41,514 nt of DNA from Candidatus Doudnabacteria bacterium (lineage in GTDB: Bacteria > Patescibacteriota > Doudnabacteria > UBA920 > VMFF01): positions 207,114-248,627 of the forward strand of contig JAQBQP010000001.1 of the NCBI GenBank assembly GCA_028286905.1, given 5' to 3'. The position numbers and the translations under genes were made by a program. The notes below the pieces were generated by a model, which made no database searches, was not told where the DNA came from, and saw nothing but the letters and a program-made list of their open reading frames with translations. Positions 1 through 41,514 of the stretch are shown here, in pieces. Numbering within the stretch: the stretch's first letter is position 1; every line of letters begins with the position of its first letter.

Positions 1-324
1 ACCAAAATAGATTCTGAAAAGGGGAATAAAGTATTTTTGCTGGTTGATGGAAAATTTGTAATAAAAAATATTGATAGCAAAAAGTTTCTTGTCGAACAAG
101 AGGCAGTTATAGCAGGGGATTCGCTAATTCTTTCGATCGCTGCCGCGTCTATAATTGCAAAGGTGTATAGAGATAAAATCCTTAAGGAATACGATTTAAA
201 ACATCCCGAGTACGGTTTTATCAGACATAAGGGGTATAATACAAAAGAACATGTAAACGCTATAATTACTCATGGGATTACAGAGTTTCATCGAAAAAGT
301 TTTTTAAAAAGACTAGCACAATAA
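1..324 (+). CDS. rnhB: Ribonuclease HII, C-terminal part (cut by window edge)
   Basis: RNase HII removes ribonucleotides and RNA primers from RNA-DNA hybrids in the cytoplasm. The reading frame is open from base 1, so the gene begins upstream of the window and the N-terminal catalytic residues are not visible. The part seen carries family-typical segments: the helix motif SIAAASIIAKVYRD followed by HPEYGFIRHKGYNTKEH and a terminal HRKSF. The gene ends 16 bases before tRNA-Ser with no terminator between them, so they are probably transcribed together. Identity is secure from these motifs although the protein is incomplete here. Confidence 0.9.
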   Translation, partial: TKIDSEKGNKVFLLVDGKFVIKNIDSKKFLVEQEAVIAGDSLILSIAAASIIAKVYRDKILKEYDLKHPEYGFIRHKGYNTKEHVNAIITHGITEFHRKSFLKRLAQ

Positions 325-340
325 CAAATTTAATAACATG

Positions 341-430
341 GAAGAGTGGCCGAGTGGTTGAAGGCGCAGCTCTCGAAAAGCTGTATGGGTCTAAAGCTCA
401 TCAAGGGTTCGAATCCCTTCTCTTCCGCCA
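341..430 (+). tRNA. tRNA-Ser (anticodon CGA)
   Basis: A 90-base cloverleaf has acceptor arms GGAAGAG and CTCTTCC, a D arm, an anticodon loop CTCGAAA reading CGA, a long class II variable arm, a T arm around GGTTCGAATCC, and an encoded CCA. The long variable arm and the anticodon both indicate serine (codon UCG). The next start codon, of the Nudix gene, lies only 9 bases after the CCA. Confidence 0.95.
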
Positions 431-439
431 AAGAAAAAT

Positions 440-871
440 ATGGAGCGATTTAAATTTTTCGTAGCAGTGAACTTAGTTCTAATTAAAGACGGTCACGTCC
501 TTCTTTTACGCAGAGAAAATACAGGGTTTGAAGACGGTAGCTATGGTCTTCCTTCAGGTCATGTTGATGGCAGAGAAACAGTTAGGCAGGCGATGGCTAG
601 AGAAGCTTTAGAAGAGGTTAAGGTTAATATAAAACCAGAAGATTTAGAAGTTTTCCATACTATGCATAGGCTGTCATCAGATAGAGAATACATAGATTTT
701 TATCTAATAACAGAAAAATGGGAGGGCGAACCAGGTATAGGAGAGCCACTTAAGTGCTCTGATGTTAGTTGGTTTCCACTGGATCAATTACCAACTAATC
801 TAATTTCATATTTAAGGCCTGTAATGGAAAGTTATAAAAACAAAGTTACATTTTCAGAGGCTGGTTGGTAG
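440..871 (+). CDS. Nudix hydrolase
   Basis: This 143-residue protein is a Nudix hydrolase, a family that cleaves nucleoside diphosphates linked to another moiety; the substrate cannot be read from sequence. The Nudix box runs from G40 to V62, with G40, E46, R54, E55, E58 and E59 in the expected spacing. The final glycine of the box is K61, a deviation from the consensus. The start codon is 9 bases after tRNA-Ser and has no clear Shine-Dalgarno site, so the mRNA probably begins at or near the processed tRNA 3' end. A house-cleaning role on damaged nucleotides is possible but not shown. Confidence 0.88.
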   Translation: MERFKFFVAVNLVLIKDGHVLLLRRENTGFEDGSYGLPSGHVDGRETVRQAMAREALEEVKVNIKPEDLEVFHTMHRLSSDREYIDFYLITEKWEGEPGIGEPLKCSDVSWFPLDQLPTNLISYLRPVMESYKNKVTFSEAGW

Positions 872-897
872 TTTTGAAATCACATTAACTTCATAAA

Positions 898-1977
898 ATG
901 CGAAAAAAAATATTAGTTATTTACACGTCAGTCGGATACGGGCATAAAAAAATCGGTGAAAACATTGCTGATGTTTTGAGAGCCGATCATGAAGTCGACA
1001 CAATGGATATTTTAACAGCAGTCGGGGGCAAAACAGCTTCACAAGGAACAAAAATTTATTTAAACATTTTAAAATACTTGCCGGGATTATGGAAATTTTT
1101 TTATACGAACAAATTATTTTTAGCAGCAACCTTACCTTTTAGAACAACCGTGGCGAGATTCAAAGCTATAAAAGTCGCGAACCTAATAATAAATGAACAT
1201 TACGATATTATAATTTGTACCCAGGTCACAGCTTCAGCGATAATCTCTTATCTTAAACAAAAGAAAATGTTTAACGGTAAGTTTGTTATAGCTTTTTCTG
1301 ATTTTCACTTGCACCCGTATTGGTTGTTTAAAAACGCAGATCTTTATTTGGCAAACATTGTTGAACAAAAAGAACTGATGATTGCAAAAGGAATTCCGGA
1401 AGAAATAATTTATATATGTGGAATAACCTTGCCAATACCTGAAGAGGTCGACAAAGAACAGGCCAGGATTAAATATGGTTTAACGGGAAACGATAAGATG
1501 ATTTTGGTTTTGGGCGGAGGGAGAGGATTGGGAATTGAAAGTGAAACTGTTTCGCAACTAATAAAATCCGATGCAAAAGTTTTTATTGTTTGTGGTTTAA
1601 ATGCAGAAGTGAAAAACAAAATGGAAAAGTTTTTCAGCGGGCCAAATGTTAAAATTTTCGGTTTCATAGACTATCTCCAGGAGCTTTACGCAATCGCCGA
1701 TATCATTGTCACTAAACCAGGGGGGTTAACTTTGGCTGAGTGTTTAGAACAAAGAGCGCCGATTTTAGTAACTTCATATATTCCAGGAGGAGAAAAAATG
1801 AACCTTGATTACCTTAGAGATAATAACTTGGTGATGCCGGAGTTTATGGATGTGTTGGGTCCAGTAGAGGATGAGCTTAAGACTGGATCATTTGCTAAGG
1901 ATATAAGGTCAAATGAAAAGGTAAAGAACGTAGTGCAACATGGTTCCATAATAAAAGAAGCAATAAATAATCTGTGA
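898..1977 (+). CDS. GT28/MGDG-synthase-like glycolipid glycosyltransferase
   Basis: This 359-residue protein resembles the MGDG synthase/UgtP branch of MurG-type (GT28) glycosyltransferases, which add sugar from a nucleotide-sugar to diacylglycerol at the membrane face. Seen directly: an N-terminal strand with SVGYGHKK (the family's glycine-histidine acceptor-side motif), a middle LGGGRG turn opening the second Rossmann half, and KPGGLTLAECLE near residue 275, the nucleotide-sugar binding signature. No membrane-spanning helix is obvious, as in peripheral GT28 enzymes. It lies 26 bases after the Nudix gene. Lipid glycosylation is a family inference; MurG itself is less likely because the N-terminal motif is MGDG-like. 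Confidence 0.75.
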   Translation: MRKKILVIYTSVGYGHKKIGENIADVLRADHEVDTMDILTAVGGKTASQGTKIYLNILKYLPGLWKFFYTNKLFLAATLPFRTTVARFKAIKVANLIINEHYDIIICTQVTASAIISYLKQKKMFNGKFVIAFSDFHLHPYWLFKNADLYLANIVEQKELMIAKGIPEEIIYICGITLPIPEEVDKEQARIKYGLTGNDKMILVLGGGRGLGIESETVSQLIKSDAKVFIVCGLNAEVKNKMEKFFSGPNVKIFGFIDYLQELYAIADIIVTKPGGLTLAECLEQRAPILVTSYIPGGEKMNLDYLRDNNLVMPEFMDVLGPVEDELKTGSFAKDIRSNEKVKNVVQHGSIIKEAINNL

Positions 1978-1983
1978 AACCAG

Positions 1984-2012
1984 TTGACCGTTAATGTATA
2001 GTTTAGTACTAT
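1984..2012 (+). promoter_or_regulatory. Promoter of the Hsp20 gene
   Basis: A -35 box TTGACC is followed after 17 bases by a -10 box TACTAT, about 38 bases before the Hsp20 start codon. No CIRCE-type inverted repeat was seen. Confidence 0.6.
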
Positions 2013-2049
2013 AAAAGCAACGAAATTTAATCGATGAAACTTATATTAT

Positions 2050-2610
2050 ATGGCTAAAGAAAAAAAATCTTTTTTTGGAAAAATCATGGGTGGCGATGAA
2101 CCCGCACAGCCGGTTAGCATCAATAACATGAATACAGAGCAATACGTTCAGCCGCTACAAGCTGTAGAGGAAATTACTGAGGAACAAATTTTAGTGGAAC
2201 CAGAAGAAGATAACGAAGTTCAAGAAATGGAAACAGATATGGAACCAAAGAGTGAAACTGAAGAAGAGTGGATGTCCGATTACGAAGGAACTCTGAACAT
2301 CGATCTTTATCAAACTAAAGATAACGTAATTATCAAGTCGACTATTGCTGGGGTGAAACCTGAAGATCTAGATATTACAATCGCTAATGACATGGTCACA
2401 ATCAAAGGTGAAAGAGTCAAAGCGGAAAAGATTGCAGCCGAAGATTACTTTTATCAGGAATGTTACTGGGGTGGTTTCTCAAGAAGTGTTATACTTCCTG
2501 TAGACATCGACAGTGAGCACGTTGAAGCAGATCTGAAAGATGGTATCCTAACCGTTATACTGCCGAAAGCAGCGAAAGCAAAAACAAAGAAAATCAAAGT
2601 AAGCGGTTAA
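2050..2610 (+). CDS. Hsp20-family small heat shock protein
   Basis: This 186-residue ATP-independent holdase chaperone binds unfolding proteins as oligomers. An acidic, probably disordered N-terminal arm (about residues 10-80, rich in Glu) precedes an alpha-crystallin domain from about residue 83. The domain shows the TIAGVKPEDLDITI strand, the GFSRSVILP segment and the hallmark DGILTVILPK near the end. The N-terminal arm is longer and more acidic than in many bacterial Hsp20 proteins. The gene stands alone, with its own sigma70-like promoter upstream and a strong intrinsic terminator just after the stop. Confidence 0.93.
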   Translation: MAKEKKSFFGKIMGGDEPAQPVSINNMNTEQYVQPLQAVEEITEEQILVEPEEDNEVQEMETDMEPKSETEEEWMSDYEGTLNIDLYQTKDNVIIKSTIAGVKPEDLDITIANDMVTIKGERVKAEKIAAEDYFYQECYWGGFSRSVILPVDIDSEHVEADLKDGILTVILPKAAKAKTKKIKVSG

Positions 2611-2620
2611 TTAATTTCAC

Positions 2621-2654
2621 AAAAAAGACCCTGATATGCCAGGGCCTTTTTTTA
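2621..2654 (+). terminator. Intrinsic terminator after Hsp20
   Basis: A CCCTG/CAGGG stem with loop ATATGC is flanked by an A-run and followed by seven T. It ends just before the ftsK promoter. Confidence 0.85.
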
Positions 2655-2663
2655 TGGTAAAAT
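2655..2663 (+). promoter_or_regulatory. Extended -10 promoter of ftsK
   Basis: TGGTAAAAT is an extended -10 element ending 8 bases before the chosen ATG, so transcription should start at or next to the start codon (leaderless mRNA). Confidence 0.55.
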
Positions 2664-2671
2664 ATTTCTAT

Positions 2672-4888
2672 ATGGCAAGATCAAAAAAACAAAAAACTCA
2701 GCACCTTATCCCTAAGCCAACTTTAAATCTTGGCGCTGAGACAAAAAAAGGGGTTGCGGTAATTTTCTTTGTAGCACTATTCTTAATTGCTTCGCTGTCG
2801 CTTTTCGATAAGGCAGGGATAGTTGGGCAGTATATTAACGAAGCTTTGAGATTAGGTTTCGGTTTAATTGCTTACTTCATCCCGATAATTTTTTTACTAG
2901 TCGGAATTTCTTTGTACAAGCAAACAATCAAAGAAGAAGAGTCGCAGCATTTTTATTTTAGAACTTACATCGGAGCATTTTTATTAGCCGGTGCCTTCGC
3001 GGGATTGCTGCATGTTTTTTATATGAAGGATGGAACTCTGGCGTTGGACCTCGTTAGCCAGAAAACAGCTGGCGGATATTTAGGCGCATTGTTTGGCTAT
3101 CCATTTTTTGCACTTACTGGTTTCTGGGCGGCATTAATAATTTTATTTGGTTTGATGATCATCGGGTTGCTAGTTACTTTTGATGTTTCTCTTTCGGCTT
3201 TGATGCCTCAAAGAAAAACGAAAGAAGAGCAAGCTAAAAAAGAAGGTCAGGTAAATTATGATGTCGGACCAATCAAAATAAACGGCATGGCTAAAACTGG
3301 TTTTATTTCTGAGAAAGTTCAGGAAAAAAATAAAGCTCTTGATATTGAACCAAAGAAAGAAAAAATTCCAGAAGCTTCACCAATCAACAAAGGTGTGGAT
3401 GATAAGAAAAGTGATCTGCTTGCAATCCAGCTAGATGATCGAAAAGATTGGAAGCTTCCGCCATTTGATTTATTAGAAGATACAAAAAATACTGTTGATA
3501 GCGGAAATATCGAAGTTAATGTTTCAATAATTCAAAAAACTTTAGCAGATTTTGGAATTGAAGTGGAAATGGGCGAAGTAAATGTTGGACCAACAGTTAC
3601 CCAATATACTTTGCGACCGGCACAGGGCGTAAAGCTTTCTCAAATCGCGGGATTGCAAAATGATTTAGCCTTGGCTCTATCAGCGCAATCAATTCGAATG
3701 GAATTGCCGATTCCAGGAAAAGCTTTGGTTGGCATAGAAATTCCAAACAAGACTTCTGCAATGGTTCGTTTGCGAGAAGTTTTGCAAACCGAAAATTTTG
3801 TGAAGCATCCTTCAAAGTTAGCTTTTGCTTTAGGCCGTGATGTTTCCGGACATCCGATGGTCGGGGATTTGGCGCGGATGCCGCATTTGATGATCGCAGG
3901 TTCTACTGGTTCTGGAAAATCCGTCGCTTTAAACTCATTCCTAATTTCACTCTTATATAAGAACACTCCGCAAGATGTGAAGTTAATTGTTATCGATCCA
4001 AAGCGCGTGGAAATGACCCCGTATAATGGGATTCCACATTTATTAACTCCGGTTGTTACTGATCATGAAAAAGCTGTTAACGCATTGAAGTGGGCTGTTG
4101 CAGAAATGGATCGAAGATATAAAGTTTTGGCCGAAGCGGGTAATCGTAATATTGCTGATTACAATAATGCCGGTGGTTTGAAAATGCATTACATCGTAAT
4201 CATCGTGGATGAGTTAGCCGACCTAATGGCTGTTGCAAAAAATGATGTTGAAGCAACAATTGTTCGTCTATCGCAAATGGCCCGTGCGGTGGGCATCCAT
4301 TTGGTCTTAGCCACCCAAAGGCCATCCGTAGAAGTTATTACGGGTTTAATTAAAGCGAACATTACTTCCAGAATTGCTTTCGCCGTAGCTTCGCAAGTAG
4401 ACAGCAGAACTATTCTAGATTCATCCGGTGCTGAAAGTTTGCTTGGTAATGGAGACATGTTATTTATTACAGCGGACATCCAAAAACCTCGACGCATTCA
4501 AGGCGCCTACGTGGGTGAAAAAGAAGTAAATAAAGTTGCTGAGTACTTCAAAAAACAAACTGGCGCAGTTATATATAATGATGAAATTTTAGAACGACCA
4601 AAACATCCAATGTCGATCCCGGGCTTTAGCAGCGGAGGCGATGATGAAGATGAAATGCTCAAAGAAGCAGAGAACGTTGTTAGGGAAGCAGGTAAGGCTT
4701 CTGCCTCGCTGCTGCAAAGAAGATTAAGAATTGGATATGCTCGTGCCGCGCGAATGCTGGACTTACTAGAAGATCGCGGTATAATAGGGCCAGGTGACGG
4801 CGCTAAGCCGCGAGAAGTATATATCAGCAGCGATATGGGTTCGGTAGCTGATGAGGAATATCAACAAGCAAATGAGCGCGATATTTGA
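2672..4888 (+). CDS. ftsK: DNA translocase FtsK/SpoIIIE
   Basis: FtsK pumps chromosomal DNA through the division septum. The protein has about 738 residues, with four to five N-terminal membrane helices (roughly residues 25-170), a charged linker, an alpha/beta motor with Walker A GSTGSGKS near residue 410 and Walker B-like IVIIVDELADLM, and a C-terminal winged-helix gamma domain with SASLLQRRLRIGYARAARM. The frame stays open 12 codons upstream, but that ATG lies inside the previous gene's terminator, so I start at MARSKKQ. The 3' end overlaps or abuts the RodZ-like gene, whose start region contains a terminator-like hairpin. Confidence 0.94.
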   Translation: MARSKKQKTQHLIPKPTLNLGAETKKGVAVIFFVALFLIASLSLFDKAGIVGQYINEALRLGFGLIAYFIPIIFLLVGISLYKQTIKEEESQHFYFRTYIGAFLLAGAFAGLLHVFYMKDGTLALDLVSQKTAGGYLGALFGYPFFALTGFWAALIILFGLMIIGLLVTFDVSLSALMPQRKTKEEQAKKEGQVNYDVGPIKINGMAKTGFISEKVQEKNKALDIEPKKEKIPEASPINKGVDDKKSDLLAIQLDDRKDWKLPPFDLLEDTKNTVDSGNIEVNVSIIQKTLADFGIEVEMGEVNVGPTVTQYTLRPAQGVKLSQIAGLQNDLALALSAQSIRMELPIPGKALVGIEIPNKTSAMVRLREVLQTENFVKHPSKLAFALGRDVSGHPMVGDLARMPHLMIAGSTGSGKSVALNSFLISLLYKNTPQDVKLIVIDPKRVEMTPYNGIPHLLTPVVTDHEKAVNALKWAVAEMDRRYKVLAEAGNRNIADYNNAGGLKMHYIVIIVDELADLMAVAKNDVEATIVRLSQMARAVGIHLVLATQRPSVEVITGLIKANITSRIAFAVASQVDSRTILDSSGAESLLGNGDMLFITADIQKPRRIQGAYVGEKEVNKVAEYFKKQTGAVIYNDEILERPKHPMSIPGFSSGGDDEDEMLKEAENVVREAGKASASLLQRRLRIGYARAARMLDLLEDRGIIGPGDGAKPREVYISSDMGSVADEEYQQANERDI

Positions 4889-5831
4889 AACCAAAAAGAT
4901 TAATATGGAAACTCTCCCCGAATATTTAAAGTCGGCTCGGGAGAGTTTTTCATATGACCTGCATCATGTCGCGAAGATTACAAATATCTCACCAAAGTTT
5001 TTAGAATGTTTAGAAGCAGGCTATTATCATCGCTTGCCAGCTGATGTCTATGTTTATGGATTTTTAAGAAAGCTTGCGGAATTGTATCGAACTGATTCTG
5101 AGCTTTTGATATTTCAGTATAAAAAGGAACGCGGTATTCACGAACAGTTAAATAAAAAAATCCCGGAATACAAAAGTTATACTGATTCAAAATTTGAGAT
5201 CACGCCCAAGACCATAACTTTTTCTTTGTTAGCTGCTTTTGTTATTTTTATTCTCGGGTATTTATTCTACCAAGTGCACGCGATTAATCTACCGCCGCAT
5301 ATTTCGATCACAGATCCAAAAGATGGGGTCCGAGTAACTACTTCTTCGGTTTTGGTTCAGGGCACTACCGATATTGGCGCAAGTATGGTTATGAACGATC
5401 AACAAATTTTTGTGGATAGTGCAGGTAAATTTAAAACTCAGGTCAGTATTTCCCCGGGTGAAAAGATTTTAACATTCATTGCGAAAAATAATTTTGGTAA
5501 AGAAACCACAAAACAAATTTTAGTTGTTGGAGATTTCCAAACAGAAGAGCAAAAGCAAACTGCGAACGCCACCTTAACTTTAACTGTTAGCGTCGGTCCT
5601 AACTCGACCTGGTTAACGATTGTTAAAGATAATGATCCGGCGCAGGATGAGACCTTTATTGCCGGTAGCTCCAAAACTTATACTGCTCAAAATAAGATCG
5701 TTTTAAGCACGGGGGATGCAGGCAGTACGTCGATAATCTTAAATGGAAAAGATCTTGGAAAGTTGGGCAGAGAAGGTGAAATTTTACGAGATATTCCTTT
5801 TACTGCAGATAGTGTTAATAGCAAGCCTTAA
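4872..5831 (+). CDS. RodZ-like membrane protein with N-terminal helix-turn-helix
   Basis: RodZ proteins link the MreB cytoskeleton to the membrane and help set cell shape. The sequence has an N-terminal Xre-type helix-turn-helix (LPEYLKSARES to about 70 residues later), a single membrane helix (TFSLLAAFVIFILGYLF), and an extracytoplasmic beta-rich part with an Ig-like strand set and a C-terminal DUF4115-like region containing STWLTIVKDND. Three in-frame starts are possible (4851, 4872, 4905); 4872 overlaps ftsK by 17 bases, while 4905 best matches how RodZ proteins usually begin. MreB is not in this window. A strong inverted repeat with a T-run lies within the first codons. Confidence 0.82.
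   Translation: MSAIFETKKINMETLPEYLKSARESFSYDLHHVAKITNISPKFLECLEAGYYHRLPADVYVYGFLRKLAELYRTDSELLIFQYKKERGIHEQLNKKIPEYKSYTDSKFEITPKTITFSLLAAFVIFILGYLFYQVHAINLPPHISITDPKDGVRVTTSSVLVQGTTDIGASMVMNDQQIFVDSAGKFKTQVSISPGEKILTFIAKNNFGKETTKQILVVGDFQTEEQKQTANATLTLTVSVGPNSTWLTIVKDNDPAQDETFIAGSSKTYTAQNKIVLSTGDAGSTSIILNGKDLGKLGREGEILRDIPFTADSVNSKP
4909..4950 (+). terminator. Terminator-like hairpin inside the start of the RodZ-like gene
   Basis: AAACTCTCCCCGA pairs with TCGGGAGAGTTT (one bulged C) and is followed by a T-run. It begins 20 bases after the ftsK stop codon and is wholly within the coding part of the next gene. Confidence 0.6.
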
Positions 5832-5836
5832 TAATA

Positions 5837-5866
5837 TTCGATTAATTTCATAGTTTTTTAATCGAA
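5837..5866. repeat. Inverted repeat upstream of recA
   Basis: TTCGATTAA and its exact complement TTAATCGAA are separated by 12 bases. The right arm covers the expected -35 position of the recA promoter, so it may be an operator. No T-run follows, which argues against a simple terminator. Confidence 0.45.
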
Positions 5867-5877
5867 GGGTGCTAGTG

Positions 5878-5883
5878 TATAAT
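5878..5883 (+). promoter_or_regulatory. -10 box of recA
   Basis: TATAAT lies 32 bases before the recA start codon; no good -35 box is present at the right distance. Confidence 0.6.
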
Positions 5884-5915
5884 TAAGTTATTAATTCCTC
5901 AAATAATATAAAAAT

Positions 5916-6965
5916 ATGGCTAAATTACAGAAAAAAACAGTACAAGGTAGCGAAGGTCGAAACAAGGCCGTTGCTGCTGCGCTTTCTCAAATTAGAGACA
6001 AATTCGGAGAGGGTTCTATTATGACCATGGAAGAAAATCGCGGTATGCATATTGAAAGCAGTCCTACTGGTTCCATTTCATTGGATTTGGCTTTGGGTAT
6101 CGGCGGTATTCCAAAAGGTAGAATTATTGAAATTTATGGACCTGAATCATCAGGTAAGACTACTTTAGCGATGCATATGGTTACCGAAGTTCAAAAAAAT
6201 GGTGGTGTAGCTGCATATGTGGATGCAGAACATGCGATGGATCCAGAATATGCTGGAAAAATTGGAGTTAAACTCAACGAATTGCTTATTTCTCAACCAG
6301 ATACCGGGGAACAAGCCCTAGACATCGTTGAAACATTGGTTCGCAGCAACGCGGTGGATATAATTATCATTGACTCTGTAGCCGCTTTAACGCCTCGTGC
6401 TGAAATTGAAGGAGAGATGGGCGATAGTCACATGGGTTTGCAGGCTAGATTGATGTCACAGGCCTTACGTAAGCTTACAGCGATTATTTCAAAATCGAAA
6501 ACAACGGTTATATTTATTAACCAGATTCGTATGAAGATTGGAGTGATGTTTGGTAATCCAGAAACCACAACCGGTGGAAATGCTTTGAAATTTTATGCCT
6601 CTTTGCGCTTAGAAGTTAGGAAAGCTGCTCAAATTAAAGCTGGTGAAAAGATTATCGGTTCCAGAGTTAAGGTTAAAGTTGTTAAGAACAAGGTCGCGGC
6701 ACCATTTAAAACTGCTGAGTTCGATATTATGTATAACGAGGGAATTTCTAGAGCCGGCGACTTATTGGATACGGGCGTTGCATATGGAGTGATCGCAAAA
6801 AGCGGAAATTCTTACACCTTTGAGGAAACCAAATTAGGAGTTGGTAGAGAAACAGCAAAAACTTTTCTAAAAACCAATGACGAGATTCTTTCAAAAGTAG
6901 ATGCGAAGGTTCGTGAGAAGTATGCTGCAGGTGAATTGCCTGTTTCTGCGGATGACGAAGAATAG
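5916..6965 (+). CDS. recA: Recombinase RecA
   Basis: RecA forms filaments on single-stranded DNA and catalyses strand exchange in repair. This is full length at 349 residues. Walker A is GPESSGKT (residues 75-82), Walker B is [10 protein letters not shown], and the signature [11 protein letters not shown] and the L2-loop [13 protein letters not shown] are present. The C-terminal tail is short and acidic (SADDEE), as usual. It is transcribed alone from a -10 TATAAT promoter with an inverted repeat over the -35 region. No lexA or recX gene lies nearby. Confidence 0.98.
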
Positions 6966-7012
6966 ACGGGTCAAAGCGCTATAAAGGATAAGCTTTTAAT
7001 TTTAAAATTTAC

Positions 7013-7021
7013 TGGTATAAT
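7013..7021 (+). promoter_or_regulatory. Extended -10 promoter before the exonuclease/DinG-like gene
   Basis: TGGTATAAT is a perfect extended -10 element. Expected initiation is near 7028, exactly where a terminator-like hairpin begins. Confidence 0.6.
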
Positions 7022-7027
7022 ATAAAC

Positions 7028-7052
7028 AAGGGCAATCGCCCTTTTTTATTTT
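7028..7052 (+). terminator. Hairpin with T-run between recA and the exonuclease gene
   Basis: AAGGGC and GCCCTT pair around an AATC tetraloop, followed by a T-rich tract that runs to the base before the next start codon. It can end recA transcripts, but it also lies downstream of the promoter at 7013. Confidence 0.7.
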
Positions 7053-9356
7053 ATGAAAATAACTGAACCAAAAAAGAATCCAAAAACCTTATACTGCAGT
7101 CTTGATATCGAGACTTCGGACTTTGACCCTGTCACTGGAGAAATATTGGAATTGGGGATGGTTTTTTTTGAGGTAGAAAAAAAGAAGCTTAAAGTACTCA
7201 GCGAATGGCAATCTACTTTCAAACCATCACGCACTGTGCCGCCAAGAATTTTGGCCTTGACCGGAATTACAAATGAAGAGCTGGAGAGCGCTCCGTTGCT
7301 AAAGGAGAAGCATCAAGAAATTCAAGAATTGGTTAAAGATTGTGTAATCGTCGGACACAATATTGTTTTTGATATTAAATTTATGGAAGGCTTTGGAATT
7401 AAGTTTTCAGGAAATAAAATTGATACCTTAGACTTGGCGCAAATGATTTTGCCAACTAATCAATCCTACAATCTTGAGGCAATCATGAATTTGCTAGATG
7501 TCTCACATAAGGATGCGCACCGAGCTTTAGCTGATGCCAAAGCTGCAATGGTAGTAGTTGAAAAGCTTTTAAAATTCTATGCCGCTTTCCCCATTGAGTT
7601 AAAAGAAAATCTGATTAAGTTATTTCCAAAAAAAGAATTCCCTTACGTTAATCAGCTTTTAGAAACTAGTTTCAGCACAGAAAAAATTCTAATAAAGCAA
7701 AAAGCCGTTGAAGTGGCCGAAAGCAAAGAGATTACCGAAGCAGTCAAAGATGATAATAAAGTTATTACTTTTCCTTTAGGCTTTGATTACTACGGATACA
7801 TTTATGGCGCCCTTAAAAAAACCAAAGAAAAAGTTTTGTTGGTGGTAGGCAATAAGCAAACGGTTTATCAGCTATGGAAGCAAGGCGTTGCTTATCCACT
7901 CTTTGATAACAAAGAAGTTTTTAATGAAAAAGCCTTTAATGAAGCTATTAAAGGCGATTTAACCGCGGAGCAAAGATATTTTTTTGCAAAGATTTTTGTG
8001 TGGAAGTATACCAATTGGCAGGCTGAAGTTTTGTCTGATTTAAATTTTTCTTTTTTTGGTAATCAGTTTAAATATTTAATAAACAATGCTTCTGAAGATC
8101 ATTTAGTATGGCCATTAAATAAAACAGAAAAAGTTGTTGCTGTAGATTATAATGACTTTATAAGTTTTGATTTAGAAAAAACTTATTCAGATCGCAAAAT
8201 TATAATATTAGATTTAAACAGTTTTGAAGCGGCGCTTACTTATATTTCCAGTAAGCGCGTTTCTTGGAATGATTTTCTTTACTCCTTAAAGCAGGTTTAT
8301 GATCCTGTAACCCAAAATGGAAAGATTGCGCTTTCGGAAGTTGTTAGCGAAGCCATATCGCAAGTAGATTTATTTTTTGGTTTGGCAAGCATGAATTGGA
8401 AAAAGATAGACTCTGCCTCTACTCAAATGTTAGTTACTGAAAAAGTAGAAGCTAGTGAACAATTTGAAACTATTGGTAAGGCGGCAAAAAGTTTTGTAGA
8501 AAAGATGACCAAATTAAATAGCCGGCTGAACTCGGATAGGATAACGGATTATTTAAAGTGTCTGGAAACCTTCTTCGTTAAAGATCCGGCACAAATAAAA
8601 TGGATTGAAATTAGCGAAGGCAGATTGCTCTTTGCCTTGAGCCCTTTAAGCTTAGAATATATTTCGGCTAAAAAACTTTCTGGGTACAAAAAAATATTAT
8701 TTACAGCTTCTCTTGGCTCTGAAGCTTTGATAAAGTATTTCACACATCGATTGAATTTAGGAGACTTTGGAATTAGAAGTATCGGCCAGCAGGAGCTTCG
8801 GAAGAAGTTTGAAGTAATAATAGCAAGTCGCCCATATGATACAGAAAGAATATTAAAACTTGTTCAGGCTTCCGAAGTACCCGGGGCTTTGCTTTTGCCA
8901 AACTCGGCCACTTTAAAAGTCTTCTATGAAGCGAACTTTAAAACTTTGGGGGACAAGTTTAAGGTTGCTGCTCAAAGTTATTCGGGTGGAACAAATAAAT
9001 TATTAGATAACTTTTCTATCTACGATAATGCTTTGTTAATTGCTACGGATCATTTTATTTTGAAGCAAAACCATAGAAAGTTACGGGTTAAACAGCTAAT
9101 AATGACTAGAATTCCTTTTGAACAGTTTAACCACCCGCTTTTTGCGGCGCAGGCTGAAAGATACCCAAACCAATTCATCGATTTTAATATCCCTAGGGCC
9201 TTATATAACTTTCATAGTATTATTCGGTTCTTTTATAGCCAAGACTTAGAAAAAATTTATATTCTTGATCAGAAGATCCACAAGGAATACGGCAAATTCT
9301 TTATTGATTATTTAAAATCTTTACCTTTCGTGGACTTGAAGTTCGAAAACGACTAA
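7053..9356 (+). CDS. DnaQ-type exonuclease fused to a degenerate DinG-like helicase
   Basis: This 767-residue protein begins with a DEDDh 3'-5' exonuclease domain (about residues 10-175): SLDIETSDFD for motif I, VGHNIVFDIKF for motif II and DAHRALADA for motif III, so the catalytic acidic residues and histidine are kept. The remaining roughly 590 residues follow the layout of Bacillus-type DinG (exonuclease plus helicase), with recognisable late segments such as RIPFEQFNHPLFAAQAERYP and IYILDQKIHKEYGKFF. The Walker A region reads FDYYGYIYGAL instead of a GxGKT loop, and the motif VI area reads FHSIIRFF, so the helicase part looks inactive. Role: nuclease in DNA repair; helicase activity doubtful. 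Confidence 0.8.
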   Translation: MKITEPKKNPKTLYCSLDIETSDFDPVTGEILELGMVFFEVEKKKLKVLSEWQSTFKPSRTVPPRILALTGITNEELESAPLLKEKHQEIQELVKDCVIVGHNIVFDIKFMEGFGIKFSGNKIDTLDLAQMILPTNQSYNLEAIMNLLDVSHKDAHRALADAKAAMVVVEKLLKFYAAFPIELKENLIKLFPKKEFPYVNQLLETSFSTEKILIKQKAVEVAESKEITEAVKDDNKVITFPLGFDYYGYIYGALKKTKEKVLLVVGNKQTVYQLWKQGVAYPLFDNKEVFNEKAFNEAIKGDLTAEQRYFFAKIFVWKYTNWQAEVLSDLNFSFFGNQFKYLINNASEDHLVWPLNKTEKVVAVDYNDFISFDLEKTYSDRKIIILDLNSFEAALTYISSKRVSWNDFLYSLKQVYDPVTQNGKIALSEVVSEAISQVDLFFGLASMNWKKIDSASTQMLVTEKVEASEQFETIGKAAKSFVEKMTKLNSRLNSDRITDYLKCLETFFVKDPAQIKWIEISEGRLLFALSPLSLEYISAKKLSGYKKILFTASLGSEALIKYFTHRLNLGDFGIRSIGQQELRKKFEVIIASRPYDTERILKLVQASEVPGALLLPNSATLKVFYEANFKTLGDKFKVAAQSYSGGTNKLLDNFSIYDNALLIATDHFILKQNHRKLRVKQLIMTRIPFEQFNHPLFAAQAERYPNQFIDFNIPRALYNFHSIIRFFYSQDLEKIYILDQKIHKEYGKFFIDYLKSLPFVDLKFEND

Positions 9357-9360
9357 TCCC

Positions 9361-9369
9361 TGTGTATAA
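9361..9369 (-). promoter_or_regulatory. DnaA box (reverse)
   Basis: TGTGTATAA is the exact complement of TTATACACA, matching the DnaA consensus TTATNCACA. Confidence 0.55.
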
Positions 9370-9467
9370 CACAGCCTATCCCCACCTTAATCCCAGGTAA
9401 TACACGCTCAAAAACACACTTTTTTCAGCATATTTTGGCTAACTTAAGCGCCTGTTAAAGCATATTA

Positions 9468-9497
9468 TTGACACCGAGGCAAAATTTGTGGTAATAT
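9468..9497 (+). promoter_or_regulatory. Strong sigma70-type promoter in the intergenic region
   Basis: TTGACA is followed after 18 bases by TAATAT, preceded by TG plus one base (extended -10). This is one of the best promoters in the window, and no coding gene follows it for over 500 bases. Confidence 0.7.
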
Positions 9498-9510
9498 ATC
9501 TATGTAGCAG

Positions 9511-9519
9511 TTATACACA
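9511..9519 (+). promoter_or_regulatory. DnaA box (forward)
   Basis: TTATACACA matches TTATNCACA and lies just downstream of the promoter at 9468-9497, where bound DnaA could block transcription. Confidence 0.55.
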
Positions 9520-9912
9520 TCGCACATTAACAAAAACAAACATAAACAGGGACTTGTTCCTAAAAAGTTGGGACCAATTCTCTTGTCACTTCTCGTCATA
9601 GCTTATTTAAGCCATAAGCTGAATGTAAACAAAAATAAAAATGTAGGTTCTCGCGGTTCCTTAAAACCGTGCAAAAATAAAACAAAAATAAAACAAAAGA
9701 ACAGTTTGTAGGTCGCAAGACCATAAGAGGAGTACAAGGTTTCGTGTTTGTAATAAAGGCTTAGTTACAAGCGTAATAGTTGATTTCTATGCAAGTATTG
9801 CCTTGTGCAGTAGGTTTAGGGCTTAAAAGGTTTAAGCCCTGCAACTACTGCGCAAAGTAGTCGCCGAAATCGACTACAATCCGCCACTCTCGGTTAAATA
9901 TAATTATTGACG

Positions 9913-9940
9913 CCGCCTGACTGGCGGATTTCTTATTTCT
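9913..9940 (+). terminator. Terminator of the candidate RNA
   Basis: CCGCC-TGACT-GGCGG is followed by a T-rich tract (ATTTCTTATTTCT). Confidence 0.6.
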
Positions 9941-9966
9941 AAATTAGTTTTTAGCTCTTCATTTTT

Positions 9967-9993
9967 ACTCTCCCAGTTGAGAGTTTTTATTTT
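9967..9993 (+). terminator. Second terminator before the DksA-like gene
   Basis: ACTCTC and GAGAGT pair around CCAGTT, followed by a T-rich run; A/T-rich flanks on both sides could make it work in both directions. Confidence 0.65.
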
Positions 9994-10041
9994 GTCTTTT
10001 ATACTATAGCTATCTAAACGATTATCCCTTAACATATAAAC

Positions 10042-10356
10042 ATGCACTCACAAGAATTTGTTCAAAAAATGAAAGAAAAGTTGTTGGAAGAAAAAGAGCG
10101 TTTAAGCGAAGAACTTGCAGGATTAACTATGCACAACGAAGTTGGCGACGATGAAGATGAAAATGCATCCGAATATGAAATGGATGAAGTTAGTAATGAT
10201 ATTGCCGCAACTATAAAGAGTGACTTAGAAAAGATTGAAGCAGCTCTTAAAAAAGTTGAACAAGGGACATACGGTATTACGGATGACGGACAAGAAATTA
10301 GCGAAGCGCGATTAGAAGTGATCCCTTGGGCTAATGGTATTGTTGAGGCTGAATAA
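10042..10356 (+). CDS. DksA/TraR-family protein lacking the zinc finger
   Basis: DksA/TraR proteins bind the secondary channel of RNA polymerase and alter transcription initiation. This 104-residue protein has an N-terminal coiled coil (to about residue 40, rich in Glu and Lys), an acidic patch DDEDENASEYEMDE, and the C-terminal helix EARLEVIPWA typical of the family. The zinc-binding cysteines are absent: the usual CxxC segment reads YGITDDGQEISEARLE. Cysteine-free members exist, so function may remain. It is followed after 2 bases by lspA, suggesting one transcript. Confidence 0.82.
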   Translation: MHSQEFVQKMKEKLLEEKERLSEELAGLTMHNEVGDDEDENASEYEMDEVSNDIAATIKSDLEKIEAALKKVEQGTYGITDDGQEISEARLEVIPWANGIVEAE

Positions 10357-10358
10357 AA

Positions 10359-10781
10359 ATGAAAAACATTAAGGACAAGTTAATCTTTGCTTTAATGTTT
10401 TTTTTATTTGTGTTGGTTGACCAGGCCAGCAAGCTTTGGGTAATCCAGCACGGGAGTTGCGGAGAGTTGGCGTGTTCGTATTTTAAAAACGATAATTTTG
10501 CTTTCAGCTTAAAAGTTGCTCATCCGATCGCGTATTTCATTTATGCGATCTTGTTAGCTGCTTTAATAGTTTGGTTTGCAAAGAAAAAAAATAAAACTAC
10601 TTTAATAAACTTAAGCTTTGTTTTGATTTTATCAGGAGCTTTATCTAACATTGGAGAAAGATTAGTTCGCGGATACGTTGTCGATTTCATAAAGATTCAC
10701 ACAGGGGTATTAAATTTCGCAGATTTTTTTATAATCGCTGGAATTTTAATTTTGGTTTTTGAAAAACCAACTCAGAATTAA
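10359..10781 (+). CDS. lspA: Lipoprotein signal peptidase (LspA-like)
   Basis: LspA is a membrane aspartyl protease that removes signal peptides from prolipoproteins. This protein has 140 residues and four membrane helices, with family motifs DQASK (residues 21-25), NDNFAFS (44-50), GALSNIGERLVRGYVVDF (93-110) and LNFADFF (118-124). The second catalytic aspartate (D122) is present, but the first position is E100 in NIGER where almost all family members have Asp. That swap may lower or change activity. No lipobox-bearing protein was recognised among the surface proteins in this window. Confidence 0.82.
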   Translation: MKNIKDKLIFALMFFLFVLVDQASKLWVIQHGSCGELACSYFKNDNFAFSLKVAHPIAYFIYAILLAALIVWFAKKKNKTTLINLSFVLILSGALSNIGERLVRGYVVDFIKIHTGVLNFADFFIIAGILILVFEKPTQN

Positions 10782-10803
10782 TTTATTTTTAATATCTAAA
10801 AAG

Positions 10804-10828
10804 TATAATAGATGACAAAGGTTATCTA
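10804..10828. promoter_or_regulatory. comM promoter within an inverted repeat
   Basis: The -10 box TATAAT (10804-10809) lies in a repeat whose arms ATAATAGAT (10805-10813) and ATCTATTAT are exact complements and reach nearly to the ATG at 10834. The arms could form an operator or a 5' mRNA hairpin. Confidence 0.5.
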
Positions 10829-10833
10829 TTATT

Positions 10834-12306
10834 ATGGCAGTTAAAATTTTTAGCGGGACAATTAGTGGGCTCGGCGCGGAAATTGTAGAAGTTGAAGTGG
10901 AGGTTTCGCAAGGACTTCCGAACACCTTGATCATTGGCTTGATTGATACTTCTATCAGAGAGTCTAAAGAGCGAGTGCGCGCAGCATTTAAAAGCACTAC
11001 TTATAAGTATCCTTTGGCTCGGGTTATTGTAAACCTCGCGCCAGCAAATATTTATAAGTATGGAACGCACTTTGATTTACCGATTGCTCTTGGAATTTTG
11101 TTGGCTTCAAAACAAGCTCAGTTTAACTATAATGAATGGGCATTCTTCGGTGAGCTTTCTTTACAAGGGCAGATTAAGCCAGCAAATGGCGTGCTTAGTT
11201 TTGTGATTGCGGCAAAAACGCATCGAATAAAAAAAGTTTTTGTGCCAGTGCCAAATTTAGCGGAAGCAGAACTGGTTAAAAATATTGAAATATATGCAGT
11301 AAATAGCTTAACTGAATTATTGGATTTGTTAATAAACAATAGAGATTATTCTCCACCCGATCACAAAATCCTTAGAGAGGAAGAAAACTATAAAGACTTT
11401 AAAGAGATTGTTGGCCAAAGTTTTGCCAAACGCGGCATGGAAATTGCAGTGGCGGGCGGCCATAACATTCTTTTGAAAGGAATTCCAGGTGTAGGCAAAA
11501 CTTTGTTGGCCGAAAGCTTGCCTTCAATAATGCCTGCGCTTAGCACGGATCAATTATTAGAAGTTGTCCAAATATATAGTATCGGCGGTTTTCTTAACAA
11601 GCATCGTTTAAAACCTTTTCGAAATCCAAACCGATCGATTAGTCAAACTTCGTTTATTGGTGGTGGGCGAATTCCTAAGCCAGGCGAAATTTCTTTAGCA
11701 CATAATGGCGTTTTATTTTTGGATGAGTTTCCTGAATTCCCAAGAGCATTAATTGAAAGTTTGCGTGAACCACTGGAAAGCGGAACAATAAAAATTTCAA
11801 GAGCACAAGGAAGTTATTTGTTTCCAGCAAAATTTATTTTTGTTGCTGCACAAAATCCCTGCCCTTGCGGATATTATCAAAGTGACAAAACGTGTACTTG
11901 TAGTATTGGCCAAATAAACTTATATAAGAAAAAAATATCCGGGCCAATACTTGAAAGAATTGATTTGCAGGTAAACGTTGAGAAGGTTGATATTTTAAAA
12001 GTAGAAACAGCAGTTGTTGAAAGCTCGTCGCAAATTTTATACAGAGTTACCAAAGCACGAGATATCCAGATCGACAGAGCAAACTTATTAAATGCAAAAA
12101 TGGATAATAATGAAATTAATAAACATTGTGCTTTAAATTCAGAAGCTTCGATGCTAATCAAAGCAGCGCATAAAAAATATGATTTCTCCGCGCGAACCTA
12201 CTTTAGAATTCTAAGAGTAGCCAGAACAATTGCAGATTTAGCACAGTCAGAAAATATTTCTGTAATACATCTTGCAGAAGCAATTCAGTATCGGCTTGGT
12301 GATTGA
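10834..12306 (+). CDS. comM: YifB/ComM family AAA+ ATPase (Mg-chelatase-like)
   Basis: ComM is a hexameric helicase that drives branch migration when foreign DNA is integrated during natural transformation. This protein has 490 residues, near the family's usual 500. The N-terminal Lon-like S5 fold opens with GLPNTLIIGL; Walker A is GIPGVGKT (216-223); Walker B is GVLFLDEFPEF; and a cysteine cluster CPCGYYQSDKTCTC precedes the C-terminal Mg-chelatase domain. With RecA nearby, a recombination role fits. Uptake of DNA is plausible for CPR bacteria, but no competence-pore genes are visible here. Confidence 0.93.
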   Translation: MAVKIFSGTISGLGAEIVEVEVEVSQGLPNTLIIGLIDTSIRESKERVRAAFKSTTYKYPLARVIVNLAPANIYKYGTHFDLPIALGILLASKQAQFNYNEWAFFGELSLQGQIKPANGVLSFVIAAKTHRIKKVFVPVPNLAEAELVKNIEIYAVNSLTELLDLLINNRDYSPPDHKILREEENYKDFKEIVGQSFAKRGMEIAVAGGHNILLKGIPGVGKTLLAESLPSIMPALSTDQLLEVVQIYSIGGFLNKHRLKPFRNPNRSISQTSFIGGGRIPKPGEISLAHNGVLFLDEFPEFPRALIESLREPLESGTIKISRAQGSYLFPAKFIFVAAQNPCPCGYYQSDKTCTCSIGQINLYKKKISGPILERIDLQVNVEKVDILKVETAVVESSSQILYRVTKARDIQIDRANLLNAKMDNNEINKHCALNSEASMLIKAAHKKYDFSARTYFRILRVARTIADLAQSENISVIHLAEAIQYRLGD

Positions 12307-12322
12307 TTAGCAAAACCAGAAG

Positions 12323-12345
12323 TGATAGAATTAAGTTATAACTTA
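12323..12345 (+). promoter_or_regulatory. Promoter and 14-base palindrome before the solute-binding protein gene
   Basis: The extended -10 TGATAGAAT (12323-12331) is directly followed by the perfect palindrome TAAGTTATAACTTA (12332-12345), which covers the expected transcription start. This is a classic position for a repressor operator. Confidence 0.55.
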
Positions 12346-12365
12346 GATATTCAAATCGAAATAAA

Positions 12366-13685
12366 ATGAGTAAAACAAAATGGTATTGGATTGGCGGGGT
12401 GGTAGCGTTGGCATTAATAGTTTTATTTTTTGTAAGTCTTTATAACAGTACAAAAACTCCTACTTCCAGCGTTTCCAGTGCCCCTTTTAAATTAGTAGTT
12501 TGGGGAACTTTTGAAGATACCGAAAATATGGCGCCATTTATTTCTGACTTCGAGCAAAAATATAAAGGGGCTCAAATCGAATATACTCAAAAAAATGCTC
12601 AAGATTATGAAACGGATTTACTAAACGCTTTAGCTGCTGGAACCGGTCCGGATATTTTCGTTATTCATAATGATTGGCTACCAAAATACCAAGACAAGCT
12701 GATTGAAGCACCAAAAGAAGCTTTTACCGTTAAATCTTACAAGGATACCTTTGTAGACGTTGCTTCTGATGATTTCGTAAGCAATGGTAAAGTTTACGCT
12801 GCGCCACTTTCTGTAGACTCCTTAGCGCTCTATTATAATAAAGACATTTTAGGTAGCGCTGGAATTGCTTTGCCTGCCAAAACATGGGACGATTTGAAAC
12901 GCGATGTTAAAAAAATCACCGTTCGCGGTGATGGCTCCTTTATTCCTAAATCAGGAGTAGCCTTAGGAGCTTCGAGTAATATAAATCGCGCCGTAGATAT
13001 CCTGTATTTATTTATGCTTCAAAATAAGGCAGTACCATACACTTCCGACTATACGCAGCCAACCTTTGACCAAGCTGTAACAGACAATTCTGGTAATACG
13101 ACTTTCCCTGCTGCGGATTCCTTAGCTTTTTATGGCTCTTTTTCAAATCCTAGTTCAGATGTGTATAGCTGGAATAATAAATCAAACTATTCTATAGATG
13201 CATTTGTAAATGGGGAACTCGGCTATATGTATGGCTATTCTTATTTAAAAGACACAATAAAACAAAAGGCTCCAAATTTAAATTATGATGTTGCGCCTGT
13301 TCCTCAGCCAAAGAGTGGCCAAAATTTGGTAAATTTGGCAAATTATTACGGATTCGCAGTTTCTAAACAAACTAAATCTCCGAATGGAGCATGGGCATTC
13401 ATTTCCTCGATGACCTCTAAGAAAAGTCTTACTGATTATTACACTAGGCATCCGCTACCCGCCGCCCGCAAGGATATGATTTCTGATCAGATCGACACAG
13501 ATTTAGGAGTTTTTGCTAGCGCTAACCTAACCGCAAAAAGTTTTTACAAAAAAGACGCCACGAAAGTAGATTCAATCATTTCTGATTTAATAGACGATGT
13601 AACTTTGCGCGGCAAGCAAATTGATCAGTCGCTTTCTAATGCCAGTCAAAAAATTGGACAATTGCGATTGAGCGGCGAACAATAA
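12366..13685 (+). CDS. Membrane-anchored extracellular solute-binding protein (family 1)
   Basis: This 439-residue protein resembles sugar-type ABC transporter binding proteins: FKLVVWGTFEDTENMAPFISDF begins the first lobe, followed by ALAAGTGPDIFVIHNDW, the hinge segment APLSVDSLALYYNKDI and GELGYMYGYSYLKD. The N-terminus has one hydrophobic helix (about residues 7-27) with no lipobox cysteine, so it is anchored by an uncleaved helix or is secreted. No ABC permease or ATPase gene lies nearby. The ligand is unknown. It is 46 bases upstream of the pilin array but has its own promoter, as does the array. Confidence 0.85.
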   Translation: MSKTKWYWIGGVVALALIVLFFVSLYNSTKTPTSSVSSAPFKLVVWGTFEDTENMAPFISDFEQKYKGAQIEYTQKNAQDYETDLLNALAAGTGPDIFVIHNDWLPKYQDKLIEAPKEAFTVKSYKDTFVDVASDDFVSNGKVYAAPLSVDSLALYYNKDILGSAGIALPAKTWDDLKRDVKKITVRGDGSFIPKSGVALGASSNINRAVDILYLFMLQNKAVPYTSDYTQPTFDQAVTDNSGNTTFPAADSLAFYGSFSNPSSDVYSWNNKSNYSIDAFVNGELGYMYGYSYLKDTIKQKAPNLNYDVAPVPQPKSGQNLVNLANYYGFAVSKQTKSPNGAWAFISSMTSKKSLTDYYTRHPLPAARKDMISDQIDTDLGVFASANLTAKSFYKKDATKVDSIISDLIDDVTLRGKQIDQSLSNASQKIGQLRLSGEQ

Positions 13686-13705
13686 CTGGAAATTAAGTGC
13701 AATTG

Positions 13706-13714
13706 TGGTATAAT
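13706..13714 (+). promoter_or_regulatory. Extended -10 promoter of the pilin array
   Basis: TGGTATAAT, a perfect extended -10, lies 17 bases before the first pilin-like ATG. Confidence 0.65.
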
Positions 13715-13731
13715 AAAAAAAATAGATCGAA

Positions 13732-14247
13732 ATGAACTCAAAAATAAAAACAACCTTGTGTTTCCTGATGATGGTGCTAAGCTTCTCAACTAGCAGCGTT
13801 TCCTATGCTGCTAGTTTATCTGTTTGTGGAGAATCTAAAACGCCTTCCACTCAAGCGGGTTCCACCCCTTATGATAACTACGATGCCTATTCAAAATGGC
13901 TGATCGCTGAAAAGGGAAAAAATTTATCCGATGATCAATTTGCAAAGGAAGATGCCGCCTATAAAACTGCGAACAATATTTGTCAGGCTAGTGATATTTT
14001 TAGGCAAGTCGCTAGAATTATTAATTACTTAATAGGATTTATTGGAGTGTTCGTTGTCGTAAGGGTTGTAATATCTGGTTTTCAGATGGTTATGTCTCAA
14101 GGGAATGCGGAAAATCTAAAAGTAGCTAAAGATGGGATTAGAAATTCAATCATTGGTTTGGTACTTGTACTCGGAGCTTTTGTTCTAGCAAATATAATTT
14201 TTCAATTGGCCGGCGTCGGTGGTTTTAATCTTAACCCATATCAATAG
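13732..14247 (+). CDS. T4SS_pilin-type protein 1
   Basis: This 171-residue secreted membrane protein has a cleavable-looking signal peptide (to about residue 27, ending SYAAS), a hydrophilic segment with two cysteines (CGESK and NICQAS), and two membrane helices joined by the short loop VMSQGNAENLKVAKDGIRN. The two-helix core with a GN loop is that of VirB2/TrbC-like T4SS pilins. Its exposed segment is longer (about 70 residues) than in its neighbours. It is the first gene of a same-strand array of five; gene 2 starts one base after its stop. Assembly into a pilus is inferred from the family only. Confidence 0.8.
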   Translation: MNSKIKTTLCFLMMVLSFSTSSVSYAASLSVCGESKTPSTQAGSTPYDNYDAYSKWLIAEKGKNLSDDQFAKEDAAYKTANNICQASDIFRQVARIINYLIGFIGVFVVVRVVISGFQMVMSQGNAENLKVAKDGIRNSIIGLVLVLGAFVLANIIFQLAGVGGFNLNPYQ

Positions 14248-14248
14248 C

Positions 14249-14782
14249 ATGAAGAAAATAATTTTAAAATTGTTCATTATAGGGTTGGTTATTGCCCCTG
14301 CCTTTAGTTTGTATGTTGTGAGGGCAGACAGCGGTGTGATATGCGAAGCTCCGGGGCTACCCCCTAATTGCGACCCTTTTGCTCACCCGATCACTCCAAC
14401 TAATACCTCTGCCGCCGCAAATACCCCACCGACAAATACTCCATCTGCAAACTCCACCACAACTAATTCTGCGGCCAGCACGACGACGAGTAGTAACTGT
14501 AAGTTTGATCAGCAATCAACCAAGCTTTGTAACCCTATTCCCGAGAACAATTTGAACGCCGTCATCGTAAAGGTTTTAAAAATTATTTTAGGACTGATTG
14601 GCAGTGTTGCAGTGGTTGTAATAGTTTTGGCTGGATTTAAAATGGTTTATTCTCAAGGTAATTCTGAAGCAATTAAAAGCGCTAGGGAGTCTATCACTTG
14701 GGCAATTGTTGGACTGGTAGTCGCATTGTTGGCTTACACAATCGTTGCAATTATTACCAGTACTTTAACCACCGCTAAATAA
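14249..14782 (+). CDS. T4SS_pilin-type protein 2, with Thr/Ser/Asn-rich exposed segment
   Basis: This protein has 177 residues from the ATG at 14249; an upstream in-frame ATG at 14219 lies inside the previous gene. A signal peptide is followed by a low-complexity Thr/Asn/Ala/Ser segment (about residues 45-80) and four cysteines in two pairs (CEAPGLPPNCD and CKFDQQSTKLC). The two-helix core carries VYSQGNSEAIKSARES between helices. The low-complexity segment resembles a flexible, possibly glycosylated surface stalk, which the other array members lack at that place. Confidence 0.8.
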   Translation: MKKIILKLFIIGLVIAPAFSLYVVRADSGVICEAPGLPPNCDPFAHPITPTNTSAAANTPPTNTPSANSTTTNSAASTTTSSNCKFDQQSTKLCNPIPENNLNAVIVKVLKIILGLIGSVAVVVIVLAGFKMVYSQGNSEAIKSARESITWAIVGLVVALLAYTIVAIITSTLTTAK

Positions 14783-14791
14783 AATAAAAAT

Positions 14792-15670
14792 ATGAAAAAA
14801 ATAATTGCTTCTCTAATATTGTTTGTCCTGGTGCTGGTGCCTAATTTGCATTTTGCCGCTGCTGCTTGTGCCAATGATAATGTTGATCCAGCAGTTTCCG
14901 GTGTTTTTAAAGTTTCTAGTTTTTGTTCAGCTGGGGATTTGATCGCAACAATTATTACAATGTTGTTAGGATTAATTTCATTAATCGCAGTTGTTGTAAT
15001 AATTTTGGGCGGATACAAATATGTTACCTCTCAAGGAAACGCAGAGAATGCGGGGGCTGCAAGAAAACAAATTACCTATGCCGTAGTCGGATTAGTTGTC
15101 GCCGTACTTGCTTACTCAGTCGTAGCGATTGTTAACAATACTATTTTGTCCGCAAGTCCTGCAAGCTCAGGAGCAAGTACCTCGGGAAATACTACGGGAG
15201 GCACACCAGGTGCTTCCACGCCTACGCCTCAGCAACAAGCAGCAATGGCCAGAATTCAGAGCGGTGTAAGTATCGTTGGAAACATTGATCCCGCAAAGCA
15301 AACGGATTCTAACGGAGATTTTATTACAAATAGTTTTGTTGCCACAGCGCATGGCAACATTCAAGATATTTTGATCTCTTCATCTTGTACGAACATCGGA
15401 ACCAGCGGCAGGGTGGATGTAACTTTAAAAATACCTTTATCGGGAGGCGGAACATCGGACGTCACTGGAGAAAGCCCAAACTTTGATATATCTGGCGACA
15501 CTTATAGTTTTACTGCACGTTTTGATAATCAAGGTATTATTCCCAGTCAACCATACGCTGCAAGCGGAGGTCAATTTGATGCTGATGTGAAGCTTACGTT
15601 TGATGGCGGTTGCGAAAGCAATTTTACAGTCACGAGAGACACCTCCACCATTTATAAGAGTGGTAGTTAA
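14792..15670 (+). CDS. T4SS_pilin-type protein 3 with large C-terminal beta domain
   Basis: This 292-residue protein has a signal peptide (cleavage likely near AAA-CAND), two cysteines before the first helix, and the two-helix core with YVTSQGNAENAGAARKQ. After the second helix comes a Ser/Thr/Gly/Pro linker (about residues 122-150), then about 140 residues of probable beta-strand domain with a further cysteine pair (SSCTN and GGCESN). No known domain is recognised in the extension. It is the only array member with one and may be an adhesive tip or minor pilin. Confidence 0.78.
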   Translation: MKKIIASLILFVLVLVPNLHFAAAACANDNVDPAVSGVFKVSSFCSAGDLIATIITMLLGLISLIAVVVIILGGYKYVTSQGNAENAGAARKQITYAVVGLVVAVLAYSVVAIVNNTILSASPASSGASTSGNTTGGTPGASTPTPQQQAAMARIQSGVSIVGNIDPAKQTDSNGDFITNSFVATAHGNIQDILISSSCTNIGTSGRVDVTLKIPLSGGGTSDVTGESPNFDISGDTYSFTARFDNQGIIPSQPYAASGGQFDADVKLTFDGGCESNFTVTRDTSTIYKSGS

Positions 15671-15693
15671 TTCCCAATTACTTATTATTATTG

Positions 15694-15699
15694 TATAAT
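15694..15699 (+). promoter_or_regulatory. -10 box inside the pilin array
   Basis: TATAAT lies in the 55-base gap before pilin 4, suggesting genes 4 and 5 can be transcribed apart from genes 1-3. Confidence 0.5.
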
Positions 15700-15725
15700 T
15701 TACTTAATGGAAGGGGGTGAAGAAT

Positions 15726-16121
15726 TTGAAAAATCTTATCAAGAGAATCGATTTTCTAAAAGTTGCTCAGTACGCATTGTTATTAGTTCTTTTAGTTGCG
15801 CCATTGTATGCAAGCGTAGCTCGTGCTGACATTCCTCAACCTGATTGTCGTCAATTGAATGGTATTAATTGTACCAACAACGTTGATATCACAGGCATTA
15901 TCCTTGTAGTTCTAAGATATGTAATCGGCTTAGCCGGTTTGATCGCTTTGGTCTTCTTAGTGTTCGGCGGTTTCCGCTATATCACTTCAGCTGGTAACGA
16001 AGAGACTGCAGGAAAAGGAAGGAAAACAATCCTTAACGCTTTAATAGGTCTAGCGATTGTTATTTTGTCCTACGTAATCATCTCAGTAGTTTCTAAGACT
16101 ACCTCCACAGTCGTTCAATAA
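15726..16121 (+). CDS. T4SS_pilin-type protein 4
   Basis: This is about 131 residues from a TTG start at 15726. I chose it because AAGGGGGTGA, one base short of a perfect anti-Shine-Dalgarno complement, lies 5 bases upstream; the in-frame GTG at 15717 is part of that ribosome binding site. It has a long signal peptide ending near ARA, a short exposed segment with two cysteines (CRQLNGINC), and two helices flanking YITSAGNEETAGKGRKT. The strong ribosome binding site suggests high expression, as expected of a major pilin. Confidence 0.82.
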   Translation: MKNLIKRIDFLKVAQYALLLVLLVAPLYASVARADIPQPDCRQLNGINCTNNVDITGIILVVLRYVIGLAGLIALVFLVFGGFRYITSAGNEETAGKGRKTILNALIGLAIVILSYVIISVVSKTTSTVVQ

Positions 16122-16160
16122 ACGACAATTTAATTTTTTACAAATAGAGAAGGTGAAAAA

Positions 16161-16583
16161 ATGAAAAAATATATTGTCGCTTTGCAGTTATCCCTGATGC
16201 TTGTGCTTAATGTTTTTATTTTTTCACCTCTAAGTACTCAAGCACAGGGGATTTGTGGTACAGGTAACTCTCTAACACAAGATTCACGCACAAAGTTGTG
16301 TGTGGTACCAGGTGAAACCAGAGGCGCTGCGGACATCATTACCAGAGTCATAAATTATTTGCTGCTTTTTGCAGCTTTGATCGCGATTTTGTTTATTGTC
16401 CTTGGTGGGTATAGGTACATCACTGCTCAGGGTAACGCAGAAAATGCCAAGGCTGGCAGAACCACAGTGGTTAATGCAATTATTGGACTAGCCATAATTA
16501 TATTAGCCTACGTCATTGTTTCCGTGGTTAACAATACCCTCGCTGGTGAGAACACCTTCTGGGGCAGAGTACTTGGTCCGTAA
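16161..16583 (+). CDS. T4SS_pilin-type protein 5
   Basis: This 140-residue protein is preceded by GAAGGTGA six bases before its ATG. It has a signal peptide ending near TQA, an exposed segment with two cysteines (GICGTG and KLCVVPG), and two helices flanking YITAQGNAENAKAGRTT. Its C-terminus runs 14 residues past the second helix (ENTFWGRVLGP). It is the last gene of the array and is followed by a strong terminator. It is most similar to pilin 4 around the loop. Confidence 0.82.
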   Translation: MKKYIVALQLSLMLVLNVFIFSPLSTQAQGICGTGNSLTQDSRTKLCVVPGETRGAADIITRVINYLLLFAALIAILFIVLGGYRYITAQGNAENAKAGRTTVVNAIIGLAIIILAYVIVSVVNNTLAGENTFWGRVLGP

Positions 16584-16599
16584 TTTTGAATTTTATAGA

Positions 16600-16633
16600 A
16601 ATACCTTCGAATAAATTCGGGGGTATTTTTTTA
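16600..16633 (+). terminator. Terminator of the pilin array
   Basis: An 11-pair stem (ATACCTTCGAA with TTCGGGGGTAT, including two G-U pairs) with loop TAAA is followed by seven T. Confidence 0.85.
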
Positions 16634-16672
16634 TTTCCGAAAACATGTTAATATTGTGGAGCTTTAAATTTT

Positions 16673-16757
16673 GCCGGCGTGGCGGAATTGGTATACGCGC
16701 CAGTCTTAGGAACTGGTTCCTTACGGATTAAGAGTTCGAGTCTCTTCGCCGGCACCA
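16673..16757 (+). tRNA. tRNA-Leu (anticodon TAG)
   Basis: A class II tRNA has acceptor arms GCCGGCG/CGCCGGC, anticodon loop CTTAGGA reading TAG, a long variable arm, T arm with GTTCGAGTC, and encoded CCA. An extended -10-like TGTTAATAT lies just upstream. A DedA start codon follows 16 bases after the CCA. Confidence 0.95.
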
Positions 16758-16773
16758 TTAGATTTCAAAATCT

Positions 16774-17361
16774 ATGAATACTACGCATCTTTTAGTACTG
16801 ATTAGCGCATATGGTTATGCGTTTATTTTTTTAGGAACTTTTTTTGAAGGCGAAACAATTGTAATTGCCGCTGGTTTTCTTTCGAAATTGGGTATTCTCA
16901 ATTTTTGGACCGCGATGCTAGCAGCTTTTTTAGGCGCAGTTTCCGGAGATAATTTTTGGTATCTAGTCGGTCGTTATGGCGGCATTCGTTTTTTGCATAA
17001 ATATGGTAAGTGGATTGGGATAACCCAGCATCGAATTAATAAAGCACATCTTTTCTTCGACCAGCATGGCACGCATGCAATTTTCTTAGCACGGTTCATT
17101 TTTGGTACCAGATTGGTAACCGCGATGCTAGCAGGTTCTAGCGGAATGCAAGAAAAGAAATTTTTAAAAGCTAATAGTGCCGGAGCATTGCTTTGGGTAA
17201 GTGTGGTCGGAGCATTGGGCTATTTGTTGGCAAAGTCATTTAAAACTCTTATAATTTTGGTCAAAAGGATCGAATTTATCCTATTGATTTTAGCTTTATT
17301 AGCTATTATAATTGTTATATTCAGATTAAGAGCGAATCGTAAAAATAAAGGGAACCAATAA
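16774..17361 (+). CDS. DedA-family membrane protein (first copy)
   Basis: DedA proteins are membrane-embedded transporters or flippases, some moving undecaprenyl or other phospholipids across the membrane. This 195-residue protein has re-entrant-loop segments EGETIVIAAGF near the N-terminus and FLARFIFGTRLVTAMLAG in the second half, plus three to four further hydrophobic helices and a basic C-terminal tail. The usual proline of the RFxPxxR motif is replaced (RFIFGTR). Its start lies 16 bases after tRNA-Leu with no separate promoter, so it probably uses the tRNA transcript. FtsH follows after 4 bases. Confidence 0.85.
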   Translation: MNTTHLLVLISAYGYAFIFLGTFFEGETIVIAAGFLSKLGILNFWTAMLAAFLGAVSGDNFWYLVGRYGGIRFLHKYGKWIGITQHRINKAHLFFDQHGTHAIFLARFIFGTRLVTAMLAGSSGMQEKKFLKANSAGALLWVSVVGALGYLLAKSFKTLIILVKRIEFILLILALLAIIIVIFRLRANRKNKGNQ

Positions 17362-17365
17362 GTAT

Positions 17366-19249
17366 ATGAATAAATTTTTCAAGAATACAGGAATTGTTGT
17401 GTTAGCTTTCGTGGTTATCGCAGTAATAGTTGCAAGTTTTAGTCCAGCAACAAAACCTAAAGAAGTTAATTTAAGCACAGTCGTAGACCAGGCTAATAAA
17501 GATCAGATTTCTCAAATAGAAATTGATGATGCTGAAACAAATCTAACAGTCACACTAAAAGACGGCACCACTGAGATTGCAACCAAAGAAAAAAACCTGT
17601 CGGTCTATGATACTTTAAAAAATTACGGTGTTAGTGCTGATAAAATCAATGCGGTTGCGATCAAGCCCGTAGTGCATGGAACTTTAGCAACAATTGCTGG
17701 AGCGGTTTTGCCTTTCTTGATTCCGGTAATTTTATTTATGGGTTTAATATATTTCTTGATGCGTAATGTTCAAGGCGCAAACAACCGGGCGATGTCTTTT
17801 GGCCAATCCCAAGCGCGCTTGCAGGATGATCGTAAAAAGAAAGTTACATTTAAAGATGTTGCCGGCGTAAGAGAAGCGAAAGAAGAGCTTAGCGAAGTAG
17901 TTGAATTTTTGAAATATCCGCAAAAGTTTTTACAATTGGGCGCTAAAATTCCTAAAGGAGTGCTGCTGCTTGGTTCTCCTGGAGTTGGTAAAACTTTGTT
18001 AGCCCGTGCTGTTGCTGGTGAAGCGAATGTTCCATTTTTTCATATGTCCGGTTCAGAGTTCGTAGAAATGTTTGTCGGAGTAGGTGCTTCCCGTGTCCGT
18101 GATTTGTTTAAGAAAGCAAAGCGCCATGCACCATGTATCGTCTTTATTGATGAAATTGATGCCGTAGGACGACAACGCGGCGCTGGTTTAGGTGGATCGC
18201 ATGATGAACGCGAACAAACGCTTAATCAAATTTTGGTAGAGATGGACGGATTTGAAACCGATACTAATGTTATCGTGATTGCAGCTACAAACCGCCCAGA
18301 CGTATTGGATCCTGCGTTATTACGCCCAGGTCGTTTTGATCGTCAAGTTATAATAGATCCTCCAGATATTAATGATCGTGAACAAATCTTAAAAGTTCAT
18401 GCGGCAAATAAGCCGTTAGCTAAAGATGTGGAATTGCGAAAGATTGCTGAACGTACTGCCGGATTCTCAGGTGCAGATTTGGCAAACTTGTTAAACGAGG
18501 CGGCAATTTTGGCAGCGAGAGTAAATAAAAAAGAAATAAACCAACTTATTATAAAAGATGCTGTTGAGAAAGTTATGCTTGGCCCTGAAAGAAAGAGCCA
18601 TATGCTTTCCAAAAAAGAAAAAGAAATCACAGCCTATCACGAAGGCGGACATGCTTTAATTGCCAGCGTTTTGCCAAATAGCGATCCTGTCCATAAGGTC
18701 TCTGTAATCAGTCGTGGACGCGCTGCCGGCTATACTATGAAGGTTCCTAGTGAAGATAAGCACTTACACGCGAGAAATGAATTCTTGGATGATATTGTTG
18801 TGGCCTTGGGCGGATTAGCAGCCGAAAAGCTGGTATTTAACGAGCAAACTACCGGTGCCTCAAATGATTTAAAGGTTGCTACAAATTTAGCGCGAAGAAT
18901 GGTTACAGCTTATGGTATGAGTGATGAAATGGGCCCGATGACCTTTGGAGATAGCAACGAAATGGTTTTTCTTGGAAGAGATATTGCTGAGCAAAGAAAT
19001 TACTCGGAAGAAGTTGCGGCAAAGATTGATCGTGAAGTTTCAAGAATCATGAAAGAAGGTTATGATCGCGCAGTTGAAGTGTTAAATAAGCACCGTGATA
19101 AATTGAATTTAATCGCGGGTAAATTAATCACGCAAGAAACTTTGGAAGAAGAAGAATATACAGATTTGGTGCGCGATGTTATCCCAGCACATAAATTAAA
19201 ACAGCGTTCTGAAGAACCAGCGTTAGACAATCTAGAAAAACAAGTATGA
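17366..19249 (+). CDS. ftsH: ATP-dependent zinc metalloprotease FtsH
   Basis: FtsH degrades membrane proteins and regulators at the cytoplasmic membrane. It is full length at 627 residues: two membrane helices (about 9-25 and 110-132) flanking a small extracytoplasmic domain, an AAA+ domain with Walker A GSPGVGKT (203-210), Walker [13 protein letters not shown] and second region RPGRFDRQ, then an M41 peptidase domain with the zinc site HEGGH near residue 425. It overlaps the next gene by 4 bases (ATGA), implying translational coupling with that membrane protein. Confidence 0.97.
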
Positions 19250-20163
19250 ACGAATTAGCGGAAATTTTAAGCAAAGCTTATCGTTATACTAGAAACCATA
19301 AATTTTTATGGTTTTTTGGTTTTTTTCTGACTGGCTGGGGTACTTTAAATTTTCTTCGTCATATTGATTTCAACATAATCAAATTACTTTCTCAGGTGGA
19401 CACCGTTGGGGACCATTTGCGTCCGCATCCTGGAGTAATTACTGCGGTATTGATTGGCGGCACCGTTTTGTTTTTTGGAATAACGATCTTAGGTGCAATC
19501 GCTCGAACCGCTATTATTTACACCGGTTTGCATTCAGAACGAAAAGAACAGATTGAACCGAATGTTGTGTTAAAAAAAATTAACCGATATTTTTGGAGAG
19601 TTTTTTGGCTAGGCTTATTCACAGAATCATTTATGTTGTTGGTATTTAGCTGGTTAAGCATCCCTTTATACTTCATTTTTAGAGGAGGCAGCTCCCCATC
19701 AAATGCGGTAATCTTAACCTTGTTAGCCTTGGTGATCTTCATTCCAATTATCATCATTCTATCTTTGATTAACATCTTTAGCGCTTGCTACATAGTTATC
19801 TATAACTTGCCAATTTTACCCGCCGTAAAAGCATCCTTTGATTTGTTAGCGGGATTTTGGGAAGAAACAATGGGCTTGTTTATTGTTTTAATAATAATTT
19901 ATTTCTCTTTATTCTTCTTCTCAGCCGCAGTGCTGGGGCTTTTTGGAGCCCTAGCCTATGCTTTGGCATCTTTATTGAAGAATTTACCAGTCCATTCGAT
20001 TTCTGGTATACTCTTATTAATCATTTCACTAATAAGTTTTGTACTGATTTTCGTAAACGCGTTATTAAATGTTTTTACGAACTTTGCTTGGACCTTATTC
20101 TTTATGAAAATAGTTAAAGCAAAGTTAACAAAAGAGAGTGAAGTGGCTACTACAATTGCTTAA
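19246..20163 (+). CDS. Six-helix membrane protein of unknown function
   Basis: This 305-residue integral membrane protein is not assigned with confidence to a family. It starts with a basic amphipathic stretch (AYRYTRNHKFLWFFGFF), then about six strongly hydrophobic helices; short soluble loops lie near residues 98-118 and 150-160. The layout resembles bacterial proteins annotated as glycerophosphodiester phosphodiesterase membrane-domain-like, but no catalytic residues are visible. It is translationally coupled to FtsH (4-base overlap), so it may be an FtsH partner or substrate adaptor; that is inference from position only. tRNA-Val begins 12 bases after its stop. Confidence 0.7.
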   Translation: MNELAEILSKAYRYTRNHKFLWFFGFFLTGWGTLNFLRHIDFNIIKLLSQVDTVGDHLRPHPGVITAVLIGGTVLFFGITILGAIARTAIIYTGLHSERKEQIEPNVVLKKINRYFWRVFWLGLFTESFMLLVFSWLSIPLYFIFRGGSSPSNAVILTLLALVIFIPIIIILSLINIFSACYIVIYNLPILPAVKASFDLLAGFWEETMGLFIVLIIIYFSLFFFSAAVLGLFGALAYALASLLKNLPVHSISGILLLIISLISFVLIFVNALLNVFTNFAWTLFFMKIVKAKLTKESEVATTIA

Positions 20164-20175
20164 TGCGATTGTCAT

Positions 20176-20250
20176 GGGCGGTTAGCTCAGTGGTAGAGCA
20201 TCTCTTTGACGTAGAGAGGGTCAGAGGTTCAAATCCTCTATCGCCCACCA
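20176..20250 (+). tRNA. tRNA-Val (anticodon GAC)
   Basis: A 75-base cloverleaf has acceptor arms GGGCGGT/ATCGCCC, anticodon loop TTGACGT reading GAC, T arm AGAGGTTCAAATCCTCT and encoded CCA. It sits between two coding genes with gaps of 12 and 15 bases. Confidence 0.95.
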
Positions 20251-20265
20251 GATAAACAGAATTTG

Positions 20266-20949
20266 ATGGATACTAAGGAACTCGAAGAAAATTTAAAAGT
20301 GCACTTTAAGAATCCAGACTTGCTGGTTTCTGCTTTGACGCACCGTTCTTACTTAAATGAAAATCGCGATTTTCATTTGTCCCACAACGAACGATTGGAA
20401 TTTCTTGGCGATGCCGTTTTAGAACTAATTGCGACCCGCCATCTTTATGATAATTATCCGCACCCCGAAGGCGAGCTTACAAACTTCCGTTCTGCACTTG
20501 TCAATTACAGAATGCTTTCAGAAATTGCTCGACGCTTAAAGATTGAAAAGTTTCTATTGATGAGCCGCGGTGAAGCAAAAGACGTTGGTCGCGCTCGACA
20601 AGTTATTTTAGCAAATGCAATTGAGGCAATTATCGGGGCGATTTATTTAGACTTAGGTTATCCTGCTGCCGAAGAATTTATTTTGCGAGAGATCATGGTG
20701 GAGCTACCAAGCATAATCAATCAAGGTTCTTACTTGGATCCAAAAAGCAAACTTCAGGAAATCGTTCAAGAGAAACAAGGAGTCACTCCTTCTTACGCAG
20801 TCATTACTGAGTCCGGCCCAGACCACGATAAAATATTTTTGGTAGGGGTATTCCTGGGACGGCATAAAGTTGGTGAAGGCAAAGGCCCTTCAAAGCAAGA
20901 AGCGGAAGTAGCCGCAGCCGAAAACGCTTTATCTGTAAACCAATTTTAA
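20266..20949 (+). CDS. rnc: Ribonuclease III
   Basis: RNase III cuts double-stranded RNA, including the stems flanking 16S and 23S rRNA; such a stem is visible around the 16S gene of this window. The protein has 227 residues from the ATG at 20266 (a TTG codon lies directly before it). The catalytic signature NERLEFLGD is near residue 45, and NAIEAIIGAIYLDLG carries the second acidic pair. The C-terminal double-stranded-RNA binding domain spans about residues 155-225 and ends GPSKQEAEVAAAENAL. The start is 15 bases after tRNA-Val. Confidence 0.97.
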   Translation: MDTKELEENLKVHFKNPDLLVSALTHRSYLNENRDFHLSHNERLEFLGDAVLELIATRHLYDNYPHPEGELTNFRSALVNYRMLSEIARRLKIEKFLLMSRGEAKDVGRARQVILANAIEAIIGAIYLDLGYPAAEEFILREIMVELPSIINQGSYLDPKSKLQEIVQEKQGVTPSYAVITESGPDHDKIFLVGVFLGRHKVGEGKGPSKQEAEVAAAENALSVNQF

Positions 20950-20980
20950 AAACAGCTTAACCCATAAGCTGTTTTAATTT
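20949..20980 (+). terminator. Terminator after RNase III
   Basis: AAAACAGCTTA pairs exactly with TAAGCTGTTTT around ACCCA, followed by a T-rich tail. Confidence 0.85.
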
Positions 20981-21020
20981 ATCCAATTGCTTTCTGCCAA
21001 GCAATTGCTAAACTATTTTT

Positions 21021-21917
21021 ATGCCCACTACAAAAAGAAAAATAGCTTTGATCATAAATTCTAAAGCGAAGCAGACAGACCTGCAAAACCTTAACAGAAT
21101 ATATGAAGCTTTAAAAAAAACTGATTTTGAGATTCTAGAATATATTGAAAACGATAAACAAACAATTAGTCAATTTGCTGAAGCGGCAGCAAAAGATAAT
21201 TTCGAAATGGTTGTTGCAGCAGGCGGAGACGGTACGATTAGCAGTGTTGCAACCAGGTTGGTACACAGCAATACTGCTCTCGGAGTTATTCCGATGGGGA
21301 CTTACAACAATTTTGCAAAAGACTTAGGTATTCCATTGGATATTGAAACAGCGGTGGAAAATTTAGTAAGCGGAATACCCAAATTAATTGATGTAGGAGA
21401 AGTTAACGGTCACCACTTCATCAACAACTCTAGTATTGGTTTGTATCCGCATTTGGTATTACGCAGAGAAATGGCCGAATCTAAAGGAATGCCGAGAATC
21501 TTTGCAACGATCCACGCTGCTTTAAAAGTCTTTCAGAAGTTCCCTTACCATAAAGTGAAGTTATTAGTGGGCGATAAAGAAACGCATCGCGAAACCCCTC
21601 TAATGTTTTTTGGAAACGGCTATTATGATTTTGACGGATTAAATATCGGTGCCAGAGTTTTGCCAACTGATGGAACCTTAAGCTTGTATATTCTAAAAAA
21701 TGTTAAGCGAATGGAATTGTTAAAGTTATCATTTATGGCTTTCTCAAATAAGATCCATAATGACCCAAGATTTGAAAAACATTTCGTATCTCGAGCTACG
21801 GTCGAAGTGCCCAAAAAAATTATTTACGTTGCCAAGGATGGCGAAGTGTTAAAGATGCAATCGCCGCTGCAGTACAAAGTTAAACAAAGAGCTTTAAAAG
21901 TAATTGTCCCAAAATAA
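21021..21917 (+). CDS. Diacylglycerol/lipid kinase family protein
   Basis: This 298-residue protein has the DAGK catalytic fold of DgkB/YegS-type soluble lipid kinases, which phosphorylate diacylglycerol or related lipids with ATP. GGDGT is at residues 68-72, the following PMGTYNNFAKDLGIP is the family's second motif, and HHFINNSSIGLYP marks the start of the beta-sandwich domain. Together with the GT28-type enzyme at 0.9-2.0 kb it suggests handling of diacylglycerol lipids. It is followed after one base by the phosphoesterase gene. Confidence 0.88.
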   Translation: MPTTKRKIALIINSKAKQTDLQNLNRIYEALKKTDFEILEYIENDKQTISQFAEAAAKDNFEMVVAAGGDGTISSVATRLVHSNTALGVIPMGTYNNFAKDLGIPLDIETAVENLVSGIPKLIDVGEVNGHHFINNSSIGLYPHLVLRREMAESKGMPRIFATIHAALKVFQKFPYHKVKLLVGDKETHRETPLMFFGNGYYDFDGLNIGARVLPTDGTLSLYILKNVKRMELLKLSFMAFSNKIHNDPRFEKHFVSRATVEVPKKIIYVAKDGEVLKMQSPLQYKVKQRALKVIVPK

Positions 21918-21918
21918 C

Positions 21919-22713
21919 ATGCGCACTATAATTCATTTATCAGATTTACACTTTGGCCGGAATGAGCCGAGTGTCATTAAAGCCATAATAAAAACGGTAA
22001 AGGCAGTGAAACCTGACGTTTTAATTGTTTCTGGTGATCTTACCCAGCGAGCGAAGGCGGAAGAGTTTAAGCAAGCAAAAGATTTTTTGAATGGTTTTAA
22101 TATTAAAAAAATTGTTATTCCTGGAAACCACGACATCCCTTTGTTTAACCCGCTAAAGCGGTTAGTAAATCCTTTTAAAAATTACAAAAAATATATTTCC
22201 AAAAACCTGGAACCGGTTTATTTTGATAAAGAGCTGCGAATTATTGGTGTTAATACCGCCCGTAAAACAAAAATAACTCGCGGTAAAATCTCGTCGGAAC
22301 AAGCACAACTGATCAAAGAATATTTTGCAGATGCCGGAGACGCTGTGCGAATTGTAGTTGCGCACCACCCTTTTGATTTGCCGGAAGGTTTTAGCAGCCG
22401 CAAAATGGTGATTGGTGCGAAAAATGTAATCAAAGAAATTGTTGATGCCAAAGTTGATTTAATTCTTGGCGGACACATGCATATTTCTCATACCGGCTCG
22501 ATCGCCGATCGGTATAAAGTGGATGGCAAAGCTGCGTTGGTTGTTCAAGCTTCTACAGTCTCAAAGCGCAGCCGCGGAGAAGTGCCAACTTTTAATGTAA
22601 TTAAAACCGATCTGAAAAAAATTACTTTGACTAGATATGTTTTTAAACAAAAAGAATTTAAAAAAGATTTAGAAGAAGTGTTTCAACTAGAACCAGCACA
22701 GTGGGTAAAGTAG
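21919..22713 (+). CDS. Calcineurin-like metallophosphoesterase
   Basis: This is 264 residues from the ATG at 21919; a TTG five codons upstream would overlap the previous gene. All five metallophosphoesterase blocks are visible: HLSDLHFG near the start, VSGDLTQ, IPGNHDIP, VVAHHPFD and GGHMHIS. The family includes cAMP and phospholipid phosphodiesterases; the substrate is unknown. It is cotranscribed with the lipid-kinase-like gene (1-base gap), so a lipid or nucleotide phosphoester is plausible. It converges with the minus-strand G+C-rich cassette. Confidence 0.88.
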   Translation: MRTIIHLSDLHFGRNEPSVIKAIIKTVKAVKPDVLIVSGDLTQRAKAEEFKQAKDFLNGFNIKKIVIPGNHDIPLFNPLKRLVNPFKNYKKYISKNLEPVYFDKELRIIGVNTARKTKITRGKISSEQAQLIKEYFADAGDAVRIVVAHHPFDLPEGFSSRKMVIGAKNVIKEIVDAKVDLILGGHMHISHTGSIADRYKVDGKAALVVQASTVSKRSRGEVPTFNVIKTDLKKITLTRYVFKQKEFKKDLEEVFQLEPAQWVK

Positions 22714-22717
22714 TTAT

Positions 22718-22756
22718 AAAAGCAAAACCCTCCGCACCGAAAATCCGGTGGGAGGG
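22718..22756 (-). terminator. Terminator of the minus-strand cassette gene
   Basis: CCCTCC(G)CACCG and CGGTGGGAGGG pair with one bulge. The T-rich tail (TTTTGCTTTT) is present only on the minus strand. Confidence 0.8.
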
Positions 22757-22793
22757 TAATGCACTTCCTGTTTCATCGTTCGACATCGTCCGG

Positions 22794-23219
22794 TCAGTGT
22801 CCACTGAACCTTGCGCCTCGGGTGAAGGTGGTGCTTGGCTCTTCACCAGGCAGCTCCAGGCTGGCTGGTTCGTACTGTTCGGTGAGGATGTCGATGATCC
22901 CGACCAGTAGTCCGATCGCGAGCATCAGACACAGCACGCCAGTTCCCAGCAGAACCACTTCGGGACTGCGGTAGAAATTTCCAGCGACGCGCAGTGCGGC
23001 GCCTTCAACCGCGATGATTCCGGCGATGTTGCTCCACATCTTCGCAGCGATTACGCTGTCTCGCTGGTTAACCTCTTCGAGGTAGTAGAGCGCTGCGGCG
23101 CTTATTGCCGCCAGTACAATCACGGCGTCCTTCTCGGAGGTCCCGATCAAGAGCAGTGCGAGTACGGTTACCAGCGCCAGCGGGTGCTTCAGCTCGAAGT
23201 CTTTCGGTCTGGCTCGCAT
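22794..23219 (-). CDS. G+C-rich cassette 1: four-helix membrane protein of unknown function
   Basis: This 141-residue protein is read from the ATG at 23219; an in-frame TTG at 23291 would give 165 residues, but the extra part looks like leader, rich in His and Thr. I recognise no family. Four hydrophobic helices are visible: ALVTVLALLLIG, AVIVLAAISAAALYYL, SNIAGIIAVEGAALRV and VVLLGTGVLCLMLAIGLLVG, followed by an acidic then basic tail. Base composition is unlike its surroundings: 35 of 60 bases at 22861-22920 are G or C, against 12 of 60 at 22621-22680. It has its own promoter and terminator and is the only minus-strand gene between 1 and 30 kb, which suggests acquisition by transfer. Confidence 0.65.
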   Translation of the reverse strand: MRARPKDFELKHPLALVTVLALLLIGTSEKDAVIVLAAISAAALYYLEEVNQRDSVIAAKMWSNIAGIIAVEGAALRVAGNFYRSPEVVLLGTGVLCLMLAIGLLVGIIDILTEQYEPASLELPGEEPSTTFTRGARFSGH

Positions 23220-23305
23220 GGGAGTGGTGGTGGAGTGTGAAGTGCAATCCGCTTTGGGCTTTCGACCCGAAAGTCGGATCGCGTGCCACAAATAAGGATA
23301 ACCTC

Positions 23306-23334
23306 AAGATACCATATTACTTCAATATTGTCAA
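23306..23334 (-). promoter_or_regulatory. Promoter of cassette 1
   Basis: On the minus strand TTGACA (23329-23334) is followed after 17 bases by TATCTT (23306-23311). The leader holds a CTTTCG/CGAAAG hairpin at 23259-23273. Confidence 0.7.
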
Positions 23335-23354
23335 GGTTTTATTAAAAGCGAGTA

Positions 23355-23363
23355 TGCTATAAT
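23355..23363 (+). promoter_or_regulatory. Extended -10 promoter of smc
   Basis: TGCTATAAT is a perfect extended -10 without a fitting -35 box; it is back to back with the cassette 1 promoter. Confidence 0.65.
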
Positions 23364-23403
23364 TTAGAGGTAATTTTACTGACTTATTCGAAATAAACAC
23401 TAA

Positions 23404-26043
23404 ATGTACTTAAAAAGGTTAGAAATTCAAGGTTTTAAATCTTTTGCCAATAAAACCGTTCTAGAGTTTGAAAAGGGGATGACCGCAGTAGTGGGTCCAA
23501 ACGGTTCTGGAAAATCGAATGTTGCGGATGCAATTCGATGGGTATTGGGCGAGCAAAGTTTGAAACAGATCCGCGGTAAGAAATCCGAAGATGTTATTTT
23601 TGCCGGCAGTGAGAAAAAATCTAAACTTTCTTTTGCTCAGGTTGCCGTAACTTTCGATAACAGTGATAAACGAATCCCTTTGGATTACTCAGAAGTTTCC
23701 ATTTCTCGCAGCATTGATCGCAGCGGCGAGTCGGATTATTTTATTAATGGCAACAAGGTTCGGTTGCTGGATATTATTGATCTAGTTTTAAAATCAAATA
23801 TTGGAACTTCACGGCACACTGTTATTGGGCAAGGGGCAATTGACCAGATGGTTTTGTCCGGACCTGCCGAAGTAAAAAATCTTATCGATGAAGCTAGCGG
23901 AGTGAAGACCTATTATATTCGCCGAGAGAAAACTCTAAAACGTTTAGAACAAACCACTCAGAATTTAATCAGAGTCCAGGATTTAGTTACTGAAATAGAG
24001 CCGCGCTTGAAAGGCTTGCGTCGTCAGGCGAAAAAAATGGAAGAACGAGCCACTTATGAACAAGAGCTGAAAATTTATCAAACAGAATTTTACTCGAATA
24101 AGTTTTTGCAACTGCAAGCAGTTTTAGATGGTTTGATCGGTAAGATTGAAATTATTGTTCAACAGAAAAATGTCCTTGAATCAGAGATTGAGCATCATCG
24201 TAAAAACTTAGACCGTACTGAAGGCGACAATAAGACCGAGGTTCAAGCTTATCAGAGCGTTCAAGCGGAAATAAAAAAACTGGCCGACAAGAAAAATAAG
24301 GTGTTAGAAGACGTTGCAATGATCCGCGGGAAACTTCAATCAGAAAAAACCGTTGGCATCGGCGATGGCAAATCTTTAGGGCTAGAAAAAAATACTTTAG
24401 AAGCCCAGCAAAATACTTTAGCTGAGCAGATCAAGAATGCTCAAAAAGAAAAATCTGAAGTAGAAGTTCAGGTTCGATCCCAACAGCTGTTGTTTAACGA
24501 AATCACTGCAAAGCTAAATGAAATTCAAAAGACTTTAGAATCTCCTGAAAATATAAATTTTCAAGAACTAGCAGAAGATGTAAACAGTTTAGACAAAAAG
24601 TTCGATGAGTTTTATCAAAATCTAGAACGTGCTTCGGACGTGTCTTTAATAATTTCTTTTGCTCAGGAATTTAAAAGCCACCTAGGTGAATTTAAGCAAA
24701 AAGCCGTATTGTTTGCTCAAAATCCGTTTGCGAACTTTGAAAAGCAGCGCAAGATCTTAAGTGAAATTTTGGCGCAAAAAGACCAAATTAGCCAAGAGCT
24801 TAACAATTTGGAACTTAAGCGCTCAAAGGTTTCTATCAATTTAGAATATTCCGAAAATGAATTAGCAAAGATTGATCAGAAACTAATGCACGTTAATTTG
24901 GATTTGCAAAAGGTTAATACTGAAAACCTTGATCAATATTTTGAAGAATTACTTGTTCAGGAAAAAGCTTTGCAAAACGAAATAGCTAAAGTTGCACAAG
25001 ACATTGCTCAGTTAGAGCAAAGCATTGCCGAGTACCACGCCAAAGAGCAAGGCAAGCGCCAGTCGATTTTGGAAGAAGAGCGAGTATATCGTCAAAAACA
25101 GGATGCAACCTCGAAGCTTAAAGATCAAGAATCTGTTTTACAAATTGAAAAGGCCAAATACGATACTCAAAAAGAAGCATTGGTAATTGAAGCAAAAACA
25201 GCTTTGACTCCGGATGGCTTTGCTTCCATTGAACAATCTGGCTATAAGAGCGAAACTACCACTGATAATATTGAGTATAAAATTCAAAAAATAAAATCGC
25301 AGTTAGACATGATTGGCGGAATTGATGAACTGACCCTGAAAGAATACGAAGAAACAGAACAGCGATACACTTATCTAAGCAGTCAGATTGCAGATTTGCA
25401 AAAAGGAATTAGCGATCTTCGACAAGTGATTGAAGAATTGGATGGTTACATCAAAAAACAATTTAATGATTCGTTCGGAAGAATCAACGAAAAGTTTGAA
25501 AGCTATTTCCGAATTTTGTTTAATGGCGGCCGCGCTTACTTAAGCGCAGTGCATGCCAAAGAAGAAAAAGCCGAACAAGAGTTAGAAGAGCAAGCAATTG
25601 CTAGTGAAGATGGTTCTGACCAAGAAGAAGAAAATGTCCGTCCAGAAGAAAAAGTTTTAGCAAAATACGAACAGGGCACCGATGATATTATTGGCATAGA
25701 TATCAAAGCAACTCCTCCAGGAAAAAAGTTGCAAAGCATTTCTGCTTTGTCCGGCGGCGAAAGATCTCTAACCTCTATTGCTTTGCTGTGCGCACTGCTT
25801 TCTTGTTTCCCCTCGCCCTTCGTAATGCTGGATGAAGTAGACGCAGCGTTGGATGAAGCAAACACTATTCGCTTTGCACAAATCTTGGGAACTTTAGCGG
25901 ACAGCACTCAATTTGTGACCGTTACTCATAACCGCGAAACAATGCGCCAAGCCCACACTTTATACGGTGTGACGATGGGTGATGACAGTGTCTCAAAAAT
26001 ACTTTCAATAAAAATTGACCAAGCTCAAGTCTTTGCAAAATAA
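23404..26043 (+). CDS. smc: Chromosome segregation protein SMC (short form)
   Basis: SMC dimers with Scp proteins compact and separate chromosomes. This protein has 879 residues, clearly shorter than the usual bacterial 1150-1200. The N-terminal ATPase half has Walker A GPNGSGKS (31-38); the C-terminal half has the signature LSGGERSLTSIALL and Walker B PFVMLDEVDAALDEAN. Between them are two coiled-coil stretches. I cannot recognise the usual glycine-rich hinge domain; the middle (about residues 390-450) reads as helices. An acidic insert of about 40 residues lies before the C-terminal signature. The scpA and scpB genes are not in the window. Confidence 0.93.
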   Translation: MYLKRLEIQGFKSFANKTVLEFEKGMTAVVGPNGSGKSNVADAIRWVLGEQSLKQIRGKKSEDVIFAGSEKKSKLSFAQVAVTFDNSDKRIPLDYSEVSISRSIDRSGESDYFINGNKVRLLDIIDLVLKSNIGTSRHTVIGQGAIDQMVLSGPAEVKNLIDEASGVKTYYIRREKTLKRLEQTTQNLIRVQDLVTEIEPRLKGLRRQAKKMEERATYEQELKIYQTEFYSNKFLQLQAVLDGLIGKIEIIVQQKNVLESEIEHHRKNLDRTEGDNKTEVQAYQSVQAEIKKLADKKNKVLEDVAMIRGKLQSEKTVGIGDGKSLGLEKNTLEAQQNTLAEQIKNAQKEKSEVEVQVRSQQLLFNEITAKLNEIQKTLESPENINFQELAEDVNSLDKKFDEFYQNLERASDVSLIISFAQEFKSHLGEFKQKAVLFAQNPFANFEKQRKILSEILAQKDQISQELNNLELKRSKVSINLEYSENELAKIDQKLMHVNLDLQKVNTENLDQYFEELLVQEKALQNEIAKVAQDIAQLEQSIAEYHAKEQGKRQSILEEERVYRQKQDATSKLKDQESVLQIEKAKYDTQKEALVIEAKTALTPDGFASIEQSGYKSETTTDNIEYKIQKIKSQLDMIGGIDELTLKEYEETEQRYTYLSSQIADLQKGISDLRQVIEELDGYIKKQFNDSFGRINEKFESYFRILFNGGRAYLSAVHAKEEKAEQELEEQAIASEDGSDQEEENVRPEEKVLAKYEQGTDDIIGIDIKATPPGKKLQSISALSGGERSLTSIALLCALLSCFPSPFVMLDEVDAALDEANTIRFAQILGTLADSTQFVTVTHNRETMRQAHTLYGVTMGDDSVSKILSIKIDQAQVFAK

Positions 26044-26055
26044 GATTAGCAAAAC

Positions 26056-26079
26056 AATCGCCCTATAGGCGATTTTTTG
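26056..26079 (+). terminator. Terminator after smc
   Basis: AATCGCC-CTATA-GGCGATT is followed by a T-run; it ends just before the next -10 box. Confidence 0.85.
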
Positions 26080-26092
26080 TTATTATAGATTT

Positions 26093-26719
26093 ATGACAAA
26101 TTTACTAGGACATTTAACAACATTTGTAACAAATATAATTTCCTCCAGCGGTTATTTTGGTGTTGCTGGCTTGATGGCTTTGGAAAGCTCCGCTATCCCG
26201 TTGCCGTCCGAAGTAATTATGCCCTTTGCCGGCTATCTAGTTTCGATCGGTAGATTTAGTTTGATTGGCATCGCTTTGGCAGGAGCTGTTGGCTCGGCTG
26301 TTGGCTCAGCAATTTTATACGGGATTGGTTATTATGGTGGACGTCCATTGCTCGAAAGGTATGGAAAATACATTTTAATTAGACATAAAGACATTGATCA
26401 CGCTGACCATTTTTTCCAAAAATACGGTAATTACAGCAATTTTTTTGGCAGAATTTTACCAGTCGTCAGAACTTTCATTTCCTTTCCTGCTGGGGTTGCA
26501 AGAGTAAAGTTTAGCAACTTCATTTTATATTCTTTTATTGGTTCATTTATTTGGGCTTTGTTTTTAGGCTATGTCGGTTTGAAGCTTGGTCAAAACTGGG
26601 AAACTTTAAAAGGATACTTCCACGGTTTAGATTATTTGATCGTCGGATTGGTTATAGTGGGTGCTGCGTGGTACATTCGACGACATATTAAAGGCCATCG
26701 CAGTCAGCCTCAGCGCTAG
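26093..26719 (+). CDS. DedA-family membrane protein (second copy)
   Basis: This 208-residue protein is closer to the DedA consensus than the copy at 16.8 kb: it has ESSAIPLPSEVIMPFAGYL near residue 30 and the second-half motif FGRILPVVRTFISFPAGVA with the conserved proline and arginines. About five hydrophobic segments and a basic tail are visible. A -10 box TATTAT lies 6 bases before the ATG, so the mRNA is probably leaderless. Its role as a lipid-carrier flippase or proton-linked transporter follows from the family only. Confidence 0.9.
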   Translation: MTNLLGHLTTFVTNIISSSGYFGVAGLMALESSAIPLPSEVIMPFAGYLVSIGRFSLIGIALAGAVGSAVGSAILYGIGYYGGRPLLERYGKYILIRHKDIDHADHFFQKYGNYSNFFGRILPVVRTFISFPAGVARVKFSNFILYSFIGSFIWALFLGYVGLKLGQNWETLKGYFHGLDYLIVGLVIVGAAWYIRRHIKGHRSQPQR

Positions 26720-26795
26720 AATTGACTAATTCCTCAGTTTTTGGTACTATTAGCAAGAACTAATTTTAATAAGTTACTAATAAATTTAAAGACAA

Positions 26796-27233
26796 ATGTT
26801 AACTATCCGACTTCAAAGAACAGGTAAGAAGAACCACTCTCACTTCAGAGTTGTTTTGGCTGAAAAGACTGCCCATGTTTCAAAGAAAATTCAAGAAGTT
26901 TTGGGAAGCTATAACCCACATACAAAAGAATTCATAGTAAAGAACGCAGAAAAGCTACAATACTGGATTGATCAAAATGTAAGCATTTCTCCAACCGCAC
27001 ATAACTTGCTAGTTATGAAAGGCCATTTAAAAGCTGACAAAGTTCGTGCATTCAATACTCCAAAGGTAGCGCCAAAAGTAGAAGAAGCCGCTCCTGCTGC
27101 CACACCGGCCGCTGAGGTAGCAGTTGAAGCCGCTCCAGCTCCCGAAGCTGCACCAGAAGTTGTCGCAGAAGCTCCTGTAGAAGCAAATCCCGAGCCTACT
27201 ACTGAAGCGCCAACCGAAACTCCTGCTGCATAA
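26796..27233 (+). CDS. rpsP: Ribosomal protein S16 with Ala/Pro/Glu tail
   Basis: The first 85 or so residues are a normal S16 (MLTIRLQRTGKKNHSHFRVV and LGSYNPHTKE), which binds 16S rRNA during early 30S assembly. Residues from about 90 to 145 form a low-complexity tail of Ala, Pro, Glu and Val that is absent from most S16 proteins. The tail is acidic and probably disordered. A terminator follows, so rpsP is not simply cotranscribed with khpA. Confidence 0.96.
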   Translation: MLTIRLQRTGKKNHSHFRVVLAEKTAHVSKKIQEVLGSYNPHTKEFIVKNAEKLQYWIDQNVSISPTAHNLLVMKGHLKADKVRAFNTPKVAPKVEEAAPAATPAAEVAVEAAPAPEAAPEVVAEAPVEANPEPTTEAPTETPAA

Positions 27234-27248
27234 ATATAGATATTTTAG

Positions 27249-27287
27249 AAACCGCTTTAGTCTTAGTTGATTGGAGCGGTTTTTTTG
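27249..27287 (+). terminator. Terminator after rpsP
   Basis: A 14-base arm beginning AAACCGCT pairs with GATTGGAGCGGTTT (with G-U pairs), followed by seven T. Confidence 0.85.
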
Positions 27288-27288
27288 T

Positions 27289-27317
27289 TTGACTGGCTTT
27301 AAAAAATCTTCTATCCT
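27289..27317 (+). promoter_or_regulatory. Promoter of khpA
   Basis: TTGACT is followed after 17 bases by TATCCT; the leader is about 50 bases. Confidence 0.6.
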
Positions 27318-27375
27318 TTAGGTGTAGCGGCTTATACTCAGGTCGAAAGCCTCATTAAGTAGAACGGAAAAACAG

Positions 27376-27744
27376 ATGACAGAACAAGATCAGCAGTTTG
27401 TAGAGTTTATAGTGAAAGCTCTTGTTGACCATCCAGATGACGTAAAGACTGAACGCATTGTTGACCAAATGGGAGTATTAATTACTTTGCATTTGAACCA
27501 ACAAGACATGGGTCAAGTAATCGGTCGTCAGGGTCAGACAGCAAAAGCAATCAGAACATTGCTACGCGTAGTTGGTGCTAAGCACAAAGCTCGCGTAAAC
27601 TTGAAAATCAATGAACCGGAAGGTTCAGGCAGAGGACCAATGTCTCACGAAGGATCTCGTGACATGGGTCATAGCACTTCTTCAGAAGCGCCTACCTCTC
27701 ATGGCACAGACAATGGTCTAGACATGGATGAGTTCAAGCTTTAA
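27376..27744 (+). CDS. khpA: KH-domain RNA-binding protein KhpA (YlqC family)
   Basis: KhpA pairs with KhpB to bind RNA and influence cell division and elongation. The single KH domain covers about residues 8-80, with the RNA-contacting GRQG at 50-53 inside MGQVIGRQGQTAKAIR. The usual protein ends near residue 80; here a further 40 residues rich in Gly, Ser and His end in the acidic LDMDEFKL. It lies between rpsP and trmD as in many bacteria, but has its own promoter and terminator. Confidence 0.92.
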   Translation: MTEQDQQFVEFIVKALVDHPDDVKTERIVDQMGVLITLHLNQQDMGQVIGRQGQTAKAIRTLLRVVGAKHKARVNLKINEPEGSGRGPMSHEGSRDMGHSTSSEAPTSHGTDNGLDMDEFKL

Positions 27745-27767
27745 AGCTCTCTATAAGAATAGAAACG

Positions 27768-27794
27768 AATCGCTCCGAAAGGGGCGATTTTTTA
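27768..27794 (+). terminator. Terminator after khpA
   Basis: AATCGCTCC-GAAA-GGGGCGATT is followed by a T-run that merges into the -35 box of cassette 2. Confidence 0.85.
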
Positions 27795-27823
27795 TTGACA
27801 ATACTACATAATTATAGTACGAT
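27795..27823 (+). promoter_or_regulatory. Promoter of cassette 2
   Basis: TTGACA is followed after 17 bases by TACGAT, 23 bases before the ATG. Confidence 0.7.
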
Positions 27824-27846
27824 CATCAATTCTCACGGAGGATTTC

Positions 27847-28104
27847 ATGAGCAATGACCAGGTCGATAAAGTGATCGAATTCAAATCGGAATTTGATTTG
27901 AACGGCATCCACTATCTGCAGATTCCCGGATCGCCGGTAGGAGCCAAGAGCGATTCGCAAGCCGTAGTCAAGATTGGCAACGATATTCAGTTGGTTGGTT
28001 TTGTTGGTCCGGATGATCAGATTTTCGTCCGACTGTACCACGTGCCGACCGGAGTATTCGCTTGGTACAGGGTTGTTCGCACTGAGCCTCACGAGAAATC
28101 GTGA
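27847..28104 (+). CDS. G+C-rich cassette 2: small beta-rich protein of unknown function
   Basis: This 85-residue soluble protein matches no family I recognise. Alternating hydrophobic residues (SQAVVKIGNDIQLVGFVG, FVRLYHVPTGVFAWYRVV) suggest a small beta barrel or sandwich; there is no signal peptide, membrane helix or cysteine. It has an ideal ribosome binding site, CGGAGG, 5 bases before the ATG, stronger than in most neighbours. G+C is locally high (34 of 60 bases at 27901-27960). The stop codon lies inside the terminator stem. It occupies the place of rimM in the usual rpsP-khpA-rimM-trmD order but shows no RimM motifs. Confidence 0.72.
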   Translation: MSNDQVDKVIEFKSEFDLNGIHYLQIPGSPVGAKSDSQAVVKIGNDIQLVGFVGPDDQIFVRLYHVPTGVFAWYRVVRTEPHEKS

Positions 28105-28117
28105 GGCTGCTGTTTTT
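28085..28117 (+). terminator. Terminator of cassette 2, overlapping its stop codon
   Basis: AGCCTCACGA-GAAA-TCGTGAGGCT is a perfect 10-pair stem with GAAA tetraloop, followed by TGTTTTT. The stop codon TGA is within the right arm. Confidence 0.9.
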
Positions 28118-28130
28118 ATAGAAGTATATT

Positions 28131-28139
28131 TGTTAAGAT
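28131..28139 (+). promoter_or_regulatory. Extended -10 promoter of trmD
   Basis: TGTTAAGAT ends 6 bases before the ATG at 28146, predicting a leaderless transcript. Confidence 0.5.
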
Positions 28140-28145
28140 AGATAT

Positions 28146-28859
28146 ATGAAATTCGATGTAATTACAATTTTTCCGGAGATGGTCGAGGATTATAAAAAGA
28201 TTAGTATTATTGCGCGCGCGCATGCTAAAAAGTTAATTCAGATCAAAGCGCACAATCTTCGGAAGTGGACCACTGATTCGCATCAGACTGTTGATGATCG
28301 GCCTTATGGCGGCGGCTTCGGTATGGTTCTAAAAGCTGACGTAATGATTAAAGCAATAAAGTCTGTTACAGGAAAAACCAAATCTAAAAAAACTAAAGTA
28401 ATTTTACTCACACCTGCTGGGAAGGTATTTACCCAAAATGAAGCAAAGAAGTTAGCCAAGAGTGATCGTTTAATTTTTGTTAGTGGACGCTATGAAGGGT
28501 TCGACGAAAGAATCTCTTCTTTTGTCGATGAAGAATATTCCATTGGCGATTATGTTTTGATGGGAGGAGAGCTGCCTGCTTTGGTGATGATTGAAACAAT
28601 CTCGCGCTTTGTTCCTGGCGTGGTTGGCAAATCGGAATCTGTTGCCGGAGATACTTTTTCTAAAGACGGCAAGAACGCAAATATTTTAGAATACCCGCAA
28701 TACACTCGTCCCGAAGTTTTAAAGATTGGTAAGAAAACTATGAAGGTGCCAAAAGTTTTGCTATCTGGTAATCATGCTGAGATAGAAATTTGGCGCGCTG
28801 ACCAAGCTTTAAACAAGACTAAAAAAGTTCGTCCGGATTTGATAAACAAAGAATTGTAA
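28146..28859 (+). CDS. trmD: tRNA (guanine-37-N1) methyltransferase TrmD
   Basis: TrmD methylates G37 next to the anticodon, preventing frameshifts. The 237-residue protein has the SPOUT trefoil knot: VSGRYEGFDERI, then YSIGDYVLMGGELPALVMIE forming the SAM pocket. The start MKFDVITIFPEM and the linker YPQYTRPEVL are typical. An internal Lys-rich insert (GKTKSKKTK) lies near residue 78. Its stop shares one base with the next ATG (TAATG), so rluD is translationally coupled. rimM, normally just upstream, is absent. Confidence 0.97.
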   Translation: MKFDVITIFPEMVEDYKKISIIARAHAKKLIQIKAHNLRKWTTDSHQTVDDRPYGGGFGMVLKADVMIKAIKSVTGKTKSKKTKVILLTPAGKVFTQNEAKKLAKSDRLIFVSGRYEGFDERISSFVDEEYSIGDYVLMGGELPALVMIETISRFVPGVVGKSESVAGDTFSKDGKNANILEYPQYTRPEVLKIGKKTMKVPKVLLSGNHAEIEIWRADQALNKTKKVRPDLINKEL

Positions 28860-29833
28860 TGCAAACTTTCGTCGTCGAAAAAGACCAAGAAAGGTTAGAT
28901 CGGTTTTTAGCCGATTCTTTTAAAAACGTTTCGCGCAGTAGGATTCAAAAAGACATCGAAGCCGGAAAGGTTATGGTGAATGGAGAAACGGTGCTAGAAG
29001 GCAAAGTTGCTGTTCGCGTAAACGATAAGGTTGAATACAATTATACAGCTGAAGAAGCGATCAGCGGCAAAGACGTAGAAATAAAAGTTATTTACGAAAG
29101 CGCTGATATTTTAATAATAGATAAACCTGCCGGCTTAGTAGTGCATCCAGCTCCTGGATATAAAGGCCCGACTTTGGCAGAAGGGTTACTGTATAAATAT
29201 AAAGATATAAACTTGGTTGGCGAAGACGAAATTCGCCCAGGGATCGTACACCGCTTAGACAAAGACACTTCAGGGGTAATGCTGGTTGCGAAGACTCAAA
29301 AGATGTTCGAATATTTGAAGGATGCATTTTTGGAACGCAAAGTTAAGAAGCAGTACATCGCCTTAGTGACTGGCCATATTCCTAGCCCACATGGTTTTAT
29401 AAGCAATCCAATTGGTAAGCACCCAACTGATTTTAGAAAAATGACGGCAATTGAACCTATAGATCCCAAGGCCTCAAGTACCGAGTATACCGTTTTAGAG
29501 TATTTGCAGCCTCAAACGCCAACCAGAGTGGTTGACGAATACACCCTTGTTCGTGTAAACTTGCATACAGGACGTACTCATCAGATTCGAGTACACTTCT
29601 CATCTAAAAATTCTTTTGAAGATTCCGGAAAAGGTTTCCCGATAGTCGGGGATAATCTGTACGGACCAAAGGCCGCTAAATCCTCGCTTCCAGGTTTGCA
29701 TCGACAGTTTCTGCATGCCAGCCAGATCGAAGTACAGCTGCCTGACGGAACGTGGATCGAAGCACATTCACCGCTCCCGGAAGACCTCAAAACAGTTTTG
29801 GAAAATTTAAATTCTAAGAATACTAATCTCTAA
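28859..29833 (+). CDS. rluD: RluD-type pseudouridine synthase
   Basis: This family converts uridine to pseudouridine in 23S rRNA. The 324-residue protein has an S4 RNA-binding domain (residues 1-70, RLDRFLADSFKNVSRSRIQ) and a catalytic domain with VVHPAPGY and HRLDKDTSGV near residue 131, whose Asp is the nucleophile, followed by RVNLHTGRTHQIRVH. Assignment to RluD rather than RluC or a relative is by general resemblance. It sits between trmD and rplS, so the block groups rRNA/tRNA modification with ribosomal proteins. Confidence 0.92.
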   Translation: MQTFVVEKDQERLDRFLADSFKNVSRSRIQKDIEAGKVMVNGETVLEGKVAVRVNDKVEYNYTAEEAISGKDVEIKVIYESADILIIDKPAGLVVHPAPGYKGPTLAEGLLYKYKDINLVGEDEIRPGIVHRLDKDTSGVMLVAKTQKMFEYLKDAFLERKVKKQYIALVTGHIPSPHGFISNPIGKHPTDFRKMTAIEPIDPKASSTEYTVLEYLQPQTPTRVVDEYTLVRVNLHTGRTHQIRVHFSSKNSFEDSGKGFPIVGDNLYGPKAAKSSLPGLHRQFLHASQIEVQLPDGTWIEAHSPLPEDLKTVLENLNSKNTNL

Positions 29834-29839
29834 ATTAAG

Positions 29840-30250
29840 ATGCCAATCGTAAAACACATTTCAAGTTCACAGCACCGTACAGATTTGCCAGCTTTTAAAG
29901 TAGGCGACACTGTAAAAGTTCACCAGAAAATCAAAGAAGGTGAAAAAGAAAGACTGCAGATTTTTGAAGGCTTGGTAATTGCTCGTAAAGGCGGAACCGG
30001 AGCTAACGCAACTTTCATGGTTCGAAAGATCGCTAGCGGTGTAGGTGTAGAACGTATTTACCCATTGCACTCACCAAATATTGCGAAGTTGGAAGTAGTT
30101 AAGGGTGGCGATGTATCCAGAGCGAAGCTCTACTACGTTAGAGGTCGTCAGGACAACCAGCCTAGATTGCGAAAAGGCAAAGAAAAGGCTCGCCAAGTTA
30201 TTGCAAGAAAAGAAAAGCTTGCCGCTAACGCAGCGAAAACCGCAAAATAA
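29840..30250 (+). CDS. rplS: Ribosomal protein L19
   Basis: L19 lies at the 30S-50S interface. Family segments [30 protein letters not shown] and [15 protein letters not shown] are present. At 136 residues it is about 20 longer than usual, with a basic Lys/Ala C-terminal extension. It ends the translation block and faces the minus-strand sod gene across a bidirectional terminator. Confidence 0.97.
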
Positions 30251-30257
30251 TAAATTA

Positions 30258-30290
30258 AAAATCCCGCTCACCGAGCGGGATTTTATTTTG
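30258..30290. terminator. Bidirectional terminator between rplS and sod
   Basis: AAATCCCGCTC-ACC-GAGCGGGATTTT has T-runs on both strands and sits between convergent genes. Confidence 0.85.
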
Positions 30291-30305
30291 GCGTTTTTTT
30301 ACATT

Positions 30306-30902
30306 CTACTGCTTCATCATACCTGTTGCATCGTCATAGTACTTTTCAATAACTTCCCAGTTTAGGTTCTTAAAGAAGTTCTCAATGTACGTGGCCCTTG
30401 CTGACCCGGTGTCTAGCCAGTAAGCATGCTCGTATGTATCCAAAGCTACAAAGGGAGTAGCGTTCCAAATCGGATAACTATTTTGGGCATCACCCAAGTA
30501 GTTGAAGAGTTTGCCGGTATTCCAGTCGATAGCTAACCAAACCCAGCCGCGGGCAGCTAAACCGGTTTGCTTCATATCTTCTTTGAAAGCCGCAAAAGAA
30601 CCGAAATCTTTAACAATTTGTTCAGCAAGCGCTCCCTTTGGTTCGCCGCCTTTGCCTCCTAAATGCCAAAAATAAAATTCGTGGTTTTTAATTCCACCTA
30701 CAGCAAATGAATATTCTAATTTCAACGCTCGCAAATCTGAATAGATTTGATTTGCTGTTGAACGATCCACAGTTTTTAATTTTTCTTCGATTTCGTTCGC
30801 TTTTTTTACATAGCCTTCATAAAGCTTGTAATGTTCGGTCATTGTTTTTTCCGAGATGCCATCTAGCTCTCGAATTGAATCATATTTTTTTGCTTCGTAC
30901 AT
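30306..30902 (-). CDS. sodA: Fe/Mn superoxide dismutase
   Basis: This 198-residue enzyme converts superoxide to hydrogen peroxide and oxygen. Likely metal ligands are H24 (TMTEHYKLYEGYV), H74 (GGIKNHEFYFW), D155 and H159 (ALDTYEHAYWLD). The GG before the second histidine and the glutamine in GDAQNSYPI resemble Mn-type enzymes, but metal choice cannot be proved from sequence. AAGGAG lies a few bases before the ATG. It is 8 bases downstream of the peroxiredoxin gene, so one operon makes peroxide and then removes it. Confidence 0.93.
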   Translation of the reverse strand: MYEAKKYDSIRELDGISEKTMTEHYKLYEGYVKKANEIEEKLKTVDRSTANQIYSDLRALKLEYSFAVGGIKNHEFYFWHLGGKGGEPKGALAEQIVKDFGSFAAFKEDMKQTGLAARGWVWLAIDWNTGKLFNYLGDAQNSYPIWNATPFVALDTYEHAYWLDTGSARATYIENFFKNLNWEVIEKYYDDATGMMKQ

Positions 30903-30910
30903 AATGCTCC

Positions 30911-31372
30911 TTAATTCTTTTGAAAATTATTTATTTCTTTTAATTGTTTAATGATTTCTTCAGTGCCAGGGTCGCCTCGGTAAATATATTTTACTAATCC
31001 GATCTTGTCTATAATTACAACTGTTCGAACCGTACTTGCATCGCCATTTTCTTCAGTTTTGGCGCCATACTGTTCAATTACTTTGCGATCTTGGTCGATT
31101 AGCAACGGCATGTTCAGGCCGTACTTTTTGATGAAAGCTTGATGTGATTCGGCTCCCTGGTGGTTAATTGCTAATACCACAGCATTTTGCTGCTCAAAGA
31201 ACTTTGAAGCATCTTTTGCTTCGCAAAGCTGTTTGGTGCAGCCAGCGGTATCATCGCCCGGGTAAAATATTAGCACAACGTTTTGCCGGTTATTATACTC
31301 ATGCAATGTAAAGATATGTCCGGCAGAGTCCGGCAAGGTAAAGTTCGGTGCGACTTGGTTTAAAGTGATCAT
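30911..31372 (-). CDS. bcp: Bcp-type peroxiredoxin (thioredoxin-dependent peroxidase)
   Basis: This 153-residue protein reduces hydrogen peroxide and organic peroxides. The active region is YPGDDTAGCTKQLCEA, with peroxidatic C45 and probable resolving C50, the spacing of Escherichia coli Bcp. The opening segment VAPNFTLPDSAG is typical, and the expected arginine is in VRTVVIIDK. It is the first gene of the minus-strand oxidative-stress pair and is divergent from a metalloprotease-like gene. A -10-like TTATAT lies immediately before its ATG. Confidence 0.93.
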   Translation of the reverse strand: MITLNQVAPNFTLPDSAGHIFTLHEYNNRQNVVLIFYPGDDTAGCTKQLCEAKDASKFFEQQNAVVLAINHQGAESHQAFIKKYGLNMPLLIDQDRKVIEQYGAKTEENGDASTVRTVVIIDKIGLVKYIYRGDPGTEEIIKQLKEINNFQKN

Positions 31373-31412
31373 ATAATCAGTTTAAACCAAACAAATTTAA
31401 GTTACAATTGGA

Positions 31413-31421
31413 TGCTATAAT
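31413..31421 (+). promoter_or_regulatory. Extended -10 promoter of the metalloprotease-like gene
   Basis: TGCTATAAT ends 6 bases before the ATG at 31428, predicting a leaderless mRNA. Confidence 0.6.
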
Positions 31422-31427
31422 AAGTGT

Positions 31428-32066
31428 ATGAATGCACAAGTATTGTTCCTTGAAGGACAAAGATCTTTTACCAAAGAGGAAAAGAGCCGAATTAGAGCTT
31501 TGATTTCTTTTATTTTTAAGGATACAAAGGAAATGTTGGGCATTAAACACACGGTAATTTTTTCGTTTTTTAAAAGTGGTGCGAGAATGGATGGGTATAC
31601 TGTCGCAGGAGATTGGATTAGGATTACTCTGCCCGAAAAGAAAAGTTCCTTTAAAGAACTGCCAGCTTATATTTATCATGAATTGCATCATATTGCTCGA
31701 AGCTATTCCGAAGCTCAGAATATACAGAATAAAATTAATTTATTAGACATGCTCGTGGCCGAAGGTATGGCAACTTATTTTGAAATGCAAAAGGTTAAAG
31801 GCATTCCTTTCCCACACGGACAATATCAAATCAAAGATCTAAGAAAGCACTTTAAGTTGCTCGAAGCTAATTTAGCCGCTACAAATATTGATTACTTTGA
31901 ATGGTTCCTCGGCGCTACAAAAAAGCTTCCTTATCAATTTGGCTATAAAATGGGCAAATATATAATCGATCAGGTTTTTGCGCATAACCCTAAGATAACG
32001 ATAGCTCAGCTAACCAAAATGCCAACTGCTAGAATCTGGAAACTGAGCAAAATCAACTTAGATTAA
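31428..32066 (+). CDS. Predicted zinc metalloprotease (DUF2268-like)
   Basis: This 212-residue soluble protein has a zinc-protease signature HELHH (H84, E85, H88) followed 24 residues later by AEG with E112, the pattern of gluzincin-type proteases and of predicted proteases such as DUF2268. There is no signal peptide, so it likely acts in the cytoplasm; the substrate is unknown. Assignment to DUF2268 is by resemblance of the motif context (YIYHELHHIAR, LVAEGMATYFE). It has an apparently leaderless promoter, shared back to back with the peroxiredoxin operon. Confidence 0.68.
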   Translation: MNAQVLFLEGQRSFTKEEKSRIRALISFIFKDTKEMLGIKHTVIFSFFKSGARMDGYTVAGDWIRITLPEKKSSFKELPAYIYHELHHIARSYSEAQNIQNKINLLDMLVAEGMATYFEMQKVKGIPFPHGQYQIKDLRKHFKLLEANLAATNIDYFEWFLGATKKLPYQFGYKMGKYIIDQVFAHNPKITIAQLTKMPTARIWKLSKINLD

Positions 32067-32081
32067 GCGTTGATTAGCATC

Positions 32082-32110
32082 TTTACACTGCTCTAAAAAT
32101 GAGGTATAGT
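32082..32110 (+). promoter_or_regulatory. Promoter of the RNase Y leader
   Basis: TTTACA is followed after 17 bases by TATAGT, about 225 bases before the RNase Y start. Confidence 0.65.
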
Positions 32111-32116
32111 CTGTTT

Positions 32117-32335
32117 AATGAGTATTTAATCAGATGAGTGGATTTCAACGGTAGATAGTATGTTATTTTATTCAATTCTCACAACTTTTATAAGCAAGTT
32201 CGTTAAAAAGTTTCAAGCAGTTAAACTGCTTCCTGTTCCGGTTTCAACCAAAGAATTGCGATAAATTCAGAATGTTCTGAAGTTTTTTAAACATACCACC
32301 ATTGAACTTTACTCTACTTTAAAGTAAAGGTTTTT
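32117..32335 (+). promoter_or_regulatory. Long 5' leader of RNase Y with tandem terminator-like hairpins
   Basis: The leader contains AAGCAGT-TAA-ACTGCTT (32215-32231), then TTCAGA/TCTGAA with a T-run (32266-32289), then CTTTACT/AGTAAAG (32307-32329) with GTTTTT running into the ATG. No promoter was recognised between the hairpins and the gene, so RNase Y expression probably depends on reading through them. A separate small RNA ending at 32289 is the alternative. Confidence 0.5.
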
Positions 32336-33853
32336 ATGTTAATAATTTATATCGTCGTTGCGTTGTTGGTCGGGTTAGGCATCGGCTACATGGTTCGCAA
32401 GGTCCAGGTTTCCCAGAAAATGGGTAATGCCGAGCATCGTGTAGAAAAAATGCTTGAAGAAGCAAAATCCAAAGAAAAGGAAATTTTGCTTGAAGCAAAA
32501 TCTAAAGCTTTGGAATTAACAGAGGCTGTGAAGAAACAGGAAAACGAATTTAGACAACAAATTCTTCGTTTCGAACAAAGAAGCGAAAAGAAGGAAATTG
32601 ATCTGGATCAAAAATCTAAGAATTTGGAAGACCAAAGGATCGATTTAGAAAAGAAGAACGAAGAAACTCGCAAAATCCAAGAAGAAATGCGAGAGTTCAA
32701 GCTAAAGCAAATTGCGCGTTTGGAAGAAATTGCTGCAATGACCCGAGAAGAAGCAAAGAAACTTTTGCTTGATAACACTGAAAAAACAATCAAAGAAGAA
32801 ATGCTAGCGCTGACCCGCAAGACTGTGGCAATGGCTCGCGAAGATGCTGACCGTACTGCTAAAGAAATCGTAGCGCATGCCATCGAACGTTGTGCCTCTG
32901 AAGTAACAGCTGAAACAACCACAACAATCGTACACATCCCTAGCGAAGAAATGAAAGGCAGAATTATTGGTAAAGAAGGTAGAAATATCCGCTCGTTTGA
33001 ACAAATGATGGGCGTAGAAATTCTTATTGATGATTCCCCAGATACCGTAGTTATCTCTGGATTCAATTCAATCCGCAGACAGATTGCAAAACTTACACTA
33101 GAAAAGCTATTACAAGATGGTCGTATTCATCCCGCTCGCATTGAAGAAGCTTATGAAAAGTCTAAGCAAGAAGTTGGCGAAATGATTAAGCTCGCCGGAG
33201 AAGAAGCAGTTTACGAGTTAGGTATTACTTCCTTCCCTCCAAAACTGATCCAGTTAATTGGCCGTTTGCGCTTCCGTACATCTTATGGACAAAATATTCT
33301 TCGCCACTCAGTTGAAATGGCAAAGCTATCTGCTTTAATGGCAGAAGAGCTTGGCGCTGATGTTATGGCTGCAAAGCAAGGCGCATTGCTGCACGACATT
33401 GGTAAAGCGCTTGATCAAGACATGGAAGGCACTCACGTTGAAATTGGACGTAAGATTGCTGAGAAGTTTAACTTAAACGAAAAGATTATCAATGCGATCA
33501 CTTCCCATCATGGCGATACCGAATATAACTCCATTGAATCTATCATCATCGATGCTGCCGATAACATTTCCGGCGCCCGACCAGGTGCTAGAAAAGATAC
33601 TTACGAAAATTACGTAAAGCGTTTAGAGGACTTGGAAAATATTGCCAACTCTTACGAAGGCGTAGAAAAGACTTATGCAATCCAAGCTGGTCGCGAAATT
33701 AGAGTATTTGTGCACCCAGATAAGATTGATGATTGGGCAGCTCAAAAGCTTGCGCGCGATATCGCCAATCGTTTTGAAAATGAATTGAAATATCCTGGCG
33801 AAATCCGGGTAAATGTTATTAGAGAAAAAAGAGTAATCGAGTACGCTCGTTAG
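32336..33853 (+). CDS. rny: Ribonuclease Y
   Basis: RNase Y is the membrane-bound endonuclease that starts mRNA decay in many bacteria without RNase E. The 505-residue protein has an N-terminal membrane helix (IIYIVVALLVGLGIGYMV), a long charged coiled coil (about 25-160), a KH domain around GRIIGKEGRNIRSFE, and an HD domain with LLHDIGKALDQ (HD near residue 353) and SHHGD. All expected parts are present. It is followed by ymdB after 13 bases, a conserved pairing. Its leader contains terminator-like hairpins. Confidence 0.97.
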   Translation: MLIIYIVVALLVGLGIGYMVRKVQVSQKMGNAEHRVEKMLEEAKSKEKEILLEAKSKALELTEAVKKQENEFRQQILRFEQRSEKKEIDLDQKSKNLEDQRIDLEKKNEETRKIQEEMREFKLKQIARLEEIAAMTREEAKKLLLDNTEKTIKEEMLALTRKTVAMAREDADRTAKEIVAHAIERCASEVTAETTTTIVHIPSEEMKGRIIGKEGRNIRSFEQMMGVEILIDDSPDTVVISGFNSIRRQIAKLTLEKLLQDGRIHPARIEEAYEKSKQEVGEMIKLAGEEAVYELGITSFPPKLIQLIGRLRFRTSYGQNILRHSVEMAKLSALMAEELGADVMAAKQGALLHDIGKALDQDMEGTHVEIGRKIAEKFNLNEKIINAITSHHGDTEYNSIESIIIDAADNISGARPGARKDTYENYVKRLEDLENIANSYEGVEKTYAIQAGREIRVFVHPDKIDDWAAQKLARDIANRFENELKYPGEIRVNVIREKRVIEYAR

Positions 33854-33866
33854 AATTAGAAATTTA

Positions 33867-34667
33867 ATGCACAAAATAGTTTTCTTCGGTGATGCAATTG
33901 GGAAGCCAGGCAGAAAAGCCTTGCTGAAAGTTGTCCCTGAAGTGCGTGAAAAATATAATCCCGATTTTATCATCGCAAACGTTGAAAATCTTGCGCATGG
34001 TAAAGGCGTTACTCCGAGCACGATGGCGGAGCTCGATATCTTGCATATCGATGCCTTTACCGGCGGTAATCATATCTTTGAAAAAAAAGATTTGGCTCAG
34101 GAAGTCTTTGATAAATATTCAAACTTAATTCGCCCAGGTAATTATCAAGGAAATTTTCCTGGGAAGGGCTGGTACCGTACAGAAAAAAACGGACAAGGTT
34201 ACCTAATAATAAACCTAAACGCCAAAGTCTTTTTTGCTGAACATTATTTTGGCGGAATTAGTAGCCCGTTTGAAGAGTTTGATAAAATTATTGCTGATCA
34301 AAAACGCGCTGGCGATGTGGTTTTTGTAGACTTTCACTCTGAGGTTAGTAGCGAGAAAAAAGCCTTTGGCTTTTATGTTGATGGTCGGGCAAGTCTGGTT
34401 TGCGGTACGCATACACACACCCCAACCGCCGATTTGAGAATTTTGCCAAAAGGTACCGGTCACGTTTCTGATGTCGGGATGATTGGCGCAGTAAACTCTG
34501 TTCTAGGAGTTCCGGTAGAAAGCTCGCTAGCAATTTTCTTAGGCGGAAAATTTGTTTACGAAGTTGAAGAATCCAATCCAATCATGGTTAACGCTGTTTA
34601 TGCTGAAATAAACGAACAGGGATTGGCAACTAAGGTCGAAAAATTCTATACTGAAGTAGAAGTTTAA
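33867..34667 (+). CDS. ymdB: YmdB-family metallophosphoesterase
   Basis: YmdB-type proteins (TIGR00282) are binuclear metal phosphodiesterases; in Bacillus YmdB acts with RNase Y in control of biofilm and motility. The 266-residue protein shows FFGDAIGKPGR, IANVENLAHGKG, FTGGNHIFEKK, DFHSEVSSEKKAF and GTHTHTPTADLRILPKGT, matching the metal-binding blocks in order. It follows rny directly, supporting a shared RNA-related role. Confidence 0.93.
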   Translation: MHKIVFFGDAIGKPGRKALLKVVPEVREKYNPDFIIANVENLAHGKGVTPSTMAELDILHIDAFTGGNHIFEKKDLAQEVFDKYSNLIRPGNYQGNFPGKGWYRTEKNGQGYLIINLNAKVFFAEHYFGGISSPFEEFDKIIADQKRAGDVVFVDFHSEVSSEKKAFGFYVDGRASLVCGTHTHTPTADLRILPKGTGHVSDVGMIGAVNSVLGVPVESSLAIFLGGKFVYEVEESNPIMVNAVYAEINEQGLATKVEKFYTEVEV

Positions 34668-34680
34668 TAAAAATAAAAAA

Positions 34681-35226
34681 ATGGCTCAATCACAAAAAAC
34701 ATCGCGATTTTTAGACCCTAGTCAGATCCTGGCCTATGCCGGATTGCAGCCGGGGAATGTTGTTGCAGATTTTGGTTGTGGAAATGGTTTTTATCCGGTC
34801 GCTGCGGCAAAGCTTGTTGGTGATACCGGTACGATTTATGCGGTAGATATAAAGAAAGAGTCTTTGGAAGCAACAGTTTCTGCAGCAAAGCATGAAGGCT
34901 TGGCAAATATTTACTCAATCCGACATGATGTGGAGCTTCCAGGAGTAGATGTTGCGCCAGGTTCTTGCGACGCTGTGATTCTTGCTGGAATCTTGCATAC
35001 TGCTAAGCTTCAAAAAAATGTTTTGAAAGAAACTTATCGAGTATTACGAACCGGTGGTAAAGTAATCGTTATAGAGTGGAAAAAAGAAAAATTGCCTTTC
35101 GGCCCTAATATTGAAAATCGAGTTTCTGAGCAGGACGTTAATGATTTAATGTCTAAATCTAGTTTTCGCTTTATTAAGGAAATGCCCGCAGATGCTTTCC
35201 ATTATGCTTTAGTTTTTCAGAAGTAG
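34681..35226 (+). CDS. Class I SAM-dependent methyltransferase
   Basis: This 181-residue protein has a Rossmann-fold methyltransferase layout: motif I VVADFGCGNGFYPVAAAKLV near residue 27, acidic IYAVDIKKESLE, then CDAVILAGILHT and the post-motif RTGGKVIVIEWKKE. It resembles UbiE/MenG-like small-molecule methyltransferases but lacks features that would name a substrate. It begins 13 bases after ymdB and is probably in the rny transcript. Confidence 0.85.
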   Translation: MAQSQKTSRFLDPSQILAYAGLQPGNVVADFGCGNGFYPVAAAKLVGDTGTIYAVDIKKESLEATVSAAKHEGLANIYSIRHDVELPGVDVAPGSCDAVILAGILHTAKLQKNVLKETYRVLRTGGKVIVIEWKKEKLPFGPNIENRVSEQDVNDLMSKSSFRFIKEMPADAFHYALVFQK

Positions 35227-35258
35227 TAGAAACAGATAAAATAATTAATTTATATATT

Positions 35259-35651
35259 ATGTTCAGGCACCTATTTACATCAGAATACATGTTCGCTCCA
35301 TCTTTTGTGGGTTTACACTCCATTTCAGATAAGTTGTTTTTAGCACTAGCCTTGATACTATTAGCAATTGCAATCTTTTTTGTTGTAACCATCAAAAATA
35401 TTAAGAACCCAATTCAAAAAAACTTATATAGCCGATGGCAAAACCTTGGCTTTACGATTAGTATTTTAGTTTTAATTTGGATCTTTCTAAGGTACGAAGG
35501 AATTGCACAGATTTCCGACCACTGGATCGTCTTGGTAATTTATTTAATAGGCTTAATTTGGGCGGGTTCAATTATTCGCTACGTTCTAAACCAATACAAA
35601 CCAAAAATGGATGCCTATAAGGGCGAACAATTGAAAAAGAAATACATGTAG
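35259..35651 (+). CDS. Small three-helix membrane protein of unknown function
   Basis: The 130-residue protein has three hydrophobic helices (KLFLALALILLAIAIFFVV, FTISILVLIWIFL and WIVLVIYLIGLIWAGSII) and a basic C-terminal tail ending KGEQLKKKYM. No family is recognised. It lies 32 bases after the methyltransferase gene and is closed by a strong terminator, so it probably ends the rny-ymdB transcript. Confidence 0.7.
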   Translation: MFRHLFTSEYMFAPSFVGLHSISDKLFLALALILLAIAIFFVVTIKNIKNPIQKNLYSRWQNLGFTISILVLIWIFLRYEGIAQISDHWIVLVIYLIGLIWAGSIIRYVLNQYKPKMDAYKGEQLKKKYM

Positions 35652-35655
35652 CTTA

Positions 35656-35690
35656 ATCCCGTTCAGTAGAACGGGATTTTTTATTTTTTT
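35656..35690 (+). terminator. Terminator after the small membrane protein gene
   Basis: AATCCCGTTC-AGTA-GAACGGGATT is followed by a long T-rich run. Confidence 0.9.
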
Positions 35691-35691
35691 A

Positions 35692-36120
35692 ATGCCAGTC
35701 TGGCATGCTTCAAGCATGTCCGCTCATCAACCTAATCATAAACAGAAAGTTGGCGCTTACGGCGAAGCTATTGCGCGAAGTATTTATGTAAAGAACGGTT
35801 TTGTGATATTAGCGAACAACTTTGTTAATGAGAAAGGTCGTCCGGTCGGTGAAATCGATTTTATCGCTTTAAGAAATAAAGAACTTCGTTTTGTAGAAGT
35901 TAAAGCCAGAAGCTCTTATGCTTATGGTGACCCAATTGAATCAATCACAAATAAAAAGGTTTTGCGGATCCGAAAAGCAATTGGTTATTTCTTTTTGAAA
36001 TTTCCTGAGTTTCGCCGACTGAATCGGCACTTTGACGCCGTAACTATCAAGCTTAGTCCAGTTGACAAAAGAATTGAAAAGATTAGAATATATTTAGATG
36101 TTATAGTAGATTCTTACTGA
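35692..36120 (+). CDS. YraN/UPF0102 family nuclease-like protein
   Basis: UPF0102 proteins have a Holliday-junction-resolvase or endonuclease-like fold; their function is not settled. The 142-residue protein contains QKVGAYGEAIARSIYVKNGF, the catalytic-type VGEIDFIAL and FVEVKARSSYAYGDP. The frame opens at 35692, but ATG 35716 (MSAHQPNHKQ) is an equally good start and would leave two small palindromes in the untranslated region. The stop codon lies inside the terminator stem. Confidence 0.9.
   Translation: MPVWHASSMSAHQPNHKQKVGAYGEAIARSIYVKNGFVILANNFVNEKGRPVGEIDFIALRNKELRFVEVKARSSYAYGDPIESITNKKVLRIRKAIGYFFLKFPEFRRLNRHFDAVTIKLSPVDKRIEKIRIYLDVIVDSY
35693..35720. repeat. Two adjacent palindromes at the yraN start
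   Basis: GCCAG-T-CTGGC (35694-35704) is followed by CATGCTT-C-AAGCATG. They could be operator sites or a 5' mRNA structure hiding the start codon. Confidence 0.4.
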
Positions 36121-36143
36121 AGTTACACTTCGGTAATTTTTTT
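36114..36143 (+). terminator. Terminator of yraN, overlapping its stop codon
   Basis: TTACTGAAG and CTTCGGTAA pair around TTACA (one G-U pair), followed by seven T. The TGA stop is in the left arm. Confidence 0.85.
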
Positions 36144-36277
36144 AACTTCCATTGCTAGCTGTCGAAGGCAGCAACGTAAGGTTCGACCTTATAACAACAA
36201 AACAATTTAATAATTACAAGCTCAGTGTTCTTAGAACGGAAGGCCAAACCTTTGACTAAGTTGGGTGAGCAAGAAAG

Positions 36278-37414
36278 ATGAATATGAACGAAGCATTTGA
36301 ACAAGCGTTAGACCAAATAGAAGATGAAAAAGGAATTCCACGCGAAGAAATTATTGGAATGATCGAAGCATCTTTGGCTGCTGCTTTCAGAAAAGATTAT
36401 GGCGAAAAAGATCAGAACATTGTTGTAGAATTTAACGCTGAAGATTTAGCGACTAAAGTTTACGACTTAAAGACTGTTGTTGCTGAAATTACTGATCCAC
36501 AAAAAGAAATTGCATTAGAAGATGCAAAAGAGATAGATTCTAAATATAAAGTTGGCGATGAGATTAAAAATGAAATAACTCCAAAAGACGGCACTACCTT
36601 TGGCCGTATTGCTGCGCAAACTGCAAAGCAAGTTATTATTCAGAAATTACGTGAAGCAGAACGTAATGTAATGTTTTCAGATTACAAATCCAAAGAACGA
36701 ACATTGGTTAACGGCACCGTGCAAAGAGTAGAAGGTGACACGATTCTTGTCGATCTAGGCAAGGCCACAGGCGTTTTGTTTCCATCTGAACAAATTCGCG
36801 GCGAAAAATACGAACCGAATCAGCGTTTAAAGGTTTTGATATTGCATGTAGAACCAGCTGCAAAAGGCCCTAAGATTACTTTATCCCGCAGCCATCCAGA
36901 CATGGTCCGTAAGCTATTTGAATTAGAAGTTCCAGAAATTTTCAGCGGTACAGTCGAAATTAAATCTATTGCTCGCGAAGCAGGCAGTAGAACAAAAATT
37001 GCTGTTTACTCTGCTCAAGAAGGGATTGATCCAATCGGGGCTTGCGTCGGCCAACGCGGTACTCGTGTCCAAACAGTTATGGCAGAAATTGGCGGAGAAA
37101 AAATTGATATTATTGAATGGAGCGATAATGCAGTTAAATTTATTGCAAATTCATTGTCTCCAGCAAAAATCTTGAATGTTCAATTAGACATGGAAGAAAA
37201 ATCTGCTAAAGTTGGAGTTTTGGAAGATCAGTTGTCGTTGGCAATTGGAAAAGCCGGACAAAATGTTCGACTAGCCGCAAGATTAACCGGTTGGAAAATC
37301 GATATAAATGGTGAGAAAATTACTTCAGACGAAGAACCGGCTCCAGAAGCAGATTCTGAAGTAACAACCCCGACAGAAACTAATGCAGAAGCCTCTGCAG
37401 AACAAGGAGAATAA
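36278..37414 (+). CDS. nusA: Transcription factor NusA
   Basis: NusA binds RNA polymerase and controls pausing, termination and rRNA antitermination. The 378-residue protein has the N-terminal polymerase-binding domain (1-125), an S1 domain ([17 protein letters not shown]), and two KH domains ([26 protein letters not shown] and [23 protein letters not shown]). The tail after residue 350 is acidic and disordered. The leader of about 130 bases contains AAGGT-TCG-ACCTT and other weak stems. rimP and infB, frequent neighbours, are not adjacent. Confidence 0.96.
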
Positions 37415-37416
37415 CA

Positions 37417-38010
37417 ATGCCTTTGATCCCAATGGTCATAGACAAAGCTCCAAACGGAGAAAGAGCCTATGACATATATTCAAGATTGCTAAAAGACCGT
37501 ATAATATTCTTAGGTGAACCGATTGATGACCATGTCGCAAATACGGTTATTGCACAGTTGCTGTTTCTTGAAGCAGAAAACGCCAGAGAAGATATTAGAA
37601 TATATATTAACTCCCCAGGTGGTTCAGTTACTGCGGCACTGGCGCTATACGACACGATTCAATATTTGAGGTGTGAAGTAGCGACGATTTGCATCGGCCA
37701 AGCCGCTTCTGCCGCTGCAGTGTTGTTAGCATCAGGCACAAAAGGGAAGCGATATATTTTGCCAAACTCTCGAGTCTTGATTCACCAAGTAATGGGCGGC
37801 GCCGAGGGTCAGCAGACCGATGTTGCGATTCAAGCAAAGGAAATGTTGCGAATCAAAAACCAGGTTAATTCGATTCTAAGCAAACATACGGGACAGACTA
37901 TGAAAAAGATTGAGCTGGATTCAGACCGAGACTACTTTATGAGCGCAGAAGAAGCTAAGAAATACGGATTAGTAGACAAAATAATTACTAAGCAAGTTTT
38001 AACAAAATAA
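37417..38010 (+). CDS. clpP: ATP-dependent Clp protease proteolytic subunit ClpP
   Basis: ClpP forms the 14-subunit proteolytic chamber used by ClpX or ClpA/C. At 197 residues it is standard length. The catalytic triad is S98 (GQAASAA), H123 (RVLIHQ) and D172 ([11 protein letters not shown]). The oxyanion segment [10 protein letters not shown] is present. The two residues after the catalytic Ser are Ala-Ala rather than the common Met-Gly. It starts 2 bases after nusA, an unusual partnership; clpX and tig are not next to it. Confidence 0.96.
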
Positions 38011-38029
38011 ATTTTTAACAAAAAAATCC

Positions 38030-39265
38030 GTGCCAACAAAAAAAACAACGGCAAATGACTCTGATTCAGATGAATTAGAAGCAAAGCCAAAATCAAAGAA
38101 AAAAGTAGTTCGCAAAGTAAAAAAAAGCGAAGGTCCCGATCTTTCTTCGTTGCCAAATAACGCCGGTCCGGTTCAAATGGATTCAGTGGCAAAAGTTGTT
38201 TCCGCAGACTCATTGCATAACAGCACTTCAATGCCAGCCGTTGTTTCTGAGCAGATGGTTGTTCCAGAATATAAATTAGGGGATTTTAGTTCTAAGACAG
38301 AAGATAAAGCTGGATCCAAGATGGAACCCAAGGCTGAAACTAAACCAGAGATAAAGCCTGAGCCTAAAAAAGAAGCTTTTGCTGTAGCTTCATCAAAAAC
38401 TGCAGAGCCTGCAAAATTTGATCCGATCATGCCAGCCAAAAAGAGTGAATCGAAAAACGATGCTACTTTTTTGATTCCAGAAAAATTTGGTTTTGATTTA
38501 AAATCGGGCAATCGCAGAACTGATGGAGAAGTGCATGGGAAATCTAACCGCAAACTCGCTTATTTTTTGATTGTCCTGATTATTTTGTTAATTGCTGGAC
38601 TGCTGTTCTTAAACAAGTATTCATCAAAGCTTTTAAAAACAGATAATGTTAGCACGGACGTTGTAACTACAGATAATTCGGGAGAGCAGCCTGCTAATAG
38701 TGGCACTCCAGCTCCTGGAGCATTTACCGTAGGCTTTGCGAATGTTCCAAGCGACCTCCAGCCAACCCTAACAGATTTATTACAGAAAAAATTTGGTTCA
38801 GATATTAGCTATAGTACTTATTCTGGTCCAGCGTTGCCAGCAATAAAAGCTGATACTTTATTTGTTAAATCCTCAGTTGGAACCAATAATACTGCTGTAA
38901 TGAATGCTTTGGCAGACTTAGGGATAAAAGCGGAGATTCAACAAATGGACAACCTGTCGAATGGTGCAGTGTTGGCCTTAACTCCGACAATTGTTGGACC
39001 TGACCTTAGCTCAATGACTGCGGCTGTTTACAATGCTAGTGGCGTAAGTGGTTTGGCAAAAAAGTACTGTGCGACGTTAACGGCTTACAAAGTTACAAGT
39101 TGTAATGCCTTGAACGCGACCAGTAATCAAACTGGCACGACTGTAAATTATAAAAATCCAAAAGCGCTGTTCATTTTAAAGCGCACTGCTGATTACCAAA
39201 AAGTTACATTCGCACCCGCAGACAGCAAGCAGGTCGAAGATATCAGAGTAACAATCGGCAAGTAA
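38030..39265 (+). CDS. Single-pass membrane protein with LytR_C-like domain
   Basis: This 411-residue protein begins with GTG. Residues 1-175 are charged, Lys/Glu/Pro-rich and probably disordered in the cytoplasm. One membrane helix follows (LAYFLIVLIILLIAGLLFL), and the outer part holds an approximately 85-residue domain resembling LytR_C, with VYNASGVSGLAKKYCATL and later KRTADYQKVTF. LytR_C domains are found at the ends of LytR-CpsA-Psr proteins and in cell-envelope proteins; here the LCP catalytic domain is absent. It likely acts in the cell wall or surface, by inference. Confidence 0.72.
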   Translation: MPTKKTTANDSDSDELEAKPKSKKKVVRKVKKSEGPDLSSLPNNAGPVQMDSVAKVVSADSLHNSTSMPAVVSEQMVVPEYKLGDFSSKTEDKAGSKMEPKAETKPEIKPEPKKEAFAVASSKTAEPAKFDPIMPAKKSESKNDATFLIPEKFGFDLKSGNRRTDGEVHGKSNRKLAYFLIVLIILLIAGLLFLNKYSSKLLKTDNVSTDVVTTDNSGEQPANSGTPAPGAFTVGFANVPSDLQPTLTDLLQKKFGSDISYSTYSGPALPAIKADTLFVKSSVGTNNTAVMNALADLGIKAEIQQMDNLSNGAVLALTPTIVGPDLSSMTAAVYNASGVSGLAKKYCATLTAYKVTSCNALNATSNQTGTTVNYKNPKALFILKRTADYQKVTFAPADSKQVEDIRVTIGK

Positions 39266-39314
39266 GGTTGACCCTCGGAAGCAGCCCTGGGACACACCCC
39301 TAAAGTACAACCCT

Positions 39315-39347
39315 AAATCCCGCACCAAGTTGGTACGGGATTTTTTG
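39315..39347 (+). terminator. Terminator after the LytR_C-domain gene
   Basis: AAATCCCG and CGGGATTT close a stem extended by ACCAA/TTGGT, followed by a T-run. Confidence 0.85.
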
Positions 39348-39386
39348 TTTGTGCTAGCATGCTTTCTAGGAACTCAATTCAACGCA

Positions 39387-39425
39387 AAACGCCGGCAGAA
39401 AATGATCTGCTGGCGTTTGATTTTA
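39387..39425. terminator. Second terminator insulating the rRNA operon
   Basis: AAACGCCGGCAGA pairs with TCTGCTGGCGTTT (one G-T mismatch position), with T-rich flanks on both strands. Confidence 0.75.
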
Positions 39426-39476
39426 CCTCGGGAAAAGCTATGGATAACTCCCTTTAAAATGACCTTGCCCCGACTG

Positions 39477-39505
39477 TTGACACATATCTAATAATCCTTT
39501 AAAAT
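39477..39505 (+). promoter_or_regulatory. rRNA promoter
   Basis: TTGACA is followed after exactly 17 bases by TAAAAT, the clearest full-length sigma70-type promoter near the rRNA gene. Confidence 0.8.
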
Positions 39506-39697
39506 ACGAGTACTATTCGATTTAAACATTCAATAGGAGCAAACGCACCAAACACTTGCCAACTTGTGAAGGGTTGTAAAGACACCAAACGATCTTTGCG
39601 TGTTTTTTATTCGCTCCAGGGCCTTACGTCTTACCGATTAGTTCGGACCCAATTTGAACTTCAAAATTGAACAGAGTACTTTATCAAATGAATAGTG

Positions 39698-39713
39698 ATA
39701 GAAATGTTACGTC
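39698..39713 (+). repeat. Left arm of the 16S rRNA processing stem
   Basis: ATAGAAATGTTACGTC is the exact complement of the last 16 bases of the window (41499-41514). Together they enclose the 16S gene, as expected of an RNase III substrate stem. Confidence 0.8.
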
Positions 39714-39936
39714 TACATTCTCGCAAGAGAGTGTATGTCTGCCTTTCCCAAGGCAGACGAATATCCAATGAGATTTAATTTGCTTAAATGCAAAAATAGT
39801 TTGTATGTTTTCTAACTACGGTGTAAAAAACATACGCCAGAAAATGTTATTTGAGTTCCTGCGAATGACCAACTCGGTCGACTGCATACTTGATAATACT
39901 TCTACCTTATCATTCGCTTTGAGTGTGTGATAAGTT

Positions 39937-41398
<1,462 letters not shown>

Positions 41399-41463
41399 TA
41401 AGGAGATAGTCCTATGAAGTTTGTGGATTTATTCACGCTTCGGACAATGGTCGACTTCTACTC

Positions 41464-41476
41464 GTTCTTTGAACAG
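41464..41476 (+). promoter_or_regulatory. boxA-like antitermination site after 16S
   Basis: TTCTTTGAACAGT in the spacer resembles boxA elements that follow 16S genes and recruit Nus factors. A related TTGAACAG is in the leader near 39667. Confidence 0.5.
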
Positions 41477-41498
41477 TAGATTGCCCTTATTGTGCTAT

Positions 41499-41514
41499 GA
41501 CGTAACATTTCTAT
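41499..41514 (+). repeat. Right arm of the 16S rRNA processing stem
   Basis: GACGTAACATTTCTAT is exactly complementary to 39698-39713. The window ends here, so the stem may be longer. Confidence 0.8.

Follow-up and report, generated by a model that had tools for sequence, protein, structure and literature searches.

What does a Patescibacterium with a tiny genome, which probably depends on a host, build from five adjacent pilin genes that share a core and differ in their outer parts? The genes lie in a stretch of 41,514 nucleotides, here called the window (C2:207114-248627), of a genome of 881,275 bases in three contigs (97% complete); Ca. Doudnabacteria is the label of its nearest named relatives, compared by the solute-binding protein gene described below. 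The array is of a known kind, because tandem VirB2-like pilin arrays have been published for Patescibacteria: PMC12102498 (2025) counts 441 arrays of 2-11 such pilins in 383 assemblies, with a mean identity of 25%, and, drawing a parallel with Bartonella and Anaplasma, suggests that they serve adaptation to the host. Pilins and the type IV secretion system (T4SS) are essential in S. epibionticum, the only species for which this has been tested, according to PMC10633639, and T4SS pilins belong to a set of highly expressed secreted proteins, unknown in function, that PMC10936435 lists for Paceibacteria attached to hosts. Our reading of the locus, to which we assign a probability of about one half, is that VirB2-like pilins of the patescibacterial T4SS form a mixed pilus, with pilin 4 as its shaft, together with a membrane-tethered, glycan-binding solute-binding protein (SBP). 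The relevant features of the window are as follows.

12366-13685, + strand: SBP_bac_1 (MalE-like) SBP, neighbour of the pilin array; 439 aa; PF01547, 1.1e-32; N-terminal membrane anchor without a lipobox Cys
13687-13714, + strand: promoter-like site before pilin 1; perfect TATAAT; 10/12 matches; weak evidence
13732-14247, + strand: pilin 1; 171 aa; exposed segment of ~70 residues before the core; PF18895, 27 bits; colinear orthologues in relatives
14249-14782, + strand: pilin 2; 177 aa; Thr/Ser/Pro-rich stalk before the core; PF18895, 39.6 bits (scanned from GTG 14219); colinear orthologues
14792-15670, + strand: pilin 3; 292 aa; core, linker and C-terminal region of about 130 residues; PF18895, 34.4 bits
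15671-15699, + strand: promoter-like site before pilin 4; perfect TATAAT; weak by itself; pilin-4-like genes of relatives are also separately led
15717-16121, + strand: pilin 4; 134 aa; minimal form; start at GTG 15717 or TTG 15726; PF18895, 37.8 bits
16161-16583, + strand: pilin 5; 140 aa; minimal form; PF18895, 35.1 bits; colinear orthologues
16597-16630, + strand: terminator-like hairpin and T run; closes the array, before tRNA-Leu at 16673-16757

The original prediction credited all five proteins with a signal peptide, a cysteine pair before the first helix and two helices joined by a loop of the pattern S/A-x-GN-x-E, and it proposed a search with the PF18895 (T4SS_pilin) model. In that search all five genes scored above the curated cut-off of 26.6 bits (27 to 39.6 bits), and the family match is therefore not a matter of chance. 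The described traits were also recovered. A signal sequence, assigned by eye, is present in each of the five; for pilin 2, listed as an open reading frame from GTG 14219, the ATG at 14249 yields a normal one. Every pilin has two or more cysteines between its signal sequence and helix 1 (C32/C84, C32/C41/C84/C94, C26/C45, C44/C52 and C32/C47 in pilins 1-5), and the turn motif [SA]xGNxE reads SQGNAE, SQGNSE, SQGNAE, SAGNEE and AQGNAE in the same order. Both are common traits of the family: of the 218 pilins in the window and in the arrays fetched from relatives, 150 have the exact motif and 144 carry two or more cysteines ahead of helix 1. The outer parts differ as had been described, with a segment of ~70 residues, a Thr/Ser/Pro stalk, a C-terminal region that measures about 175 residues in all and two minimal forms.

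Single-chain structure prediction, a further suggestion of the original prediction, was made for pilin 3. The AlphaFold2 model contains the expected two-helix hairpin (helices 47-79 and 84-119, with the turn motif between them; in-helix blocks at pLDDT ~71-79), and the alignment pattern is the same in all five proteins. Overall pLDDT is 51.8 and the C-terminal part of the model is unreliable; because this part is poorly modelled, a Foldseek search with pilin 3 gave no match at E <= 0.001. The C-terminal region, which contains two Cys, is probably beta-rich. A pilin profile run against PDB sequences returned nothing useful. Type IV (PilA-type) pilins were considered as another identity and rejected on inspection: the class III signal with its GFTLIE-like cleavage motif and the single N-terminal helix are absent from the five sequences. 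Type IV pilin genes are present elsewhere in this genome, near recG.

That VirB4, VirD4 and any other secretion ATPase are absent from the window had been stated correctly, and the proposed search of the rest of the genome located such genes. A cluster on contig C3, after recG and radA, encodes VirB4, PrgI (2.9e-6) and VirB6/TrbL (2.8e-6), and a VirD4-like ATPase of 836 aa is encoded on C1. The VirB4 region consists of two adjacent genes, one for the N-terminal part (recognized by eye; without a Pfam match) and one for the P-loop part. The genome thus contains the machinery that goes with PF18895 pilins (VirB4, VirB6 and PrgI/VirB3), in the form of a monoderm-type T4SS on a separate contig from the array, which lies on C2, far from virB4. 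Proximity to virB4 is common and not required, because PMC12102498 gives virB4 with a pilin nearby in 1135 of 1948 assemblies. In the same paper, T4SS loci of the class ABY1 are described as having recG/radA in their neighbourhood; we dropped the C3 cluster as proof of membership in that class, the nearest named genomes being Doudnabacteria.

A sixth pilin stands alone on C1. Its chain of 400 aa extends beyond the pilin part into a C39-like peptidase domain (2.6e-12), and an M23 peptidase gene adjoins it. Counterparts of this lone pilin in relatives carry a transglycosylase SLT domain (2.7e-12) or an M15_4 D-Ala-D-Ala carboxypeptidase domain (2e-17); others continue into regions without a Pfam match or end after the pilin domain. 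VirB1 is absent from most genomes with VirB2, according to PMC12102498, and these pilin-enzyme fusions, which go beyond the literature searched, could supply the VirB1 function and so offer an answer to the reported absence.

The comparison of the array across related genomes, which had likewise been proposed, drew on forty arrays fetched from relatives, and it showed the genes not scattered but kept in order as orthologous positions. In four family-level relatives the five genes pair one to one, in order, by full-length scores. For the remaining families of this taxonomic order, best core matches give a mean concordance with the window's gene order of 0.57, against 0.00 (s.d. 0.08) for shuffles, none of 2000 of which reached the observed value. 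Because gene order is kept in this way across genera, the array positions represent old colinear paralogues rather than recent copies. Core scores in the other families are highest for pilin 4 (median 74.5 bits), followed by pilins 5 (68.0), 3 (53.9), 2 (49.8) and 1 (43.1).

Pilin 4 also differs in its leader. In 36 arrays the gap before the pilin-4-like gene has a median of 91.5 bases, and that before the remaining internal members one of 8 (P 6e-8). Of the 36 pilin-4-like genes, 18 have a perfect TATAAT within 90 bases, compared with 14 of 126 others (Fisher P 2e-6). Base composition may contribute to this count, which carries less weight because the leader DNA does not code for protein and is probably rich in AT. 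The scan for promoter-like sites as a whole was not enriched over shuffles; we therefore used these sites only by position, together with the leader statistics of relatives. Being minimal, best conserved and separately led, pilin 4 is probably the major pilin. The outer parts behave differently from the core: in the close pair L041/L044 the core of pilin 3 is 89% identical and its C-terminal part 55%, a sequence search with the latter finds none at the window's distance, and the outer parts of pilins 1-3 as queries find almost nothing beyond the closest genomes. The outer parts change faster, and the core is kept. The original prediction of one major and several specialised subunits has gained support from the kept order, from the conservation and leader of pilin 4 and from the variable outer parts; its division into major and minor members is a reading of the sequences alone. 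That the subunits keep their order and include a probable major pilin goes beyond the literature searched, and the order and the one separately led member together allow major and minor pilins to be assigned in a way that can be tested.

These observations bear on whether a filament is formed at all. The hairpin proteins might instead line a T4SS channel that spans the membrane or envelope, with no extended pilus and with the longer members as lids or linkers. Pili are generally absent in monoderm T4SSs (PMC10633639 and PMC12102498), and many relatives encode two to four pilin domains per chain, some proteins of ~1000-1600 aa carrying a pilin domain, all of which would suit a channel. However, several different subunits, one of them best conserved and separately led, fit a filament with a main subunit, and a pilus on a monoderm T4SS has been called an "intriguing possibility" in a review (PMC12857230). 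We consider the channel explanation unlikely.

It is rather improbable that the array serves as a reserve of pilin variants, produced by repeated duplication for antigenic or host-range variation, with the SBP as a mere neighbour. Such versatility is proposed in PMC12102498 with reference to the VirB2 copies of Bartonella and Anaplasma, and the fast change of the outer parts and the differing copy number of pilins in relatives' arrays agree with it. Nevertheless, the orthologous positions keep their order over genera and families, the junction with the SBP gene recurs across the phylum, and the further copies in the window share, measured over their length, no more than about 24-27% identity with the first, so that they are not recent duplicates.

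This junction leads from the pilins to the gene at 12366-13685, which had been left out of the original prediction and which, judged by its recurrent position, belongs with the array. It ends 46 bases upstream of pilin 1 and is the only SBP_bac_1 gene of its genome. Among the forty fetched arrays, the SBP stands directly before the pilins in 33; in five of the seven exceptions (L043, L048, L054, L066 and L073) the array is broken at a contig end and the SBP lies near the end of another contig, and in the other two the SBP is apart (L068) or missing from the genome (L079). A search that started from the SBP found pilins directly downstream on the same strand in 73 of 80 loci of named genomes, three of the remaining seven ending within 160 bases of the SBP. 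The named loci include Doudnabacteria, Moranbacteria, Uhrbacteria, Yanofskybacteria, Portnoybacteria, Andersenbacteria, Terrybacteria, Colwellbacteria, a Microgenomates bacterium and others.

The association extends through the phylum. In a sample spread evenly over it, the SBP is present in 114 of 145 genomes, nearly always once. We also collected 60 SBP loci from orders other than the window's, in most cases a single locus for each family. Pilins follow directly in 38 of these, often with 0-20 bases between, and adjacency is found in 18 of the 19 loci scoring above 400 bits versus 20 of the 41 below. The SBP is apart from pilins in the other 22, which are mostly lower-scoring, and some genomes (G049, G052 and G057) have pilins without the SBP. 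No paper in the literature searched ties a solute-binding protein to these pilins, though an unremarked entry in a supplementary table is possible. Measured against that literature, a widespread, single-copy, orphan SBP partner of the pilins is new.

The SBP itself was modelled well by AlphaFold2 (pLDDT 91.3), and its two-lobed SBP fold, together with the family match, places it in SBP_bac_1; its best structural matches are oligosaccharide-binding proteins of the PDB (E 1.6e-24). Across 21 sequences that represent many lineages, W46, W104, D151, W269, Y291, Y327 and W343 never vary. In our alignment, D151 falls on a residue that we take to be Glu111 of E. coli MBP, in number and in role. The aromatic and acidic residues that never vary agree with a predicted binding of sugar and, with the alignment of D151, suggest that a ligand site is in use.

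MalE-like proteins usually bring an ABC importer to mind, and the SBP of these genomes seems to be without one. Exactly one SBP_bac_1 gene is present in 54 of 60 relatives, and no cognate pair of BPD_transp_1 permeases is encoded with the SBP in the window's genome, whose single BPD_transp_1 permease has a TauC/SsuC-like look and adjoins its own ATPase. That the SBP is an ordinary importer subunit, beside the array by chance and served by a permease from a different family or by one that the assemblies have missed, is very unlikely. In favour of it, importer subunits have this family and this fold, the SBP stands apart from pilins in the 22 loci mentioned, and one third of the relatives have a BPD_transp_1 permease. 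However, 40 of the 60 (including 29 of the 42 that are at least 90% complete) have none at all, the close SBP-pilin junction recurs over many families, and inspection by eye of the surroundings of 17 non-adjacent SBPs revealed no importer operon.

Returning to the mixed pilus, we propose the following course of events. The pilins would be exported, probably by Sec, and would rest in the membrane as two-helix hairpins, each probably closed by a disulfide between its cysteine pair. VirB4 would then draw the hairpins from the membrane into a mixed surface filament that might serve attachment to a host. Pilin 4 would make up most of the shaft, and pilins 1-3, with their fast-changing outer parts, would be tip, spacer or contact subunits, few per filament. 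At the filament's base or on its surface, the membrane-tethered SBP would bind a glycan or oligosaccharide; it might hand the ligand to the T4SS or signal host contact, rather than feed an ABC importer. More tentatively, we regard it as possible that the SBP is a dedicated part of the T4SS pilus, namely a tethered receptor for glycans, which would recognise the surface of the host or capture the host's sugars and deliver them into the T4SS; if so, the T4SS would partly be a sensing or feeding device. The literature searched contains no T4SS with a solute-binding protein as a part. To our knowledge, no substrate or receptor is known for the T4SS of Patescibacteria. The SBP suggests an unreported part of a surface device that Patescibacteria may use on hosts, and it is a concrete candidate receptor in this contact, one that can be purified and tested on glycans.

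Among known systems, the arrays of Ca. Southlakia epibionticum ML1 and Ca. Nanosynbacter lyticus TM7x (PMC12102498 and PMC10633639) are similar in their tandem divergent PF18895 pilins and in a monoderm-type T4SS without the classical conjugation set. In contrast, the array described here is far from virB4 and directly behind an SBP, a protein that the main texts of these two papers leave unmentioned, and the colinear orthology of positions and the separate leader are not among the features described in their relevant passages. The conjugative VirB2/TrbC pilins (PF04956) are likewise small secreted proteins with two hydrophobic helices and a short loop; when their model was searched as the original prediction had advised, however, no array member passed the cut-off, the only listed match being pilin 5 (E 0.075; 13.7 bits against 27.9). 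The Mbov_0395 family of pilin-like conjugal transfer proteins of mycoplasma ICEs (NF045849) matches all five pilins (E 2e-9 to 6e-5), each below the 40-bit cut-off of that model, and the setting here is not an ICE. With the SBPs of MalE-type ABC importers (PF01547), the SBP has in common its family, its predicted fold and its conserved aromatic and acidic residues; unlike them, it has no candidate cognate permease in most genomes and is linked to pilins instead. In the bindosome of Sulfolobus, sugar-binding proteins with type IV pilin-like signal peptides are assembled by a pilin-like system with its assembly genes. The resemblance is a functional analogy only, in that sugar-binding proteins are combined with a pilin-type surface system: the pilin part is not homologous, the pilins of the present locus being VirB2-like, and its SBP carries a membrane anchor of its own.

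In many relatives a GalU-like nucleotidyltransferase, assigned by eye, lies directly 5' of the gene for the MalE-like solute-binding protein (SBP) that precedes the pilin array (L045:631-1539, L075:2514-3386, L059:1868-2773 and other stretches of DNA), whereas the window has no such gene directly upstream of the SBP. In some lineages (L266, L276 and L297), the SBP is not adjacent to pilins and has a head-to-head neighbour, a large protein with a membrane anchor that, by eye, resembles VanW/peptidoglycan-binding proteins. The window also carries a ribosomal RNA gene close to the contig end:

Window 39936-41397, complete 16S rRNA gene

Two, three or four pilin domains occur in tandem within one chain in L049, L056, L106, L112, L129, L130 and others, often at array position 2; the T4SS pilin domain was additionally observed inside very long open frames of about 1580-1600 aa (L171:5233-9975; G038:C5:17884-18090). 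VirB4 is seemingly in two (L008:11717-14263), an N-terminal gene being followed directly by a P-loop gene. In the same stretch, the genes adjoining recG (L008:2078-5897) bear type IV prepilin-like N-termini (GFTLIE), which suggests that they constitute a type IV pilus system of their own.

Pilin domains are also joined to enzymes in lone genes:

L010:8491-9693 (contig C1 of the window's genome, about 330490-331692), solitary T4SS pilin that carries a C39-like peptidase domain in the same chain
L200:1420-2505, L202:916-1911 and further loci, counterparts in relatives

In the relatives, the fusion partners of these counterparts are SLT transglycosylase or M15_4 carboxypeptidase domains. Such chains are possibly pilin-VirB1 fusions.
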